The notes under the pieces were generated by a model. That model was given only the letters and a program-made list of their open reading frames with translations, was not told where the DNA came from and searched no databases. This document shows positions 1 to 64,000 of a stretch of 64,000 nt of DNA, one piece after another. Source of the DNA: Synechococcus sp. A18-25c. Lineage in GTDB: Bacteria > Cyanobacteriota > Cyanobacteriia > PCC-6307 > Cyanobiaceae. The number at the start of each line of letters is the position of its first letter. Within the stretch, counting starts at the first letter, position 1. The DNA lies in contig NZ_CP047957.1 of NCBI RefSeq assembly GCF_014280035.1, forward strand, positions 992,001 to 1,056,000, given 5' to 3'. Position numbers and translations under genes: made by a program.

Positions 1-338
1 TACACGAAATAGGCACCCATGGCCATCGTGAGAAGCCATAGGGCACGGAATCCCCAGAGGTTGTCCTTGTGCAGGTAGCGTTCAGCGAAATAGGCGACGA
101 AGCTGGAACTGACCAGGATGACGGTGTTGATGAAAGGGAGCTTTGTCTCTAGACCCTCAACACCCTCCGGAAGCCACTCGGGGCTGGTGAGTTTGAGCAG
201 CGAAAAGCCCACAAAGAAAGCCAGAAAGATGATGCTTTCTGAGCAGAGAAAAATAATGAACCCGGTGAGGTTGTGGCCGTCGTGCTTGATGTGCCCCGGT
301 TGATGATTGAGAGAAAGATCTGGATTGGCGCTGGTCAT
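1..338 (-). CDS. ctaE: Cytochrome c oxidase subunit III, 3' end cut by window edge
   Basis: Integral membrane subunit of a heme-copper terminal oxidase. The visible 112 residues start with MTSANPDLSL and contain the first two membrane segments, including the family-typical stretch FIIFLCSESIIFLAFFVGFS and the later INTVILVSSSFVAYFAERY. The ATG lies 4 bases after the subunit I stop, so the gene is the last visible member of the DUF2231-DUF2231-ctaC-ctaD-ctaE operon. The C-terminal part lies beyond base 1. Because the linked subunits look like the alternative (ARTO-type) oxidase, this is probably the second ctaE copy of the genome rather than the one for the classical aa3 oxidase (inference). 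Confidence 0.9.
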   Translation of the reverse strand, partial: MTSANPDLSLNHQPGHIKHDGHNLTGFIIFLCSESIIFLAFFVGFSLLKLTSPEWLPEGVEGLETKLPFINTVILVSSSFVAYFAERYLHKDNLWGFRALWLLTMAMGAYFV

Positions 339-342
339 CGAT

Positions 343-2031
343 TTAGGCCTCCATGGATCGGCGGATGTAGAACTCTTCGTCCTCAACGAGGGGGCGCCCC
401 AGTCCGTAGCCATAGGGCTCACTCATGACCGTGGGCACGTCATCTTCAAAATTTTCGGCAGGGGGTGGAGAAGGCAGTAGCCATTCCAGTCCGATCGCAT
501 TCCATGGGTTGGCGGACGCTTTGGCGCCCCGTGACCAGGAGCTGACAAGGTTGAGGATGAATGGAATGGAAGCCACACCGAGCATGAAAGCCCCGATGCT
601 GGCAATCACATTCCAGATGGCAAATTCCGGGTCATAGGAGGCCACACGGCGGGGCATGCCGTAAAGGCCGGCCCAATGAAGAGGGAGCCAATTGAGTGTT
701 GCCCCGATGAATGTGAGAGCGAAATGCACCTTGCCGAGACCTTCGTAATACATGCGCCCGGTGAACTTCGGGAACCAGTGGTAGATGCCGGCGAAGATCC
801 CGAAACCGATCGTGTTGAAGATGATGTAGTGAAAATGAGCCACCACGAAATAGGTGTTGCCGACGTGAATATCAATCGGAACGGTGCCAAGCATGACGCC
901 GGTAATGCCGCCGAAGATGAAATTCACCAGTCCTCCCAAGACAAACAACATTGGAGTGGTGAGGCGGATCTTGCCTCCCCAAAGAGTGCCTAGCCAGGCG
1001 AACACCTTCACGCCTGTGGGTACGGCGATCAGCATGGTGGTGACCATGAACAAATTGCGCATCCACTGGGGTGTTCCTGTGTAAAACATGTGGTGAACCC
1101 ACACGATCAGACCGAGGAACGTGATGATGAACGAGGCCAGAGCTACGAACTTGTAGCCGAAAAGTGGTTTGCGTGAATACACCGTGATGAGTTCGGAAAA
1201 GATGCCGAACACCGGCAGCACCATGACGTACACCGCTGGGTGCGAGTAAAACCAGAAGAAATGTTGATAGAGAACCGGATCGCCTCCGCCTTCAGGTCGA
1301 AAGAAACTGGTGCCGAAGCTGAGGTCAAAGAGGAGCATGATGGCGCCGCCTGTTAAGGCAGGCAGGCCAATGAGCTGGAGGGTCTGTGCCGCCCAGGCAG
1401 TCCAGATGTACACAGGCATCTTGAAGAAACCCATGCCGGGAGCACGCATCCGCAGGATCGTGGTGACAAAGTTGATCGCGCCCATGATCGAGGAAATGCC
1501 GGAAAGCGCTACAGCGAGGATCCACAGAAATTCCCCGTTGATCAGATGCCCAAGCGGGTTCTGAATGCTGACCGGTGGATACGACCACCAACCGGATGAC
1601 GCAGGACCGCCCGGCACGAAAAAGCTGCTCAGCAACACCAGGGCAAACACAGGCACCAACCAGAAGGCGGCGGCATTCACCTTGGGGAAGGCCATGTCGG
1701 GTGCCCCGATCATGGTCGGAATCAACAGGTTGTTGAATCCATTGAGGACCGGAAAAAGAAATAGGAACAGCATCACTGTCCCGTGCATCGTGTAAAGACC
1801 GTTGTAAACACTCGGGTCAACTAGATCGGATGGAGGTGTGATCAGCTCTCCGCGCATCACCATGGCCAGCAGACCTCCCACGAGCAGGAAGAACAGCGAC
1901 AAGCCGATGTATTGGATACCGATCACCTTGGCGTCGGTGTTGAAACTGAAAAAGCGTTTCCAGTTGTCGGGTGCCCCTGGAACAGGATGGGGAGCCTTGA
2001 GCACCCTCGGGTCGTAATTCGTGCTGGTCAT
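343..2031 (-). CDS. ctaD: Cytochrome c/quinol oxidase subunit I, A2-type (alternative oxidase)
   Basis: Catalytic subunit of a heme-copper oxidase that reduces O2 to water; 562 residues and about twelve membrane helices. The ligands can be read: heme His near 83 (TMHGTV), the CuB/Tyr motif at 262-268 (YSHPAVY), the CuB pair His313-His314 (WVHHMF) and the late VAHFHY pair. The classical proton-channel glutamate of the GHPEVY motif is replaced by Ala266, and the preceding residues are Tyr-Ser. This is the published signature (YSHPxV) of A2-type oxidases. An in-frame upstream extension to 2112 exists but overlaps ctaC; MTSTNYDPRV at 2031, 5 bases after the ctaC stop, is the natural start. Confidence 0.95.
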   Translation of the reverse strand: MTSTNYDPRVLKAPHPVPGAPDNWKRFFSFNTDAKVIGIQYIGLSLFFLLVGGLLAMVMRGELITPPSDLVDPSVYNGLYTMHGTVMLFLFLFPVLNGFNNLLIPTMIGAPDMAFPKVNAAAFWLVPVFALVLLSSFFVPGGPASSGWWSYPPVSIQNPLGHLINGEFLWILAVALSGISSIMGAINFVTTILRMRAPGMGFFKMPVYIWTAWAAQTLQLIGLPALTGGAIMLLFDLSFGTSFFRPEGGGDPVLYQHFFWFYSHPAVYVMVLPVFGIFSELITVYSRKPLFGYKFVALASFIITFLGLIVWVHHMFYTGTPQWMRNLFMVTTMLIAVPTGVKVFAWLGTLWGGKIRLTTPMLFVLGGLVNFIFGGITGVMLGTVPIDIHVGNTYFVVAHFHYIIFNTIGFGIFAGIYHWFPKFTGRMYYEGLGKVHFALTFIGATLNWLPLHWAGLYGMPRRVASYDPEFAIWNVIASIGAFMLGVASIPFILNLVSSWSRGAKASANPWNAIGLEWLLPSPPPAENFEDDVPTVMSEPYGYGLGRPLVEDEEFYIRRSMEA

Positions 2032-2036
2032 CGGGG

Positions 2037-2981
2037 TCAGGCGTCGTGGGGCTCGTCGGGATTGCCGGGGTCGTTGACCATCGGTGGTGTTGCTGGAGGC
2101 ACCGTGGCCCATCCACGGTTGCCGTCTTTAAGTCGCTTGGCGTAGAGCGATGTCCCAGGGCTCAGTCCCTGCACAAGCGGACGTTTGGCCGTGGCCTTCA
2201 GCCAGGTGTTGTAAGCCTGCTCGGACTCCACGACCACGTCGGTTTGGTTGTGAGAGAAGTAGGCGCCACTGAACATCGAGTCGCGCAGGCGATATCGACC
2301 TTCTCGAGTCGGTGTGATGCTGTATGAGATCACACTTCCAGGAATGATGTCCTGTTTCAAACGGAATGCTGGGATGTAGAAGCCATGCAAGACATCCTCC
2401 GAGCTGAGCTGGAAATTGGCCCGCTGATTGATCGGTAAATGCAGTTCTGAGCTACGCACACCATCGGGATAAATGAATTCCCACGACCACTGGCGGGCAA
2501 TTACATCGATCGGCCCGATGTCACGACGAGCATCCACAGTTGCCACGGCATCAGGGGCTTGGTTCACCGCAACGTCATATTTCTGCTTGGGGCCCAGGGA
2601 CGCCAGTTTTTCGTTGACTTGGATCGAATAGAAGGCCAAAGCCATCACGATCACGAAGGGAATCACTGTCCAAGTGATTTCCAATCGGGTGTTGCCTTCG
2701 ATGGGAAGACCGTCACTTTCGTCATACTTCTCTGCCCGGTTGAAGATCACAGACCAAAGGATGAAACCCACGGATCCGATGAAAATGAAGGCACCGATCC
2801 CTACTTCAAGACTGAACAGGTCATCGACATAGGGCGCAGCCGTTGATGCAGGAACAGGAAGCCATGCGTAAGACCATTGGGCGACTTGAATGCTCAAGAG
2901 AGCATCCGCAATTGTTGCCATCGCAACGATGACCAGCAATCGGAGAGGGAATCCCTTTTTGGGTGTTTGTGTAGATGTCAT
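2037..2981 (-). CDS. ctaC: Oxidase subunit II lacking CuA ligands (ARTO / quinol-oxidase type)
   Basis: Subunit II of the oxidase, 314 residues, with two N-terminal membrane helices (about 11-32 and 55-80), a third hydrophobic stretch at 104-120 and a periplasmic/lumenal cupredoxin domain. In cytochrome c oxidases this domain binds the dinuclear CuA centre with a CxExxxCxxxHxxM motif. Here the aligned stretch at 234-244 reads DSMFSGAYFSH, so both Cys, the Glu, the His and the Met are gone. Only the upstream His199 (DVLHGF) remains. Loss of CuA implies that cytochrome c is not the donor, and a quinol is likely (known for bo3-type and proposed for cyanobacterial ARTO). Overlaps the upstream DUF2231 gene by ATGA. 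Confidence 0.93.
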   Translation of the reverse strand: MTSTQTPKKGFPLRLLVIVAMATIADALLSIQVAQWSYAWLPVPASTAAPYVDDLFSLEVGIGAFIFIGSVGFILWSVIFNRAEKYDESDGLPIEGNTRLEITWTVIPFVIVMALAFYSIQVNEKLASLGPKQKYDVAVNQAPDAVATVDARRDIGPIDVIARQWSWEFIYPDGVRSSELHLPINQRANFQLSSEDVLHGFYIPAFRLKQDIIPGSVISYSITPTREGRYRLRDSMFSGAYFSHNQTDVVVESEQAYNTWLKATAKRPLVQGLSPGTSLYAKRLKDGNRGWATVPPATPPMVNDPGNPDEPHDA

Positions 2982-3613
2982 GGCAGGGCCTCCTTGAGAT
3001 CTGCGCCTGCCGCCAAGAGCTGATCCGCGGTGATGTGAACACCAAATTCACTGGCCAGCCAAGCCCCGAGGCTTCCGTGCACTCCCATGATCAGCAGAAT
3101 CAGGGTTCCACATCCCAGATACAGCCAGGTCACCTGCCGGCCAAAATCCTTGCGCCAGACGAAACGCTGATAACCGCGCCAGATGGTCATCGCCACGATG
3201 GCCAGCAGCAGGATGACGCCGCCGATGCCGTGCCAAAGCATTGTGCTGATGGCATTCTGGCCGATCAAACTGCGGATTCCCGGCAGCGGGACGGCCAGCA
3301 GCATCTCGTAGAAGCCTGCGGCCACAGTGAAAAAGGTGATAACGCTGCAGGCGAGCACGTTGTACCAACCCACATCATGAAATCCACTACGGGTCACGGG
3401 TAGGGCTAGGTAGCGGAACACCCGCTTTTCAAGCGGATAGAACGCACCTGCAAAATCAAATGCGATGCCGATGGCGAACAATCCGATGGTGAAATGCACC
3501 AAATTCGGATGGATCGGGATGGCGTAAGGGAGATCGTTTGCCCCCAGTTGGTCTGCGATGTCGTTGATGGGAGAGGGGATGGCCATCAGTTGGATCAGGT
3601 TGAGGGATGTCAT
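2978..3613 (-). CDS. DUF2231 four-helix membrane protein, second of the pair
   Basis: A 211-residue membrane protein of the DUF2231 family, function unknown. Hydrophobic segments lie at about 36-58, 84-106, 126-144 and 163-180. The first begins with the motif HPNLVHF (His35, His40), also present in its upstream neighbour. Further histidines sit at helix ends (His79, His128, His179). The pattern suggests a membrane heme or metal site (inference only). It overlaps ctaC at its 3' end and the first DUF2231 gene at its 5' end, each by four bases (ATGA), which implies translational coupling and a role tied to the oxidase, such as assembly, heme delivery or an extra electron-transfer subunit. Confidence 0.85.
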   Translation of the reverse strand: MTSLNLIQLMAIPSPINDIADQLGANDLPYAIPIHPNLVHFTIGLFAIGIAFDFAGAFYPLEKRVFRYLALPVTRSGFHDVGWYNVLACSVITFFTVAAGFYEMLLAVPLPGIRSLIGQNAISTMLWHGIGGVILLLAIVAMTIWRGYQRFVWRKDFGRQVTWLYLGCGTLILLIMGVHGSLGAWLASEFGVHITADQLLAAGADLKEALP

Positions 3614-4125
3614 GACACCGCTCCACTACGAATGGCTTCCACCACCGGGACGGTGTGAAGTCCGTAGACCCAAACCAGCTTGTCTCCGAGATACACCTGG
3701 CAGAACACGAGGGTTGCCAGCACGCCGTCAATGACGAGAAAGCCGGTGGGCAAATGCGTGGGATCTTTTTGTCGGACCACATAACGCCATCCGGTCAGGA
3801 GCCCTAACACCCCCGCCAGTGACCATCCGATGGTGCTGTGGTAGTTGAGGATGTCACGGGAGGCACCGTACGGATTGGCCAGACCTGCCTCAATTTGGCC
3901 AAAAATAATCGCTACGAAGATGGCCACCGTGGCCACCACCAAATTCCAGAAGGTCACTTCGAAGAGATTCTTTCGGCGCGTGATCACACCAACCAGATCG
4001 AACACGACGCTGATCAGTGCCATCGCGATCACAAAGTGCACCACGATTGGGTGAATGACATCCAACCAGGGAAGATTTTTATCGTTGAGCGGTGGAAGCA
4101 GCTCGAGCATCGGCAAGCCGAGCAA
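3610..4125 (-). CDS. DUF2231 four-helix membrane protein, first of the pair
   Basis: A 171-residue DUF2231 membrane protein and first gene of the oxidase operon. Helices lie at about 24-47, 58-78, 99-113 and 128-147. It shares HPIVVHF (His25, His30) with the second DUF2231 protein and has His96 and His157 near membrane borders. M1 or M6 could be the start; M1 is listed. Known family members often sit next to respiratory genes, but no biochemical function is established to my knowledge. Upstream lies a 123-base gap to the exchanger gene, containing a perfect 7-bp hairpin at 4193-4209 with no T-run. Confidence 0.82.
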   Translation of the reverse strand: MLGLPMLELLPPLNDKNLPWLDVIHPIVVHFVIAMALISVVFDLVGVITRRKNLFEVTFWNLVVATVAIFVAIIFGQIEAGLANPYGASRDILNYHSTIGWSLAGVLGLLTGWRYVVRQKDPTHLPTGFLVIDGVLATLVFCQVYLGDKLVWVYGLHTVPVVEAIRSGAVS

Positions 4126-4248
4126 CGCTTCCTAAGGATGAACAGCTTTTTGGATGTAGTCACCCTTTCGTGAACGAATCCGCGCCTGGCTGTGATGAGT
4201 TGCTCATCAAACCTGGCTGGCACGACGCATTGTCTCGCTGCCTTGTGG

Positions 4249-5382
4249 TCAGGGACGGTTGCGACGCAGTTGGCGCCAGTAGAGGCCAGCTTGCGTCACG
4301 ATCAGAACAATCACCGCGGGAAGCACAAGACAGAGCATGACCAGCCGGAACTCGTCTTGCCAGGTGGGCAGGGTGCGTGGCAGCACCTGATCCACCACAT
4401 AAAAGATGTAGAGGCCGAGCAGGATGCCTCCTTCCAGACGTGTGATCAGCCCCTTGGTCCAGAAAATGGGCAGGCAGGCCAAAGCGGTGATCACCATCAC
4501 GGGGATGTCGCGTTCGATCAGCAAGGCGCCCACCTCAAGGCCTCCTGCTCCGCTGGCAGCCACCGCACTCGCTCCGAGCACGAGCATCTGGTTCAGAAGA
4601 TTGCTCCCAACAACGTTGCCGATGGCCAGGTCGGTTTTGCCTTTGATGGCAGCCACCAGCGACGTGATCAGTTCCGGCATTGAGGTGCCGGCAGACACGA
4701 TGGTCAAGCCGATCACCGATTTGCTGACACCCAGAATTGTGGCGGCTGCTGAGGCGCCATTGACCAACACCTTGGAACCAACCCCAAGAAGCAGGATCCC
4801 CAGCAGCAAAGACAACACCGCTTTCACGAGCCCTCGTTTGCCTTGATCAGGGTTCACATCGGGCTCAGCCTCCTCGACACCCTCCGGTTCTTCGCGGGCG
4901 GTGCGGATTTCCCAGATTGAGTTGATCACCAACGCCAGTAGCAGTGCTGCACCTGACTGCCAGGTGACACGCCCAGCGGAGGCCATGCCCCAAACCGCTG
5001 CGGAGACGGCGATCATCACCGGCACGTCCCTGCGGACAAGACGGCTTTCGACCCGAAGCGGCATCACGAGGGCACTGCTGCCGAGCACCACCATCACGTT
5101 GAAGATGTTGCTTCCGACCACATTGCTGACGGCCAGGGCGTCCATGCCTCGAAGCACAGAACTCACGCTCACAAACAGTTCTGGAGCGCTGGTGCCGAAG
5201 GACACGACGGTGAGTCCAATCACCAGCTGCGGAATGCCGAAAATCAGGGAGAGAGTGACCGCTCCTTGAACAAACACCTCCCCGCCGGCGAATAGCAGGC
5301 CGATCCCGACCAAAATTTCCAGAAACGATTGCAGGAAGTCGGGCATCTGGAACGACGGCAGGCTCACATTGTGCGACGCCAT
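4249..5382 (-). CDS. Calcium/sodium antiporter (CaCA family, YrbG-like)
   Basis: Inner-membrane cation exchanger of about 377 residues with the duplicated alpha-repeats of the CaCA superfamily. The first carries FGTSAPELFVS and SNVVGSNIFN, the second AGTSMPELITS and GNVVGSNLLN. An acidic linker (EPEGVEEAEPDVNPDQ) separates the halves. These proteins move Ca2+ or Na+ against each other. The open frame continues upstream to 5484 but would overlap the divergent bicA start, so the MMASHN start at about 5382 (or MPDFLQ at 5346) is preferred. The divergent position next to a Na+-dependent bicarbonate transporter suggests shared expression and a role in restoring the Na+ gradient (inference). Confidence 0.88.
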   Translation of the reverse strand: MASHNVSLPSFQMPDFLQSFLEILVGIGLLFAGGEVFVQGAVTLSLIFGIPQLVIGLTVVSFGTSAPELFVSVSSVLRGMDALAVSNVVGSNIFNVMVVLGSSALVMPLRVESRLVRRDVPVMIAVSAAVWGMASAGRVTWQSGAALLLALVINSIWEIRTAREEPEGVEEAEPDVNPDQGKRGLVKAVLSLLLGILLLGVGSKVLVNGASAAATILGVSKSVIGLTIVSAGTSMPELITSLVAAIKGKTDLAIGNVVGSNLLNQMLVLGASAVAASGAGGLEVGALLIERDIPVMVITALACLPIFWTKGLITRLEGGILLGLYIFYVVDQVLPRTLPTWQDEFRLVMLCLVLPAVIVLIVTQAGLYWRQLRRNRP

Positions 5383-5469
5383 CATCCCGTTGACCTGCGA
5401 CGGCTTGTATCGATCTGGTCTGATCCCGTGGGCGGCGACTAGCATTACGCCACATTTGTAACGGACGGT

Positions 5470-7131
5470 ATGTTCCTGAATCACATCAGCACCCGCAACA
5501 TCAAAGGCGATGTCTTCGGTGGAGTGACTGCTGCGGTGGTTGCGTTACCAATGGCTCTGGCCTTTGGTGTGGCGTCAGGGGCTGGGGCGGCTGCCGGCCT
5601 CTGGGGTGCCGTGATCATCGGCTTGGTGGCTTCCCTGTTCGGGGGTACCCCAACACTGATTTCCGAGCCAACCGGTCCGATGACCGTGGTCTTCACCGCC
5701 GTCATCCTCAACTTCACCACCCAGATTCCTGACCAGGCAACGGCCCTGGCCATGGCGTTCACCACGGTGATCCTGGCGGGCGTCTTCCAGATCCTGTTCG
5801 GCTTTTTCCGACTAGGTCGTTACATCACGATGATGCCCTACACCGTGATTTCGGGCTTCATGTCCGGCATTGGTGTGATCCTGGTCATCCTTCAACTGGC
5901 TCCGTTTCTCGGCCAGAGCAGCCCGTCGGGAGGTGTCGTGGGAACGCTCACGGCACTACCTCAGCTGTTGGCCAATGTTCAGCCCATGGAGCTCACTCTC
6001 GCTGTGGTGACGCTGCTGATCCTTTGGTTCACACCTGAGCAGGTCAAGCGTTGGGTTCCTCCTCAGTTGCTGGCATTGCTGATCGGAACGCTGATCTCCT
6101 TGACCTTGCTCGGGGATGTGGAGTTGCGAAGGATCCCCGAGTTCTCGGCGGACTTCCCCAGGTTTCAGATGCCCAATTTCACCGGAGGGCAGCTGCGGGT
6201 GATGGTCGTTAACGGTGCGGTCTTGGGCATGCTCGGCTGCATCGATGCTTTGCTCACCTCCGTCGTGGCGGACAGCCTCACTCGCACGGAGCACGATTCC
6301 AATAAGGAACTGATCGGTCAGGGTTTGGGCAACGTGGTCTCCGGACTATTCGGAGGCTTGCCCGGCGCCGGAGCCACCATGGGCACGGTGGTGAACATCC
6401 AAGCTGGCGGACGTTCGGCTCTCTCTGGAATCGTCCGTGCGTTGATTCTGATGTTGGTGATCCTGCTGTTCGCGGGAGCGGCATCGGCAATCCCATTGGC
6501 CGTGCTGGCCGGCATTGCCCTGAAGGTTGGATTCGACATCATCGATTGGAGCTTCCTGCAACGCGCCCATCACCTCTCGATCAAGGCGGCCTGCATCACC
6601 TACGGCGTGATCGCTCTCACTGTTCTGGTGGATCTGATCTGGGCGGTTTTTATTGGTGTGTTCGTGGCCAATGTGCTCACCATCGAGCGAATGACGGCTC
6701 TGCAAGCCAAGGGTGTGAAGACCATCAGCACCACCGATGATGATGTTGAACTGCCTTCTGACCAGCAGGAGCTCCTGGATCAGGCCTCTGGGCGACTGCT
6801 GCTGTTCCAACTCGCAGGGCCAATGATCTTCGGCGTGGCGAAAACGATCAGCCGGGAGCACAACGCCATCGAAGATTGCGAGGCGGTGTTGTTTGATCTC
6901 ACCGAGGTTTCCCATCTGGGTGTGACCGCTTCCCTTGCGCTGGAAAATGCCATCAAAGAAGCGGTCGAAGTGGGACGTTCTGTCTATGTGGTGGTGATGA
7001 ATGGGGCCACGCGCAATCGCCTCGAGAAGCTCAAGCTGCTGGATCTTCTCCCCGAGGAGCACGTCAGCGACGATCGTGGACAGATTCTTCGCTTGGCCGT
7101 TGGAGAGCTGCCCTTACTTCAGGAGGTCTGA
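5470..7131 (+). CDS. bicA: SulP-family bicarbonate transporter, BicA-like
   Basis: Plasma-membrane inorganic carbon transporter of the SulP/SLC26 family, 553 residues, close to the usual BicA length. The N-terminal half closely follows known BicA sequences: [20 protein letters not shown], then [36 protein letters not shown] and [12 protein letters not shown]. The C-terminal STAS domain starts near residue 440 ([15 protein letters not shown]) and runs to the end. BicA is a Na+-dependent, high-flux, lower-affinity HCO3- importer feeding the CO2-concentrating mechanism. The start [14 protein letters not shown] fits the family. It ends just before pyrC, which may share the transcript. Other SulP substrates such as sulfate are possible but less likely. 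Confidence 0.88.
7121..7126 (+). promoter_or_regulatory. Ribosome binding site deciding the pyrC TTG start
   Basis: A full AGGAGG lies inside the last codons of bicA, 7 bases before the TTG at 7134. It fixes the unusual TTG as the pyrC start and suggests that bicA and pyrC are translated from one message. Confidence 0.75.
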
Positions 7132-7133
7132 CC

Positions 7134-8225
7134 TTGGCTCAGGTGCCGTCATCACTTGTGCTCCGCCGTCCTGATGACTGGCATGTGCACCTGAGGGACG
7201 GAGCGATGCTTCAGGCCGTGCTGCCAGCCACGGCCAGAACCTTTGCCCGGGCCATCGTGATGCCCAATTTGCGACCTCCGATCACCACGGTCGACGCTGC
7301 GCTCGCTTACCGCAGCCGGATTCTTTCAGCGCTTCCGCAGGGACAGCCGTTTGAGCCGCTGATGACCGCTTATCTCACCGACGATCTTGATCCCAATGAG
7401 TTGGAGCGTGGGTTTCGCGAGGGAGTGTTCACCGCCGCGAAGCTCTATCCCGCGAACGCCACCACCAATTCGGCGGCCGGTGTGAGTGATCTCGCTCGGA
7501 TCGCCGCGGTGCTGGAGCTTATGGAATCCATCGACATGCCTCTGCTCATTCATGGCGAGGTCACCGATCCAGAGGTGGATATTTTTGATCGGGAAGCGGC
7601 TTTCATCGACCAGCACTTGATCCCTCTGCGTCGCCGCCACCCGGGATTGCGAATTGTGCTGGAACACATAACCACCGAGCAGGCTGCTGTTTACATCCGG
7701 GATGAGCACCTCGCTGGTGATCGTCGTCTGGCCGCCACGATCACCCCCCATCACCTCCATCTCAATCGCAATGCGATGTTCATGGGAGGACTGCGCAGCG
7801 ACTTTTACTGTCTCCCGGTCGTGAAGCGTGAATGTCATCGCCAAGCGTTGATTGCGGCCGCAACAAGTGGTCTTCCCTGCTTCTTTCTTGGCACAGACTC
7901 TGCTCCCCACCCTCGTTCTGGTAAGGAGTCGGCGTGCGGTTGTGCCGGGATTTTCAATGCGCTCCACGCCATCGAGAGCTACGCCTGCGTGTTCGAGCAA
8001 GCCGGTGCTCTGGACCGTCTCGAGGGCTTTGCTAGTGAACATGGTCCTCGGTTCTACGGATTGCCTCTCAACGACGACACCATCACGCTCGTGCGCAAAG
8101 AGCAGTCAGTCCCCTCGCGCCTCGACCCTGTGGAAACGGTCGTATCGGCGGAAGACTCCCTTGAGGAGAATGAGTGGCCTGCTCTGTTCCACGCCGGTGA
8201 AACATTGCCTTGGTGTGTTGCTTGA
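7134..8225 (+). CDS. pyrC: Dihydroorotase (pyrimidine synthesis)
   Basis: Cytosolic zinc enzyme that cyclises carbamoyl aspartate to dihydroorotate, third step of UMP synthesis. It is of the short PyrC class: [13 protein letters not shown] holds the first metal histidines, [10 protein letters not shown] follows, the carboxylated lysine lies in [11 protein letters not shown], further metal ligands in LIHGE and LEHITT, and the catalytic Asp in [13 protein letters not shown]. Length 363 is slightly above the usual 345 or so because of a C-terminal tail. It starts with TTG 2 bases after the bicA stop. Confidence 0.95.
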
Positions 8226-8277
8226 TAGTCAGGCTTCTTCGAAATGAATAGGGTGCAAAGATCCGCCCAAGTCACTT

Positions 8278-8739
8278 TTGACCGACCCTTTCAGTCTGGC
8301 TCCAGAGCCTGAAAGCTACTGGCATCTCTATACCGATGCCAAGGGCATCAGTCGTCAGCAAATGTGCACGATCAGCGCCTTTGAGCTTGGTCAGCTGGGC
8401 CCCGGTGATTCTCCCCAGTTTTCTCGTGATCTCATGAAGGAAGGCAACGCCTTCGTGACCTATCTACCCGTTGGTTGGACTGCTGACTGGCATGAGAACC
8501 ATGTTCCGAAATGGATCTACGTCCTGAAAGGTGCCTGGTCTGTGGAGAGTATGGATGGCACGAAAGTGGTCATGAAAGCTGGTGAGTATTCCTATGGAGG
8601 TGACCAGGGGTGTCGGGCAACATCGGATGGCCGGCAAGGACATCTTTCTGCGCAGGTCGGTGATGAACCTTGCGTTCAGCTGATCATTCAACGGAATGAT
8701 CAGGCCTGGCGAAATCTGCCTCCTGGATCCTTCAAGTAA
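8278..8739 (+). CDS. Cupin-domain protein
   Basis: A 153-residue single-domain cupin-type protein. The beta-barrel core runs from about residue 55 to 140, with GWTADWHENHVPKWIYVLKG resembling the first cupin motif (the histidines WHENH are possible metal ligands) and a glycine-rich turn SYGGDQGC where the second motif is expected. Substrate unknown; cupins of this sort are sugar- or acid-binding isomerases, dioxygenases or regulators. The start is TTG with no good ribosome binding site, so the N-terminus is uncertain. It stops 13 bases before the SMP-30 gene, so they are probably cotranscribed. Confidence 0.75.
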   Translation: MTDPFSLAPEPESYWHLYTDAKGISRQQMCTISAFELGQLGPGDSPQFSRDLMKEGNAFVTYLPVGWTADWHENHVPKWIYVLKGAWSVESMDGTKVVMKAGEYSYGGDQGCRATSDGRQGHLSAQVGDEPCVQLIIQRNDQAWRNLPPGSFK

Positions 8740-8752
8740 GCGGCAAGTCGTC

Positions 8753-9727
8753 ATGGTTTTTCGCAGCGAGTTTGTTGAAACCAAGATCGAAGTTGTTGAT
8801 CCGCGTTTCAAGTCTCTGGTGCTATTCAATGCGCAGCTGGAACGTCTCTTTGGTGGTTGTCGATGGTTGGAGGGTCCGGTTTGGTTCGGCGATCAGCAGC
8901 GTCTTTTGGTTTCTGACATTCCCAATGATCGAATTTTGTCGTGGGATGAGAGCCATGGTCTGAGCGTGTTCCGCCACAACGCTGGATTTCCAAATGGACA
9001 AACGCGTGATCTCCAGGGACGGCTGTTGACCTGCAGTCATGGCCATCGGGCCTTGCTGCGCACCGAGCACAACGGTCGTGTTGTTCATTTGGTGGATTCC
9101 CACCTGGGTCAGCCTTTGAACACGCCCAATGATGTGGTGGTGAAAAGTGACGGCACGATCTGGTTCAGCGATCCGTTGTATGGACTCGTGAATGATTACG
9201 AGGGAGGACGGCGGCATTCGGTGCAACCGGCTGTGGTCTATCGCTTTGACCCTGCGGATGGATCCCTTAAGGCCATGACGGACCCCGATGAGGTGGTCGG
9301 CCCAAATGGTCTTGCCTTCTCTCCCGATGAATCACTCCTCTACATCGTGGACACAGCAGCACCTGAGGGTCTGAACGGTTCCCCGGTGGAGTACGACGCC
9401 CCTAAGCCAGATCGACTCATCCACGTGTTTGATGTGGAGGATGGCGGTCAGCAGATTTCGGGTCGACGCGATTTTTATCGGGTGAACAACGGCAATGCCG
9501 ATGGCATCCGTGTGGATAGCGACGGCAACATCTGGAGCAGTGCCGGGAATGGCGTTCACTGCATTGCATCGGATGGGACCTTGCTGGGACGCATCGCCAC
9601 GCCCCGTCTGGTTGGGAACCTCTGTTTTGGCGGCATCCACAGCAACCGCCTGTTTCTCTGCTGTTGGGATGCGGTGTATTCCATCTATGTGCATGCGCGT
9701 GGGATCCAACACCCTGCACTTCCTTAA
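8753..9727 (+). CDS. SMP-30/gluconolactonase family lactonase
   Basis: A 324-residue six-bladed beta-propeller hydrolase expected to open sugar lactones to sugar acids. The metal ligands of the family are visible: Glu40 in WLEGPVW, Asn126 in NTPNDVVV, Asn185 in GPNGLAFS and Asp250 in NADGIRVDSDG. The ATG at 8753 is preferred over an in-frame start at 8696 inside the cupin gene. No signal peptide is seen, so it acts in the cytoplasm. Together with the SDR and GMC oxidoreductases downstream it would supply the lactone-hydrolysis step of a direct sugar-oxidation route. Confidence 0.87.
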   Translation: MVFRSEFVETKIEVVDPRFKSLVLFNAQLERLFGGCRWLEGPVWFGDQQRLLVSDIPNDRILSWDESHGLSVFRHNAGFPNGQTRDLQGRLLTCSHGHRALLRTEHNGRVVHLVDSHLGQPLNTPNDVVVKSDGTIWFSDPLYGLVNDYEGGRRHSVQPAVVYRFDPADGSLKAMTDPDEVVGPNGLAFSPDESLLYIVDTAAPEGLNGSPVEYDAPKPDRLIHVFDVEDGGQQISGRRDFYRVNNGNADGIRVDSDGNIWSSAGNGVHCIASDGTLLGRIATPRLVGNLCFGGIHSNRLFLCCWDAVYSIYVHARGIQHPALP

Positions 9728-9761
9728 ACGTCGCTACAACAAAGACAGTCGATCTGCATCG

Positions 9762-10157
9762 ATGCCTTTGGACCGTCATCCAATTCGCACCCAAAATGCC
9801 AATCAGCCAGTGGCTAGCTACAGCCAGGGCTACCAAATCGGACAGTTTGTGTTCGTCTCAGGCCAAATGCCTGTGGATCCAGCCACCAATCAAACGGTAG
9901 AAGGTGGTAGTGCGGAACACACCCGCCAATGCCTGAAGAATGTGTTTGGTGTGCTTGAAGAAGCAGGATGCACTTATCGCGATGTGGGACAGGCAGTGGT
10001 TTATATGACCAATATTGATGAAATTGAGGAGATGGATGCTGTCTGGCAAGAGTTTTTCCCCGATCCAGATAATTACTGTTCCCGTGCGGTAATCGGCATC
10101 AGCAAATTGGTGGTTGGAGCCCGCATCGAAATCTCCTGCATTGCAATTAAGGACTGA
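9762..10157 (+). CDS. RidA-family enamine/imine deaminase
   Basis: A 131-residue RidA (YjgF/YER057c) protein. The family hydrolyses reactive 2-aminoacrylate and other imines. Visible signatures are SYSQGYQIGQFVFVSGQMPV, a KNVFGVLEEAGC stretch, and the C-terminal SRAVIGISKLVVGARIEISC, which holds the conserved Arg. The longer frame from 9495 overlaps the SMP-30 gene; ATG at 9762 gives the normal family length. It ends 4 bases before the Nif11 gene. Confidence 0.9.
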   Translation: MPLDRHPIRTQNANQPVASYSQGYQIGQFVFVSGQMPVDPATNQTVEGGSAEHTRQCLKNVFGVLEEAGCTYRDVGQAVVYMTNIDEIEEMDAVWQEFFPDPDNYCSRAVIGISKLVVGARIEISCIAIKD

Positions 10158-10161
10158 CGCT

Positions 10162-10428
10162 ATGACCAGCACAGGGAATCCACAGCTGGAAGCTTTCCTC
10201 CACAAAGTGAAAGGTGATCAGGCGTTGCTTGACCAGTTCCATACAGCAGCTTGTCTCGACGACATTGCAGCCATGGGGAAGTCCATGGGCTTTCAGTTCA
10301 CAGGGGTCGACATCCTGGTGCATCAGGCATCAGCCACGCTGAAACTGCCAGGTGAAGCTCTCGAGGCTTTGGCGGCTGGGGTGGAGCTAGAGGGCCATCT
10401 CTGGAAGATGGCCATTCAATGGACCTGA
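10162..10428 (+). CDS. Nif11-domain small protein
   Basis: An 88-residue protein with a single Nif11 domain: NPQLEAFLHKVKGDQALLDQ, then DDIAAMGKSMGFQFTGVDI. Nif11 domains occur as leader regions of peptide natural products (prochlorosins, nitrile-hydratase-like leaders) and as stand-alone proteins of unknown role. Here there is no Gly-Gly cleavage site and no Cys/Ser/Thr-rich core, and the tail ends in HLWKMAIQWT. It is therefore probably not a lanthipeptide precursor. It lies between RidA and the GlcG-like gene with gaps of only 4 bases on each side. Confidence 0.8.
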   Translation: MTSTGNPQLEAFLHKVKGDQALLDQFHTAACLDDIAAMGKSMGFQFTGVDILVHQASATLKLPGEALEALAAGVELEGHLWKMAIQWT

Positions 10429-10432
10429 GCCG

Positions 10433-10873
10433 ATGCACATGATTCACCGCCTCGAACTTGCCGATGCCGACCACATCGTCGAGTCCGCTAAGGCCATGGC
10501 GCAGCAATTGTCGGCACGGGTGTCGATCGCGGTCGTGGATGCCTCGGGGGTGCTGCTCTCCTTCCGTCGGCTCGACGGTGCGTCCATCGCCAGCGTTGAG
10601 ACATCAGCCGCTAAAGCCCGCACGGCAGCGCTGACCGGTGGAGACAGTGCTGCTGCGGAACAAGCGATCGCCTCAGGCCGCATGGCCCTGCTGTCGTTAC
10701 AGGCTGTGCTGCATCAGCCCTGCGCCTTGATGGCTGGCGGACTGGTGTTGCGATATCAAGATGTGGTGGTTGGGGCGATCGGGGTGTCAGGAATGACGCC
10801 TGATCAAGATGCCGCGGTCGCCCGAGCGGGGATTGAGGCTTTCGCGCTCAAAGACCAGGACTGCTCATCATGA
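10433..10873 (+). CDS. GlcG/HbpS-like heme-degrading-domain protein
   Basis: A 146-residue protein of the GlcG/HbpS/PduO-C family (DUF336). Typical features are ARVSIAVVDASGVLLSFRRL, KARTAALTGG, and the C-terminal VVVGAIGVSGMTPDQDAAVA. Members bind heme or cobalamin, or sit in glycolate and diol operons; the precise function is unknown. ATG codons at 10433 and 10439 are both possible starts. Its last 26 bases overlap the 3' end of the convergent SDR gene. Confidence 0.82.
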   Translation: MHMIHRLELADADHIVESAKAMAQQLSARVSIAVVDASGVLLSFRRLDGASIASVETSAAKARTAALTGGDSAAAEQAIASGRMALLSLQAVLHQPCALMAGGLVLRYQDVVVGAIGVSGMTPDQDAAVARAGIEAFALKDQDCSS

Positions 10874-11624
10874 TGCCGCCATCGGCGAAGACGCTGGTGG
10901 CCGTCATGTAACTGGCGCCGTCACTGGCGAGGAACGCCACCACCGAAGCGATCTCCTCTGGTTGCGCCATGCGGCCCATGGGAATGGCGGCGTTGAGCTT
11001 GGCGAGCAGTTCGGGGTTGTTCATTGTGGAATCGTTGATCGGCGTTGCGACTGCACCAGGACCGACGTTCACGATGGAAACACCCTTGCCTGCCAGTTCC
11101 ACACCAGCCGTGCGGGTCATCATGCGCACACCGCCTTTGGCTACGCAGTAAGGGGTGTTGTCGGGCATCGGCCAGTCTTCATGCACCGACGAAATGTTGA
11201 TGATCCGTCCCCCGCTGCCTTGGGCGATCATCTGTTTGGCGGCGTACTGCGTGGCAAAGAACACACCCCGCAGATTGACATTCATCACCTTGTCGAAGTC
11301 TTCGGGTGTCGTATCCAGAATTGATGTGCGCGTTTCGATTCCGGCGTTGTTCACCATCACGTCGACCTTGCCGAAGGTCTTCACCGCGACATCCACGAGG
11401 CGTTGCAGGTCGTCCAACTTGGCGACGTCCGCTTGAACACCGATGGCCTGACCACCCAGTTCTCCAATCTCATCAATCAGCTCATCTGTCCGCTCGGGAT
11501 GTGAGCGGTAGTCGATGACCACCTTGGCGCCCAGAGCACCGACGGCTTCGACAATGGCCTTGCCAATACCGGAATTGCCTCCGGTCACGATGATCACCTT
11601 GTCGCGCAGACAAAGGGAGGTCAT
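10848..11624 (-). CDS. Short-chain dehydrogenase, glucose 1-dehydrogenase-like
   Basis: Classical SDR of about 258 residues with the NAD(P)-binding TGGNSGIG motif at 14-21, NNAG, and the catalytic Ser of NISSVHED followed by the YCVAK Tyr/Lys pair. The best remembered match is to bacterial glucose 1-dehydrogenases and 3-oxoacyl-ACP reductase-like sugar dehydrogenases; substrate specificity cannot be read from sequence. The start at 11624 gives the usual short N-terminus before the first beta-strand; 11648 and 11675 are in-frame alternatives. With the nearby SMP-30 lactonase it could oxidise a sugar to its lactone (inference). Confidence 0.87.
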   Translation of the reverse strand: MTSLCLRDKVIIVTGGNSGIGKAIVEAVGALGAKVVIDYRSHPERTDELIDEIGELGGQAIGVQADVAKLDDLQRLVDVAVKTFGKVDVMVNNAGIETRTSILDTTPEDFDKVMNVNLRGVFFATQYAAKQMIAQGSGGRIINISSVHEDWPMPDNTPYCVAKGGVRMMTRTAGVELAGKGVSIVNVGPGAVATPINDSTMNNPELLAKLNAAIPMGRMAQPEEIASVVAFLASDGASYMTATSVFADGGIMMSSPGL

Positions 11625-11751
11625 CGCTTTTGGGACCTGGGTGGTCATGGCGGTCAGAAACAAACAAACATTCATTAGCCGGTTTCACTGATCTCGGCAG
11701 TGTTTCGTGCGTAAACGGCGCTAAGACAACGTCAGCGGGGATGACGCATTC

Positions 11752-12591
11752 GTGGTCGATGTTCAGTGCCAATCTCCTTTTGTTCAGGGAGTGGCTTTTT
11801 CTCTCCCTATGGCCGGGTGTCTCGATCCTCTCCTTGCGCTTCTCGGCGTTGAGGATCACGGACAGGCTCTGCTGCAAGGGGACGACCTTCAACGCCGCTT
11901 TGGCTTGACCCAGGGACAGGCCACCATTCATCACTACCGACTGGGTGATGAGTGCCTTGACTATGTCTCCTTCGAAGGTGTTGATCCCGTCCAACAGCGA
12001 CACCCAGGGGTTGCGAACAGTCTCTGGTTCCAGCATGTCGCGATTGTGGTGAGTGATTTGCAGCGTGCGGCAGAACAGCTGATGCCTGTCGTGACTCCGA
12101 TCTCGGAAGCGCCGCAGTGGTTGCCCAACGGAGTGGGGGCATGGAAGTTCCGCAATGCCGCTGGTCATGCCATGGAGCTGCTCTGGTTTCCTCCTGGACT
12201 CGGGCACCCGCGTTGGCATGAGGCGGACGCCCTTTTGTTTCAGGGACTCGACCATACGGCTATCGCGATCAGCGATAGCGACCAAAGTTTGATGTTTTAC
12301 GGCGTGGAGCTTGGCCTCCAACTGCGCTACGCCACCCTTAATCAAGGTGTTGAACAGGAACGCCTTGATGGCGTCACCAACCCCAAAGTGTCCATTCATG
12401 GATTGAGTGGTTCTACGCCGTGCGGAATTGAGTTCTTGAGATATCTCAGTCCCACTCCGTTGCAACCCACAGCGGCTGCGCTGCGGCCGCAGGATGCTTT
12501 GTATGCGCAGATTCTGATCAAGGACCCTGAGGCTGGACCCGGTCGCCAGTTGAATGACCCAGATGGTCACCGACTGTGGATTTCTTCTTAA
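11752..12591 (+). CDS. Glyoxalase/VOC superfamily protein with two VOC repeats
   Basis: A 279-residue vicinal-oxygen-chelate protein. One beta-alpha-beta-beta-beta unit spans about 90-150 (LWFQHVAIVVSDL to HAMELLWFP) and a second about 160-279 (GLDHTAIAISDSD to GIEFLRYL and NDPDGHRLWI). Histidine and glutamate residues in these strands are the likely metal ligands. It starts with GTG. Family members act as dioxygenases, lactoylglutathione lyases or epoxide-opening enzymes; which one is not visible. Divergent from the SDR gene across about 125 bases that could hold both promoters. Confidence 0.78.
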   Translation: MVDVQCQSPFVQGVAFSLPMAGCLDPLLALLGVEDHGQALLQGDDLQRRFGLTQGQATIHHYRLGDECLDYVSFEGVDPVQQRHPGVANSLWFQHVAIVVSDLQRAAEQLMPVVTPISEAPQWLPNGVGAWKFRNAAGHAMELLWFPPGLGHPRWHEADALLFQGLDHTAIAISDSDQSLMFYGVELGLQLRYATLNQGVEQERLDGVTNPKVSIHGLSGSTPCGIEFLRYLSPTPLQPTAAALRPQDALYAQILIKDPEAGPGRQLNDPDGHRLWISS

Positions 12592-12651
12592 GCGAATCCT
12601 TCAGTTTTTCCGACTCGAACTCACTAACGTTCGAAAAATGGTCGACGCCAA

Positions 12652-13143
12652 GTGGATCTTGTTTCTCTGATTGTCCCTGCGGCGCCGGAAGGCCTTGCCG
12701 GTGCTGGTCTGTTGGTGCTGCGGCTGTTCACCGGTCTGGTGTTCATCCGCCACGGTTGGCCCAAGCTCAGCAACCTGAACACCTGGGCCACGGCCATGAA
12801 GACTCCGGCATGGCTTTGTTTTCTCTCAGCCTTCTCCATGTGGGCCGGTGGGATTGCTCTGATTGCGGGGCTCCTGACGCCCTTAGCAGCAGTCGCTATT
12901 GCTGTTTCGATGCTGTACGCCGTGGTTTTGGAAATTACCAGTGGCTTCCCGTTTATTGCACCTGACCCATTTCAAATCCCAGAAGGTGATTACGCCGGAC
13001 CGATGGGTGTTGGTGAACCTCCGAGCTGGGAGAAAGCCGCAATGTATGTCGTGATGTGCTTTGTGCTGATCACCGCGGGCGGAGGACCCTTCAGCATCGA
13101 TTTGATGCTGGTGGTTCCACGCCTTCAGGTCTTATTGGGGTGA
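12652..13143 (+). CDS. DoxX-family membrane protein
   Basis: A 163-residue membrane protein with four predicted helices and the DoxX signature: LRLFTGLVFIRHGWPKLSN, an AWLCFLSAFSMWAGGIALIA helix, and a C-terminal VVMCFVLITAGGGPFSID. DoxX proteins are tied to quinone-linked oxidation and thiol redox in other bacteria. It starts with GTG, 60 bases after the glyoxalase-like gene, and its stop directly abuts the stop of the convergent GMC oxidoreductase. It could pass electrons from a GMC enzyme to quinone, but this is speculative. Confidence 0.85.
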   Translation: MDLVSLIVPAAPEGLAGAGLLVLRLFTGLVFIRHGWPKLSNLNTWATAMKTPAWLCFLSAFSMWAGGIALIAGLLTPLAAVAIAVSMLYAVVLEITSGFPFIAPDPFQIPEGDYAGPMGVGEPPSWEKAAMYVVMCFVLITAGGGPFSIDLMLVVPRLQVLLG

Positions 13144-14742
13144 TCAGCTCAGTCGCTCTTTGAGGTGTTCCGCCACTCGGATGGCGTTAGCAATGGCGGT
13201 GAGCGACGGATTCACCGCTGAGCTGCTGGGGAAGAAACTGGTGTCGACCACATAGAGATTCTCCACATCGTGGGTGCGGCAGTTGAGGTCCAACACCGAG
13301 GTGCTCGGATCCGTGCCGAAGCGACATGTGCCTGACTGATGGCCGACTGCTGCAATGTCCATCGAGGAGGCGAAATACACCTGACGCTCGGCCAGGTGAT
13401 TTTTGAGGTATAGCTTGTCTAGCAGCCCCTCAAGTCGGTTGACCAGCTCGTTGGATGACCTGGTGTTGGTCGGTGTGTAGTCGAGTTTGATCTGTCCTTG
13501 GGAATTGATGGTGACTCGATTGTTTGCCAGTGGAAGATCCTCAGTTTGCAACCAGAAATCCAGCGAGTGTTCAGCGATCTTGTCCATGCTCCAGGTGGGG
13601 GCCAGAGCGGTGAGTCGCGGTTTGTAGCCTTTCATCATCGCTCCATTGGTTTTACCCGTCATCTGCACATTTCCCATCGGAAAATCGAAGTCGTTGTCTC
13701 CGAAATACCAGTCATGCAGAGCAACTGTTTTTTGGAACACCGTCGTGTTGGGCTCATGGGCCAGTGCCACCAAGGCCTTGCAGTTGTGGTACATGTAATT
13801 TCTGCCCACTTGATCGGAGCTGTTGGCAAGTCCTCGGGGATGGGCGTCGTTCGCTGACATCAGCAGCAGACGTGCTGAATTGGCAGCTCCAGCAGAGACC
13901 ACCACAATGTCTCCTTTGAAGCGACGTTCCTGCCCCTGGTAGTTCACCACCACGTCCGTGACTTCTCGCCCACTCTCATTGGTGTTCAGTCGAAGCACCT
14001 CAGCATCTGTGAGCAAGAAGACATTGTCGTGATCCAGTGCCGGGCGAACACCCATCACCTCGGCATCACCCTTGGCCTGCACTAGACAGGGAAATCCATC
14101 GCAGCGATTGCAGCGCACACATGCACTGAAGGCGGGATTGGCTTCGTTGAGGGCGACTCCCGTTGGTGCGTGAAAGGGATGAAGGCCTGCTGATCGCAGG
14201 TCATCAACCAATTTCTGCATGCGCGGTTCATGCTTGATCGGCGCATAGGGGTAGTCAGAGGATGCCGGTGGTTCGGTGGGGTCTTCGCCGCGAAGGCCAT
14301 GCACGTGGTACCACTCTTCGGCTTTGCGGTAGTACGGCTCGAACACGTCGTATTTCAGAGGCCATTCCGGTGATTCACCGTCGACATGCATCACCGATTC
14401 GAAATCCCTCTCGCGCAGCCTGAAGTGAGCAGCTCCATACATCTTTGAGGCACCGCCCACGAAGTAATGACTGCCTGGTTGAAACGTCTTTCCGTGTTTG
14501 TCTTGCCACGGGTCCTCTGAGACGTAGCGATCGTTCTGAAACACCTCAACTGGGTCCCAGTTCTGAGGTTCCCTGGGCAACCAACCACCACGTTCCAGGA
14601 TCAAGATTGAGTGACCGGAATCCGCTAGAGCTCTGGCGAGAGAGCCTCCACCCGCGCCACTGCCAATGATCACCACGTTGTAGTGATCACTTTGCGGTTC
14701 GATCGATGTTTGGCGACGAGCGGCATGGGTGGCGTGATCCAT
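13144..14742 (-). CDS. GMC-family FAD oxidoreductase (sugar/alcohol dehydrogenase-like)
   Basis: A 532-residue flavoprotein with the N-terminal FAD fold NVVIIGSGAGGGSLARAL, GASKMYGAAHFR near the flavin attachment region, and the C-terminal catalytic pair: His in GHQSGTCRFG and Asn in AVNPSLTAIAN. A cysteine cluster ACVRCNRCDGFPC near 215-230 resembles that of FAD glucose dehydrogenases and gluconate dehydrogenases and might hold an iron-sulfur or disulfide site. The likely reaction is oxidation of a sugar or alcohol with electrons passed to a quinone or cytochrome. ATG at 14742 is preferred over the in-frame start at 14784. Confidence 0.88.
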   Translation of the reverse strand: MDHATHAARRQTSIEPQSDHYNVVIIGSGAGGGSLARALADSGHSILILERGGWLPREPQNWDPVEVFQNDRYVSEDPWQDKHGKTFQPGSHYFVGGASKMYGAAHFRLRERDFESVMHVDGESPEWPLKYDVFEPYYRKAEEWYHVHGLRGEDPTEPPASSDYPYAPIKHEPRMQKLVDDLRSAGLHPFHAPTGVALNEANPAFSACVRCNRCDGFPCLVQAKGDAEVMGVRPALDHDNVFLLTDAEVLRLNTNESGREVTDVVVNYQGQERRFKGDIVVVSAGAANSARLLLMSANDAHPRGLANSSDQVGRNYMYHNCKALVALAHEPNTTVFQKTVALHDWYFGDNDFDFPMGNVQMTGKTNGAMMKGYKPRLTALAPTWSMDKIAEHSLDFWLQTEDLPLANNRVTINSQGQIKLDYTPTNTRSSNELVNRLEGLLDKLYLKNHLAERQVYFASSMDIAAVGHQSGTCRFGTDPSTSVLDLNCRTHDVENLYVVDTSFFPSSSAVNPSLTAIANAIRVAEHLKERLS

Positions 14743-14793
14743 AACGACGTGCCCAGGGATTCTGCTGAACGTTAGAGAGATCACTTCATGACG

Positions 14794-17487
14794 TCAGCGC
14801 CAACGTTGGAGTTGCGTGATCATTTTGACCACCACTCCGGTCCATCCCGTCTGGTGACTTGCTCCAACCCCAGCACCGCTGCAGCCATGAAAATATTCAT
14901 TAAATAGAAAGAGATCACGCCACTCTGGATCCTTTTGAAACAACTCCACCTCACCGTTAAAAGCTCTGCGTCCGTCGCCATCCCGACGGAAGATGCCGAC
15001 TAAACGCTCTTCCAGTTCAAGCGAGATCTCCCACAGATTGAGGTGCCGCCCCGATCCAGTTGGGAATTCCATTTTGAAATCGTCACCAAAGTGATGGCCG
15101 AATTTCTGCAGGGCTTCGATGAGCAGGTAGTTGATTGGCATCCAAACGGGGCCGCGCCAGTTGGAATTGCCTCCAAACATGGCGACAGGGCTATCAGCAG
15201 GGCTGTAGCTGATCGTGGCGTAGTCGTCGCCCTGTTGGTAGCTGTAAGGGGTTTTTTCGTAGACCTTGGACAGGCTGCGGATGCCGTACGGAGAGAGGAA
15301 TTCATCTTCGTCGAACACCCTGGTGAGAATGCGTCGGAGCCGTTGCGGCGGAACGATCGAAAACAGAACCCGGCCATGGTGCCAGGATCCCAGATGGGCA
15401 ATCGAATCAAATTCGGCTCCGCGTTCGCGACCCAGATCTCTCAGGTATTTGCTGACGTCCAGGGAGGGAATCGAGTCCACCGTCTGCTGGTCAAACGTCG
15501 CGATCGCAAGCAACGGAATGAGGCCGCTGAGTGAACGGGTGCGCAGGTAGTCGGTGCTGCCGTCGGGTCGCTTGAGCACGTCGTAATAGAAGCCGTCCTG
15601 CTCATCCCAGTTCACATATCCCCTGCCACTGGGGCTGTTTAAGGCGTAGGTAAGCCGGCTGAAGTCCGCCACGAAGCGGTCACACAAACTCTTGTATTCC
15701 GCCCGGTCTTCTGAGAGCAGAACACAAGCCTCAAGCATGTTGAGGCTGAGCATTCCCATCCAGGCAGTGCCATCGGATTGTTCAATTCGGCTGCCGTCTT
15801 TGAGCGGGTAGCGCCGATCGAAAATGGCGATGTTGTCGAGTCCGAGGAAGCCTCCCTCGAACAAGCTGTCGCCGTTGCGATCGGTCCGGTTGGCCCACCA
15901 TCCGTACTCCAGCAAGAGCTCCCGCAGGCTGGCGCGCAGAAAGGGGTAGTCGTTGACGCCGTCACGGCGTTTCGCTATTTGGAAGATGCGCAGTGCCGCC
16001 CAAGCGCCGATCGGTGGGTTGGCGTCTGAGAGTGCCCACTCATAGGCAGGGGATTGACCGTTATTGGCGGTATATGAGGCTTGGCGAAGCATGCGTGACT
16101 GCCGTTTCGCCTCACCCGGATCGATTTCGGCGAAGGCCACCGCATGGAACATCAGGTCCCACTGGCAGAAGTAGGGGTACTCCCAACAGTCGGGCATCGA
16201 GATGATGTCTCGGGCCCGCAGATTTCGCCAATAGGCGTTTTCGGTGTGCCAGCGTTCTTCCGGCGGTCTCGGAGCATTGCTGTCTCCGCGCAGCCATCGG
16301 GCCACGTACCAGTCGTAGTACTTGCGGCACCAGAACAAACCCGCAGCGGCCGAGGCATGGATCGCGCGATCTTCCTCGTTAAGTCCAGGGGCCACCCACT
16401 GGAGATAGGCCTGCCACTCCTTCCGGCGTTGCTCAATCAAGCCATTGAAGGCGGTGGTTTCGGTCGGTTCAGGGGCCTTGTTTCCCTGGTGGTCGTGCCT
16501 GCTTAAGCGCAGATCCACGCTCCAGATTTCCCCAGGATCGAGTGTGCGTTGGAGGTGGAGCGCTGCTTTGCTTCCTGTCTGTGCCGGATTGATTGCGTGG
16601 TGCTCGTCCTCAATCAGGTAGCGGTGAAAGGCATCTTTCACGTAGGGCTGTTGAAGCGCTTGTCCATACAGACGGTCCGTGTTGGTTTCGTTTTCCGTGA
16701 ACAACCAATGGCCCTGTTCACTGCAGCTCAGGTTGTAAGAGGCCAACCCTTCGGTGGCATCGCTGACGAGGCGATTGCCCTGAAGCCGAAGGTGGGGTCG
16801 GCCATGGTCACGATCTCCCCAGCTCCAGGTGTTGCGGAACCACAGCGACGGTAGGAGGTGCAGGGGTGCTTGATCCGGACCCTGGTTGGTGATGGTGAGC
16901 CGGATCAGTACATCCTCGGGTGAAGCTTTGGCGTACTCAACTTCGACATCGAAAAAGTGATTGCTGGAGAAGATGCCTGTGTCGACCAACTCATATTCCT
17001 TCTCCTCGCGACTGCGGCGGCGGTTTTCATCGCGCAGCTGTTGATAAGGAAAACTCTGCTGTGGGTAGCGATAGAGCGCTTTGGAGTAGCTGCCGGTTGG
17101 TGTTCCGGCTAGGTGATACATCGTGTCCTTGATGTCTTCCCCGTGGTTGCCTTCGGGATTGCCCAGTCCGAACAGGCGTTCCTTCAGAATCGGGTCCTGG
17201 CCATTCCAGAGCACTGGCGCGAAACAGAGCAGGCAGTGTTCATCGGTGAGTCCGAGAAGACCGTCCTCTCCCCAGCGGTAACTGCGCAGGTGGCTGTGGT
17301 CGAAGGGGAAGGCATTCCAGGCATTGCCATCGGCGGAATAGTCCTCACGGACCGTGCCCCATTGCCGGTCACTCAAATAGGTTCCCCATCGATCCCATGG
17401 CTGATGCCCTTCATCCCGTTCACGGCAACGCAGACCTTCAGCCGGTGTCTCTCCGATCGTTGCGTTGGAAATCGCAGAAGTCGACAT
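14794..17487 (-). CDS. Glycoside hydrolase family 63-type enzyme
   Basis: A large cytosolic glycosidase of 897 residues related to GH63 (glucosidase I, mannosylglycerate/glucosylglycerate hydrolases). The (alpha/alpha)6 barrel is recognisable from CWEYPYFCQWDLMFHAVAFA, whose Asp is the likely catalytic acid, and from SNWRGPVWMPINYLLIEAL near the C-terminus. The N-terminal beta-sandwich starts at about residue 25 (EGHQPWDRWGTYLSDRQWG). The open frame extends to 18342 but passes through a tRNA gene on the same strand, so MSTSAISNATIG at 17487 is the start. Marine Synechococcus makes glucosylglycerate-type solutes, so release of glucose or a hexose from such a solute is plausible (inference). 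Confidence 0.87.
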   Translation of the reverse strand: MSTSAISNATIGETPAEGLRCRERDEGHQPWDRWGTYLSDRQWGTVREDYSADGNAWNAFPFDHSHLRSYRWGEDGLLGLTDEHCLLCFAPVLWNGQDPILKERLFGLGNPEGNHGEDIKDTMYHLAGTPTGSYSKALYRYPQQSFPYQQLRDENRRRSREEKEYELVDTGIFSSNHFFDVEVEYAKASPEDVLIRLTITNQGPDQAPLHLLPSLWFRNTWSWGDRDHGRPHLRLQGNRLVSDATEGLASYNLSCSEQGHWLFTENETNTDRLYGQALQQPYVKDAFHRYLIEDEHHAINPAQTGSKAALHLQRTLDPGEIWSVDLRLSRHDHQGNKAPEPTETTAFNGLIEQRRKEWQAYLQWVAPGLNEEDRAIHASAAAGLFWCRKYYDWYVARWLRGDSNAPRPPEERWHTENAYWRNLRARDIISMPDCWEYPYFCQWDLMFHAVAFAEIDPGEAKRQSRMLRQASYTANNGQSPAYEWALSDANPPIGAWAALRIFQIAKRRDGVNDYPFLRASLRELLLEYGWWANRTDRNGDSLFEGGFLGLDNIAIFDRRYPLKDGSRIEQSDGTAWMGMLSLNMLEACVLLSEDRAEYKSLCDRFVADFSRLTYALNSPSGRGYVNWDEQDGFYYDVLKRPDGSTDYLRTRSLSGLIPLLAIATFDQQTVDSIPSLDVSKYLRDLGRERGAEFDSIAHLGSWHHGRVLFSIVPPQRLRRILTRVFDEDEFLSPYGIRSLSKVYEKTPYSYQQGDDYATISYSPADSPVAMFGGNSNWRGPVWMPINYLLIEALQKFGHHFGDDFKMEFPTGSGRHLNLWEISLELEERLVGIFRRDGDGRRAFNGEVELFQKDPEWRDLFLFNEYFHGCSGAGVGASHQTGWTGVVVKMITQLQRWR

Positions 17488-17566
17488 CGACAGGACACCC
17501 TGATGCTCAGAAACTACTGAGGGTGTCGAAGATTGCCCACCAAGGTTCTGCTCCCAACGCAGGCGG

Positions 17567-17655
17567 TGGTGGGGGCGGGGGGACTTGAACCCCCACAGGA
17601 CTTCCATCCCAAGCGATTTTAAGTCGCGTGCGTCTACCGATTCCGCCACGCCCCC
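17567..17655 (-). tRNA. tRNA-Leu (anticodon UAA), uninterrupted, CCA encoded
   Basis: Read on the minus strand, the acceptor stem GGGGGCG pairs with CGCCCCC, followed by A and an encoded CCA (17567-17569). The D arm carries GGCGGAATCGGTAGACGC. The anticodon loop CTTAAAA gives UAA. A variable arm of leucine type follows, then the T loop GTTCAAGTC. Many cyanobacteria interrupt this gene with a group I intron between the second and third anticodon-loop bases; no intron is present here. It lies 79 bases upstream of the GH63 start on the same strand. Confidence 0.95.
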
Positions 17656-17718
17656 CGGTGCACACCGGCCCCGTACCGGCATCCTAGATTCCTCCACGAA
17701 CAGCCTTCTGTAGTGACC

Positions 17719-17964
17719 ATGGAGACTCTTCTGAACGCGGTTTCCCTGGACACCCTTCTTGTGATTGCTGCCTACGCAGCTCTCGGCGCTGCTTATCTGG
17801 TGGTGGTGCCTTTGTTTCTTCTCCTCTGGATGAACAAACGCTGGACCGTCATGGGCAAAGTTGAGCGCCTGGGCATCTATGGATTGGTGTTTCTGTTTTT
17901 CCCGGGGATGATTCTCTTCGCCCCCTTCCTGAATTTCCGCCTTAGCGGTCAGGGTGAGGTCTGA
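17719..17964 (+). CDS. ndhL: NAD(P)H-quinone oxidoreductase subunit L
   Basis: An 81-residue subunit of the cyanobacterial NDH-1 complex in the thylakoid membrane. It has two membrane helices (about 11-38 and 51-70) and the diagnostic connection [20 protein letters not shown], ending [12 protein letters not shown]. The ATG at 17719 is preferred over the GTG 6 bases upstream. The downstream DUF3007 gene and trpA follow closely, an order I remember as usual in marine picocyanobacteria. Confidence 0.93.
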
Positions 17965-17967
17965 TCG

Positions 17968-18306
17968 TTGACGCGTGCTGGAGTTCTGAAACTTGGACTG
18001 GGCCTGCTCGCTGCCGGAGGACTTGGTTACTGGCTGTTTGAAGCTTTGGGTCTGGAGGGATTTTCGGCTGGGATTGCAGCCGAAGCTCTGCTGGTTGTTG
18101 TGGTCGTTGTCTGGACTAGTTCCTATCTGTTCCGTGTGGTGACCGGTCGCATGACTTACATGCAGCAGCGACGGCGTTATCGCAGTGAGTACGACCAACT
18201 CACGGCGCAACAGCTGCAGGAGCGCTTTGATGCCTTGAGCCCAGAGGAACAGGAGGCTCTGATGGCTTCGATTTCTGCGGATCCAACTGAATCGGCGGCG
18301 GAGTGA
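17968..18306 (+). CDS. DUF3007 membrane protein
   Basis: A 112-residue protein with two membrane helices (about 6-25 and 38-60) and a charged cytosolic tail containing MTYMQQRRRYRSEYDQLT and LQERFDALSPEEQEALMA. It matches the cyanobacterial DUF3007 family, function unknown. It starts with TTG 3 bases after the ndhL stop, so coexpression and possibly a role linked to NDH-1 are likely. Confidence 0.82.
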   Translation: MTRAGVLKLGLGLLAAGGLGYWLFEALGLEGFSAGIAAEALLVVVVVVWTSSYLFRVVTGRMTYMQQRRRYRSEYDQLTAQQLQERFDALSPEEQEALMASISADPTESAAE

Positions 18307-18351
18307 ACTCAGCCGCCACCTAGGCTCGCCTGCATCGTCCAACCTGAGTCT

Positions 18352-19158
18352 GTGACCGTTCAGCCCTCACGCATTGCCGAGGTCTTCGTGAAGACTGCCC
18401 GTGAGCAGCGACTGGCGCTGATGCCATTCGTGATGGCCGGTGACCCTGATCTGCAGAGCACGGCTGATGTGCTGCTCAGTCTTCAGGCCCATGGTGCTGA
18501 TGTTGTTGAACTGGGTATCCCCTATAGCGACCCATTGGCCGATGGACCGGTGATCCAGGCCGCGGCGCACCGTGCACTCGAGCAGAAGACAACACCTGTG
18601 AGGGTGCTTGAGATGCTGCAGGGATTGCGCGACAGGCTCACGATGCCTGTGGTGCTGTTCACATACAGCAATCCCTTGCTCAATCGCGGCCCGGAACGGT
18701 TTTTCTCTGAAGCGGCAGCCGCCGGTGTTGCCGGTTTGGTGGTGCCGGATCTTCCTCTCGAGGAAGCGGAACGTCTGTCTCCCTTGGCATCAGAACAAGG
18801 CCTGGATCTGGTGCTTCTGGTTGCCCCCACAACGCCGGAGCAGCGGATGCAGCGCATCGCTACCTCCAGTCGCGGTTTCACTTATTTGGTGAGCGTCACG
18901 GGTGTCACAGGTGAACGGGCATCCATGCAAGATCGTGTGGGACAGCTGGTTGGATCCCTGAAGGGCTGTGATAGTGGACCGGTGGCCGTTGGTTTTGGGA
19001 TTTCCGGACCCGACCAGGTGCGACAAGTGCGCGAGTGGGGCGCTGATGGCGCCATTGTCGGCAGTGCGCTGGTGAAACGCATTGCCGCTGCACAACCAGG
19101 TTGCGCAGCGGCAGAGGCGGGTGAATTTTGCCAAGAGCTTCGCGCTGCTGCCGGCTGA
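18352..19158 (+). CDS. trpA: Tryptophan synthase alpha chain
   Basis: Cytosolic enzyme that cleaves indole-3-glycerol phosphate to indole and glyceraldehyde 3-phosphate, partner of TrpB. The family signature [20 protein letters not shown] contains the catalytic Asp; the catalytic Glu is also in this region. The phosphate-binding loop is [11 protein letters not shown] and [12 protein letters not shown] closes the barrel. The 268-residue length is normal. It starts with GTG. The stop is 3 bases from the end of the convergent cyAbrB gene. Confidence 0.97.
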
Positions 19159-19161
19159 GGA

Positions 19162-19533
19162 TCATTCGTCGTCTTCGTCCGCGCCGCCAACAGGAACCAA
19201 GCGAATTTGCTTGCGCCCCAATTTGATCTCAAACTCATCACCGGGTTGGAGATCCAACATGGCGGTGTAGGCCTTACCAATCAAGAGATTGCCGTTGCCT
19301 TGAACTGTCGCGACGTAGGAGAGTTTGCGACCACCTTTGCCGATAACGCTGGTACCGGTTGGACCGAGATTGACTCCCTTGGCTTCAAGCAGAGCTTCGT
19401 AGAACGCTGTGAAGTTGAGACGCTCACCACCATTCTTCTTGTCAGAGACATAGCCACAGGCACGGACGAGATCGGACTTGCTGACATCACCAAGTTCCTT
19501 GACCTTGTTCAGCAGATCGCTGCCTGTGAGCAT
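19162..19533 (-). CDS. Cyanobacterial AbrB-type transcription regulator
   Basis: A 123-residue cyAbrB protein, a cyanobacterium-specific family of DNA-binding regulators linked to nitrogen, carbon and redox control. The N-terminal part LTGSDLLNKVKELGDVSKSD is characteristic. The AbrB-like DNA-binding domain sits at the C-terminus (SYVATVQGNGNLLIGKAY to FEIKLGRKQIRLVPV), the reverse of Bacillus AbrB, as is normal in this family. An acidic tail follows. The upstream region carries palindromes that could serve autoregulation. Confidence 0.92.
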   Translation of the reverse strand: MLTGSDLLNKVKELGDVSKSDLVRACGYVSDKKNGGERLNFTAFYEALLEAKGVNLGPTGTSVIGKGGRKLSYVATVQGNGNLLIGKAYTAMLDLQPGDEFEIKLGRKQIRLVPVGGADEDDE

Positions 19534-19611
19534 GATTTTTTAAAAACATCAACTTTATGAACATAGCTGTTGGTATGCACCATGTGCCATTCTTTTAGGC
19601 GCTTAAGTGCC
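19534..19611. promoter_or_regulatory. Short palindromes between cyAbrB and the YciI-like gene
   Basis: The divergent gap holds two small symmetrical sequences. One, TGATTTTTTAAAAACATCA, touches the cyAbrB start codon (19533-19551). The other, GGCGCTTAAGTGCC (19598-19611), is a near-perfect palindrome with one mismatched pair. Both are in an AT-rich stretch suited to promoters and regulator binding. No sites for known regulators are recognised. Confidence 0.3.
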
Positions 19612-19627
19612 ACTTGACGACGAAACT

Positions 19628-19897
19628 ATGGCTCGCTTTGTGCTCTGGGGAACCTATTGCGAAAATGCTCTTCAAAAAAGAGAGCCCTTTCGAGATGAGC
19701 ATCTCAATCGTCTGAACCAGCTCAAAGAAAGCGGAACTCTGATCACACTGGGACCCACGGAAGGAAGCACCCATGTGTTTGGAGTGTTTGAGTCAGACTC
19801 CCTCTCCAGCGTCCGTGCGTTGTTAGAGGCCGATGTGTATTGGCGAGAAGGAATCTGGACCCAATTAGACGTTTATCCCTGGATCCAGGCATTTTGA
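19628..19897 (+). CDS. YciI-like (YCII-related) protein
   Basis: An 89-residue ferredoxin-like-fold protein of the YCII family, starting MARFVLWGTYCENAL and containing REPFRDEHLNRL and VRALLEADVYWREGIW. Conserved His and Asp in this family form a putative active site, though the function is unknown in most members. ATG at 19628 suits the fold; the frame is open to a GTG at 19607. The 3' end overlaps the convergent cytochrome gene by 25 bases. Confidence 0.82.
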   Translation: MARFVLWGTYCENALQKREPFRDEHLNRLNQLKESGTLITLGPTEGSTHVFGVFESDSLSSVRALLEADVYWREGIWTQLDVYPWIQAF

Positions 19898-20202
19898 GCT
19901 TGTTCCCAGATCCAATCGGCGACGATGACTTCATTGCCTTCACCGAGAGCCTCGGCATAACCGCTCATTTGACCGATGCCTGTGCGGGCGATCGCAGCGA
20001 TTGCCTCCGCATTGTTGATGCCTTGTTTCTCCAGGGCCTTCAGTTTCAACGTCTTTCCCCGACGGATAATGTTTCCGCCATTGGGGTGGCACCCCGCACA
20101 GTGGAGATCGAAGAGGTCTGCACCTGATGGGGGAAGCGCAAGGGTCTCAGTAGGCCAAAGCAGTGCCAACGCCAGCATCACCGACATGATCAACGAGAGC
20201 AT
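19873..20202 (-). CDS. c-type cytochrome, cytochrome c6-like, secreted
   Basis: A 109-residue exported cytochrome. A signal peptide of about 22 residues ends in TLAL. The heme motif is CAGCH (Cys35, Cys38, His39) and the likely second axial ligand is Met79 in GQMSGY. The sequence DLFDLHCAGCHPNGGNIIRR and the C-terminal VADWIWEQAQNAW resemble cytochrome c6-like or c6C proteins of cyanobacteria, which carry electrons in the lumen. It differs from the canonical c6 gene at 39901, whose ligand motif is AMPAF. Which redox partners it serves is not visible. Confidence 0.85.
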   Translation of the reverse strand: MLSLIMSVMLALALLWPTETLALPPSGADLFDLHCAGCHPNGGNIIRRGKTLKLKALEKQGINNAEAIAAIARTGIGQMSGYAEALGEGNEVIVADWIWEQAQNAWIQG

Positions 20203-20267
20203 GCATCCACCTCTGTTGTTGTGTTCAGTGTGCCTGGCGGCAGCTCGGTGAGAGCTGTTTCGGAAGT

Positions 20268-20299
20268 CGGCACTGGCTTGGATCGCGGCACTGGCTTGG
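20268..20299. repeat. Tandem direct repeat of 14 bases
   Basis: CGGCACTGGCTTGG occurs at 20268-20281 and again at 20286-20299, just upstream of the Nif11-cupin gene and its GAGGA ribosome binding site. This may be a chance duplication or a paired operator. Confidence 0.4.
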
Positions 20300-20330
20300 C
20301 AGGATTGGCTCCACTCCGAGGAAAGGCTTG

Positions 20331-20882
20331 ATGGCGGAGGACGATCTAAACCGCTTTCTGCACAAAGTTGAACAACTCAATGCTTTGGTGAGCAGCCTTG
20401 AGACGGACGACGAGCGGCGTCGGTTGCTGGCGGCCTGCTCTGATCACAATGCGGTGGTGACACTCGCTGCGGAGTGGGGCTACAGCATTGGTCGCCGCTG
20501 GGGAGAACAACCCTCCGGTCCCACGGATTCCAACAACCTGTTGAGATCAACAGCGGCGCTGGCGGGTGAGGAGGTTGAGCAGCTGCTGTGTTCAGGCCAA
20601 GGCTGGCGTTTGGTGCGGATTCACTCCAATGGAGCCAGCAGCCCTGAAGGTTTTTGGTATGAGCAGGAGGAGCATGAATGGCTCACGATTCTCAAAGGCA
20701 GTGCCCGTTTGCGCCTGATGGATCCTGATGCTTGGGTGGATCTCAGTGTCGGGGATCAGCTGACGTTGCCATCCGGTCGTCGTCATCGTGTTGAGAGGAC
20801 CGATCCGGATCCTGGAACGATCTGGCTGGTTCTCTACTGGAAGGATGGTTCAGACGTCCCTCCGGTTGCATCGCTCGTTTGA
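20331..20882 (+). CDS. Nif11-like domain fused to a cupin domain
   Basis: A 183-residue protein. Residues 1-55 look like a Nif11 domain (MAEDDLNRFLHKVEQLNALV, then HNAVVTLAAEWGYSIGR). Residues 90-175 are a cupin: WRLVRIHSNGASSPEGFWYE with the E-HEWLTILKG first motif, then LRLMDPDAWVDLSVGDQLTL and the histidine-bearing second motif LPSGRRHRVERTDP. The Nif11 module usually occurs alone or as a peptide leader, so this fusion suggests a sensing or binding role. GAGGA 7-12 bases before ATG 20331 supports the start. The 3' end overlaps the convergent PsiE-like gene by 140 bases. Confidence 0.78.
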   Translation: MAEDDLNRFLHKVEQLNALVSSLETDDERRRLLAACSDHNAVVTLAAEWGYSIGRRWGEQPSGPTDSNNLLRSTAALAGEEVEQLLCSGQGWRLVRIHSNGASSPEGFWYEQEEHEWLTILKGSARLRLMDPDAWVDLSVGDQLTLPSGRRHRVERTDPDPGTIWLVLYWKDGSDVPPVASLV

Positions 20883-21300
20883 CGAGCCAGTACGCGCCTG
20901 CCAGTGCAATGGCGGACAGGCCAATGCCGACCAGCAATTGCGGCTTGTCATCAGAGGATGCAGGCAGAACAATCACCTTTCGGGCCACAGCAGTGAGGGC
21001 TGTGACCAGCACCAACTCGATCTGCACGACATGGCGACGCAGATAGCTGGTGATGTTCTGCAGAACTTCCAGCGCAATCAGCACGGTGAGTAAATCACCG
21101 AGGATCCTGATCAAGCCATCACCCAGCCAATAGGCATCCTGTTCCGTTGTGATCAGGGCTAGAGCGACGCGGATGGTGAGTTGCACGATGGCCGCGGCGA
21201 TCACCACGGCTGTGATCACGGTGAGAAGGATGGCAACCTGCTTTTCGCCGGCATCCACCCACTGCAGAAAGCTGCGACGTTTAGGGCGCTGGTGAGCCAC
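20743..21300 (-). CDS. PsiE-like membrane protein
   Basis: A 185-residue protein resembling the phosphate-starvation-inducible PsiE family. It has four membrane helices (about 20-45, 65-85, 92-112 and 122-142) with the conserved TVLIALEVLQNITSYLRRHVV and LVTALTAVARKVIVL. The last 40 or so residues are polar and fully overlap the antisense end of the Nif11-cupin gene. The function is not established. Confidence 0.82.
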   Translation of the reverse strand: MAHQRPKRRSFLQWVDAGEKQVAILLTVITAVVIAAAIVQLTIRVALALITTEQDAYWLGDGLIRILGDLLTVLIALEVLQNITSYLRRHVVQIELVLVTALTAVARKVIVLPASSDDKPQLLVGIGLSAIALAGAYWLVKRAMQPEGRLNHPSSREPARSFQDPDRSSQHDDDDRMATSADPRH

Positions 21301-21305
21301 GTCGA

Positions 21306-21557
21306 TCAGTTGTTAAAGGGGTCGTAGTAAGGCTTGGCCGGAGTATCACCGGGAGGATTCACGATCTTGGTGTCGCAGGTGACGGAACCATCAGCAGCTT
21401 CCACGCAGTTGGTGGGCACGACGGTGCTTTCAGCGCCGGTTTTGCTGTTGGGACCCAGTAGCCACACTTCAGAGGAAGCCAGGGCTCCCTGGGAAAAGAC
21501 TGCGCAGCCTGTTGCAAGCAGGCTGATGCCAAGCAGTCGTTGCATCAACGGAGCCAT
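21306..21557 (-). CDS. Small secreted protein of unknown function
   Basis: An 83-residue protein, not recognised. It has a signal peptide (MAPLMQRLLGISLLATGCAV) with a cleavage site near ALASS. The mature part contains two cysteines (PTNCVEAADGSVTCDTK) that probably pair, and a Pro/Tyr-rich end. A second ATG at 21545 is possible. It lies 5 bases downstream in the gap before the PsiE-like gene on the same strand. Confidence 0.65.
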   Translation of the reverse strand: MAPLMQRLLGISLLATGCAVFSQGALASSEVWLLGPNSKTGAESTVVPTNCVEAADGSVTCDTKIVNPPGDTPAKPYYDPFNN

Positions 21558-21597
21558 GTCAAAACAATGGTTTTCACCATGTTGCCTGGGATTGTCA

Positions 21598-21933
21598 TCA
21601 GCTGGCGCAGTCGTCTCGAATTTCCTGCAAGAGAAGGTCCAGCTGGCCGAAGGGGTCTGGGTCGAGGTTGGCCACCTTGCGTGTTGTTGAAGCGGCAGTC
21701 CCCTCGCCGTCACTGCTGGCCCATTCCGCTTCAATGGCGCAGAGACGTGCGGCCACGCGTGGCATGCCACCGAGTCTGTGATCCCGTTCCAGCACTTCCA
21801 TCAGGGCTGGCATGCGTGTGGAGGTGGCCCGCAGGCTGCGCCTAAGGTCCGACTGGGTTCGTCCCTGATGTTTGAGCCAATCTTTCAGCAGGGAAGCCAG
21901 ATCGTCCTCAAGCTTGGGAGACCAGACAGTCAT
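21598..21933 (-). CDS. Conserved hypothetical protein
   Basis: A 111-residue helical protein, not assigned. It begins MTVWSPKLEDDLASLL and includes KDWLKHQGRTQSDLRRSLRA, which looks like an HTH-type helix pair, then LMEVLERDHRLGGMPRVAAR. The ATG overlaps the stop of the DUF1232 gene by ATGA, so the two are translationally coupled. It might be a DNA-binding protein, but no full HTH signature is visible. Confidence 0.65.
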   Translation of the reverse strand: MTVWSPKLEDDLASLLKDWLKHQGRTQSDLRRSLRATSTRMPALMEVLERDHRLGGMPRVAARLCAIEAEWASSDGEGTAASTTRKVANLDPDPFGQLDLLLQEIRDDCAS

Positions 21934-22319
21934 GGATGAGCGATCGGGAACCATCGATCCAGTTTGCGTTGCGCTCGTTGACGGATTTCGGGAGTGATGT
22001 GATTTCGGCACAGACCCAAAACGGCCGTGATCGCCACGAGATCATCGCTGAAGCCAGCCACAGGCAGAAAATCGGGCACCAGATCTGTTGGAAGCAGCAG
22101 GTATGTGAGCGCAGCAAGGAGGGTCAGGCGTGCCTGAGCCGGAGTGTTGGGATCCAGCAACATCTCCATGGCTTCTAAGGCCGGTCGTGCAATCGATCGA
22201 CCGGCCTGCTGCAGCAGTCGTTTGAACGCCGGCTCATCGATGACCTCGCTGTCAATCACTTCAGCGTCAATGGCCTCCGCCGTGAAGTCAGGCGTGCCAG
22301 AACTCGAGCCAAAGGCCAT
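21930..22319 (-). CDS. DUF1232 (YkvA-like) protein
   Basis: A 129-residue protein with the DUF1232 core LTLLAALTYLLLPTDLVPDF followed by LPVAGFSDDLVAI at about 70-103, preceded by an acidic N-terminus. The family is small, membrane-associated and of unknown function. It lies downstream of the sigma factor gene on the same strand. Confidence 0.82.
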   Translation of the reverse strand: MAFGSSSGTPDFTAEAIDAEVIDSEVIDEPAFKRLLQQAGRSIARPALEAMEMLLDPNTPAQARLTLLAALTYLLLPTDLVPDFLPVAGFSDDLVAITAVLGLCRNHITPEIRQRAQRKLDRWFPIAHP

Positions 22320-22365
22320 GGTGACGACTGCAGGGAACGGACATCGCCATTCTCCCGCCTTTGCT

Positions 22366-22387
22366 GGATTGCATGGGTAGGCAATCC
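22366..22387. other. Perfect 7-bp hairpin between sigma factor and DUF1232 genes
   Basis: GGATTGC, an 8-base loop, then GCAATCC. It lies just downstream of the sigma factor gene on the minus strand. No T-run follows, so it could be a weak terminator, a processing site or chance. Confidence 0.3.
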
Positions 22388-22412
22388 GACAGGAGCGTGG
22401 TCGGGTTGCCGA

Positions 22413-23339
22413 TCAGACGTTCATCTCCACAAGACCGTGCTGAACGCCTGTTTTGCGCAGTTTGCGCAGGGCGCGTTGGACGACCTGACGGCAGTATTCA
22501 CGACTGCAGTTCATGTGACGTGCCACCTCGGCAAGGGTGCGCCATTCATGGCTGCCATCGAGACCAAAACGCAGCATCACCACAGTGCGTTCTTTGGGGG
22601 TGAGGTTGGATTTGTCCAACAACTTCCAGGCTGAAGCGGTGCGCTCCGCAATTTCCGCACGCTCCATCGGTGGAATTTCGTCGCTAGGAAGCACATCCAC
22701 TAATTCAGAAGGATCGGATTTTGACTTCACAACACCCTGAAGGCTGACGGTCACGCTGCGCAGCTCGCAACCCAGAAGATCTTCCACTTCATGGAGAGGA
22801 AGGTCCATGGCTTCGGATAATTGCTGGGCTGTGGGTGACAGGCCGTTGGACTGCATCAGCCGGGCCTTGGCCGCCCTTAATTTTGTGAGCTTTTCATTCA
22901 CATTCACGGGAATACGAATGGTGCGGCTTTGTGTCGATAGCGCTCGGTTCAACCCCTGGCGAATCCACCAATAGGCATAGGTAGAAAAACGGTGTCCACG
23001 AGTTGGGTCATATTTTTCGACGGCACGCGTCAATCCCAGCGTGCCTTCTTGAATCAGGTCAAGAAGGTCAAGCCCCTTGCCTTGATACCGCTTTGCCAAG
23101 TTGACCACGAGCCGGAGATTGGCAGTGATCATGTGGTTCTTGGCTTTTTCTCCACGCTTAATTGTTCGTTTCTCTTCATCGTTGTAGCAACATGCCGGAC
23201 CGCTCCCTCCGGCAAGATGGCAGCGTTCTGTTAGAGCAACCATGGCCTGCACTTTGCGGCCCATGGTGAGCTCCTGTTCAGGTGTCAGAAGTTGATGTCT
23301 GCCAATCTCGCCGAGAAATGCACTCAGGGAGCTCACCAT
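22413..23339 (-). CDS. RNA polymerase sigma factor, group 2 (RpoD-like)
   Basis: A 308-residue sigma-70 family protein. Region 1.2 is SLSAFLGEIGRHQLLTPEQE. Region 2 includes NLRLVVNLAKRYQGKGLDLL and FSTYAYWWIRQGLNRAL. Regions 3 and 4 follow, with the HTH RTLAEVARHMNCSREYCRQV. Region 1.1 is missing, which marks an alternative group 2 factor. A short Cys-containing insert (CHLAGGSGPACC) sits between 1.2 and 2.1. The ATG at 23339 is preferred over a GTG one codon upstream. The upstream gap is AT-rich. Confidence 0.93.
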   Translation of the reverse strand: MVSSLSAFLGEIGRHQLLTPEQELTMGRKVQAMVALTERCHLAGGSGPACCYNDEEKRTIKRGEKAKNHMITANLRLVVNLAKRYQGKGLDLLDLIQEGTLGLTRAVEKYDPTRGHRFSTYAYWWIRQGLNRALSTQSRTIRIPVNVNEKLTKLRAAKARLMQSNGLSPTAQQLSEAMDLPLHEVEDLLGCELRSVTVSLQGVVKSKSDPSELVDVLPSDEIPPMERAEIAERTASAWKLLDKSNLTPKERTVVMLRFGLDGSHEWRTLAEVARHMNCSREYCRQVVQRALRKLRKTGVQHGLVEMNV

Positions 23340-23581
23340 CACATGTTGCCTTGGGTTCTTTGAACCTAGGGCGAATGTCTTTTCATTTTGCGCGTGTAAT
23401 AAAGACTGCGGAATTCACATTTTAGACGTAATTTTGAATTTGTTCCGAATTTCGATTTTGTTCGGAGTGTGATCGAAATTGCTTCAGGTTTCTTCAAGGC
23501 ACGCGCGTCTGCTCGTTGGCGTGTTGACGCCGGTCAATCCATGCAGTCGCTACTGTCACCACTGGTTATCGCACTGATTCC
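23340..23581. promoter_or_regulatory. AT-rich divergent intergenic region of sigma factor and DUF2214 genes
   Basis: About 240 bases with much lower GC than the surroundings, including a TTTTCATTTTGCGCGTGTAA stretch and several AT blocks. Both flanking genes read outwards, so promoters for each must lie here. I cannot assign exact -10 or -35 boxes. Confidence 0.45.
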
Positions 23582-24073
23582 ATGCCACTGGCCACTGTGC
23601 TGACTCCAGAAATCGCCAAGAGTGCTGGCGTGGCCTACGTGCATTACCTGAGCTTCATGCTCTGCTTTGCAGCACTGGTGGTTGAGCGCCGACTAATCCG
23701 TCCTGACCCTGATCGACGGACAGCCACCACCATGGTGATCACCGACATCATCTATGGCATCGCCGCATTGGCCCTGCTGGTGAGTGGGATCTTCCGGGTG
23801 CTCTACTTCGGTCAGGGGAGTGAGTTCTACACCCAGAACCCCTTGTTTTGGTGGAAGGTTGGCCTCTACCTGAGCGTTGGTGGTCTCTCGCTTTATCCCA
23901 CCGTCACTTACATCCTCTGGGCAATTCCTTTGCGCAAAGGTGAACTTCCCAATGTCAGTGAAGCCCTGGCCACCCGTCTGGGCTGGATCATCAATGTGGA
24001 GCTGGTGGGTTTTGCTCTGGTGCCCCTGTTGGCAACACTGATGGCGCGAGGTGTCGGACTTCCTGCGGTTTAG
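23582..24073 (+). CDS. DUF2214 membrane protein
   Basis: A 163-residue inner-membrane protein with four helices (about 18-36, 50-70, 85-107 and 135-158). It matches the DUF2214 family (YVHYLSFMLCFAALVVERRL, ALLVSGIFRVLYFGQG). Conserved His, Arg and Tyr in helices recall heme- or redox-associated proteins, but the function is unknown. The metallopeptidase gene starts 8 bases downstream. Confidence 0.82.
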   Translation: MPLATVLTPEIAKSAGVAYVHYLSFMLCFAALVVERRLIRPDPDRRTATTMVITDIIYGIAALALLVSGIFRVLYFGQGSEFYTQNPLFWWKVGLYLSVGGLSLYPTVTYILWAIPLRKGELPNVSEALATRLGWIINVELVGFALVPLLATLMARGVGLPAV

Positions 24074-24081
24074 ATCGTTCA

Positions 24082-24753
24082 GTGATTCCTGCTGAAGTCT
24101 GCCCTCCAGCCCAAGACGTCAGGATTCTGGAGGGTGAAACGCTGAATGCCTTGTCAGCTGCTCAGGCACCTGGATATGGAACCAGTTTGGCCACATCTCG
24201 GTTCGGCATTCCTTCCCTGCCCCGGTGGTGCGTCTGGGTCGAACCCTCCAGTGGCCTTGAACCCGATCGCTGGGAGCAGCGCTGGATCAACAGTGTCGAT
24301 CAAGCGTTGAGCGCATGGTCAACGCTGCTGCCGATCACGCGGGTCGAGGATCCGCGTCAAGCGCATGTGCGCGTGGAGCGCCGGCGACCACCGTTGCGTG
24401 ACGTCGCTGGCCAGTGGAGAGCTAGTAACGGTCGTGCTTTGCTTCAAATCCTGGAGGTGCGTCGCCAGGATGTGTGGAGATTGGAGCCACGCGTCACGGT
24501 TTTGGTGTCTCCCGAACTGCGTGCGCAGTCGCTTCAAGCCACGGCTTTGCACGAGCTTGGCCATGCATTTGGTCTTTGGGGGCATAGCGATACTCCCGCC
24601 GATGCTTTGGCGCCGGTGCAAGGTGCTGCGCCGGTGCTGAGGCCGTCGGATGGCGATCGACGAACGTTGGATTGGCTGCGTCAGCAGCCGACACGCTTTG
24701 GTGCTGAGGTTGAGCCAGAAGCGTCTCGCGATGACGTTGAATCGCCACGCTGA
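24082..24753 (+). CDS. Small zinc metallopeptidase (metzincin-like)
   Basis: A 223-residue protein with a textbook metzincin zinc motif ALHELGHAFGLWGHSD (HExxHxxGxxxH) at about 152-166, which gives three zinc histidines and the catalytic Glu. The N-terminal half (PRWCVWVEPSS, then RWINSVDQALSAWSTLLPI) resembles the predicted Zn-dependent protease group of cyanobacteria. No clear signal peptide is seen. It starts with GTG. The substrate is unknown. The following 275 bases to the pentapeptide gene are AT-rich with nothing else recognised. Confidence 0.8.
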   Translation: MIPAEVCPPAQDVRILEGETLNALSAAQAPGYGTSLATSRFGIPSLPRWCVWVEPSSGLEPDRWEQRWINSVDQALSAWSTLLPITRVEDPRQAHVRVERRRPPLRDVAGQWRASNGRALLQILEVRRQDVWRLEPRVTVLVSPELRAQSLQATALHELGHAFGLWGHSDTPADALAPVQGAAPVLRPSDGDRRTLDWLRQQPTRFGAEVEPEASRDDVESPR

Positions 24754-25028
24754 TCCAAGCTGGTGCGCTGACCCTTTCTCGGACAGCAGTTTCAAAACCA
24801 GGACTGCTATCTCGTCTAGTTAACAAAGCAATGGGTGCGCAAAATTTTTTAATCCAAATCTTGCTGTTTAGAGAAGCTTATTGGTTCAGTTTTGTGAGGG
24901 ATTAGGCGTTTACGAAATTGCGGCATCGTCTTCGTCTTGATTCTGGCTATGCGTGTGATCGTTTGGCCACATTGAATTTCGGCAGTGAGTCAAATTTGCT
25001 ATTGATTTGATGTAAAAGTTTGATCTCC

Positions 25029-26009
25029 ATGGGTGTTACTAATTGGATTTATGAATACAGGCTGCCACTTGATGTGGTCGATGGCTACGAAACACAATCT
25101 GCTACACCCGACAGCTCGAAGTCCATCTCAGACCCACTGACAGGCCTCGCTGCTCCGTCTGAAGTCGACCGCGAGATGGAGGTGAGGTCCGAATTAGAAG
25201 CGGACTCTGTTTGCAGTTCTTGGGACCCTTCCCAAGTCGTGCGATCTGGGATTTTTGGGGATGAACCCTATCGCCCATTGTTGCCTGATCCATTTAGACG
25301 CCGGGTTGTCGACTGGTCGGCAGCACAGGATCAAAACTTCCGCGGTTGGGATTTTGATTCACTCATGCTTGCACGCGGTGATTTTTCAAGAAGTGATTTT
25401 ACGAATGCTGAAATGCGGAGTCAAAATGTTTGGTCGGCTATTTTTCAAGACTCGATCCTCTATTCGGCGAGTATCCAATACAGCGGTTTTAGGTTTGTGG
25501 ATTTTTCTGGCTCCGATATGCGAAGACTGAATGGGATCAAGGCAGATTTGAGGGATTCAAAGTTTAATCAATCCGATTTGAGAGGGGCGAACCTGACGTA
25601 TGCAAATCTGAGAGATGTAACTCTTAAAGAAGCCAAGATATTCTCAACAATGTTTTTCAATACATTTCTCGAAGGGGCGTCAATGGTCAATGTTGAAGGA
25701 GAGGGGTCTTGTTTTTGTGATGCGCGCCTTGAAGAGTCGACGTTGATTGAATCTGCATTCAATCAGGCAAGTTTTAAAGGGGCAGATCTTGGCAATGCAC
25801 GTGCTACTGGTGTTGATTTTCGTGATGTGGATTTTACTGATTCTGATTTAAGCGGCACAATCTTTGATGGTGTGGACCTGAGGGGCGCTGAAATTAGAAA
25901 TGCCACATTGTCAGATGCTGTCTGGACCAATACGGTCTGTCCTGATGGCAGTACGAATACAATGAGTCTTCCATGCTTGGGTGATCAGCAAATTCCTATT
26001 CAATTATGA
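25029..26009 (+). CDS. Pentapeptide-repeat protein
   Basis: A 326-residue protein whose C-terminal two thirds consist of A(D/N)Lxx repeats forming a quadrilateral beta-helix, for example FSRSDFTNAEM, DLRGANLTYANLRDV, SFKGADLGNARATG and DLSGTIFDGVDLRGA. It ends with the common tail NTVCPDGSTNT. The N-terminal 90 residues are polar and not recognised. ATG at 25029 or a TTG at 25020 may start it. The gene and its upstream 275 bases are AT-richer than the neighbouring housekeeping genes, which suggests transfer or relaxed selection. The function is unknown. Confidence 0.88.
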   Translation: MGVTNWIYEYRLPLDVVDGYETQSATPDSSKSISDPLTGLAAPSEVDREMEVRSELEADSVCSSWDPSQVVRSGIFGDEPYRPLLPDPFRRRVVDWSAAQDQNFRGWDFDSLMLARGDFSRSDFTNAEMRSQNVWSAIFQDSILYSASIQYSGFRFVDFSGSDMRRLNGIKADLRDSKFNQSDLRGANLTYANLRDVTLKEAKIFSTMFFNTFLEGASMVNVEGEGSCFCDARLEESTLIESAFNQASFKGADLGNARATGVDFRDVDFTDSDLSGTIFDGVDLRGAEIRNATLSDAVWTNTVCPDGSTNTMSLPCLGDQQIPIQL

Positions 26010-26035
26010 TTCATTCGTGTTGACAAAGTTGTTCG

Positions 26036-26070
26036 AAACACTTGGGGTAAAGGATAAGCCTCAGTGTTTT
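26036..26070 (+). terminator. Possible Rho-independent terminator after the pentapeptide gene
   Basis: AAACACT pairs with AGTGTTT across a 20-base loop that holds GGGG/CC(T)C pairs, and the 3' arm runs into TTTT. It lies 27 bases after the stop codon. The T-run is short, so the call is tentative. Confidence 0.4.
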
Positions 26071-26166
26071 GCATGGTCAATTTATGTTTTTATTCGTCGA
26101 TTCGTTCTGGATTCGAGCCGGTAGTTCCATCCTCGCTAGCGTTGCTGTAGTGATTGAAGGTAGACC

Positions 26167-26850
26167 GTGAAGATCGCAAACAGGTTGCAATACAGCACCG
26201 TTCTGCGAGCACTGACATTTGCAGCTTTTGCGGGGATTGTGACCAGCTGCGCCGGGTCTGGTTCCGCTCCATCTGCCGACGGAGATGCGGCTGAGGTGAT
26301 TCGTATTCAGCTCGATGGCGCTGATCCTGCAGCCAGCACCGGTGAAGGGGTGACAGGAGTTGAGTCGAAGCGCTTCCAGGTGGGCTTCGGTCGCAACGGC
26401 ATCGCCTGTGCAGGAACGCGCTTTGAGGAAGGCTGGACTCCGTTGGGAACGTTCAGGGTGAATGCGATTCTCAGCGCTGATCGCTTTGCCATGGACCCTG
26501 ATCTCGTCAAGTTATCTGGAAAGAGTGAGGCCTACCTGCGCGAGAACCTCTTCCGCAATATGAGTGCGATTGATTTCAAGGGTGACGGTGAAACCGGTGA
26601 GTACGGAATCGGTTACGTCAGCCTTGCTCCCGTTCCAGCCACGCCTCAGCCTTTTCGCTTCAACACGTACGACGGTCAATTCCGCTGGTACAGCTTTGCG
26701 ATCCACGGAACCAACGATGACTCGCGCGTGGGTCAAGCCATCACCGGTGGTTGCATCAATGTGAATCAGTCTGTAATGGCTGCTTTGCTTAAAACGGTGC
26801 AGTTGGGTGACGAAGTGGTGATCCATTCCGACACGCCATGCACCCCTTGA
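26167..26850 (+). CDS. L,D-transpeptidase-type lipoprotein (YkuD fold)
   Basis: A 227-residue exported protein. The GTG start leads a lipoprotein signal peptide with lipobox VTSC (Cys28). The YkuD catalytic motif is FAIHGTNDDSRVGQ followed by TGGCINVN, with the Cys as nucleophile and His in AIHGT. Such enzymes cross-link peptidoglycan 3-3 or attach proteins to it in the periplasm. The region between (about 75-170) carries YGIGYVSL and FNTYDGQFRWYS. It converges on the cPLA2-like gene. Confidence 0.85.
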   Translation: MKIANRLQYSTVLRALTFAAFAGIVTSCAGSGSAPSADGDAAEVIRIQLDGADPAASTGEGVTGVESKRFQVGFGRNGIACAGTRFEEGWTPLGTFRVNAILSADRFAMDPDLVKLSGKSEAYLRENLFRNMSAIDFKGDGETGEYGIGYVSLAPVPATPQPFRFNTYDGQFRWYSFAIHGTNDDSRVGQAITGGCINVNQSVMAALLKTVQLGDEVVIHSDTPCTP

Positions 26851-26895
26851 TGCCCAGGCACTGTGATGATTGATTGGAGAAATTATTTGTTGTTG

Positions 26896-28476
26896 TTAGT
26901 AATTGAAGGCAAAAGAATCGGCTATGAGCGAGTCTCCCTCTGGGCTGTTTAAGGCTTGGCGAAAGCTGTTGAAGTTTGTGTCGTATTGATTTAGGATATT
27001 GCCGTTGTAAGCAATTGGGTCGGACGACGGATTGCTAAATATGAATAGATTTAGGGTGCCATTTATTTTGCCTGGGATGCCGAATGTTTCGTTGTCGCGC
27101 GTTGTGACCTTGATCGTGCGTTGCTCAAGTCTCACGTTGCTGTCGCTTGGTTCGAAGCTCCAGTTGGGATCAGCTGGAATCCCAGTCAGAGAGTCAGCAT
27201 TGAAAACAACCGCATTCGGTTGCGTGAATGTGAAAGGGAGACTGGGGATTGGGTAGCCGTCGTTGGTGGGGAGTGGGTTGCCGTCTTGATCGAATCCAAA
27301 CAGCATGGTGATGTCGTAGGGAAGTTTTAGAATTCCATCATCGTTGAGAGTGATATTGACCCAGTCTGACAGTCGGTTTGTAGTGTTGATGAATGCGGAG
27401 ATTTGAAAATTATTCTCCAGGCCTGAATCGCTTTGCAAGGCTGAAAGGCCATAGCTAATGGCTGTGTTGTCAATGAACAAGCCATCCAAGGTGCGAGCTA
27501 ATCCTCGTTCTTTGGCAGTGCTGTGTCCAGCTCTTTCGCTTATCGTTTGCGGTGCTTTCGGATAATTGGTTAGGCCTTGTGGTGTGAGGCTAACCATGGG
27601 TGCGAGTTTGTCAGCGTTGCGTGTGGTCAGTGCGTTTAATCCGATTGCAAAAGCTGCAGAAGAGTAGACAGAAGGGCTTATGAGAGGAAGTTGACTCGCA
27701 TCGCCCTTGCTAGGGATTCGTGTACTTGAACGCTGAAAACCGCGAACAGAGTTGTAATCAATTCTGACATCATTTGTTCCTGCTCCTGTTACTCGAAATA
27801 GTGAATTCGTTCCTGCACTATTGTTGAGTTCAATCGATAATGGAATAACCTGCGCGTCGTTGGGGATGTTGTTGGCGAGAGCTGCTGATTCAATATTGTT
27901 GAGTGGGGGGAACAGGCCGCTTCTGGCGGCGATCATGGGTTGTGGTGGCAAAGCCCTGTCGAAAATATTTCTAGCTCGAATGGCGCTCAGACCAGTAGCG
28001 AAGATGAGGTGCTTGTTTTGTGCCCAACGCGTCAGACTTCCTGGTGTGAATTGACCAACTGGTATGTCACCCGCTGGTGCATAAACAAGCTTTTTGACTA
28101 ATCTCTCCCAATTGAAATCGATCCCATTTTTGTCTGAAAGTAAAGGTAACATGAACGGTTCAACGCTTCTTTGCCCGAACTGAGGAAGCCTTTCGAAAGC
28201 CTCTCGGACTTGCCCAAGAAATCCTGAGTTTGTGATGGCATCGGTGCCCGACTTTGATTGAAGTGCTGTATTGATCGCGGTCGAGCTTGCCAGAGTGGTC
28301 AGAGCCCAGGTGCCACCGGAATTGGCTGCGATTGCATCGGTGTTGCCGAACAGGTTGTTGAGGTCTCTGGTTTGGCCTCGTTGCTCAAGCGCGTCGAGGG
28401 CTCCAGCTGTCATCCCGTAGAGCGCGCTGAGGCTGTGCCAGCCACCACCACTAAAAGCAACGAGTTTTTGGCTCAT
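26896..28476 (-). CDS. cPLA2/patatin-like hydrolase
   Basis: A 526-residue protein not seen as a common cyanobacterial housekeeping gene. Active-site elements of the cytosolic phospholipase A2/lysophospholipase superfamily are visible: the oxyanion loop FSGGGWHSL at 8-16, the nucleophile elbow ANSGGTWAL with Ser53 (compare GLSGSTW), and a catalytic-Asp candidate Asp331 in LDGLFIDNTA. There is no signal peptide. Likely reactions are ester hydrolysis of phospholipids or other acyl esters. Codon use is AT-richer than the neighbours. A degenerate second copy of its 5' third lies directly upstream on the same strand. Confidence 0.78.
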   Translation of the reverse strand: MSQKLVAFSGGGWHSLSALYGMTAGALDALEQRGQTRDLNNLFGNTDAIAANSGGTWALTTLASSTAINTALQSKSGTDAITNSGFLGQVREAFERLPQFGQRSVEPFMLPLLSDKNGIDFNWERLVKKLVYAPAGDIPVGQFTPGSLTRWAQNKHLIFATGLSAIRARNIFDRALPPQPMIAARSGLFPPLNNIESAALANNIPNDAQVIPLSIELNNSAGTNSLFRVTGAGTNDVRIDYNSVRGFQRSSTRIPSKGDASQLPLISPSVYSSAAFAIGLNALTTRNADKLAPMVSLTPQGLTNYPKAPQTISERAGHSTAKERGLARTLDGLFIDNTAISYGLSALQSDSGLENNFQISAFINTTNRLSDWVNITLNDDGILKLPYDITMLFGFDQDGNPLPTNDGYPIPSLPFTFTQPNAVVFNADSLTGIPADPNWSFEPSDSNVRLEQRTIKVTTRDNETFGIPGKINGTLNLFIFSNPSSDPIAYNGNILNQYDTNFNSFRQALNSPEGDSLIADSFAFNY

Positions 28477-28561
28477 ATCCTTTCTCCAAGCTGTAGTTTC
28501 TTAGCCCATCTGACCTTTGCTGCAGAGTATGGGTGTTGATTCTTAGACGGCTAGGTAAAGC

Positions 28562-29137
28562 TTGAGTTGCTTCCATCTGCCTCAATGTTGTTGATGGGCC
28601 AAAGTCTCGGTGGATTTCTGTCTACGACGAGTGGTTGTGGTGGCAGGGCTCCCTCGTTGCTCTGGACGGCACTTCATCCAGTGCCGATGATGCGCTTTTC
28701 CTTCGCGTCTCATCCAACATCTCCGTCGATACGAAGTTGCCTGAAGGGATGTCTTGTCCGGGTGTGAAGATGAGATCGTCGACAAGTCGCTTCGTCAAGT
28801 CGCTGACATTCGTCGTTATCACCCAATAGTTGACATCAGGTCGATCAGGTCGCTGACCGTTTCGGTGGAATCTCCAAAGCGTGAAAGCTGTTTGAACGCT
28901 TGCTTCACCTGGCCGAGATGGCTGGAGCCCGTGATGGCGTTCATGCCCGATTGGGTTTCTTGAGCGCCCAGGCTCCGTCTGATTTGGCGGAAATGGCATC
29001 CACCCACGCAAAAAGCCGGTTAGGAGTCCTGCTTTCCCCTTCGTCCTCGAGAACGTCAAGGGCTCCCGCAATCATTCCGTAGAGCGCACTGAGGCTGTGC
29101 CATCCACCACCACTGAAGGCGTGAGTCGTCGGCTCAT
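28562..29137 (-). pseudogene. Truncated, frameshifted copy of the cPLA2-like gene
   Basis: On the minus strand the segment begins ATGAGCCGACGACTCACG, like the intact gene, but one base is missing before the SGGGWHSLSALYGM equivalent. It continues as AGALDVLEDEG, then SDGAWALK in place of NSGGTWAL with the Ser lost. After a stop and frame change come NAITGSSHLGQVKQAF and RLVDDLIFTPGQDIPSGNF, and in another frame ALPPQPLVVDR and INNIEAD, ending at TAG. These match residues 1 to about 198 of the intact protein in order. Several frameshifts and loss of the C-terminal 60 percent show a decaying duplicate. Confidence 0.85.
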
Positions 29138-29198
29138 GCCGCTCTCGGCTTCGATGCAGCCCATGGGTGAACAGCTCAATCCTGGATGTTTCGCGGCT

Positions 29199-29867
29199 TC
29201 AGTGACGCCGTGGTGCCCCCCGACGGGCCGCCAGCACCGCCTGCACTTTTCTCCAGCTCACACCGTGATAGGCAAGTGCGACCTGCATGTGGAAAAGGAT
29301 GTCGGCGGCTTCGCCGGCAATTTCGTCAGCATCGTTGTCTTTGCAGGCCATCACGAACTCGGCGCTCTCTTCGCCGATCTTCTTGAGAATGCGGTTGTCG
29401 CCACCCTCGAGCAGCTTGTTGGTGTAGCTCCCTTCCTCAGGCGCGTCGCGTCGAGCTTCAATCACCCGCATCAGCTCCGTGCAGGCATCCGCTGGGGGAG
29501 GAAGCGCATGTTCGCCGCCCTCGCTGCGCTGGTCCTCCTCTTCGAAGAAACAGCTGCGTGCACCGGTATGACAGGCCACATCACCGGTCTGTTCAATGGT
29601 GAGCAGGAGAACGTCGGCGTCGCAGTCGTAGCGGATTCCGCGCAGTTTTTGGGTGTGGCCGCTGGTACCCCCCTTATGCCAAAGCTCCTGTCGTGACCGA
29701 CTCCAGTAGTGGACTTCTTCGCTGCGGAGGGTGTGTTCCAGCGCCTCGCGATTCATCCACGCCACCATCAGAACGGCACCATCAAGCCAGTCCTGAGCGA
29801 TTGCGGGGATCAAGCCGGCTTCGTTGAAGCGGAGCTGATCGATAAAGGCAGGGGTGAGAGACTGCAT
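29199..29867 (-). CDS. hisI: Bifunctional histidine biosynthesis protein HisIE
   Basis: A 222-residue fusion. The N-terminal phosphoribosyl-AMP cyclohydrolase has [25 protein letters not shown] and the zinc cysteines in [11 protein letters not shown]. The C-terminal phosphoribosyl-ATP pyrophosphatase has [19 protein letters not shown] and [12 protein letters not shown]. It acts in the cytosol at steps 2 and 3 of histidine synthesis. [12 protein letters not shown] at 29867 is preferred over the ATG at 29882. Confidence 0.95.
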
Positions 29868-30056
29868 CAAGCCGTCGCGCACGCAAACGAGGTTGCAGTG
29901 ATCCTCGCGCAGCGCGGTTCAAAGGCCCTTGTTCCTTGCAGTGGACTGACTTGCTCCAACGGTCAATCTGACGACAAACTGATTCATATTCCTTACGCAT
30001 GATGTATTAAAACCGCGAAGTCATGTCCGCGGGATCTTCCGATTACAACGATTGCA

Positions 30057-30224
30057 ATGAGCCGACGAGGAATGCACCCCTCCCTGATGGTGTGCAACAG
30101 CCCTAAACGCCAACATTCAAGACCCGAGAAGGCGCCCAGTGAAATCACTGGATTGGAGTCACCTCAGCGTCGTCGCTTCCTGCGGGAACTGCGTAAAGAC
30201 GAGGCTGACGCAGCGGCCAAGTGA
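30057..30224 (+). CDS. Possible small basic protein
   Basis: A 55-codon frame starting MSRRGMHPSLMVCN and ending QRRRFLRELRKDEADAAAK. The C-terminal half looks like a charged alpha helix. There is no ribosome binding site of note. It occupies the otherwise empty 500 bases between hisIE and the S9 peptidase; nothing else is recognised there. Confidence 0.38.
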   Translation: MSRRGMHPSLMVCNSPKRQHSRPEKAPSEITGLESPQRRRFLRELRKDEADAAAK

Positions 30225-30368
30225 GGCCGCCTGAGTTCGACGGCATCCGATGTCGTATTGGTGAATGGCTTTGGGTGTGATTTTTTAGTGCAGCGAAGGT
30301 GCCTGTCTCGTGTGATGGGCAAGCCCCACTGCCATCGATACGTTGACAGCAGCGCTTCCAACGTTGCA

Positions 30369-32369
30369 ATGCCAGCCCATCTCAAGCGACTTCTGGTTGG
30401 CGCTGGTCTGGTTCTGGTGGGGAGCACTTTGATCAGTGCCTCGTCAGCCTCGAATCGAAGGGCGGTCACGCCTTTTGACTTTTTCACCACCCGAGAGGCC
30501 TCCAGCCCGCAGATTTCACCTGACGGTCAAACACTGGTTTTTGTTCTGGAAGAACCAGGTCCTCGAAAAGAAGGTCAACCCTGGAGTGGTGATCACGATC
30601 TTTGGAAAATGCCTGCCGACGGCAGTGCGGCTCCCCAACGCTGGCTTGCAAGTCCCCAGAAGGATTGGTCACCTCGCTGGTCCCCCGATGGCGGGACACT
30701 GGCCTTCCTCTCCAAGCGCAACAACGCTGATGGGGATCCGTCTTCGACGCAGATCTATCTATCGGACCCGCACGGCACTGAGTTAAGACAGCTCACGCGC
30801 GTGACCGGCGATGTCTCCGGATTCCGCTGGGCCCCAGATGGCCGCACTCTCGCGTTTCTGTTAGCGGACGATCCCGGTGATGCCGTAACGGGTCCCCAGC
30901 TCTCGAGTCGTCCCAAGCCGTTGACAGCGCTGTTTGAAGTGTCTGTTTTGGGGGGAGATCTCAGACGGATTTCACCTTCGGATCTGAATGTGATCGACTT
31001 TGACTGGTCCCCGGACGGGACGCGAATTGCCGCGTTGTCCTCTCCCAGTGCCAAGGTCTCGGATTTAGTCAGTGCCAGACAGTTGGTGATCCTCGATCCC
31101 TCTGTTGGTGAAGTGGCGCGTCGTTTCACCAATCGCATCGGCTGGGACTCCCCAGTGCTGTGGTCTCCCGATGGCGAACTCATCCATGTGGATGTTTGGA
31201 GTCCTTCCCCTGGCGATGCTTGGTCACCTGCATTGATCTCAGCCACCGACGGTCACACGCAGATTGTGTTGGATGGCATCAAAGCGACGATCGCAGACAC
31301 ACGTTGGTCTGCTGATTCTCGCTTTCTGTACGGTCAATTGTTGGAAGGTAATCAGATGTCTCTCGCCAAGATTGATCGAGAGACAGGTGCGATCGAGCGC
31401 TTAAGCCCGACGGGTGTCAATGTGTTTGCTAAGAACAGCTACACCATCCACGATCAGTCAGGTCGTGTTGTGTTCCTCAAGGGTTCACCTTCAACATCAC
31501 CTGATCTTTGGTTGATTGGTGAGGACCAGACATCCAAACAGCTGACGCGTTTAAATCCGCAGTTTGATGCGATTCGCTTTGGCGATGTGCGTGAGGTGAA
31601 ATGGCGCAATCCAGATGATGGTCACACGGTGCATGGATTCTTCGTTCTACCTCTTGACTATCAGGAAGGTCGTCGCTACCCGATGGTGACGATTCTCCAT
31701 GGCGGTCCAACATCGGCATGGAGAATTGGTTGGTCAGACGGTTTCACCGATTGGGGTCAGCAATTAGCCGCCCTTGGCTATATCGCTTTTTTCCCAAATG
31801 TTCGTGGTTCACTGGGGGCTGGAGTTGATTATGCCAATGCCAATACAGGAGATTTAGGTGGAATTGACTATGAGGATGCAATGAGTGGGATCGACGCTAT
31901 GGTGTCGCAAGGATTTGCTGATCCTAATCGTTTGGGTGTTGGTGGTTATAGCTATGGGGGTTATCTGAGTTCTTGGAGTATCACACAGACCCCACGATTT
32001 AAGGCGGCTGTTTCGGGTGGAATCCTTTCGAATCTGATCAGCTTTTATGGAACGACTGACAATCCTGTGTATTTAAGAGTTCATCTTGGTGAACCACCTT
32101 TTGCTGAGCCATCGCTCGCCTGGCAACGCTCTCCTCTTAAGCATGCAGCTCAAGTAACAACGCCTGTGATGTTTTATGGGGGTGACAGCGACTACCGCAC
32201 GCCCCCTGGTCAGGTCCATGAAATGCATCGCGCGGTTGAAGATGCTGGGGTGACGACGTTGAAGGTCCTTTATCCAGGAGAAGGTCATGGATTCGTAGAC
32301 CGCAACAATCAATTGGATCTGATGCAAAGGATGCTCGATTGGTATGGGCGTTATTTGCCCGCGGATTAA
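30369..32369 (+). CDS. Secreted S9-family prolyl oligopeptidase-like peptidase
   Basis: A 666-residue serine peptidase with a signal peptide (VGAGLVLVGSTLISAS). An N-terminal beta-propeller built of WD/TolB-like repeats (SPRWSPDGGTLAF, FRWAPDGRTLAF, FDWSPDGTRIAAL) precedes the C-terminal alpha/beta hydrolase domain. The triad is Ser in GGYSYGGYLSS, Asp in GGDSDYRTP and His in GEGHGFVDR. It probably trims peptides in the periplasm, acylaminoacyl or dipeptidyl type. The open frame extends to 30258, but MPAHLKRLL at 30369 precedes the signal peptide directly. Confidence 0.9.
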   Translation: MPAHLKRLLVGAGLVLVGSTLISASSASNRRAVTPFDFFTTREASSPQISPDGQTLVFVLEEPGPRKEGQPWSGDHDLWKMPADGSAAPQRWLASPQKDWSPRWSPDGGTLAFLSKRNNADGDPSSTQIYLSDPHGTELRQLTRVTGDVSGFRWAPDGRTLAFLLADDPGDAVTGPQLSSRPKPLTALFEVSVLGGDLRRISPSDLNVIDFDWSPDGTRIAALSSPSAKVSDLVSARQLVILDPSVGEVARRFTNRIGWDSPVLWSPDGELIHVDVWSPSPGDAWSPALISATDGHTQIVLDGIKATIADTRWSADSRFLYGQLLEGNQMSLAKIDRETGAIERLSPTGVNVFAKNSYTIHDQSGRVVFLKGSPSTSPDLWLIGEDQTSKQLTRLNPQFDAIRFGDVREVKWRNPDDGHTVHGFFVLPLDYQEGRRYPMVTILHGGPTSAWRIGWSDGFTDWGQQLAALGYIAFFPNVRGSLGAGVDYANANTGDLGGIDYEDAMSGIDAMVSQGFADPNRLGVGGYSYGGYLSSWSITQTPRFKAAVSGGILSNLISFYGTTDNPVYLRVHLGEPPFAEPSLAWQRSPLKHAAQVTTPVMFYGGDSDYRTPPGQVHEMHRAVEDAGVTTLKVLYPGEGHGFVDRNNQLDLMQRMLDWYGRYLPAD

Positions 32370-32376
32370 CGACTGA

Positions 32377-32574
32377 ATGTGGTTGGGTGATGTTGTTTTC
32401 CTTGAACCCTGGAACCCTGATCTCGCTGTGATCCATGGAGAGTGGCCTGAGCTCCCATCGACGGCTCTGATCCTCCGAACGGATCAAGATGGAGATGTCG
32501 ACAGGCAGAGTCGTCTTGCACTGCCTCTCCTTCTTCCGCCTGATGCCTCTGCCTCCCGCTGGTCATACCTGTAG
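32377..32574 (+). CDS. Small hypothetical protein
   Basis: A 65-codon frame just after the S9 peptidase (MWLGDVVFLEPWNPDLAVIH to ASRWSYL). It has protein-like alternation of hydrophobic and polar residues, whereas the other plus frame over the same bases is Cys/Arg-rich and unlike protein. It overlaps the start of the QueD-like gene by 32 bases. Not recognised. Confidence 0.45.
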   Translation: MWLGDVVFLEPWNPDLAVIHGEWPELPSTALILRTDQDGDVDRQSRLALPLLLPPDASASRWSYL

Positions 32575-33022
32575 CAAGCAGTTTGAGGACTACCCCTGTT
32601 GTCACCGGCAGTGGCAGCACCCTGGGCATTGCCGGTTTGTGCACGGTTACAGCCGCAGTTTCACGTTTTGGTTTGCCGCCACTGCGTTGGATGCTTGCGG
32701 TTTCGTAGTGGATTTCTCCAGCCTCAGGCCTCTGGAGAAACAATTACGTGACCAGTTTGATCACACGTTTCTTGTGAATGCTGACGACCCGCTGATGGAG
32801 CAGTGGCAGACACTGCATGCCCAGGATGCTTTGGATTTGCGGGTGATGGACAACGTGGGCATGGAAGCCTCTGCCCAGTTGGTGTGGGGCTGGGCCAACA
32901 CCCTATTGAGGGAGCGCGATGGTGGTCGCTCCTGTTGCTGGAAGGTGGAGGCCCGGGAGAACCGAGCCAACGGAGCCTGTTATGAAGCCCTGCCGGAATG
33001 GTTTTCCGCTACGCAGCCATGA
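32543..33022 (+). CDS. 6-pyruvoyl-tetrahydropterin synthase/QueD-like protein
   Basis: About 159 residues. It carries the 6-PTPS-like pattern: a Cys/His-rich start CSKQFEDYPCCHRQWQ, HCRFVHGYSRSFTFWF with zinc-ligand histidines, FVVDFSSLRPLEKQLRDQF, then DHTFLVNADDP. The family makes 6-carboxytetrahydropterin for queuosine or pyruvoyl-tetrahydropterin. Extra cysteines near the start and a cysteine pair late (SCCWKVEA) differ from E. coli QueD, so substrate is uncertain. ATG at 32543 is preferred because the frame upstream of it does not look like protein. Confidence 0.75.
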   Translation: MPLPPAGHTCSKQFEDYPCCHRQWQHPGHCRFVHGYSRSFTFWFAATALDACGFVVDFSSLRPLEKQLRDQFDHTFLVNADDPLMEQWQTLHAQDALDLRVMDNVGMEASAQLVWGWANTLLRERDGGRSCCWKVEARENRANGACYEALPEWFSATQP

Positions 33023-33037
33023 CGGCAACGTTAGTGA

Positions 33038-35653
33038 TCAGCGAAGCACCAGCTCCTCCCGCTCGTCGCTTCCCTGAACTGGTTCCACATCCACGTTCAC
33101 GGTGGCCCCGTCGACATACCGTCCCGCAAGGATGGCTTTGGCAATGGGGGTTTCAAGTTTGCGCTGAATCGCCCGCTTGAGTGGACGTGCGCCATACACC
33201 GGGTCGTAACCGGCGTTCGCCAGCCAGTCGGTGGCTCCGTCGCTGATGTTCAGATCGAGTTTGCGTTCCATCAAACGGCTGCGCAGCCTCTCCACCTGCA
33301 GGCTGACAATTTGGCGTAGCTCATCCCGCCTGAGGCTGTGGAAGATGATCTGATCGTCGAGGCGATTGAGAAATTCCGGTCGGAAATGGCCACGGAGGGC
33401 CTCATTGACTCGCCGCTCCATCACGTCGTGCTGGTCGTCATCGCCCCCGAGATCGAGAATTGACTGGCTGCCGATGTTGCTGGTCAGGATCAGCACCGCA
33501 TTGGTGAAATCCACGGTGCGCCCTTGCCCATCGGTGACGCGGCCGTCATCGAGGATCTGGAGCATCACATTGAACACATCGGGGTGTGCCTTCTCCACCT
33601 CGTCGAACAAGATCACGGCGTAGGGCCTGCGACGCACCGCTTCGGTGAGCTGACCGCCGGCCTCGTAACCCACGTAGCCCGGAGGGGCTCCGATCAGACG
33701 ACTGACAGTGTGCTTCTCCATGTATTCCGACATGTCGATGCGCACCATGGCCTCTTCACTGTCAAAGAGCTGCGCCGCCAGGGCTTTGGAGAGCTCCGTT
33801 TTCCCAACACCCGTGGGCCCGAGAAACAGAAAGCTGGCGATCGGTCTGTTGGGATCACTCAGACCGGCGCGTGAACGCTGAATGGCATCGGCCACGGCTG
33901 TGACGGCCTGCTGCTGCCCCACGACGCGGTCGTGCAGCTGGGTTTCAAGGCCCAGCAGTTTGGCCATTTCCGATTGCACCAACTTGGCAACAGGGATCCC
34001 CGTCCATTTGGCAATCACTTCGGCGATGTCGTCTTCAGTGACCTCCTCCCGCAACAGCGATTTCTCCTGGACCGACTCATCATCTCCAGCCAGGGCCGTT
34101 TCTTTGTCCGTCAACTGCTTCTGCAGGGTGGTGAGAGTGCCGTACTCCAGCTCTGCCGCTTTGTTGAGGTCGTAGCTGCGCTTGGCTTGCTCCACCTGCA
34201 GTTGCACGCGTTCGATCTCTTCCTTGAGATTGGAGAGTTCGTCGATGGCGCCTTTCTCCTGCTGCCACTGGGCATTCAGGGTGCTCTGCTGTTCAGCGAG
34301 TTCAGCGAGTTCGCGTTCCAACCGCTCCAACCTCTCCTGACTGGCGACATCGGATTCACGGCCGAGAGAGAGTTTCTCCATCTCCAGTTGGAGAATCTTG
34401 CGATCGATCTCGTCAATCTCCTCCGGTTTGGAGGTGATTTCCATCTTCAACCGCGCGGCTGACTCATCCACCAGGTCGATCGCCTTATCTGGCAAAAAGC
34501 GGTCGGCGATGTAGCGACTGCTGAGCACAGCAGCGGCCACCAAAGCGCTGTCGGCGATGCGCACGCCGTGATGCACCTCATAGCGCTCTTTCAGACCACG
34601 AAGGATGGAGATCGTGTCTTCAACAGTGGGTTGGTCGACCATGACCTGCTGAAAGCGGCGCTCCAGAGCTGGGTCCTTTTCGATGTGTTGGCGGTGTTCA
34701 TCCAGCGTGGTGGCGCCGATGCAACGCAGTTCACCGCGGGCCAGCATGGGTTTGAGCAGGTTGCTGGCATCCATGGCTCCGCCTGTGGCGCCGGCTCCCA
34801 CCACGGTGTGGATCTCATCAATGAACAGCACGATCTGGCCGTCGGAGGACGTGACCTCCTTCAAGACGGCCTTGAGGCGCTCCTCGAACTCCCCCCGATA
34901 CTTGGCACCTGCGATCAGAGCGCCCATGTCGAGGGCGATGAGCTGACGATTTTGTAGGGCTTGCGGGACATCGCCATTGACGATCCGCTGAGCCAGCCCC
35001 TCCACGATGGCGGTTTTGCCGACACCCGGTTCGCCGATTAGCACCGGGTTGTTCTTGGTGCGTCGGCTGAGGATTTGGATGGTGCGGCGGATCTCTTCAT
35101 CCCTGCCGATCACGGGATCCAGTTGTCCATCACGGGCAGCGGCGGTGAGATCGCGGCCATATTTCTCCAGGGATTCGTAGGTTCCTTCTGGGTTTTGATC
35201 GGTCACGGTCTGGCTTCCACGCACGGCATCGATCGCGGTTTTGAGGGTTTTCGGCGAGGCACCCGCCTGGCTGAGCAGTCGTTTGCCGCAGCGGGAATCC
35301 TCGGCCAGCGCCAGCAACAGGTGCTCGATGGAGATGTAGCTGTCTCCGTAGGCCTGTTTCAGTGTCTCGGCGCGATCGAGCAGACCGTTCAGGCCGCTCC
35401 CCAGATACACCGACTCCGGCGGTGTCTGCAGGGATGGTTGCTGGGAGAGATGACTCTCGACACTGTCTTGGAGGGTTGTGGGGCTGACTCCGGCTTTCTC
35501 AAGAATGCGGTTGGCCAGACCGTCCTGCTCCAGAAGGGCCAGCAGCAGATGTTCCGTTTCCAGCTGCTGATGCCGTCGCTTCTGGGCCAGGTTCTGGGCC
35601 GAAAGGATCGCGGCCCAGGCCTTTTCGGTGAATTGTTCGGCCGTGGGTTGCAT
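33038..35653 (-). CDS. clpB: ClpB disaggregase
   Basis: An 871-residue Hsp100 AAA+ chaperone that threads aggregated proteins with DnaK. N-domain starts [13 protein letters not shown]. First Walker A is [13 protein letters not shown] near 203, the coiled-coil M domain lies at about 410-530 ([20 protein letters not shown]), and the second Walker A is [12 protein letters not shown]. Walker B sites are VLFIDEIHT and [10 protein letters not shown]. The ORF extends to 35737 but MQPTAE at 35653 is the usual start. Marine Synechococcus often has a second clpB, and I cannot tell which paralog this is. Confidence 0.96.
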
Positions 35654-35795
35654 GGTTCCGTTGGTGCTGAGACAACCGTATGGGTGATTGCAGCTTGTGA
35701 GGTCCGGAGGACCCATCCCTTGGGGTTCGGCCTCCACACCCTGATGCGGTCAACCGGTCTGGATCGGTAGGGTCCACCGCACACGCTGCAACGTG

Positions 35796-36005
35796 ATGTC
35801 CGAGGTCAACACTGTGGATCCGAGCCTGGTGCTGCGACTGGTGGCGCGTGTTCGTGAGCTTTATGGTCCGACGCCTTCCGATCTTGAGCGGATGTGCTGG
35901 ACCGTGGTGCACGAGCATCATCATGCTGCGTTGCCGACGGAGTACGACATCCGGGAGGTGGATGAGGAGTTGTACATCGCAGTGCTGACAGCCGCTCGCC
36001 AGTGA
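35796..36005 (+). CDS. Small hypothetical protein
   Basis: A 69-residue protein, not recognised: VDPSLVLRLVARVRELYGPT, ERMCWTVVHEHHHAALPTEY, then DEELYIAVLTAARQ. The HEHHH stretch could bind metal. ATG 35796 follows a GTG by one codon. About 250 bases after it hold no recognisable gene. Confidence 0.6.
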   Translation: MSEVNTVDPSLVLRLVARVRELYGPTPSDLERMCWTVVHEHHHAALPTEYDIREVDEELYIAVLTAARQ

Positions 36006-36256
36006 CACCGAGGGCAGAGACCCATCGCAAGACCCTGCTGGGGTACTCAATGCGAGACAGTCATGTTCCAAAGCATTGGATGTGATCGAAAAAGGGACGA
36101 TGTTCTTCGCTTCTCTGCCGCTTGTCGGCTGCTTGTTCTGTTGAACGATTAAGAAGCTCATGGATGGAACCGTCACCGTTGAGACCCACCTCGGGTTGCA
36201 CGTTCTGATGGCTCTCCTTCAAGCGTCAAACTTCCAAGGAATCCAGCAAGACCGCT

Positions 36257-36556
36257 TTGAGCGACGCAGCAATGTTTGCTTATCTGGTGACCTTGGCCTA
36301 CGGCGATGTCGACGTCCCAACCCTGGCCCAAGTGGTGTTTCTCAGCGATCGGGAGGGAGAGGATGCCAGCTCAGTGGCGACGTCTCTGCTTCAAAACGCG
36401 GAGGCACAAGCTCCGCAGATGCCACGATTTGACTGGACGACCCTGAAGGTTCATGGAAGCCAGACCCTTAGCCAGGCTGACCTGGGGAGGTTGGTGGCCG
36501 CCGCAGCCAAGGGCCAGGTGGGTGTTGGTCGTGTGTCTCCCTTGAGGCTGCGCTGA
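36257..36556 (+). CDS. Small hypothetical protein
   Basis: A 99-residue protein with TTG start preceded by AAGGA 17 bases upstream. Sequence: AAMFAYLVTLAYGDVDVPTL, FLSDREGEDASSVATSLL, RFDWTTLKVHGSQTLSQADL. Balanced, protein-like composition. Not recognised; a later ATG at 36272 is possible. Confidence 0.5.
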   Translation: MSDAAMFAYLVTLAYGDVDVPTLAQVVFLSDREGEDASSVATSLLQNAEAQAPQMPRFDWTTLKVHGSQTLSQADLGRLVAAAAKGQVGVGRVSPLRLR

Positions 36557-36671
36557 AAGGGGTGTTTCATCCTGTGATCGGCCATTGGTGTTCAACAGCT
36601 GATGGATTTTTCCGTTGCTTAGTAAGTCCTATTGCTTATGGACTGCTGTTTCAGTCCACCCTAAAAATTCA

Positions 36672-36690
36672 TCAATGCCTTCGGCATTGA
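36672..36690. other. Perfect hairpin TCAATGCC-TTC-GGCATTGA
   Basis: An 8-bp perfect stem with a 3-base loop lies between two small genes. On the minus strand it is followed by GATGAATTTTTAGG, but no minus-strand gene ends here. It may act as a terminator on either strand or a processing site. Confidence 0.4.
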
Positions 36691-36728
36691 CTCAAGTGTG
36701 AGGCTCTTGTCAGTTCTGATGGAGAGCA

Positions 36729-37010
36729 ATGCCTTTGCAAGGAAAGCGTCCACCGTTCATTGGTTTGAAAGTTGGTGATCTGGTGTTAGTGCAATCCACG
36801 CCCAACCCTGACCCTTCAGATACAGATTGGTGGATGGGGTGGATTGTTCGTTGTACTCATCGTTCCCAGTGCATTCATGGCACCACGATGTTTGAAGTGA
36901 AGGATGCCGACACGGGTGAACTTCGATCGGTGGATGCTGAGCATGCAACACGCTTGGTGCTTGCTGGCATGGACGCCACCAAAATGGTTCCTCTTGTTCC
37001 TGTGTCTTGA
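36729..37010 (+). CDS. DUF3104 small protein
   Basis: A 93-residue protein of the picocyanobacterial DUF3104 family: FIGLKVGDLVLVQS, DTDWWMGWIVRCTHR, TMFEVKDADTGELRSVDAEH. The SH3-like barrel character (GDLVLV, WWMG, FEV) is visible. Function unknown. A GGAG four bases before the AT-rich spacer supports ATG 36729. Such genes lie in variable regions of marine Synechococcus genomes. Confidence 0.75.
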   Translation: MPLQGKRPPFIGLKVGDLVLVQSTPNPDPSDTDWWMGWIVRCTHRSQCIHGTTMFEVKDADTGELRSVDAEHATRLVLAGMDATKMVPLVPVS

Positions 37011-37126
37011 GAGCTTGTTCTGCTGGATGTTTGCAATCATTGGTACGGATGCATTCCAGCAAGCACTGCCCTGCTTCACGTCTGAGAGAATGAAATCTGG
37101 TCTTTCCGGAATGGAGCAGCCGGTCG

Positions 37127-37498
37127 ATGGGTAGCAAGTCTGGATTTACGGCGCGAGAAGTGGAAGAGATCAAACGTCTTTACCTCGAAGAAGGTCGTTC
37201 CCATGCTCAAATCGCCAAGATTGTGGGGCGAGGGAGTGAACATTCCGTGCGTAATGCGCTTGTGAAGGCGCGAGTGAGTCGAGTTGGTGGTGAAGGTAAA
37301 AAGTTGGAGCGATTCAAGCCTGGGCAGATCTATGGAAAAATAACTCTGATCAAGCAGCTCGTGAAGTCAAAGAAGCTTCGTTATCACGTGGCTTGTGATT
37401 GTGGCTATGAATTTGATGTTGATCCCTATTTGTTGACACTTTCAGATGGCCACAAGAACCAAATCGCGATGTGTCAGCAATGCAAGGCTTCGCAATGA
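37127..37498 (+). CDS. HTH protein with a Cys4 zinc ribbon
   Basis: A 123-residue DNA-binding candidate. Residues 8-48 form a helix-turn-helix like those of recombinases and phage regulators (AREVEEIKRLYLEEGRSHAQ, KIVGRGSEHSVRNALVKARV). The C-terminal region has ACDCGYEF (Cys90, Cys92) and MCQQCK (Cys116, Cys119), a probable zinc ribbon. A C-terminal domain like this occurs in putative phage or HNH-associated proteins, so mobile origin is possible. Its last 25 bases overlap the antisense small ORF at 37474. Confidence 0.65.
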   Translation: MGSKSGFTAREVEEIKRLYLEEGRSHAQIAKIVGRGSEHSVRNALVKARVSRVGGEGKKLERFKPGQIYGKITLIKQLVKSKKLRYHVACDCGYEFDVDPYLLTLSDGHKNQIAMCQQCKASQ

Positions 37499-37698
37499 CG
37501 GGCAGTCATTGGAGATGACGTTTCCCGGTGTTTGAGGGAGTGACCTGATGTGTTGAGGATGACCGCGTCAGGCAGCACTCCAACCACGATGCCCTTCAAC
37601 AAGGTCAGCCAGAGAGTCTGTTGATCCGAGAGGCCAGGTGTCTGTTGCACATGTGTGATCACGCGTTGGTGCCGTTTTCTCAGCCATGGGCGCATCAT
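37474..37698 (-). CDS. Possible small membrane protein
   Basis: A 74-codon frame beginning MMRPWLRKRHQRVITHVQQT with one hydrophobic segment QTLWLTLLKGIVVGVLPDAV at about 29-48. The rest is polar. The start MM (ATG ATG) has no clear ribosome binding site. It may be a shadow. Confidence 0.35.
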   Translation of the reverse strand: MMRPWLRKRHQRVITHVQQTPGLSDQQTLWLTLLKGIVVGVLPDAVILNTSGHSLKHRETSSPMTARHCEALHC

Positions 37699-37795
37699 GT
37701 GGGCTCTCCTCTGGTGAGCCTTCGGTTCAGCCCTGTGCATTGGGGACAAGCCGTGGCAACAATGTCCAAGGAGGGGTGTTTGTTGGCATCGCGGT

Positions 37796-37948
37796 ATGAA
37801 CAAGAAGCCTTGGTGGCAGCGCTTGAGTGCTTATCTGCTCGGCGTGGTCGACGAATATTGGGCGATGCGGGAGCCATCCCAATACCACGAGCACAATCCC
37901 CAGTGCGATCTGGAGCCCAATCCGACAGCATCGGAAGTTGCCGACTGA
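37796..37948 (+). CDS. Small protein of 50 residues
   Basis: A short frame MNKKPWWQRLSAYLLGVVDE with continuation YWAMREPSQYHEHNP, rich in W and Y, ending SEVAD. The composition is not that of antisense shadows and the amphipathic start is protein-like. AAGGAGG lies 21 bases upstream of the ATG. It sits in a gap of small genes, 297 bases after the HTH gene. Function unknown. Confidence 0.55.
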   Translation: MNKKPWWQRLSAYLLGVVDEYWAMREPSQYHEHNPQCDLEPNPTASEVAD

Positions 37949-38003
37949 GGTTGCAGTGAACCGATCGCCCACGCGGATTGATTGATCGTTGTTGCTGGTA
38001 CCT

Positions 38004-38024
38004 GCCAGAGCGCTTGGCTCTGGC
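38004..38024. other. Perfect 8-bp hairpin GCCAGAGC-GCTTG-GCTCTGGC
   Basis: Located 56 bases after the small protein at 37796 and 38 bases before the next small gene. GC-rich stem, 5-base loop, no T-run follows. Candidate terminator or processing site. Confidence 0.4.
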
Positions 38025-38061
38025 TATCGATTGAACATCAGCCCAAGAACGGAGTGGTCGT

Positions 38062-38283
38062 ATGCCTGTGATCAATATTTCCGGTGAAAAAGTCCCCAAG
38101 CTGGATCAGGTGTCTGAGTATTGGCCACGAACCATTCAGCAGTACTGGCGAGATCAGGAAGGCCGGCAGAAGTCCTTGTCGGCAAGGCTGCTTTCGGAGT
38201 CCATTCGATTGAAAGGAGCCTCAAGGCCTCGCAAGCAATGGTTTGCCAAGCGCCAGAGCTTCGTTTCTCCAGCTCATCGGTAG
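38062..38283 (+). CDS. Small hypothetical protein
   Basis: A 73-residue basic protein: MPVINISGEKVPKLDQVSEY, then WPRTIQQYWRDQEGRQ, RPRKQWFAKRQ. Composition is protein-like with conserved-looking W and Y. Not recognised. A longer frame from 38121 in another phase runs into the next gene but is poorer protein. Confidence 0.45.
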   Translation: MPVINISGEKVPKLDQVSEYWPRTIQQYWRDQEGRQKSLSARLLSESIRLKGASRPRKQWFAKRQSFVSPAHR

Positions 38284-38316
38284 GCAGACGTGCTGAGCCA
38301 TTGGGCTTGAGAGGCG

Positions 38317-38481
38317 TCAGCGCGGATGGTTGCCGGCCAAATTTGTTTTGGCAGCCTTCAGGGCTTCTTCGCAGGCAGCCCTGTCGTCGCGGTCGATGTC
38401 CCCATGTTCCCCATTCAACCGAGCCGTTAAAAAGGCAATCTCATCGTTCCAGTACCGGCTGTCTTTCGTGTCGTTGGGCAT
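38317..38481 (-). CDS. Small hypothetical protein
   Basis: A 54-residue protein, MPNDTKDSRYWNDEIAFLTA, then GDIDRDDRAACEEALKAAKT. It is soluble and helical. ATG 38481 is preferred over the ATG at 38502. It lies divergently next to the 101-residue gene at 38541. Confidence 0.55.
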   Translation of the reverse strand: MPNDTKDSRYWNDEIAFLTARLNGEHGDIDRDDRAACEEALKAAKTNLAGNHPR

Positions 38482-38540
38482 GGTTTTCGGTGGGGTCAGC
38501 AAGTTGTCCGCCTTACCATCCCAGCACCAGAGCGCGATTG

Positions 38541-38846
38541 ATGGCTGTTGTTGTCCCCGAAGATTTCGACTACGACGCGGAGATTTCCTTCCTCGAGATC
38601 AGGGATCAGTTACCGCTCATTGACCCCGAGTGTCTTTCGCCAAGTGATGTGCTGGCCATCCTTCTCCATCTGTTTCAGCAGAAACCGGGCTTTTTGGATC
38701 GTGGTCATGACATCAACAACTCGGAAACAGCCTGGGTGAACGGCTATCTCTATCGGTTGCGTGCGGGCGCCGACGCCCAAGGGATGGAAGCGTTCCAGGT
38801 GGAGTGCATCGGGTCGAGCGTCGATCGCATGGCTGAACTGCGTTGA
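38541..38846 (+). CDS. Conserved hypothetical protein
   Basis: A 101-residue acidic protein starting MAVVVPEDFDYDAEISFLEI. It contains SDVLAILLHLFQQKPGFLDR and ETAWVNGYLYRLRAG. Likely soluble and helical. Function unknown. The ATG at 38541 is preferred over the open frame back to 38121. Confidence 0.65.
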   Translation: MAVVVPEDFDYDAEISFLEIRDQLPLIDPECLSPSDVLAILLHLFQQKPGFLDRGHDINNSETAWVNGYLYRLRAGADAQGMEAFQVECIGSSVDRMAELR

Positions 38847-38881
38847 AACGGCGCTTGGGCGCTTGGCTGTCCTAGACCACT

Positions 38882-39049
38882 TCAATCTCGATTGGGCCGA
38901 TCCGTGAGATCACACTGGTTGATCCCCTGGGCATTGGGATCGACCTCTTTCAGGCGCTGAAGAATGTTGCGCAGGTCTGCACCTGCCAGTTCACCATTGC
39001 TTTCCCATTTCAGGCTGGTTCCGCGGCGGTTGTGAACGGAATCGTGCAT
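38882..39049 (-). CDS. Small protein of 55 residues
   Basis: MHDSVHNRRGTSLKWESNGE with ADLRNILQRLKEVDPNAQ and QCDLTDRPNRD. AAGGGG lies just upstream of ATG. Residues are evenly mixed and the helix LRNILQRLKEV looks real. The only coding candidate in the 268-base gap between the two larger neighbours. Confidence 0.6.
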   Translation of the reverse strand: MHDSVHNRRGTSLKWESNGELAGADLRNILQRLKEVDPNAQGINQCDLTDRPNRD

Positions 39050-39114
39050 GGCCCCTTGGAAGTGGGTGAATTGTCGGCGCTCGTGGTCTCATGCGGGGAG
39101 AGCGTGGCCAATCC

Positions 39115-39657
39115 TTAAAGGAAGTTTAAAATGTAGCAACTGCTACGCATATGGCTGCATCCCGTGAACGTGGCTCCCTGTCTGAATGGAAGACCTGTTC
39201 CCCAGCTAGGCAAGCGGGTCTTCCTGCTGACACGCGGAGTGCCCCCGCTGTCGTCGTCGTTCAGCCGAACCCTTGCGCTTTTGCTTGACGGATCAACGGG
39301 CGCTGATTCCCCCTTGACCAAGACCTGACGCTCGTGCGCATCTCCCACGTGGGGAGCGATTTCAACACCTTGTTGCTGCATGCGCTCCTGCCACGCGGCT
39401 TCCTGGCTTGAGCCCGTTTCACTCTGCAGGTAGGCCGTCACACTGGCGTTGGCCTTGTCGTTCGGCGCAAAAAACAAGGTGCCTGGTCCGCGCCGTTGAC
39501 GCGTCAGGTTTCGTCGCAGACGTCGTTGTTGCGTTCCCGCCCACAATTGCCCAGCCGCTGAGGTCATGTAGTCGTTGAGTGATGGCTGATCGGTGTGTTC
39601 ACTCAGCGCCATGGACGTGCCATCGATGAAGTCGCTCAGCAGGGTGACCACAGACAT
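39115..39657 (-). CDS. Hypothetical protein, low-complexity C-terminus
   Basis: About 180 residues from MSVVTLLSDFIDGTSMALSE. It has MTSAAGQLWAGTQQRRLRRN, then VTAYLQSETGSSQEAAWQER. The C-terminus is rich in Ser, Arg and Gly and less convincing. The frame is open to 39732 but that part overlaps the upstream Nif11 gene. Not recognised. Confidence 0.5.
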   Translation of the reverse strand: MSVVTLLSDFIDGTSMALSEHTDQPSLNDYMTSAAGQLWAGTQQRRLRRNLTRQRRGPGTLFFAPNDKANASVTAYLQSETGSSQEAAWQERMQQQGVEIAPHVGDAHERQVLVKGESAPVDPSSKSARVRLNDDDSGGTPRVSRKTRLPSWGTGLPFRQGATFTGCSHMRSSCYILNFL

Positions 39658-39676
39658 CGCCAACGTTTTGAAAACG

Positions 39677-39904
39677 TCAGTCTGTGTCTCCGCCGGGGCG
39701 GAGGCCAAGTGCACTGCGCTTCCACCAGCCATCCAGTGATGAGCTCTGGGCGTCTTCGATCAGATCGGAGGCTGAAACAGCGAAATCAAGCCGTCTCGCA
39801 AACGCGACAATTTCAGCATCATCGTTGCAGATTGCGAGCTCTCGGCGAAGGGATGCGCTGTGTTCAAGGGCATGAACGAAGCGACGCAGTCCTTCTTGGC
39901 TCAT
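39677..39904 (-). CDS. Nif11-domain small protein
   Basis: A 75-residue Nif11-like protein: [20 protein letters not shown] and [20 protein letters not shown]. There is no Gly-Gly cleavage motif and no core peptide; the C-terminus ends [14 protein letters not shown]. The ATG overlaps the petJ stop by ATGA, so it is translated from the cytochrome message. Confidence 0.75.
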
Positions 39905-40263
39905 CGCGACCAACCCTTCTCCGCTTGGCGTTCTACGAAGGCGGCGACGTCATCGATATCGGTGGCGCTCAACTTGCCCTCGAAGGCCGGCATGGCGTTT
40001 CTGCCATTTTCGATTTGGGTCTCGATAGCTTCGATTGGGTCCTGCAGGTAAGACTCCAGGTGGGCTTGGAGATCCTGCTGGCTGAGGGTTCGACTGGCGC
40101 GAATCACATTGCCACCACCCATATGGCAAGCCGCGCAGTTGGCGGAAAACAGCTGTGCCCCATGCTCGACGTCAGCATCCAGAGCTGCCGTCACTGGAAG
40201 GGCCGTCATCAAGCCGATGCATAGGCTGAGAATCAAGGCCAACACAGGGAAGGGGTTCAGCAT
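39901..40263 (-). CDS. petJ: Cytochrome c6
   Basis: A 120-residue lumenal electron carrier. The signal peptide spans about 1-27 ([20 protein letters not shown]). The heme site is CAACH at 43-47 and the axial methionine is Met91 in [26 protein letters not shown] and EIDDVAAFV-like helices (here [18 protein letters not shown]) are typical. It moves electrons from cytochrome b6f to photosystem I or to a terminal oxidase. Downstream gene is a Nif11 protein, coupled by ATGA. Confidence 0.9.
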
Positions 40264-40306
40264 CGTTTGCTGATCAACACTGCTTCAACACTATCGATCG
40301 ACGGCC

Positions 40307-40348
40307 ATAAGAAAAGATCTCAGCGAGATGATTCACTCTCTGAGATCT
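40307..40348 (-). terminator. Rho-independent terminator of petE
   Basis: AGATCTCAG pairs with CTGAGATCT, with three further pairs inside an imperfect stem and an 8-base loop. On the minus strand the 3' arm is followed by TTTTCTT. It lies 41 bases after the petE stop and before petJ, so petE and petJ are separate transcripts. Confidence 0.75.
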
Positions 40349-40388
40349 GAAGATGGTGATTTGAAGAAAAAGGCGGTGATCGAGAGAA

Positions 40389-40748
40389 TCACTCAACGAT
40401 CACTTGGCCAACCATGCCAGCACCGCGATGGGGCTCGCAGTAGTAGTCGTAAGTGCCAGCTTCACTGAAGGTTTCCTCCCAGGATTCGCCAGGTGCGAAG
40501 GCCAGATCAGGATGGCTCAGCTCATCGTGGCCTTCGAAAACGGCGTTGTGAGGCGCCATTTTGTTGTTCACAAACTTGACGGTGTCACCCGCTTTGATGG
40601 TCACGCTGCTGGGCTCAAACGCCAGCATGCCGGAATCGGCGCCGAGCTTCACTTCGACAGTTGCAGCGTTGGCGGAAGCCACGCCGAGGGAGCAGGCCAG
40701 CACGAAAGCCACGGCTGCGCTGAGAATGGTTTTGAGACTCTTCAGCAT
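40389..40748 (-). CDS. petE: Plastocyanin
   Basis: A 119-residue blue copper protein of the thylakoid lumen. The signal peptide (about 1-28) ends ANAA. Copper ligands are His67 (MAPHNAVF), Cys104 and His107 (YYCEPHRGA) and Met112 (GMVG). It carries electrons from b6f to photosystem I as the copper alternative to cytochrome c6. ATG at 40748 is 19 bases after the epimerase stop; a promoter for petE may lie inside that gene. Confidence 0.96.
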
Positions 40749-40767
40749 TGGATCTAAAGGGAATGAG

Positions 40768-41790
40768 TCAATTAAACCGCATGGATATGGGCCCTCGTGG
40801 CGGAAGTCCTGAATCCTGTAGGACGGCTTCAAGATCTGAAGCATGACTGCTGCCCCCGAACTGCTCCGGCTGGGTCACAGGGTCATGGATGAAATGGCGT
40901 TGCCGGATTGAAAAGCGATCCCAGGCGTTGACCTCAATGGGCAGAACTCGGATCAGGGTCTCAATCAGCCACGGCCAGAGCGGAATGCCGGGGGTCAGCC
41001 GCACGCCACGCCAGCGACAGAGGGTGGCCACGGCGTCGTTCACACCGATGGCGCGCTGACCCATCACAATGCGGCGCACCGCGCCTTGACCGGGTTCCGA
41101 ATTGCGCTGGTGCGGTGTGGTGGCGAGATGACCGCAGATGGCAGCGATGTCTGCGGCATGGATGAAGTGGAAGCTGGCATCGGCTCGCAAGAACCGTGCC
41201 AGCCAAAGCCATTTGCTCGCTTCCGCCAGGCCTTCGGTGAGGTAGCTCGTCGGGAAGCGACTGGTGCCGTCGACGCGACCGCCAAACACCAGCGTTGGAA
41301 ACACAGCAACGATCTTCTCTGCGAGCGGATGTTCTTCCAAATCCTTGAGGCATTGGGCCTTGGTTTGGATGTACTCCGTGCCGTAGGCCAGGGCTTCCTG
41401 CAGAGGTTGAAGATGCCGGTCAAGAATGCTCGCGGTTGAGAAATAGGTGATCTGCTCGATCCGATCAGGATCTAGCAAGCTCAGCATCTGCTTCACCGCC
41501 ACCACATTCACCTGCTGCGCTCGTTCAGGGTCACCCCATGCCGTCGCCGTGTGAATCACGCGTGTCACGGTGGCCAACTCGGCGGCGAACCGGGCGGTAT
41601 CCCTCAGGTCGCCGACTAAGAGCGTCACCCGCGGATGATCCGCAGGAATCGCGGTCAGCTTCTCCGAATCTCGGAGCCAAAGAAGTAATTCCGCATCACT
41701 GTGCTCGAGCAGCCAGGCCGTGGTGTATTGACCGACGCAGCCGCTGGCGCCGGTGATCAGGATGCGCGCCGGGGTTGAGGCCTGGCTCAA
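40768..41790 (-). CDS. NAD-dependent epimerase/dehydratase family protein
   Basis: A 340-residue extended SDR with the Rossmann motif [13 protein letters not shown] at about 12-24 and the ENDRR-like [10 protein letters not shown]. The expected YxxxK active site is not clear; YIQTKAQ is the nearest. The substrate is not evident; relatives act on nucleotide sugars or in pigment metabolism. ATG overlaps the hemE stop by ATGA, so it is cotranscribed with hemE. Confidence 0.8.
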
Positions 41791-42845
41791 GCGAGAGCAC
41801 CCACGCGGTCCATGACGCTCTTACCGGCCTTGAAGAAGGCGGCACCGTTCTCCTCAGGAGTGCCGGGAAGAATGCCGTGACCAAGGTTGAGGATGTGCTT
41901 GCGGCCGCGGGCTTTGCGCACGCAGTCATCGATGCGCGCTTGGATCGCTTCGGGTGTGCCGAACAGCAGGCCAGGATCCACGTTGCCCTGAACGCCGACG
42001 TGCTCCGGCAGGCGTGCCAGCGCTTCGGCCATGTCAACGGTCCAGTCGAGGGAGACAATGTCGACGCCGGTTGCCGCCATGCGTTCAATCACACCGGCGC
42101 TGCCGGAGATGTAAAGAATGAACGGGGTGTCGGGGTGGGTCTGCTTGACCAGATCGACAACCTTTTTCTGGTAAGGCGCAGCAAACGTGTCGTAGTCCGC
42201 TGGACTGAGCTGCCCTGCCCAGGAATCAAACATCTGCACCACCTGGGCTCCAGAATCGATCTGGTAACGCAAATAATTAGCGATTGATTCGGCGAAGTGG
42301 TCCAGCAGCTTGTGCAGGATCGCCGGCTCCTGGAACGCCATTGCCTTGATCACGGCGTAGTTCTTGCTGCTCTTGCCTTCCACCACATAAGCGGCCAAGG
42401 TCCAGGGGGCACCGACGAAGCCGAGGACGGCCGCTTCATTGCCGACGCTCTGGCGTAGACGACCCAGCACCTCACCCACGAAGGGCATGGATTCAGCCGG
42501 ATCAAGAGCGTGCAGGGCCTCCACTTGGGCCATGCTGCGAATGGGATCGCCGATCTGGGGCCCTTTGCTCTCGATGATGTCGAAATCGATGCCCATGCCT
42601 GGCAGGGGCGTGAGGATGTCAGAGAACAGGATCACGCCATCAGGCTTGAAGGCGTTGAACGGCTGCATGGAGATCTCGTAGGAGAGATCCGGGTTCTCCG
42701 AGCGCTCGCGGAAACTGGGGTACTGATCCCGCAGGTCCCGGTAGATCTTCATGTAGCGCCCGGCCTGGCGCATCATCCACACCGGAGGACGCTCCACCGC
42801 TTCACCGCGGGCTGCGCGCAGCAGCAGAGGCAGAGAGTCGCTCAT
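41787..42845 (-). CDS. hemE: Uroporphyrinogen decarboxylase
   Basis: A 352-residue cytosolic enzyme that removes four carboxyls from uroporphyrinogen III to give coproporphyrinogen III for heme and chlorophyll. The signature [13 protein letters not shown] is present, and [16 protein letters not shown] and the Asp of [14 protein letters not shown] are the catalytic region. The start is M2 at 42845 or a codon upstream. The intergenic 98 bases upstream hold the promoter. Confidence 0.97.
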
Positions 42846-42943
42846 CAAGCCGAATTCAGGTCATTCGGAAACCTACCTGAAGAGTCCGTGCTCTCGGCCA
42901 GGTTTCTCGCCACGCTGAGCTGTTCGTCACATGGAGGCTGTTG

Positions 42944-45253
42944 TTAGACCTCGGTTGTTGACGACTGGGGGAGGAGACTGCGCTTGGGATCGTGGCGGAA
43001 CACCATCAGGCTGAGCGGCGGCAAGCAGAGATCCAGAGAGTTCTCATAGCCGTGAATGCCCCATTCGTCAGTGGGCTTTCCACCCATGTTGCCCAGGTTG
43101 CTGCCGCCGTACTTGGCTGCGTCGGAGTTGAAGATCTCTTCGTAGAAGCCGGAAAGCGGAACGCCGACGCGGTAGTGGGAGTGGCTTTGCGGTGTGAAAT
43201 TGGCGACGACCACCAGCCAGGTGCCGCTGGCGCTCTCTCGACGCATGAAGCTGATCACGGAATGGCGATTGTCATTGCAGTCGATCCACTGGAAGCCAAA
43301 TTGATCAAAGTCATCACGCCACAGCGCCGGTTCTGACTTGTAAAGCGCATTGAGGTCGCCAACCATCCGCTGCAGACCCTGATGCGGCTCGAAATTGAGC
43401 AGATCCCACTGCAGATCTCCCCACACGTTCCATTCAGCACGCTGGCCGAATTCCATCCCCATGAAGATGGTTTTCTTGCCTGGATGCGTCCACATGTACG
43501 CAAGCAACGCACGGGTGTTGGCGTACTTCTGCCAGTCGTCACCTGGCATTTTGTGCAGAAGGTGGCTCTTGCCATGCACCACTTCATCGTGGCTCAGGGC
43601 AAGCATGAAATTTTCGGTGTATGTGTACCAGATCGAGAAGGTGATGTTGTTCTGGTGGAACTGCCGGAACCAGGGATCGAGCTCGAAGTAATCGAGCATG
43701 TCGTGCATCCAACCCATGTTCCATTTGAGGTTGAATCCCAGACCTCCGATATCCGTTGGTTGCGTCACCATCGGCCAGGTGGTGGATTCCTCCGCGATGG
43801 AGAGAGCTCCAGGGAAGTGCTGGAAGAGCACGTGATTGGCCTGCTGGAGAAAGCGAACGGCTTCAGTGTTCTCTCGGCCGCCGTTCTCGTTAGGAAGCCA
43901 TTCCCCGTCAGGCCGTAGATAGTCGCGGTAGAGCATCGATGCGACAGCATCCACTCGGATGCCATCGATGTGGAACTGGTCAAACCAGAACACCAGATTG
44001 GCCACGAGGAAGTTGCGCACTTCGTTGCGGCTGTAGTTGAAGATCAGCGTTCCCCATTCTTTGTGCTCGCCGATGCGCGGGTCAGCGTGCTCATAGAGGT
44101 GGCAGCCATCAAAGAAGGCCAGGCCATGGCTGTCCCGGGGAAAATGACCAGGAACCCAGTCGATGATCACGCCGATGCCTTCCGCATGGCAGCGATCGAC
44201 AAAGGCGCGGAATTCATCGGGTGTTCCGTAGCGGCTGGTGGGCGCATACCAGCCAGTGACTTGATATCCCCAGGACCCATCAAATGGATGCTCGGTGATC
44301 GGCATCAATTCAATGTGGGTGAAACCCCGCTCCTTCACATAGGGGATCAGCCGGTCGGCCAGCTCCGAATAAGTAAGCAGTCGGGCCCCTGGTTTGAGAT
44401 CTGCCGCAGGTACTGGTGCGCGGGGGCTGCCATCGGCCTCGAGAAACGGCTCGTCTGCCGAGGCATGCATCCAGCTGCCCAGATGCATCTCATAGACGGA
44501 GATGGGCTGGTCGAGAGCATTTTTGCTGTCGCGTGTCTGCATCCAGCTGGAGTCGCTCCACTGGAATCCATCCAGATGACTGACGATGGAACTGGTGTCT
44601 GGCCGTACCTCGTGCTGGAAGCCGTAGGGATCGGCCTTCTGGTAGCAGTGACCGTTCTGGGTGCGGATCTCGTACTTATAGAGATGGCCTTCGGGCAGGC
44701 CTGGAACGAACAGTTCCCAGATCCCTCCGACGCGTTGCTGCATCGGGTGCAGACGTCCATCCCAGGAATTCAGGTCGCCGATCACACTCACGCTGAGAGC
44801 GTTGGGTGCCCAAAGGCAGAACATCACGCCTTCGACCCCAGCCCGCTCACAGCGATGGGCACCCATCCTGCGCCAGATGTGGTGATGGTTGCCTTCAGCG
44901 AAGAGATGGCGGTCCATCTCCCCCATCCATTCTTCTCGGAAGGCCCAGGGGTCGCTCTGTTCGTGGGTGATGCCTCCGCGTTCAACCCGGACCCGGTAGT
45001 GGCAATCGGGATCCTTGGGCAGCTCGACCTCGAAGATCCAGGGGTGGTGAGGGGTCGCCATGGCGATCTCCTGTCCACTGAGTAGCAGGGTGACCCGCTG
45101 CGCTTCAGGCATCCAAACCCGGATCACCCAGGTGCCGTTCTCCAAAGGCTGGGGGCCGAGAATGGAGAAGGGGTGGTCGTGTCGGCATTCTGCGAGACGC
45201 TGCGCGTCCTCAACCATCCAGTCGAGCACCGTGCTGGGCATGCCGTCTGACAT
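42944..45253 (-). CDS. glgB: 1,4-alpha-glucan branching enzyme
   Basis: A 769-residue GH13 enzyme that adds alpha-1,6 branches to glycogen. N-terminal CBM48 module (about 120-220), barrel with catalytic Asp in [11 protein letters not shown] and Glu in SIAEEST. The carbohydrate-binding motif [20 protein letters not shown] and FMGMEFGQ are also typical. The length is normal. Confidence 0.97.
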
Positions 45254-45310
45254 TCAATTGGGCGGGAGCTTAAGCGGAAAATTCCCTCAAACTCCCTCCA
45301 TGCCAGGGAG

Positions 45311-46057
45311 TCAGACCAGATCCGCTGAGAAGTCGACGTTGATGATCCGCCCCTGACTGTTGAAGATCACAAAGAGGTTGTCAGTCACTTTGCCGAATTC
45401 AATTGTCACCAGAACCAGTTGCTGCTCGCTGCCCTGGCTGGCTACAAGCGCACTTTTGACGTGCTTCATCCCCCCGAGCACCCGCTCCAGCTTCGACCAT
45501 TTGCGTTCCAGGTCGGCTGGTGAAATTTCTTTCTGGAACTCCAGATCCAAGTAGTAGCGCGCTGCGATCCAGCGACCGTCTTGGAGATCCTTGACGAAGT
45601 TGAGTGCGGTTTGCTCGATCGGCAGCAGCGTGCCGACCCATTTCCAAGCCAGCAGTTTGCCGTCGTCATCCAGCACCAGGATCAGGGGGACTTCCCGGGT
45701 TCCTTCATTGGTCACGGTCACCGTGTCAACGGTGGTGTCGTCGAGACCTGGGTTGATTTCCACCACACGGAAGGAGTCGATGACCGGTGCGCGTTTCAGT
45801 CGCTCGCCGATTGCTTCAACGCTGCTGGCAGACTTCAGGGGTGGCGCCAGAAGGTCGTAAATCGCCTGGGCGTCACGCGTCTGAATCGCTCTCAGCAGCG
45901 CACTGGCTGACGCATTGGCCCGTGCCGCTGTCAGGGTGGTGCGTGTTGAGCTCTCGGCCTGGGCGACGTGAAGATCGGCTTTGACACTCGCCGCGGGGAT
46001 GAGCTCCACCGTGCAGGTGGCCAGGGCTGCGGCCAGAAGACAGGGGGTGAGCTTCAC
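45311..46057 (-). CDS. Exported protein with DUF3887-like domain
   Basis: A 248-residue protein starting with GTG (VKLTPCLLAAALATCTVELI), with a signal peptide ending near VKADLHVA. Two repeated alpha-beta units seem present: about 53-150 (LLRAIQTRDAQAIYDLLAPP) and 160-248 (NFVKDLQDGRWIAARYYLDL), each like an NTF2/DUF3887 fold. The function is unknown; a periplasmic binding or scaffold protein is plausible. The CocE-like gene stops 23 bases upstream. Confidence 0.7.
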   Translation of the reverse strand: MKLTPCLLAAALATCTVELIPAASVKADLHVAQAESSTRTTLTAARANASASALLRAIQTRDAQAIYDLLAPPLKSASSVEAIGERLKRAPVIDSFRVVEINPGLDDTTVDTVTVTNEGTREVPLILVLDDDGKLLAWKWVGTLLPIEQTALNFVKDLQDGRWIAARYYLDLEFQKEISPADLERKWSKLERVLGGMKHVKSALVASQGSEQQLVLVTIEFGKVTDNLFVIFNSQGRIINVDFSADLV

Positions 46058-46080
46058 GGCAATCGACAAAGTAAGCGCCG

Positions 46081-47703
46081 TTAGTCTGCCGGAGTCCGAC
46101 CGGTCTGGGGCAACAGCAGCGGCAGCATCTGCAAGTGCGCTGTGTCCAGCTGCAACTCGATGCTGATCACGCGGCAGTCGGCAGTGGGTGCGCCGCAAGG
46201 AGCGTCTGGATGACCGGGATTCACGGCAATCGCCGGCCAGGCGGCCCCTGCAATGGATAGACGCAGGCGGTCACCAGGGTTCAAGCTGGCATGCAGCGCC
46301 TGCAATTCCAGCGTCAGGGTCCGGGGATGGAGGGCGTTCTGACCGATGGTTCGTAAAACACCTGTGCTCAGCTGCTGAACAGACTCGGAGCCAGCGGGCA
46401 ATCGTGAAAGGGCCACGCACAGATCAAAGCCGGGTTGATCGGCAAAGCCGACCAGCTGCAACATCGGCCTGCCGCTCAGTTGGAGGCTTTGACCGAGCGG
46501 AGCACTGGTGAATAGCGCCACATCGCTTCGCTGATCAACAGATGCCCGATCGACAGGGCCTGCGGTCGGACTCAGGTGGCCACCGATCGCCGGGACGGGC
46601 CGCCAGGGGTCATGGACGATCACGACCTTGCCACTGCCGTTGGCTCCATTGCTGATCAACGATCCCTCGCTGGGGTCATGGCAGGCCAGGCCTGCGCTTC
46701 GGAAGGTCCAGCGAGGATTACCCGCACTGGGCTGGTCGGCTGGATTGGTGGTGTGGAAGGCCTGCCAGCAGGCGCTGGTCTGGTCCCAGAGGTGCACACC
46801 GGTGGCGGCGCTGCCCTCACCGGCAGTCGTTGAGGGGTGATCCTGCAAGTGATGCTGGAAAAAGCTCAACAGAAGGCTGCTGCTTTGCGGCCACCACTGG
46901 AGATGAGTGGCTGGACCGATGTGCAGATCCGGTTGGCCGCCCACGGCGCGGGACCGTTCCGCCAGATCCAGCAAGCCGCGCAAATGCGGATCCCACCAGC
47001 CGCCGAGCAGCAGCATGGGTGTCTGCAACCAGCGCTCAGGCACGGAATGCTGGATCCAAGCCGACGCATCGTGCGCTGACTGATGCAACCAGCGCACGGC
47101 CATGCCATGCGGGTCGTGCTGTTCCAAAAGGCGCAGGCCGTCCCGCAGGTAGCTGCCGTCCTCCAGGCTGCGGCGGATCTCCTCCCAGTGCGCCTGGTCG
47201 CCACGGCGATGCGCCTGCAGGGCCGCCAGTTGCAGCCCCCATCCCAACCCCAGATGCCACCAGTGCGCCTCCCCCTCGCAGCTCCAGTGATTGCGTTCAT
47301 CCAGGCCACACATCGCCGGTGCCATGCAGTCCGGTGGTGGACAGTCCTCCGGTGCCAGCAACTGGGTGAGACCTTGATAGGAAAAGCCATAGAGGCCAAT
47401 TCGACCGTTGACCTCCGGCAGTGCACGCAACCAGGTGAGCGTGTCGGCGGTGTCACTCGCTTCCTGCGAGAAGCCAACGAAGGATCCCTGCGAATCGCCT
47501 TGGCCGCGCACGTCCTGAACGACCACCAGAAACCCATGCCGGCACCACCACTGGGGATGGGGAAGGGTGACGGTGGAGGCGATGGCCCGGCCATAGGGCT
47601 GACGCATCAGCAGGGTTGGCCAAGGGCCCTCACCCTGAGGGCGCCAAAGCCTGGACACGAGGGTCGTGCCGTCTTGGGTCGTCAGATTCGCGTCAGCGAA
47701 CAT
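46081..47703 (-). CDS. CocE/NonD-family alpha/beta hydrolase
   Basis: A 540-residue hydrolase of the X-Pro dipeptidyl-peptidase (S15)/CocE type. N-terminal TTQDGTTLVSRLWRPQGEGP, HGFLVVVQDVRGQGDSQGS, nucleophile in LYGFSYQGLTQLL, and the C-terminal jelly-roll (LQLSGRPMLQLVGFADQPGF, PGDRLRLSIAGAAWP). Acyl or peptide ester hydrolysis is expected; the substrate is unknown. No signal peptide. Starts 11 bases inside the small upstream gene. Confidence 0.87.
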   Translation of the reverse strand: MFADANLTTQDGTTLVSRLWRPQGEGPWPTLLMRQPYGRAIASTVTLPHPQWWCRHGFLVVVQDVRGQGDSQGSFVGFSQEASDTADTLTWLRALPEVNGRIGLYGFSYQGLTQLLAPEDCPPPDCMAPAMCGLDERNHWSCEGEAHWWHLGLGWGLQLAALQAHRRGDQAHWEEIRRSLEDGSYLRDGLRLLEQHDPHGMAVRWLHQSAHDASAWIQHSVPERWLQTPMLLLGGWWDPHLRGLLDLAERSRAVGGQPDLHIGPATHLQWWPQSSSLLLSFFQHHLQDHPSTTAGEGSAATGVHLWDQTSACWQAFHTTNPADQPSAGNPRWTFRSAGLACHDPSEGSLISNGANGSGKVVIVHDPWRPVPAIGGHLSPTAGPVDRASVDQRSDVALFTSAPLGQSLQLSGRPMLQLVGFADQPGFDLCVALSRLPAGSESVQQLSTGVLRTIGQNALHPRTLTLELQALHASLNPGDRLRLSIAGAAWPAIAVNPGHPDAPCGAPTADCRVISIELQLDTAHLQMLPLLLPQTGRTPAD

Positions 47704-47980
47704 CCGGACAATTGATGCCGATGGCGTAAGTCACCACAATTTCAGCATCGGTGTTGCTGAGGTTGCGCTGACCGGCCACCAAGGCGATCGATTCAGGAGA
47801 AAGGGCGGACTCGCCTCGCGCATTGAACGACATGAACTGCTGACACAGCGCTCGTGCCTCGCTGGGGTTGCGCTTGACGCTTTCCAGCAAAGACGACTGT
47901 GCTTGCGTCGGCGTGCTGAGGGTGAGCAGGGATGCAACCGCTGTCAGGGCCGCTAGCCACAGGTTGTGGAGGGAGCGCAT
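47693..47980 (-). CDS. Small secreted protein
   Basis: A 95-residue protein with signal peptide (LWLAALTAVASLLTLSTPTQ) and mature part AQSSLLESVKRNPSEARALC, TDAEIVVTYAIGINCPDVR. Two cysteines probably pair, as in DUF732-like proteins. Function unknown. Overlaps the start of the CocE-like gene by 11 bases, so the two are coupled. Confidence 0.72.
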   Translation of the reverse strand: MRSLHNLWLAALTAVASLLTLSTPTQAQSSLLESVKRNPSEARALCQQFMSFNARGESALSPESIALVAGQRNLSNTDAEIVVTYAIGINCPDVR

Positions 47981-48046
47981 CGGGAACCTCCGTCCGAAAC
48001 TATCCTCATTTGAAACTGATGAGACGGCCTTGGCCGTGGTTGGCGG

Positions 48047-48451
48047 TCAGTTCGTGTTTTGCCTGTCTTGCGCAAGACGGATCCAGCGCCGCGCGACAGC
48101 CAGGTCGACCACCGGAGGCCGGCCGCTCCGCAGCTGCCGCTCCAGCCGTCCCGTGCGGTTGACCACGTCCTGAGGGCTGGACCCTGCGATGGCTGCCACT
48201 GTGGCCAGCCCGGCATGCATCAACAGAGCGGCGTCGGCGGGGGCTAGGTCGAGGGCACAGACCAAATCGGCCATGCCTTTCACACGCTTGAGGTTGCGGG
48301 CTGTCGCTCGCCCCGAGGCGGCGAGACGGCTGATCCGAACCTCATCCAGCTCGCGGACCTGTCCCCAACTGGTCAGACCTGCTGCTTGGAGAGCATCGCG
48401 CTCATAGCGGAGGTTTTGCGGCAGGTCATGCAGCTGTTCATCCGGTTTCAT
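48047..48451 (-). CDS. DUF4332/helix-hairpin-helix protein
   Basis: A 134-residue helical protein of the DUF4332 type, with ALDLAPADAALLMHAGLATV and AAIAGSSPQDVVNRTGRLER resembling helix-hairpin-helix pairs, and RYERDALQAAGLTSWGQVRE. May bind DNA or proteins. The ATG overlaps the Ycf51 gene stop by ATGA. Confidence 0.78.
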   Translation of the reverse strand: MKPDEQLHDLPQNLRYERDALQAAGLTSWGQVRELDEVRISRLAASGRATARNLKRVKGMADLVCALDLAPADAALLMHAGLATVAAIAGSSPQDVVNRTGRLERQLRSGRPPVVDLAVARRWIRLAQDRQNTN

Positions 48452-48891
48452 CCGGCGGAGAAGCTTCGTGTGGTCTCGCCGAGAACGACTGGCTTCGACG
48501 CTCCGTCACCAGCGGGCTGCAGCTGCCGCAGGCGAACGGTCACTTCGGCGCTGCCACGACCTCCGGGACGCACGTTCTGGGCAAGTTGCTGAAGCGTTGG
48601 CTCAATCGCTTCACGGGGAAAGTCCGCGCTGGCCTGAGCCACGATCAGATCATCGCCGTTGTCGAAAACCACTGGAGCCCGGAGGGCGCCCTCGATCCTG
48701 ACGGTGGGTGTGTAACTGAGGCCGAAGGCCCAGCAGCTGATCGCCAGAACGAACGTGAAGCTGGTGACCCCCACCAGGCGGAAACGCAGTCCCCATTTGG
48801 CGATGAAAGCCACCAGCGTGATCACCAAAGACACGGCACCGCCTTTGACGAGCCAGCTTGTGGCGGTTTCGAGTAGGTCCTCGAGCGGCAT
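48448..48891 (-). CDS. Ycf51 family protein (DUF2518)
   Basis: A 147-residue membrane protein with two helices (about 17-29 and 38-60). The sequence SLVITLVAFIAKWGLRFRLV and FVLAISCWAFGLSYTPTVRI are typical of Ycf51, a plastid and cyanobacterial protein of unknown role. The soluble C-terminus follows: DDLIVAQASADFPREA. The start MPLEDLLETATSW at 48891 is preferred over the frame extending to 49068, which overlaps the TamB-like gene. Confidence 0.85.
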   Translation of the reverse strand: MPLEDLLETATSWLVKGGAVSLVITLVAFIAKWGLRFRLVGVTSFTFVLAISCWAFGLSYTPTVRIEGALRAPVVFDNGDDLIVAQASADFPREAIEPTLQQLAQNVRPGGRGSAEVTVRLRQLQPAGDGASKPVVLGETTRSFSAG

Positions 48892-48955
48892 GGGCTGGTG
48901 TGCTTTGAGTGTGGTCTTTATATTGCGTCGACCTCGGGCTTGTTGACGGGCAGCG

Positions 48956-51900
48956 ATGCGTCGAGGCGGAATCGTCACGCAGAGACAGAAGCTTCTTCTT
49001 TCCCTTCTGGGAGGAAGCCTGATTGGAGGTGGGACGCTCTGGCTCGTGGCCGATCGGGTGATCGCCACGCAATTCCAACGTCTTCGCCCCCTTCTCGAAA
49101 CGCGGGTGTCCGAACCGCTTGGCCACCCGGTCAGCCTCGGTCGCTATCGGGGACTGGGTCTACAGGGCATCAGTTTCGGTCCCATTGCAGTGGAAGCGGG
49201 ATCTGCCGATCAATCCACCGCAGCCATCGAGCGCCTGAGCATCGGCTTCAACCCGCTGAAGAGCCTGTTGCGGCTGCGTCCGGTCCTCCCCGTCAGGGTT
49301 CAGGGCGTTCAGCTGGAATTGCAGCGCAATGCTCAAGGGGCTTATTGGGTCCCTGGTCCCCTGCCGCAGGGAGGATCCCCACCGCGTCTTGATCTGCAAG
49401 TGCGCTTGGTTGATCCGGCCAGGATTCGACTTGCACCAGGCGACTTAACGGTCTCCGCGGCTGGCTGGAGTGGCATCCAGCTGGATGAGAGTCGTGCAAA
49501 GGCGTCTTTTCAGCTCATGCTTCCCGATCGAGGCAGGGTGATGGTTCGGGGAGAGGGGCGCTGGGATCAACCCGAAGTGGAACTCAGCACGCGGGTGGAA
49601 CGTCTGCAGCTTGGCCTCTATCAAAGCCTGCTGCCTGACAATTTCCCAGCGCAGTTCAAGGGACAGCTTGGTGGCCAGGTGCGCGTCGCCTGGCGCGATG
49701 GCCGCGCCCACTGCGAAGGCGGACTCTCGCTGGTGGATGTGACGTTCAGCGGTGAACCCCTGGACCATGCCCTCCAGTCCCCGCAACTGCGCCTCAGTTG
49801 CCTTGGTGATCAGCTCTCAGTGCCCACAAGCCGTTGGGTCTACGGGCCCTACCAAGCCCGTTTTGGTGGCAGCGTGCGTCTCAACCGCTCCTTTGATCTG
49901 AAGGGGGCATTGGAGGAGCCCAATCAAGATCGCCGCTTGGCCTTTCAGCTCAACGGCGCTTGGCATCAGCCCCGTGTTCGCGTAGATGGCCGCTGGGCTT
50001 TGCCGTCATCGATCCCGCTGGATGGCCCCTTGCAGCTCGGTGCTGAGCTCCAGGCCGACTGGCGTGAGGGGCCGCGATGGACGGCCACGCTCGATCAATT
50101 TGACCTCAGGGCTCCCGGACTCGTGGTGGAGGCCAAGGGTGCGTTGCATCCTCGGCTAAACGTCAGCACCCAGCAGCTTCAGTTGGCGGGTCCAGCCTGG
50201 AAACGCCTGCCTCTGGTGCCCAAGCTCCTAGGAACAACGGCTCCTGTGTCCGGTGCCTTGACCCTGCAAGGTCAAAGCGTCCAACCCGAAGTGGCACTCA
50301 GCCTGCGGCAGACCAGTAATCCACTGCTTCAGGACTGGTCGCTCAAGAGTGGATGGACGGCTCAATCCGGTCTGCTGCGTCTGGAGCAATGGCGCAGCCC
50401 CGAACTGAATGCCGAGGCACAGCTTCCCCTGGTTTTGGCCAACGGTGGAATCAAGACCGGAGATTTGAAAGCGTCTCTGCAGCTGGAGGCCTACCCACTG
50501 GAGCGGATTGGTCCTCTGCTGGGGACCGTGATGGATGGCACGTTCAGTGCTTCCGGAGAGATCAGTGGTCCCCTCGATGCCTTGCGCCCGGATCTGCAGA
50601 TCGCTGTGGTTCATCCACGCGCCGGTGCACTGCGCTTGATGGAGGACTGGAGCGGTCGGTTTGAGGGTCAATCCGGTGGCGGTGGCGTGTTGTCCATGGC
50701 CTCAGTCGGTTCTGTCATTCCAGGAGGGTTGGACGCTCAGTTCGGTTCTGACTGGCTTCCCGCTGACGTGCGGCTTCGCCGCCGCAACGGTGAGCTGCGT
50801 TTGCAAGGCACACTGGCGGACTACCGCTGGACAGCGACCAACTTCGCTGTGGATGGTTTGGAGCTGGCGTTGCCGCCCAGGCAGCGTTGGGAAGGCGTTT
50901 ATGGCTTGCTGAGTGGCCAGGGCTCGCTGGGATTGCAGCCCCTGGCAATGGAGGCAGATCTCACGCTCAGTCGTCCAGGCCTGATGGGTGTGCAACTGCA
51001 GCAGATCCTCCTGAGCGGTCGCTACATCAATCGTCGCTACAGCCTGACCGGTGAACTGCTGCCTCCCGATACGGGACAGATCACGCTGGAGGGTGAAGGC
51101 CGCATTGGCGGAGCTGTTCAGGCGCAGACCGTTGCTCGGGGTGTTAGTGCCCGCTGGCTTAGCAATAGTGTGCTCAGCTTGCTGCAGCTCAATCAAGATC
51201 TGCCTCTCGTGAAAGGCACTGCGGCGGATCTAGGGACGCTTCTCGTGAACACTTTCGGCGGCACGCTGGATGGTCAGCTGCGTGCCCTGGGAGATGCGCG
51301 TGAAGCACTGCTCAAGGCCAAGACCGACTATCGCGACATCGAGCCCTTCCATCTCGAGGATCTCAGGGGTCAGTTGGACGCGGTCATTGATCTCCAGGGT
51401 CCTGAGATTGCAGATCTCAACATCGATCTCAAGGCTCGGGGGCATCTCTGGATCGAGGGAGACGACGCGGACTATGCCTTGCAGGTCAAGCCGTTCACGG
51501 CCCGTCTTGAAGGCCCTCTGGTGGGTGGCGAGGGCCGGTTTTCGCTGGCGCATTTGCCCTTTGCGCTAATGGGGCTGGTCGCACCAATGCCCGCGGCGCT
51601 TCAGGGTGCTCTCGGCCTGCGTGGCGCCTACCGGCTCAACGGTGCCAATTCGGAGATCACCAGTGAGCTTGTGCTCGAGGACGCCAAGGTTGGGGCCTAC
51701 CCGATTGAATTCCAAAGCAGCCAGGTGCTGCTGAAAGATCAGGCCCTCACGCTGGATCTGTCTCTTACATCCCAGTCATCGTCCGAGCCGGTGACGGTGA
51801 CTGGTCGCATTCCGTTGATCGCGGATCAGCCCCTTGATCTGCGGATTGTCAGCTTGGGTGATGGGCTGCGCTTCCTGACCGGTCTGACCAACGATGTGGT

Positions 51901-53389
51901 CACCTGGAACGAAGGGGAAGTGGATCTGCGCCTGTTGCTGGGCGGCACGCTCGGATCGCCCGAGGCCAATGGTTATGTGGTGATCAAGGACGGCGCTTTT
52001 GAGGCCCAGGGGCAGACCATCTCCAAGGTCAATGGCTCCATCCTGTTTGATTTCGACCGCCTTGAGGTGCAGTCGCTCACCGGTTGGTTCGCGTCAGGCG
52101 GTCAGCTCATTGGCAGTGGTGCACTGTCGCTGTTGAAACCAGCTTTGGAGCCAGAGCCGTTACGCCTCCAGCTGGACAAGGCCAGAATCAAGGTGCCGGT
52201 GGCTGATGTGGAAGTCGGTGCTGACCTGATCGTGACGGGTGCTCTGGTGAACCCCCAGATAGGGGGCCAGTTGGACATCAGCAACGGTGCGATCAAGCCG
52301 CGTCGCACCAAGGTAACCCGTGATTCCTCCGCATCGGATCAGGATCAACCGCCAGCAAAGACCGCCGAGGCTGGAGGTGAGGCAACGGCCACCACCGTGG
52401 AAGCGTTGCTGGAAGAGCAATGGAATTTCAATGAGCCTTTGGTCTTGCAGGGCGCTGAAGTCGAAGCGGACACCAGCCGTTCGATCAAGGCCGCGATGCC
52501 CAAGCTTCCTTTCATTGGATTCCGCGATCTGCGCGTGTCCTTCGGTCCCAAGTTGCGGGTGGAAGTCCCCTTCTTTGCCACGTTCAAGACCCGAGGTCTG
52601 CTGACGGTGAACGGGGCTTTCGATCCCAACCTGGAACTGCGCGGGGTGGTGCAGCTTTTGTCCGGACGGGTGTCGATGTTCACGACCACCTTCACCCTCG
52701 ATCCTCGGGCCTCCAACGTGGCGGTGTTTACGCCATCCATGGGCTTAATCCCTTACGTGGATGTTGCTATGACCACGCGGGTGTCAGACAACGTCACGCT
52801 TCCGGTGGAGAACGATGCCTTCTCCACCACAGTGTTTGATTCCAACGGGCTGGGAAATCTGGGCGCGGGCGGACAACTGCGGCTGATCAAGGTGCTGCTG
52901 TTAGCGACTGGACCTGCCGATCGCTTAGCGCAGAACATTCAGCTGCGCAGCACACCGGCTCTCTCTCAGCCCCAATTGATGGCCCTGATTGGTGGTAACT
53001 CTCTGGCTGGATTGTCGGGTGCCGGTGCTGGGACGGCGATTGCAGCCGTTCTTGGCCAATCGCTGCTGTCGCCGGTGTTGGGCACACTCACGGATGCCTT
53101 CAGCCAGCGGCTGCAATTCGCTCTTTATCCCACCTACGTGACGCCAGTGGTTCAAAGTGAATCCGAGCGCATCTCGGGTCAGGTGCCTCCACAGCTGGCG
53201 CTGGTTACCGATATCGGCGTTGCTGTAACGGACCGCTTTGATTTCTCGGTTCTGGCGGCCCCCAATCGCAATGACATTCCTCCTCAGGGCACCCTGACGT
53301 ACCAGATCAATTCCAATCTCAGTGCATCCGGGTCCGTGGATACCCAGGGCACCTGGCAAAGCCAACTTCAGTTGTTCTTCCGGTTCTGA
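48956..53389 (+). CDS. TamB-like translocation/assembly module protein (DUF490)
   Basis: A 1477-residue protein. An N-terminal membrane anchor (LLLSLLGGSLIGGGTLWLVA) is followed by a very long beta-rich periplasmic region of AsmA/TamB character, and the C-terminal DUF490 domain occupies about the last 350 residues (LRVEVPFFATFKTRGLLTVN, LELRGVVQLLSGRVSMFTTT). Such proteins bridge inner and outer membranes and move lipids or help outer-membrane protein insertion. Length is at the long end for TamB, as is usual in cyanobacteria. Confidence 0.88.
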   Translation: MRRGGIVTQRQKLLLSLLGGSLIGGGTLWLVADRVIATQFQRLRPLLETRVSEPLGHPVSLGRYRGLGLQGISFGPIAVEAGSADQSTAAIERLSIGFNPLKSLLRLRPVLPVRVQGVQLELQRNAQGAYWVPGPLPQGGSPPRLDLQVRLVDPARIRLAPGDLTVSAAGWSGIQLDESRAKASFQLMLPDRGRVMVRGEGRWDQPEVELSTRVERLQLGLYQSLLPDNFPAQFKGQLGGQVRVAWRDGRAHCEGGLSLVDVTFSGEPLDHALQSPQLRLSCLGDQLSVPTSRWVYGPYQARFGGSVRLNRSFDLKGALEEPNQDRRLAFQLNGAWHQPRVRVDGRWALPSSIPLDGPLQLGAELQADWREGPRWTATLDQFDLRAPGLVVEAKGALHPRLNVSTQQLQLAGPAWKRLPLVPKLLGTTAPVSGALTLQGQSVQPEVALSLRQTSNPLLQDWSLKSGWTAQSGLLRLEQWRSPELNAEAQLPLVLANGGIKTGDLKASLQLEAYPLERIGPLLGTVMDGTFSASGEISGPLDALRPDLQIAVVHPRAGALRLMEDWSGRFEGQSGGGGVLSMASVGSVIPGGLDAQFGSDWLPADVRLRRRNGELRLQGTLADYRWTATNFAVDGLELALPPRQRWEGVYGLLSGQGSLGLQPLAMEADLTLSRPGLMGVQLQQILLSGRYINRRYSLTGELLPPDTGQITLEGEGRIGGAVQAQTVARGVSARWLSNSVLSLLQLNQDLPLVKGTAADLGTLLVNTFGGTLDGQLRALGDAREALLKAKTDYRDIEPFHLEDLRGQLDAVIDLQGPEIADLNIDLKARGHLWIEGDDADYALQVKPFTARLEGPLVGGEGRFSLAHLPFALMGLVAPMPAALQGALGLRGAYRLNGANSEITSELVLEDAKVGAYPIEFQSSQVLLKDQALTLDLSLTSQSSSEPVTVTGRIPLIADQPLDLRIVSLGDGLRFLTGLTNDVVTWNEGEVDLRLLLGGTLGSPEANGYVVIKDGAFEAQGQTISKVNGSILFDFDRLEVQSLTGWFASGGQLIGSGALSLLKPALEPEPLRLQLDKARIKVPVADVEVGADLIVTGALVNPQIGGQLDISNGAIKPRRTKVTRDSSASDQDQPPAKTAEAGGEATATTVEALLEEQWNFNEPLVLQGAEVEADTSRSIKAAMPKLPFIGFRDLRVSFGPKLRVEVPFFATFKTRGLLTVNGAFDPNLELRGVVQLLSGRVSMFTTTFTLDPRASNVAVFTPSMGLIPYVDVAMTTRVSDNVTLPVENDAFSTTVFDSNGLGNLGAGGQLRLIKVLLLATGPADRLAQNIQLRSTPALSQPQLMALIGGNSLAGLSGAGAGTAIAAVLGQSLLSPVLGTLTDAFSQRLQFALYPTYVTPVVQSESERISGQVPPQLALVTDIGVAVTDRFDFSVLAAPNRNDIPPQGTLTYQINSNLSASGSVDTQGTWQSQLQLFFRF

Positions 53390-53392
53390 GTC

Positions 53393-54307
53393 ATGTCAGA
53401 CCCTTGTGTGCTTGGGGTTGATCTGGGCGGGACGGCCATCAAGCTCGGACTGTTCAGTCTGGGCGGCGACCTGCTGGCGGAACATCAACTCCCGACCCCG
53501 CAACCGGCCACTCCGGGGGCAGTCTGCATGGCGATCGTTGAGGCCATTGGAGTTCTCGATCCCGATGGCCGCGCGTCGGCGGTGGGGATCGGCTTGCCGG
53601 GACCGATGGATGCCGAGGCCCGCATCGCCCGTGTGTGCATCAACCTGCCCGGCTGGGAGGAGGTGCCCTTAGCGGCTTGGTTGGAACCCCGCCTCAACCG
53701 CCGCGTCACCCTCGCCAATGACGGCAACTGTGCGCTCGTGGGTGAAGCCTGGAAAGGAGCTGCCAGCGGCTTTGATGACGTGGTGCTGCTGACCCTCGGC
53801 ACTGGTGTCGGAGGTGGAGTGATGCTCTCCGGCGCCTTGTTCACAGGCCATCACGGTGCTGCGGCCGAGCCTGGTTTGATCACGCTGTTCCCAGAAGGAC
53901 CCGCGTGCAACAGCGGGAATCGCGGCTCTCTGGAGCAATACGCCAGCATCACGGGTCTGCAACGTCTTGGCGCCGACGACCCCGCCGCACTGGCCGCGGC
54001 TGCATCCGGTGGGGATCAAGAGGCCCTGGCGATCTGGGATCGCTACGGGGAGCTGCTCGGGACTGGGATCAGTTCCTTGGTGTACGTGTTCACCCCCCAG
54101 TTAGTGCTGCTGGGCGGTGGCCTTGCCGGGGCGAGTGCTCATTTCCTGCCTGCCGTGCAGCGTGAGGTGACGTCCCGGGTTCAAGCCATCAGTCGTGAGG
54201 GGCTTCAGATCAAGGCGTGTGCCTTGGGCAATGGAGCTGGACGTCTGGGTGCGGCTCGCCTGGCGGTTCAGCGCTTGCTTTCATCTGCGCCACCCCAAGC
54301 GGGATGA
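53393..54307 (+). CDS. ROK-family sugar kinase (glucokinase-like)
   Basis: A 304-residue ROK kinase. ATP-binding LGVDLGGTAIKLGLFSL at 7-23, catalytic Asp in LANDGNCALVGEAWKG, glycine-rich GTGVGGGVML. ROK glucokinases normally bear a zinc motif CxCGxxGCxE; here it reads CNSGNRGSLE with only one Cys, so the zinc site is missing. Phosphorylation of glucose from storage sugar is the likely role. It begins 3 bases after the TamB-like gene. Confidence 0.9.
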   Translation: MSDPCVLGVDLGGTAIKLGLFSLGGDLLAEHQLPTPQPATPGAVCMAIVEAIGVLDPDGRASAVGIGLPGPMDAEARIARVCINLPGWEEVPLAAWLEPRLNRRVTLANDGNCALVGEAWKGAASGFDDVVLLTLGTGVGGGVMLSGALFTGHHGAAAEPGLITLFPEGPACNSGNRGSLEQYASITGLQRLGADDPAALAAAASGGDQEALAIWDRYGELLGTGISSLVYVFTPQLVLLGGGLAGASAHFLPAVQREVTSRVQAISREGLQIKACALGNGAGRLGAARLAVQRLLSSAPPQAG

Positions 54308-54327
54308 TGGTGCGTCGTCGCTGATCC

Positions 54328-55641
54328 ATGCCCGTGCAGGCCGTTCCAGAACCCTCCCCGGAGCTTCTGTCGTTAGCGGTTGGATTGCGCCGGGCCGCGA
54401 CTGACCTAGGCCAGACCAGTGATCAGCAGCGCCGTGACGCTTTGCTGGCCATGGCTCAGTCCCTCCAATCCCATGCAGAAGCAATCGTTGCGGCCAATCT
54501 TGAGGATCGTCAGAGAGCGGAGCAGAACGGCTTGGCGCCGGCCTTACTGGCGCGTCTGAAACTCGATGCCGCCAAGCTGGATGGGGCGATCGCCGGTGTG
54601 CGTCAGCTGGCGGAGTTGCCGGACCCCCTTGGCCAGCGTCAGTTGCATCGTGAGCTGGATGAAGGGCTGGTGCTCGAGCGTGTGAGTGTGGCTCTCGGGG
54701 TTGTGGGTGTGATCTTCGAGGCACGCCCTGATGCTGTGATCCAGATCGCTTCATTGGCGATCCGATCTGGAAACGGCGCGATTCTCAAAGGTGGTCGGGA
54801 AGCCGAGTCCACGAACAAGGCAGTGATGATCGCCCTTCAGGACGGGCTCAAGGCAACCACCGTGTCGCCCGATGCACTCGCGCTGCTCACCACCCGAGAA
54901 GACAGCCTGGCGCTACTGCGGCTCGATGGGTTGGTGGATTTGATCATTCCCCGCGGCAGCAATGAGTTGGTGCGCTTCATTCAGGACAACACCCGCATCC
55001 CCGTGTTGGGCCATGCGGATGGGGTCTGTCACCTCTACGTCGATGCCGAGGCGGATCCCGATCAGGCGGTGACGATTGCAATCGACAGCAAGACGCAGTA
55101 CCCCGCTGCTTGCAATGCGATCGAGACATTGCTGGTGCACAACGCCATCGCTGCTTCGTTTCTGGACAAGGCCATTCCCGCTTTCCAGGCCAAGGGTGTG
55201 CGCCTGCTCGGCGACCCTGCGGCCTGCAGTCTCGGCATCGAGGACGTGGCGACCGATGCGGACTGGAGCACGGAGTATCTCGATCTGACCCTGTCGGTGC
55301 GAATCGTGGACGATCTCGAGACGGCGCTGGAGCACATTCGCCGTTATGGCTCTCGTCACACCGAAGCGATCGCCACCCGCAACCGCGCCACAGCGGAACG
55401 ATTCCTGCGGGCCGTTGATAGCGCTGGTGTTTACCACAATTGTTCGACTCGTTTCGCCGATGGTTTCCGTTATGGATTCGGCGCAGAGGTGGGCATCAGC
55501 ACCCAAACGTTGCCTCCCCGTGGTCCGGTGGGACTCGAGGGTCTGGTGACCTATCGCTATCGCCTGCGTGGTGATGGGCATATCGCCGCCGACTATGCCT
55601 CCGGTGATCGACAGTTCACACATCGGGAGCTGCCGGCATGA
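54328..55641 (+). CDS. proA: Gamma-glutamyl phosphate reductase
   Basis: A 437-residue ALDH-superfamily enzyme of proline synthesis that reduces gamma-glutamyl phosphate to the semialdehyde. Signature: [32 protein letters not shown], catalytic Cys in [16 protein letters not shown]. Length typical. FolB ORF overlaps its end by ATGA. Confidence 0.97.
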
Positions 55642-56015
55642 CCCTGCAACCGTTGGATGTGATTCGGGTCGATGATCTGCGTCTCTGGGCCCATGTCGGC
55701 GTGCTCGATCATGAGCGTCGCGATGGTCAATGGTTTCGCGTTGATCTGGCTCTGCATCTGGATGTGAGCCAGGCGGCGTTGGCCGATTCGCTGGAGGCCA
55801 CTGCCGATTACAGCCGGGCAGTGCAGGCCCTTCAGACCCTGGCCTCTGAGATTCGATGCCAGACGATTGAACATTTCAGTGAACGCATGTTCGAGGTGCT
55901 CGAACAGCTTTATGGCTCCATTCCGATCCAGTTGCGTCTCTGCAAGTGCCATCCCCCCATCCCTGGATTCGCCGGTACGGTGAGCCTCGAACGCTGGCGC
56001 CGTCAACCGTCTTGA
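55638..56015 (+). CDS. folB: Dihydroneopterin aldolase
   Basis: A 125-residue folate enzyme that splits dihydroneopterin to 6-hydroxymethyl-dihydropterin and glycolaldehyde. [40 protein letters not shown] and [12 protein letters not shown] are typical. Four-base overlap with proA means translational coupling. Confidence 0.93.
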
Positions 56016-56016
56016 G

Positions 56017-56631
56017 ATGACCTCCTCGGTGCCGTCAGCCACTAGGCGTCCGTTGGTTCTTGTGCATGGGCTGTGGGATACCCCGCGGCTGTTCCGCCGT
56101 TTGGAGCGGCAGCTCGAAGCCCATCACATTCCATTGTTGGTGCCGCACCTGCCCCATCGCCTTGGCGCGGTGCCCTTGTGCAACCTGGCGGAACAGCTTG
56201 ATGGGCACATTCGTCGTCAATTCGGCGAGGAGCAGACCATTGACCTGTTGGGCTTTTCAATGGGTGGTGTCATCTCCAGAATTTGGCTTCAGCAGCTGGG
56301 TGGTGCCCATCGCACCCATCGCTTCATCAGCGTCGGTAGTCCGCAGCGCGGCACAGTCACAGCGCAATGGATCCCTCCCTGGCTGTTTGCCGGGCTGGCT
56401 GACATGAAGCGGGGCAGTCCCTTGCTGCGGCGGCTGAATGACGATGTCGCCTCGCTCCGCCAGGTCGACTGTCTCAGCTATTTCTGTCGCTGGGACCTCA
56501 TGGTGGTGCCGGGCTGGCAAGCTCATCTGCCGGTGGGGGCCGTGCACAGTATTCCTGTGCTGACGCACCAACAGCTGGTCAGTGATTCGCGTGCGCTTGA
56601 TCGTTTAGAGCAAGCACTTCTGCGTGACTGA
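56017..56631 (+). CDS. Alpha/beta hydrolase, lipase-like
   Basis: A 204-residue hydrolase with RPLVLVHGLWDTPRLFRRLE at the oxyanion-hole region and the nucleophile elbow LLGFSMGGVISRIW (Ser). The His may be that of GAVHSIPVLTHQQLV. Similar to triacylglycerol lipase/palmitoyl-thioesterase proteins of cyanobacteria. ATG at 56017 follows folB by 1 base, an operon arrangement. Confidence 0.87.
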   Translation: MTSSVPSATRRPLVLVHGLWDTPRLFRRLERQLEAHHIPLLVPHLPHRLGAVPLCNLAEQLDGHIRRQFGEEQTIDLLGFSMGGVISRIWLQQLGGAHRTHRFISVGSPQRGTVTAQWIPPWLFAGLADMKRGSPLLRRLNDDVASLRQVDCLSYFCRWDLMVVPGWQAHLPVGAVHSIPVLTHQQLVSDSRALDRLEQALLRD

Positions 56632-56700
56632 TTGGTTGCTTCGGCGGTGACAGATTGTGTTCCAATGGTCACACTCTGGGGGTTCCATCCAGAGCCGCGT

Positions 56701-57384
56701 ATGTGTTTTTCGGCCTCGGCAAGTTTCACAGCATCAGCTGTGCTGATGCCTCTCGGGTTGTATTCAAACCATCTGGCCAGTCGCCATGAGCGGCCGGATT
56801 ACAAACCATTGGCCTTGGTGCCCTTTTTCTTTGGTGTGCAGCAGTTTGTCGAAGGATTGGAGTGGACGGCCATTGATAACGGTGGATTGGAGCCTCTTGG
56901 AACCATTGCTGCGAAGGGCTTTTTGTTCTTCGCCTATTGCTTCTGGATGATCTGGATTCCATGGAGTGCCTGGTCGATCAGTCGAAGTACCGACTCCAAA
57001 GGACTGCAACGGCGGCTCAAATGGGTGGCGATTGTGGCCACGGTGCTAGGGATCGGGTTTTACATCCCCGTGCTGTTTCAGGCCGATCTTGTGCAACCCG
57101 CCATCGAATCCGGTCGCATTCACTATCAAGTGGATACCGCTTGGCACAACTTTGTGAACACCGAACCCGTCGGGCAACTCGCGTACTGGGGGTTCATTGT
57201 GCTGCCACTGGTTGCATTGAGTGACCGCGCGGTCAAGTTGTTCGGCGTCCTTATCTTTGTGTCGATTTTTCTCACCTGGCTTACCTACAGCATCGCCTTC
57301 AATTCCGTGTGGTGTTTTTACTGCGCCGTGCTGTCGATCATGGTGATCTGGATTGTGAATCGTCCCCATCTCCGTCAGGCCTGA
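56701..57384 (+). CDS. DUF6629 membrane protein
   Basis: A 227-residue protein with six or so membrane helices starting MCFSASASFTASAVLMPLGL, the hallmark start of the DUF6629 family. Later segments include FFGVQQFVEGLEWTAID and AFNSVWCFYCAVLSIMVIWI. Function unknown. ATG at 56701 is preferred over an earlier ATG. Confidence 0.82.
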   Translation: MCFSASASFTASAVLMPLGLYSNHLASRHERPDYKPLALVPFFFGVQQFVEGLEWTAIDNGGLEPLGTIAAKGFLFFAYCFWMIWIPWSAWSISRSTDSKGLQRRLKWVAIVATVLGIGFYIPVLFQADLVQPAIESGRIHYQVDTAWHNFVNTEPVGQLAYWGFIVLPLVALSDRAVKLFGVLIFVSIFLTWLTYSIAFNSVWCFYCAVLSIMVIWIVNRPHLRQA

Positions 57385-57389
57385 AGCCG

Positions 57390-57941
57390 ATGGCTGAGCA
57401 GCTGGTGGCATCGCTGGAATCCATGGGTCAGCTCCTGCTGGCCATGGATACCGGCGTCGGTCTGTTGATTGGCGTGGGCCTGTCGATGTCGGCGTCGCAT
57501 CTCTTCTCGTTGCTTGCCAATCGGCTCACGCCAACTCAGATCTTGCTGCATATGGCGGTGGACGGACTGGTGCTGAGCCTGGCGTTTCTGTTGGGAATTC
57601 TTTGCCACAGCCTGATGCTGATGCTGCTGGAGGGCGTCCCCCTTCAGCCGATCACCTTTGCCAACCGCATGGGGGCGGCCCTCTGGCCTGGGCTGTTTTA
57701 TGTCCTGGCGGCGGCTCCTTACGTGAGTGATCTGATTGCGGTCAGCCTGCTGGCCTGGATACACCTCAATGTGCTGGTGTTGCTGCAGGTCGTTTACGGC
57801 ATTCCACTTCTGACCGGTTTGGTGGTGGCCACTCCTGGCTTTGTGGTCGCCTTGCTGTTGGTCGGGCTGTTGTTTGCTCAGCGCTGGCGCACCAGCTACG
57901 ACATGCTCGCCCGCGAAGTGGCAGACCTGACCCAGCCATGA
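57390..57941 (+). CDS. Integral membrane protein of unknown family
   Basis: A 183-residue protein with five helices (about 19-43, 50-72, 90-115, 121-137 and 145-166), not recognised; it resembles small Yip1-type proteins in layout. Starts 5 bases after the DUF6629 gene and overlaps the next gene by ATGA, so it belongs to the same operon. Confidence 0.75.
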   Translation: MAEQLVASLESMGQLLLAMDTGVGLLIGVGLSMSASHLFSLLANRLTPTQILLHMAVDGLVLSLAFLLGILCHSLMLMLLEGVPLQPITFANRMGAALWPGLFYVLAAAPYVSDLIAVSLLAWIHLNVLVLLQVVYGIPLLTGLVVATPGFVVALLLVGLLFAQRWRTSYDMLAREVADLTQP

Positions 57942-59077
57942 CTGCTTCGTCCTCCACGTCGTCCGCGACGGTTCAATCGTCTGCAGTGCAGCACCAGCGA
58001 AGGCGCCTCCGTCATGGTCGTCGCTGGCTGGTGGTGGCGTTGGTGTGTGTGGCGATGCTCGGCTTGCTCGGGTTGACGGCCGTACGTCGGGATGCGTCCT
58101 CCCTGCTGGCACCGGAATCACTGCTTGAACTGCTGACCTGGTTCGGTTCGGTTGTGGTGATCGTGACCGCCCTTGTTGGTGTGTATTCGGTGATGGTGGA
58201 TTTCGTGTTTTGGGAAGGCTGGATGCATGGTCTTCCCGATCCCAGTCGCTTGTTTGCCGCAGAGGATGGGGCGCAAGGTGGCCATCGTCATTACCTGGTG
58301 TATCTCGATGGCATTCATCAGAGTGAAGAAAGTCATCCTCCGCGCGTGAGCGAATTTCTGGGATGTCTGGATGACGCCATCCCCGCCGACACGCTTCTGG
58401 TGAAAGGCATTGAGGCCTACACCATCACCAATGCAGGACTGCGCTCGACAACCCTTGGGGGTTGGTTCTGGCAGCGTCTCTTTGCTTTTCAGGAACAGCA
58501 TCCCAATGGTTTGATCCGCTTCATCTGCGCTTTCTGTGTTCAGGCCAACAATGTGATCAAGGTCGGCATCTCGTCGGATCGTCGTTACGGTCCCGTGATG
58601 AATTACGAGCTCGCGTTGAAGATCGCGCGCCGTCTGGAATCGGTGGGATTTCAGCCCAGCAGCGCCGCTCGCATCGTTCTCGTGGGGTACAGCGGGGGTG
58701 GTGAGATGGCCATCGGTACGGCGGAGATTCTTCAGCAGCTTTGCCGCGTGCCCGTGCAAGTGATCACCGTTTGTGGAGTGTTCAGTGGAAACGGCGCTCT
58801 GGAAACAATCCGGGATGTGGCCATGGTGGTGGGTAGTCGGGATCCCGTGGCGGCGCTGGGTCGGATCGCGTACCCCGGCCGCCTGTCGCTGCTTCTACTT
58901 TCCAACTGGAATCGTTGGCAGCGGAAGAATCCTTTGCATCGCTATCCGATTGAAGGGATGAGTCACAACGGGGCCTCAGGACCCTTTTCGGTGGCTTACC
59001 GCGGTGAAGTGGTGAAAGCCATCTGCCGGGAACTGGAGCGATCAGACCTCACGTCATCCTCGACGTCTCCCCATTGA
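57938..59077 (+). CDS. Membrane-anchored alpha/beta hydrolase
   Basis: A 379-residue protein. Two N-terminal helices (about 30-50 and 64-90) anchor it and the soluble part is an alpha/beta hydrolase with nucleophile IVLVGYSGGGEMAIGTAEIL. A His may be in IEGMSHNGASG and Asp in SRDPVAALG. Substrate unknown. Coupled by ATGA to the membrane protein upstream, so the two may form a complex. 29 bases overlap the convergent hypothetical gene. Confidence 0.83.
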   Translation: MTASSSTSSATVQSSAVQHQRRRLRHGRRWLVVALVCVAMLGLLGLTAVRRDASSLLAPESLLELLTWFGSVVVIVTALVGVYSVMVDFVFWEGWMHGLPDPSRLFAAEDGAQGGHRHYLVYLDGIHQSEESHPPRVSEFLGCLDDAIPADTLLVKGIEAYTITNAGLRSTTLGGWFWQRLFAFQEQHPNGLIRFICAFCVQANNVIKVGISSDRRYGPVMNYELALKIARRLESVGFQPSSAARIVLVGYSGGGEMAIGTAEILQQLCRVPVQVITVCGVFSGNGALETIRDVAMVVGSRDPVAALGRIAYPGRLSLLLLSNWNRWQRKNPLHRYPIEGMSHNGASGPFSVAYRGEVVKAICRELERSDLTSSSTSPH

Positions 59078-60521
59078 GGGCTCGCACGAGTGCGAATGGA
59101 CTGTGGCGGGGCTGGCTGAGCCGCAGCCTGCGCTGTGCATCGGAGCGTGAGGCGTTGGAGTGGAAGAGATCTTGGGGCAGCTGCTCGAGGCTGTTGCGGT
59201 AGCGACCCACGCAATGCTCTGGTGCCTGAAGGCCTGCATCAAGCAGCTGCTGGAGCTGGTGCAGCAGTCGCTGCCGCCAGAGGTCGCCGAGGGTGAGAGG
59301 AAACAAGCTGGTGGTTCCGGTGATGGCCAGTTCCACCAAAGCGGTGGAGTCAATGCAGAAGCCCAGTGCTCCGTAGCCCCCCCCATGAAGATCACTCAAC
59401 TGAGCTTCGCTGTTGTGCACGGCTCCCATGAGTTCGCAGAGATCGAGGGCCTCTTCCAGTGATTGGTCGTGCAGTTCACCCGTTGGATAGGCCACGGTGC
59501 CGTTGTTCCGATCGTTCTGCCAAGGGCGATGTTGATCATTCAGCGCGGCCCAGCCATTGAGTCCCTCAGTCCCCTGGTAGTACTGCAACAGCACGGTGTC
59601 AGCCTCCGGGCTCGGAGGCTTTAGCTCCATTTCCAGAGAGCAGTGGGGGAGAAGTGCTCTGATCTCCTCCCCATCCGCATCAAGAAGTCCGGTCCGATAG
59701 GGCACGGCCAAAGGAACCTGCTGCCAATGATCACTGTTGTGCGTGCTGGCACCGAGCCCGAAGCTGGCCACGCTGGCTCGGATTCGGCCGCGGCACTGCC
59801 ATCCACGGGCTCGAAGTTGTTGGAGCAGGGCGCGTCCACTGCTTATTCCGCAAAACTGAAAGGGTGTGGATCCGCCGGGCATCGATGGCAATCGGTTGCT
59901 GCCAAGAGCGTTCAGCACCTGGGCCATCACCCGGTTGCGCTGCCTCGCACGCTCGGATTGGAGCGAGGAAAGCCCTTCGTTGCGCCAGCAGAGCGTGTTC
60001 CCGAGGGCACTGATCTTGGTGAGAGTGCCGCTGGGTTTTGATGTCTCCACCGGTCCCGCGAGATCCGTTGCCACGATTGTTTCGAGCTCGTCCAGGCTTT
60101 CGGGCAGCGGCACGGTGCGGTGGTCGTTGAGTGCCACCTGTCGCTCACTCCATCGATCGATGGCGCGACGTTGTTGGCGCTTTGGTGATGTGGGCAGCAG
60201 ATGTTGCAGGTCATCCGCCAGCGTGGCGAGAAGCAAGGGACTGATCAGGCCTGTTTCCAGCAGCCCGCCGATCGTGCGCAAATGGTCTGGCAAGTTGGCC
60301 TGCCGCAGCTTCCAACGACGCGGAAGCATTAGCAGCAAGGGGATCAACTGTTGATGGTGGAGATCGCTGAGAAGGTCCTTGAGGAAGGCATCACGATTGA
60401 TGCCGCGGCGCAAGCTGCTTAGCTCGAGCGCCTGGTCGAAGGCCAGTAGAGGTGCAAGATCTGTTCCGTCCTCGACGCGATGGCCCCATTCGGGGCTGAG
60501 CCTGAGCGGGTCATCTGCCAT
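59049..60521 (-). CDS. Conserved hypothetical protein
   Basis: A 490-residue protein, not recognised. It is leucine-rich in its N-terminal 130 residues (KDLLSDLHHQQLIPLLLMLP) and mixed alpha/beta later with GNTLCWRNEGLSSLQSERAR, ALLPHCSLEMELKPPSPEAD and GGGYGALGFCIDSTALVELA. No signal peptide or catalytic motif stands out. It lies 19 bases downstream of the M3 peptidase gene. Confidence 0.75.
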   Translation of the reverse strand: MADDPLRLSPEWGHRVEDGTDLAPLLAFDQALELSSLRRGINRDAFLKDLLSDLHHQQLIPLLLMLPRRWKLRQANLPDHLRTIGGLLETGLISPLLLATLADDLQHLLPTSPKRQQRRAIDRWSERQVALNDHRTVPLPESLDELETIVATDLAGPVETSKPSGTLTKISALGNTLCWRNEGLSSLQSERARQRNRVMAQVLNALGSNRLPSMPGGSTPFQFCGISSGRALLQQLRARGWQCRGRIRASVASFGLGASTHNSDHWQQVPLAVPYRTGLLDADGEEIRALLPHCSLEMELKPPSPEADTVLLQYYQGTEGLNGWAALNDQHRPWQNDRNNGTVAYPTGELHDQSLEEALDLCELMGAVHNSEAQLSDLHGGGYGALGFCIDSTALVELAITGTTSLFPLTLGDLWRQRLLHQLQQLLDAGLQAPEHCVGRYRNSLEQLPQDLFHSNASRSDAQRRLRLSQPRHSPFALVRALNGETSRMT

Positions 60522-60540
60522 GGCTCAGGCCTCGGACTGA

Positions 60541-62658
60541 TCAGGCCGTGGCTTGAGCCAGGCCGGTGTGACGAATGAGGGCTTCACTGGTGGCGTCGCG
60601 TCCGCGGAATTGGCGGTACACCTCGGCGGGTTTGAGACTGCCGCCCAGGCTGAGGATCGTGTTGCGGAACCGTTCGCCTGTGGCGGCGATTGCATCGTCT
60701 TGTTCAAGACCCACCTCTTCGAAGGCGGCGAAAGCATCGGCGCTGAGCACTTCCGCCCACTTGTAGGAGTAATAGCCAGCGGCATATCCCCCGGCAAAGA
60801 TGTGGCCAAAGGCGCAGAGGAAATGATCCTCAGCAACCGGAGCCAGCACTGTGGTGGAGTCGGCGATCTGACGACGGAAGCCATCTGGGCTCAAGCCAAG
60901 ATCGGGACTCCACTGACTGTGAAGTCGCAGGTCAGTCAGGGCGAAGTGCACTTGCCGCAGGGTGCCATTCCCTTGCATGAAAGTGCGGCTACTGCAGAGT
61001 TTGCGGTAATCCGCTTCGGGGAGTGGTTCATCGGTCTGCCAGTGGCGCGCCATGCCCATGAGGGTGCTGCGGTCAAGGCACCAGTTCTCCATGAACTGGC
61101 TGGGAAGCTCCACCGCATCCCATTCGACGTTGTTGATGCCTGCGGCCTGGGGATGGTCGACGGTGGTGAGCATGTGTTGGAGCCCATGACCGAATTCATG
61201 GAAGAGGGTTTCCACTTCTTCGAAGCTCATCAGGCTGGGGGTGTCGCCAGCTGGGGGCGTCTGATTGCAAATCAGGTAAGCGACCGGAAGGACGGGCGCG
61301 CCGTTGCGGTCACGGCTGCGACTGAGGCATTCATTCATCCAGGCCCCGCCACGTTTGCTGGCGGGACGGCTGAAGGGGTCGAGGTAAAACGCGGCGAGGG
61401 GCGCATTGTCCCGATCCAACACCCGGAAAAAGCGCACGTCTTCATGCCAGACGGGGGCTTCACCATCGGCGGCCTCGATGCGAATCCCGAACAGGCGTTC
61501 GCACAGTCCAAACAGACCGTCGAGCACGCGGGGAAGCGGAAACCAGGGCCGGAGGGCCTCCTGATCGAGGTCGAAGCGCTCCCGCCGCAGCTGTTCGGCC
61601 CAGTGGCTGACATCCCAAGGAGCGAGGTCGTCCGCTTCGGCAGCGCCTCGGTTGGCAGCACAGGCTCGCAACTCGGTGAGTTCTTTCTGAGCGACTGGCA
61701 TCGCTGAGCTGCGCAGCTCCTCCAGCAGTGTTTCCACGGCTGGAACGTCGTCAGCCATCTTCGAGGCCAAGCTCAGTTCAGCCCAGTTGCTGTAACCAAG
61801 ACGCACAGCCTGCTCGCGTCGCAGTTGCAGGATCTCCTCGATGAGGGGAGCGTTGTCGAGATCGCCGGTGCTGGCTCGACTCACATGGGCTTTGTAGAGC
61901 GTTTCGCGCAGTTCACGGTCCTGCGCGTGGGTGATTACCGGCAAGTATCGGGGCATGTCCAGACCCAGACGCCAGGGGCCATGCGCCGCGGAGGAGGCGG
62001 ATCCATCGGCCGCGGTGTCGCCGGCTTCAGCCGCGGCTGCCGCCAGGATGTCGAGGGCGCGCTCGGGGACGCCACGCAGCTGATCGCGCTCGTGAATCAC
62101 CAGGTTCCACTTCTGCGTTGCATCCAGCACGTGATTGCTGAAGTTGGTGGAGAGAGCGGCGAGCCGCTCGCTGGTGCGGTTGAAGGCTGCTTGCTCCTCA
62201 CCCTCAAGACCAACGCCTCGATGCTGCATGGAGAGCAGTTCCGCATCCAGGATGCGCTTCTGTGTGGCATCCAGCGGTTGGGCGGGATCCGAGAGCAGGC
62301 GACTGAGGGCTTTGTGAATGATCTGGCTTTGACCTACGCGGTTGCTGAAACGAACCACTTCCGGTTGCTGGCGCGCATGGGCTTCGCGCAATTCCGGGGT
62401 GTTGCGCACGGAGGTGAGATGACTGACGACACCCCAGCTCCAGTTCAGCCGCTCGCCCAAGGTGTGCAGAGGCGACATCAAGGCGTCCCAGGTCAGCGGC
62501 GCCGGGTCGTTCAGGCGCTGTTCGAGGGTTGACTCCAGCGACTCCAGTTCCTCACTGAGTGTGGACAGGAGCGTTGGGATCTCTCGGTCGACCTGGTCCG
62601 CATCGATGGCGTCGAAGCGGGGTAGGCCTTCGCCCCGCAGCAGTTCCGAGGTGCTCAT
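60541..62658 (-). CDS. prlC: Oligopeptidase A, M3 family
   Basis: A 705-residue zinc peptidase of the thimet type that degrades peptides of 5-20 residues in the cytosol. The active site is FEEVETLFHEFGHGLQHML (HExxH); the third zinc ligand is likely Glu in GINNVEWDAVELPSQ. Helical N-terminal half as usual. It starts 5 bases after the ndhD stop. Confidence 0.95.
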   Translation of the reverse strand: MSTSELLRGEGLPRFDAIDADQVDREIPTLLSTLSEELESLESTLEQRLNDPAPLTWDALMSPLHTLGERLNWSWGVVSHLTSVRNTPELREAHARQQPEVVRFSNRVGQSQIIHKALSRLLSDPAQPLDATQKRILDAELLSMQHRGVGLEGEEQAAFNRTSERLAALSTNFSNHVLDATQKWNLVIHERDQLRGVPERALDILAAAAAEAGDTAADGSASSAAHGPWRLGLDMPRYLPVITHAQDRELRETLYKAHVSRASTGDLDNAPLIEEILQLRREQAVRLGYSNWAELSLASKMADDVPAVETLLEELRSSAMPVAQKELTELRACAANRGAAEADDLAPWDVSHWAEQLRRERFDLDQEALRPWFPLPRVLDGLFGLCERLFGIRIEAADGEAPVWHEDVRFFRVLDRDNAPLAAFYLDPFSRPASKRGGAWMNECLSRSRDRNGAPVLPVAYLICNQTPPAGDTPSLMSFEEVETLFHEFGHGLQHMLTTVDHPQAAGINNVEWDAVELPSQFMENWCLDRSTLMGMARHWQTDEPLPEADYRKLCSSRTFMQGNGTLRQVHFALTDLRLHSQWSPDLGLSPDGFRRQIADSTTVLAPVAEDHFLCAFGHIFAGGYAAGYYSYKWAEVLSADAFAAFEEVGLEQDDAIAATGERFRNTILSLGGSLKPAEVYRQFRGRDATSEALIRHTGLAQATA

Positions 62659-62663
62659 GGTGT

Positions 62664-64000
62664 TCAGCCGAGGGGAAGAAGGGCACGCACAGCCACAACC
62701 GTGTGGCTGGCCAGATCCGATGCGAGGGCATCGGTTGAGGCTTCATAAAGGTCCATGGCCACCCGGGGCCAGATGCCAATCACCAGGGTGGGGACGAGAA
62801 GGGTCAGACCGATGACCAATTCACGGGGGCGCATGTCCTTCACGAAGGCAAGCGCCGGAATCCTGGGACCGAAAAACACGCGACGGCTCATTGAGAGCAG
62901 ATAGATCGGTGTGAGCACGAGGCCAATCGCCGCGAGAACGATGGTGGTCACCCTGAAGAAGGTGGTGAAGCTTTCCTGACTAGTGACACCAAGGAACACG
63001 GTGATCTCGCTGATGAAGCCACTCATGCCGGGCAGTGCCAGCGAGGCCAGAGAGCTCGCAAGGAAGAAGGCAAAAGTGATCGGGAGGGCTTTGGCTAAGC
63101 CGCCCATGTTGGGGATCGACAGGGTTTTGGTGCGTTCGTAGAACACGCCTGTGGTGAAGAACATCGCGGCTGCGATCAGACCGTGACTGACCATTTGGAG
63201 CATGGCGCCGCTAAGACCGAGCGCATCCACGGCTCCGATCCCCAGAAGCACGAAGCCCATGTGGCTGACAGAGCTACAAGCGATTCGGCGCTTGACGTTG
63301 TCTTGAGCGAAGGCATTCAGGGCGCCGTAGACGATGTTCACGATGCCCAGGATGATCAGAGCCGGTGCCAAGACCATGTGTGCTTCGGGCAGCATCTGCA
63401 CGTTGAAGCGGAGCAGCGCGTAGCCGCCCATCTTCAACAGCACACCCGCGAGCAACATCGACACGGGCGCATTGGCTTCACCATGGGCATCGGGCAGCCA
63501 GGTGTGAAGCGGGAACATCGGCAGCTTCACGCCAAAGCCCACGAGGAAGCCCAGGTAACACAGCAAACCGAACGTTCCGCCTGGTGACCGCTGGGCCAGT
63601 TCCGTCAGGTTCAGGGTGAAACTGTCGCCTGAGAGGGCCAATGCCAGGCCACTGATCAAGATCAGTAGAGAAGCCAGGGCGGTGTAGAGAATGAATTTGG
63701 TCGCTGCGTACTGGCGGTTTTTGCCTCCCCAAATAGCAATGAGCAGATACACCGGCACCAGCTCAAGTTCCCAGGCCAGGAAGAAGAGCAGAAAATCCTG
63801 AGAGAGGAACACCAGACCCTGGGCTGATGCTTGCACCAGCAGTAGGCCGAAATACAGCCTTGATTTGCGCTCGATGTTCCAGCTGGCGGCCACGGAGAGC
63901 AGTGTCACCAGTCCACTGAGAACAACGAGAGGGGCGGACAGCCCATCGGCTCCCAACGACCACTCCAGACCGATAGCAGGCAGCCAGCTGACCCGTTCCA
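62664..64000 (-). CDS. ndhD: NDH-1 subunit 4 (NdhD/NuoM), 5' end cut by window edge
   Basis: Proton-pumping antiporter-like subunit of NDH-1, 444 visible codons. The N-terminal part, including the first helix, is beyond base 64000; the first visible residues are [20 protein letters not shown]. Conserved elements are [20 protein letters not shown] (Glu), [20 protein letters not shown] and [19 protein letters not shown]. The copy type (respiratory D1/D2 or CO2-uptake D3/D4) is not decided here. Confidence 0.95.

Follow-up and report, generated by a model that had tools for sequence, protein, structure and literature searches.

The ten genes between positions 8278 and 17487 of the window (the whole stretch of 64,000 nucleotides of Synechococcus sp. 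A18-25c that was analysed) raise the question of whether they form a functional unit and, if so, what such a unit would do in a photoautotroph. An earlier note on this DNA had proposed a sugar or solute oxidation cluster here. All the genes that it named are present as long open frames, but a Nif11-domain protein (10162–10428) had been overlooked. The block and the tRNA gene at its edge read as follows.

8278–8739, + strand: cupin-domain protein with a TTG start; orthologues adjoin SMP-30 in relatives
8753–9727, + strand: SMP-30/gluconolactonase (Pfam SGL, solved relatives)
9762–10157, + strand: RidA-family protein (Pfam Ribonuc_L-PSP); accessory, not constant in relatives
10162–10428, + strand: Nif11-domain small protein (Pfam Nif11, TIGR03798)
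10433–10873, + strand: HbpS/GlcG-like protein (Pfam HbpS-like, 104.1 bits)
10848–11624, − strand: SDR dehydrogenase, glucose 1-dehydrogenase-like (NCBIfam NF005559, match to 1rwb)
11809–12591, + strand: VOC-superfamily protein (Pfam Glyoxalase); homologues near GMC in relatives
12652–13143, + strand: DoxX membrane protein (Pfam DoxX, 49 bits)
13144–14742, − strand: GMC-A, FAD-dependent dehydrogenase of the GMC family; CxxCNxCDGFPC stretch and His468/Asn511 pair
14794–17487, − strand: GH63-type glycosidase, 897 aa (Pfam, predicted fold)
17567–17655, − strand: tRNA-Leu (UAA), edge of the inserted module (ARAGORN, Rfam)

The SMP-30 gene more likely starts at 8753 than at 8696, since the latter position falls inside the cupin gene. 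The cupin assignment is borderline, with 27 bits against a cut-off of 27.2 for Pfam Cupin_2.

We compared the block across a sample of 131 Cyanobiaceae genomes and inspected 29 of the loci. Orthologues of GMC-A and of the GH63 glycosidase share the same 33 genomes (a borderline GH63 copy in G124 was left uncounted), and the two genes are neighbours on the same strand in all 29 loci; this joint occurrence and adjacency confirm that the GMC/GH63 block is a real unit, beyond what chance would produce. DoxX orthologues (at least 60% identity) were found in 29 of the 33 module-bearing genomes and in none of the other sampled ones, whereas SMP-30 is more loosely attached, its orthologues being present in only 13 of the 33. 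A scattering of the genes in relatives, which the earlier note had named as evidence against a cluster, is thus not what GMC, GH63 and DoxX display. The view that such a route would be unusual in a photoautotroph was overstated, as the module is carried by a total of 33 of the 131 genomes and versions of it occur in other cyanobacteria. The laboratory strain Synechococcus WH7803 also has the module (L108). The site between pyrC and tRNA-Leu is empty in two genus-mates; an empty site is recorded in genomes G075, G123 and G004.

With regard to the surroundings of the module, a second GMC gene (GMC-B) and oxidase genes directly precede the GH63–GMC-A pair in 23 of the 29 Cyanobiaceae loci; in six, among them that of A18-25c, the pair has no oxidase genes immediately beside it. 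At the left edge of the window (1–4125) lies the alternative oxidase operon ctaC2D2E2, and GMC-B follows it just outside the window; both had escaped the earlier note.

3–341, − strand: ctaE2, oxidase subunit III, truncated at the edge of the window; conserved family beside ctaD2 in relatives
343–2034, − strand: ctaD2, oxidase subunit I; its homologue in this position in locus L132 is annotated ctaD
2037–2981, − strand: ctaC2, oxidase subunit II lacking the CuA cysteines; best solved relative 6kob
2978–3613, − strand: DUF2231-type membrane protein a; name from annotated homologues
3610–4125, − strand: DUF2231-type membrane protein b; name from annotated homologues

Among solved structures, ctaC2 comes closest to subunit 2 of a quinol oxidase (6kob), and its C-terminal half is free of Cys in all 35 rows of the alignment (one gene being counted twice). 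The operon resembles ARTO (ctaC2D2E2) in its gene set and in this CuA-less subunit II, but contains in addition two genes of the DUF2231 type and one for a GMC-like protein in which the catalytic pair is mostly missing. GMCs that follow ctaE2 immediately and in the same orientation group into a single clade, which has mostly lost the pair: of 35 aligned GMC-B sequences, two retain the catalytic His and none retains the Asn or the Cys stretch. These counts rule out GMC-B as a mere second sugar dehydrogenase.

Similar sets of parts also occur in distant bacteria. We surveyed 20 plasmid and 20 other-cyanobacterial loci of GMC homologues, with 20 stretches of 20 kb as controls. At least three component types were present in 12 of the 20 plasmid loci and 4 of the 20 other-cyanobacterial loci, as against 0 of the 20 control stretches, which together with the co-occurrence of GMC and GH63 rules out a chance neighbourhood. 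Fewer than three were found in 8/20 and 16/20 of these loci, respectively, and none in L133, L142 and L101. The plasmid loci (n = 20) contained SDR in 13 cases, glycosidase in 12 and VOC in 11; nine had SMP-30 with DoxX, nine a cupin and seven an oxidase. Six loci, L118–L123, come from five Actinobacteria and one MAG labelled Acidobacteria, and L118 and L119 supplied queries for the survey counts. They carry cydA (6/6), GH15 (5/6), SDR (3/6) and a flavoprotein that we label NDH-2-like (4/6), for which Pfam gives Pyr_redox_2 and related FAD/NAD-binding families and nothing more specific; SMP-30, DoxX, VOC and cupin were not found in these six loci. A Streptomyces copy is flanked by gluconokinase, a 2-hydroxyacid dehydrogenase, GH15, cydAB and SDR. 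GMC relatives often adjoin terminal oxidases of two unrelated superfamilies (haem-copper or bd) and often lie beside glycosidases of at least two families (GH63 or GH15), and both the glycosidase type and the terminal oxidase type are swapped between similar cassettes. The trees of GMC-A and SDR agree, the Cyanobiaceae clustering with the actinobacterial set in both.

GMC-A matches Pfam GMC_oxred_C at 76.2 bits and GMC_oxred_N at 31 bits, and in sequence and fold it is nearest to the large subunit of fructose dehydrogenase and the alpha subunit of FAD-glucose dehydrogenase (fold match to the membrane-bound enzymes at E 4.5e-37). Both are sugar-oxidising flavoproteins that feed the respiratory chain. 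His468 and Asn511, which we take to be the catalytic pair, are kept in 28/28 aligned Cyanobiaceae sequences. Like the enzymes of Burkholderia cepacia (FAD-glucose dehydrogenase, 6a2u/8grj) and Gluconobacter (fructose dehydrogenase, 7w2j/8jej), GMC-A has a Cys-rich stretch in the corresponding position, with four or five Cys in 28/28 Cyanobiaceae, but their spacing is unlike that of 6a2u, and the pLDDT of the model is under 50 there. The four-Cys stretch is absent or degenerate in L139, L140, L141 and L144, and the third Cys is replaced in other homologues; because linked GMC-A homologues lose or alter the stretch in this way, a required Fe–S cluster, which in the membrane-bound complexes is a Cys-ligated [3Fe-4S] cluster, appears doubtful. 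GMC-A further differs from the two known enzymes in that no homologue of the gamma chaperone or the haem c/cytochrome subunit was detected by Pfam among the ten block genes, no export signal was seen by eye, and the protein travels with a glycosidase, an SDR and a lactonase.

Two other assignments of GMC-A were rejected. The 3-keto-glycoside pathway combines a GMC enzyme with a Gfo/Idh/MocA partner; such a partner is absent among the ten genes, and one adjoins the distant homologue L142. MftG is also a GMC enzyme and is the best NCBIfam match of GMC-A, but the score of 77.3 bits against a cut-off of 387.45 rules it out, and mycofactocin (mft) genes are missing from the ten block genes scanned. 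According to PMC11778925, MftG delivers electrons to the mycobacterial respiratory chain.

The glycosidase scored 69.6 bits against MGH1-like_GH and 38.2 bits against Glyco_hydro_63 (PF03200, cut-off 22.4). Eukaryotic glucosidase I is the closest match to its predicted fold, followed by E. coli YgjK, at modest TM-scores, and no signal peptide was seen by eye. D444 and E864, presumably the catalytic Asp and Glu as judged by the GH63 motifs, are invariant in 24/24 aligned sequences. The SDR (Pfam adh_short_C2, 210.2 bits) exceeds the cut-off of the NCBIfam glucose 1-dehydrogenase model NF005559 (225.8 versus 215) and falls below that of PRK08936 (260.9 versus 420). It aligns over nearly its whole length with the Bacillus glucose 1-dehydrogenase (1rwb/1gco) at 219 bits to 1rwb, with the SSVHE...P...Y...K stretch kept and the Ser-Tyr-Lys active-site residues matching, but it is a different subfamily member. 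We regard it as glucose 1-dehydrogenase-like, with activity on beta-D-glucose as a prediction. SMP-30 is likewise a member of its family (Pfam SGL, PF08450, 149.5 bits versus 26.3) with predicted lactonase activity, its best solved relatives, 3e5z and 3dr2, both being deposited as gluconolactonases. Since homology does not fix the substrates of GMC, SDR or GH63 enzymes, all these assignments are predictions from sequence. No gluconokinase was found over curated cut-offs in the A18-25c genome.

The remaining genes are less constant or less readily placed. RidA (Ribonuc_L-PSP, 100.4 bits; TIGR00004, 106.1 versus 106.25) also occurs in the module copies L109, L115 and L116, but so few copies carry it that it is ruled out as a core part; HbpS is likewise in a minority of copies, and VOC is commoner. 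The earlier note had RidA, the GlcG-like protein and VOC deal with reactive by-products; both this role and glycosyl-glycerate as a substrate are conjectural. The VOC match to Pfam Glyoxalase is weak (23.2 bits) and covers one half only. DoxX scored 33.1 bits as HvfX-like against a cut-off of 80. The Nif11 protein is well above its TIGR03798 cut-off (62 versus 32.3 bits; Pfam Nif11, 41.8 bits) and was not found in the surveyed GMC loci at E 1e-12, a threshold that a short protein may escape. Since the ten genes include no maturation enzyme and Nif11 did not turn up in those loci, we rejected a peptide-maturation system of Nif11 and DoxX as the main reading.

The module itself is well supported by these observations; its substrate, electron acceptor and role we infer. 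On balance, we think it somewhat more likely than not that the ten genes constitute a cassette, mobile by horizontal transfer, for the oxidation of sugar in the cytoplasm, and that it supplies a short respiratory chain. GH63 would hydrolyse an alpha-glucoside to glucose in the cytoplasm, the SDR would oxidise the glucose to gluconolactone with NAD(P), and SMP-30 would open the lactone to gluconate. NADH from the SDR could enter the quinone pool via a type-2 NADH dehydrogenase. GMC-A would oxidise glucose or a downstream sugar and pass the electrons to the membrane, perhaps via DoxX to plastoquinone, and the CuA-less quinol oxidase ARTO would reduce O2. In the dark or under stress, such a chain would likely act as a sink for O2 or electrons, in which a glucoside kept as a store or as an osmolyte is burnt fast and with no need for ATP-dependent phosphorylation. 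Likewise conjectural are the physiology, the direction in which the flux runs, the path of the electrons from GMC-A, and what VOC, cupin, HbpS, Nif11 and RidA contribute. The earlier note's route from glycoside through sugar and lactone to sugar acid, with electrons delivered to the quinone pool, agrees with the comparative data, in which GMC relatives stand beside oxidases, glycosidases and, once, a gluconokinase. Acetic acid bacteria carry out an oxidative fermentation in which sugars are incompletely oxidised in the periplasm by flavin dehydrogenases that deliver electrons to ubiquinol oxidases; in contrast, no signal peptide was seen here, and the unit includes a glycosidase.

Other readings of the block place its purpose elsewhere. 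It might mainly serve the oxidase, with ARTO as an O2 sink or Fe(III) reductase, the GMCs as flavin electron donors and carbon catabolism as secondary. DUF2231a occurs in 53 of the 131 Cyanobiaceae, and all 53 have a GMC (compared by hand), which agrees with this idea, as do the single clade of largely pair-less GMCs behind ctaE2 and the position of the ARTO operon beside cydAB and feoB in Anabaena variabilis and Nostoc edaphicum. ARTO is also tied, in PMC10119275, to low-iron populations and, via a cited Synechocystis mutant, to iron reduction. However, GMC-A and GH63 are also found without a neighbouring ARTO, and the glycosidase and lactonase would be left without a role. We consider this reading unlikely.

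Less probable still is osmolyte turnover, in which GH63 would cleave glucosyl- or mannosylglycerate (or sucrose or glucosylglycerol) during an osmotic downshift, with the oxidised sugar as a disposal product. The match to the MGH1-like (mannosylglycerate hydrolase) domain speaks for it, and aquaporin-like genes lie near GMC in 6/20 other-cyanobacterial and 2/20 plasmid loci (query from L126). The 897-aa glycosidase is long, however, with a fold nearest to glucosidase I and then YgjK, and its replacement elsewhere by a trehalase-like GH15 points to a plainer alpha-glucoside; a term search of one salinity transcriptome study (PMC12834511) gave no match. The least probable of the three is that GMC-A and the SDR act on a non-sugar alcohol (a polyol, a steroid-like or an aromatic compound), the glycosidase freeing an aglycone and not glucose for oxidation. 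Both enzyme families are diverse in substrate, the glucose route does not account for VOC and cupin, and the more distant GMC homologues L142 and L143 lie in other sugar/alcohol operons; yet the solved proteins closest to GMC-A, SDR and SMP-30 take their names from hexoses or hexose lactones, and glycosidase partners are frequent (12/20 plasmid loci).

The sugar-oxidising cassette may also be seen more broadly, and here we are tentative. It could represent a cross-phylum 'sugar-to-quinol-oxidase' cassette in which a glycosidase, an NAD-linked sugar dehydrogenase, a GMC flavodehydrogenase, a lactonase and a dedicated quinol oxidase travel as a set, the glycosidase and oxidase being exchangeable. 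ARTO would be part of it in cyanobacteria, and the catalytically retired GMC-B might be the docking or electron-entry subunit of ARTO. For ARTO, which many picocyanobacteria retain, a conserved flavoprotein in its operon and an adjoining sugar-oxidising cassette provide a concrete, testable candidate electron source. If this is true, some marine and freshwater Synechococcus could pass electrons from glucosides straight to O2 by a path separate from the pentose-phosphate and Entner–Doudoroff routes, and the same route would exist on plasmids of soil and plant bacteria. A literature search of main texts gave no published description of this gene set among the matches listed. In PMC4734447, a GMC oxidoreductase is named among the orthologue groups in a section on distinctions between Synechococcus lineages.

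The ten-gene block at 8278-17487 in the window is a real and conserved module, for which we consider respiratory sugar oxidation the best reading with somewhat better than even confidence; its novelty lies in how known enzyme families are arranged, and it contains no new kind of enzyme. The window corresponds to positions 992001-1056000 of a complete 2.51-Mb genome, and the names pyrC, bicA, ndhL and trpA were assigned here from the sequences. All genes that the earlier note had placed in the block are present, as open frames and family matches agree, but its list had overlooked a Nif11-domain gene:

10162-10428 (window): Nif11-domain protein; where a module copy has this gene, it mostly adjoins SMP-30 or HbpS

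This protein has no obvious core peptide. The cupin family match is borderline, and VOC gave a weak profile match, yet its homologues recur in relatives.

Orthologues of GMC-A, the GMC dehydrogenase of the module, were assigned by hand (67% identity or more, fragments included) in 33 of the 131 sampled Cyanobiaceae genomes, and GH63 orthologues occur in the same 33. Genomes G018, G084 and G124 fall outside the GH63 count as they carry only more distant copies (43-48% across the main portion). In G124 an N-terminal piece reaches 60%, and including this copy would give 33 genomes for GMC-A versus 34 for GH63. The two genes lie on the same strand and no more than 365 bases apart in all 29 loci inspected. 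Conservation of the cluster in relatives, which the earlier note had wanted checked, is thus borne out, and the block is a unit, not a chance neighbourhood. DoxX orthologues were found in 29 genomes, all within the 33, and three of the four module genomes that lack one are assembled only into 240 to 390 contigs. SMP-30 is a looser member, since its orthologues (53% or more) occur in only 13 of the 33; outside these genomes, G022 has a copy at 55% and G120 one at 35%. Homologues of SMP-30 (48-49%) in four genomes devoid of GMC-A (G072, G076, G102 and G121) each contain one in-frame TAG and are possibly decayed. Among named contigs, the nearest GMC-A is that of an uncultured Synechococcus (93%); the nearest from a cultured strain is in WH7803 (88%). 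In some relatives GMC-A is followed by a further GH63 copy (47-50% identical), as in loci L036 (11108-13765), L039 (11038-13749) and L068 (14093-16372).

The block lies beside a tRNA gene:

17567-17655 (window): tRNA-Leu(UAA)

The genus is represented by five sampled genomes, of which two have the block (the present genome and G101), and GMC-A is absent from the other three. The empty site was inspected in two of these, G075 and G123, the third being G034: pyrC, tRNA-Leu(UAA) and ndhL adjoin, with about 130-150 bases between the tRNA and pyrC. In the window this gap is occupied by 8278-17487, and the block sits at the same place in G101 and WH7803. Locus L109 has it on the opposite side of the tRNA (13268-13356), and in three loci of other genera (L049, L050 and L116) oxidase and block lie together beside tRNA-Leu(UAA). 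The site looks like a hot spot for variable regions.

The order oxidase genes, GMC-B, GH63, GMC-A was seen in 23 of the 29 loci, the usual oxidase set being DUF2231b, DUF2231a, ctaC2, ctaD2 and ctaE2. The oxidase genes do not directly adjoin GH63-GMC-A in the remaining six (the present genome, G101, L046, L051, L052 and L070); the window has them up to 4125 and the block from 8278. GMC-B, a second GMC gene, lies to the left of the window:

990182-991681 (genome; 14182-15681 in L033): GMC-B, a GMC-like flavoprotein, directly downstream of ctaE2

DUF2231a occurs in 53 of the 131 genomes, all with a GMC match (sets compared by hand), and GMC-B lies downstream in every one of 33 distinct DUF2231a loci. 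The operon fits the alternative oxidase ARTO, because the C-terminal half of subunit II lacks cysteine in 35 of 35 rows (the window and L033 entries being one gene) and, among solved relatives, a quinol oxidase subunit matches it best. ARTO is reported from 85% of the Synechococcus reference genomes and linked to low iron (PMC10119275, in whose text the word GMC has no occurrence). In L044 (G024), the tblastn match to ctaD2 (13592-15278) falls into two pieces, which may reflect a frameshift or an error of sequencing.

All 28 Cyanobiaceae rows of GMC-A have the catalytic His/Asn pair together with four or five cysteines, while in GMC-B the His is found in 2/35, the Asn in 0/35, and the cysteine stretch is missing in 35/35. 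The pair is also absent from the same-strand GMCs that immediately follow ctaE2 in other cyanobacteria (L105, L106, L132 and L136), with the cysteines kept in L132 and L136. In a 68-row tree, the 17 rows of GMCs in this position form one clade (100/100). If oxidase linkage is taken more broadly, there are two exceptions: L099, whose GMC has an intact pair and lies about 6 kb from ctaE2, and L095, whose GMC adjoins ctaE2 on the opposite strand, has a stop in frame and was left out of the alignment. A GMC-B relative stands beside cydAB and feoB in Anabaena variabilis and Nostoc edaphicum. Cyanobiaceae GMC-A clusters with Actinobacteria and a single MAG labelled Acidobacteria (100/99), a grouping that recurs in the SDR tree (100/99), so GMC-A and SDR were probably transferred jointly; the stem of this SDR clade is long, long branches are flagged in both trees, and the transfer may have gone either way.

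The AlphaFold2 model of GMC-A (mean pLDDT 80.3) has fructose dehydrogenase and FAD-glucose dehydrogenase as nearest folds; its cysteine stretch falls below 50 and may or may not carry an Fe-S cluster. For GH63 (mean 76.6) eukaryotic glucosidase I ranked nearest by fold (TM-score about 0.5) and YgjK second (about 0.37), both scores being modest.

GMC homologues were also found in Actinobacteria, Proteobacteria and one Bacillota (58-62% identity for named contigs, 45-54% for fetched plasmid records). By Pfam, the GMC neighbourhoods of L118 and L119 include a trehalase-like GH15 and both subunits (I and II) of cytochrome bd; that of L122 includes GH15, bd subunit I and a flavoprotein with Pyr_redox_2, labelled NDH-2-like here, which L118 has too. 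The plasmids are annotated as follows, their haem-copper oxidases being putative quinol oxidases, as the check covered Cyanobiaceae only:

Mesorhizobium B2-1-8: VOC, SMP-30, cupin, DoxX, SDR, GMC, two glycosidase genes
Caballeronia: oxidase operon annotated with ubiquinol oxidase subunit II, SDR, GH15, SDR, GMC, DoxX, cupin, SMP-30, VOC
Roseomonas: VOC, SMP-30, cupin, DoxX, GMC, oxidase operon
Streptomyces: GH15, cyclase, 2-hydroxyacid dehydrogenase, gluconokinase, GMC, cydB, cydA, NAD(P)/FAD oxidoreductase, SDR
Azospirillum: SDR, aquaporin, GMC, VOC, FAD oxidoreductase, amylo-1,6-glucosidase, glucosidase

Part types were counted by tblastn (E 1e-12 and 50 bits), and a locus passed with at least three of SDR, glycosidase, SMP-30, DoxX, VOC, cupin and oxidase. 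Passing loci were 12/20 on plasmids, 4/20 in other cyanobacteria and 2/6 among L118-L123 (Actinobacteria and the MAG), as against 0/20 control stretches, drawn from cyanobacterial genomes only, of which one had a GH63 match and another an SDR match. Some queries came from tested loci, which score partly by construction; 5 of the 12 plasmid loci supplying no query pass. Among the failing plasmid loci, L132 and L136 had oxidase only, L134 and L139 two types, L143 and L145 SDR only, and L133 and L142 none of the part types. The other cyanobacteria had SDR in 14/20 and glycosidase in 9/20 (three stretches being only 10-14 kb), and L118-L123 had cydA in 6/6 (L119 supplied a query) and glycosidase in 5/6. 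A small glycine-rich protein recurs by GMC in other cyanobacteria (L095 8514-8888, L098 10082-10453, L099 9818-10159, L102 8056-8430), and L127 has a gene annotated as colicin V family near GMC.

In the proposed route, which is the simplest reading, an alpha-glucoside would be hydrolysed and the sugar oxidised both by SDR, yielding NAD(P)H for a type-2 NADH dehydrogenase, and by GMC-A, passing electrons towards quinone; the lactone would be opened, and quinol would be oxidised by ARTO or, elsewhere, by cytochrome bd. GH63 and GH15 enzymes are inverting and yield the beta anomer, the form preferred by glucose dehydrogenases. Effects of glucose on proteins have been reported for marine strains, with glucose 1 dehydrogenase (gdh) in a table (PMC10100731); GMC and 'glucose dehydrogenase' gave no matches in that paper. 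The genome has no gluconokinase over curated cut-offs (best FGGY match 89.3 bits), so gluconate may be further oxidised by GMC-A, excreted or handled by a putative kinase. A gene that we labelled NDH-2-like by eye occurs in 8 of the 20 Cyanobiaceae stretches first fetched, and the present genome encodes two distant homologues of its product elsewhere (30-32%).
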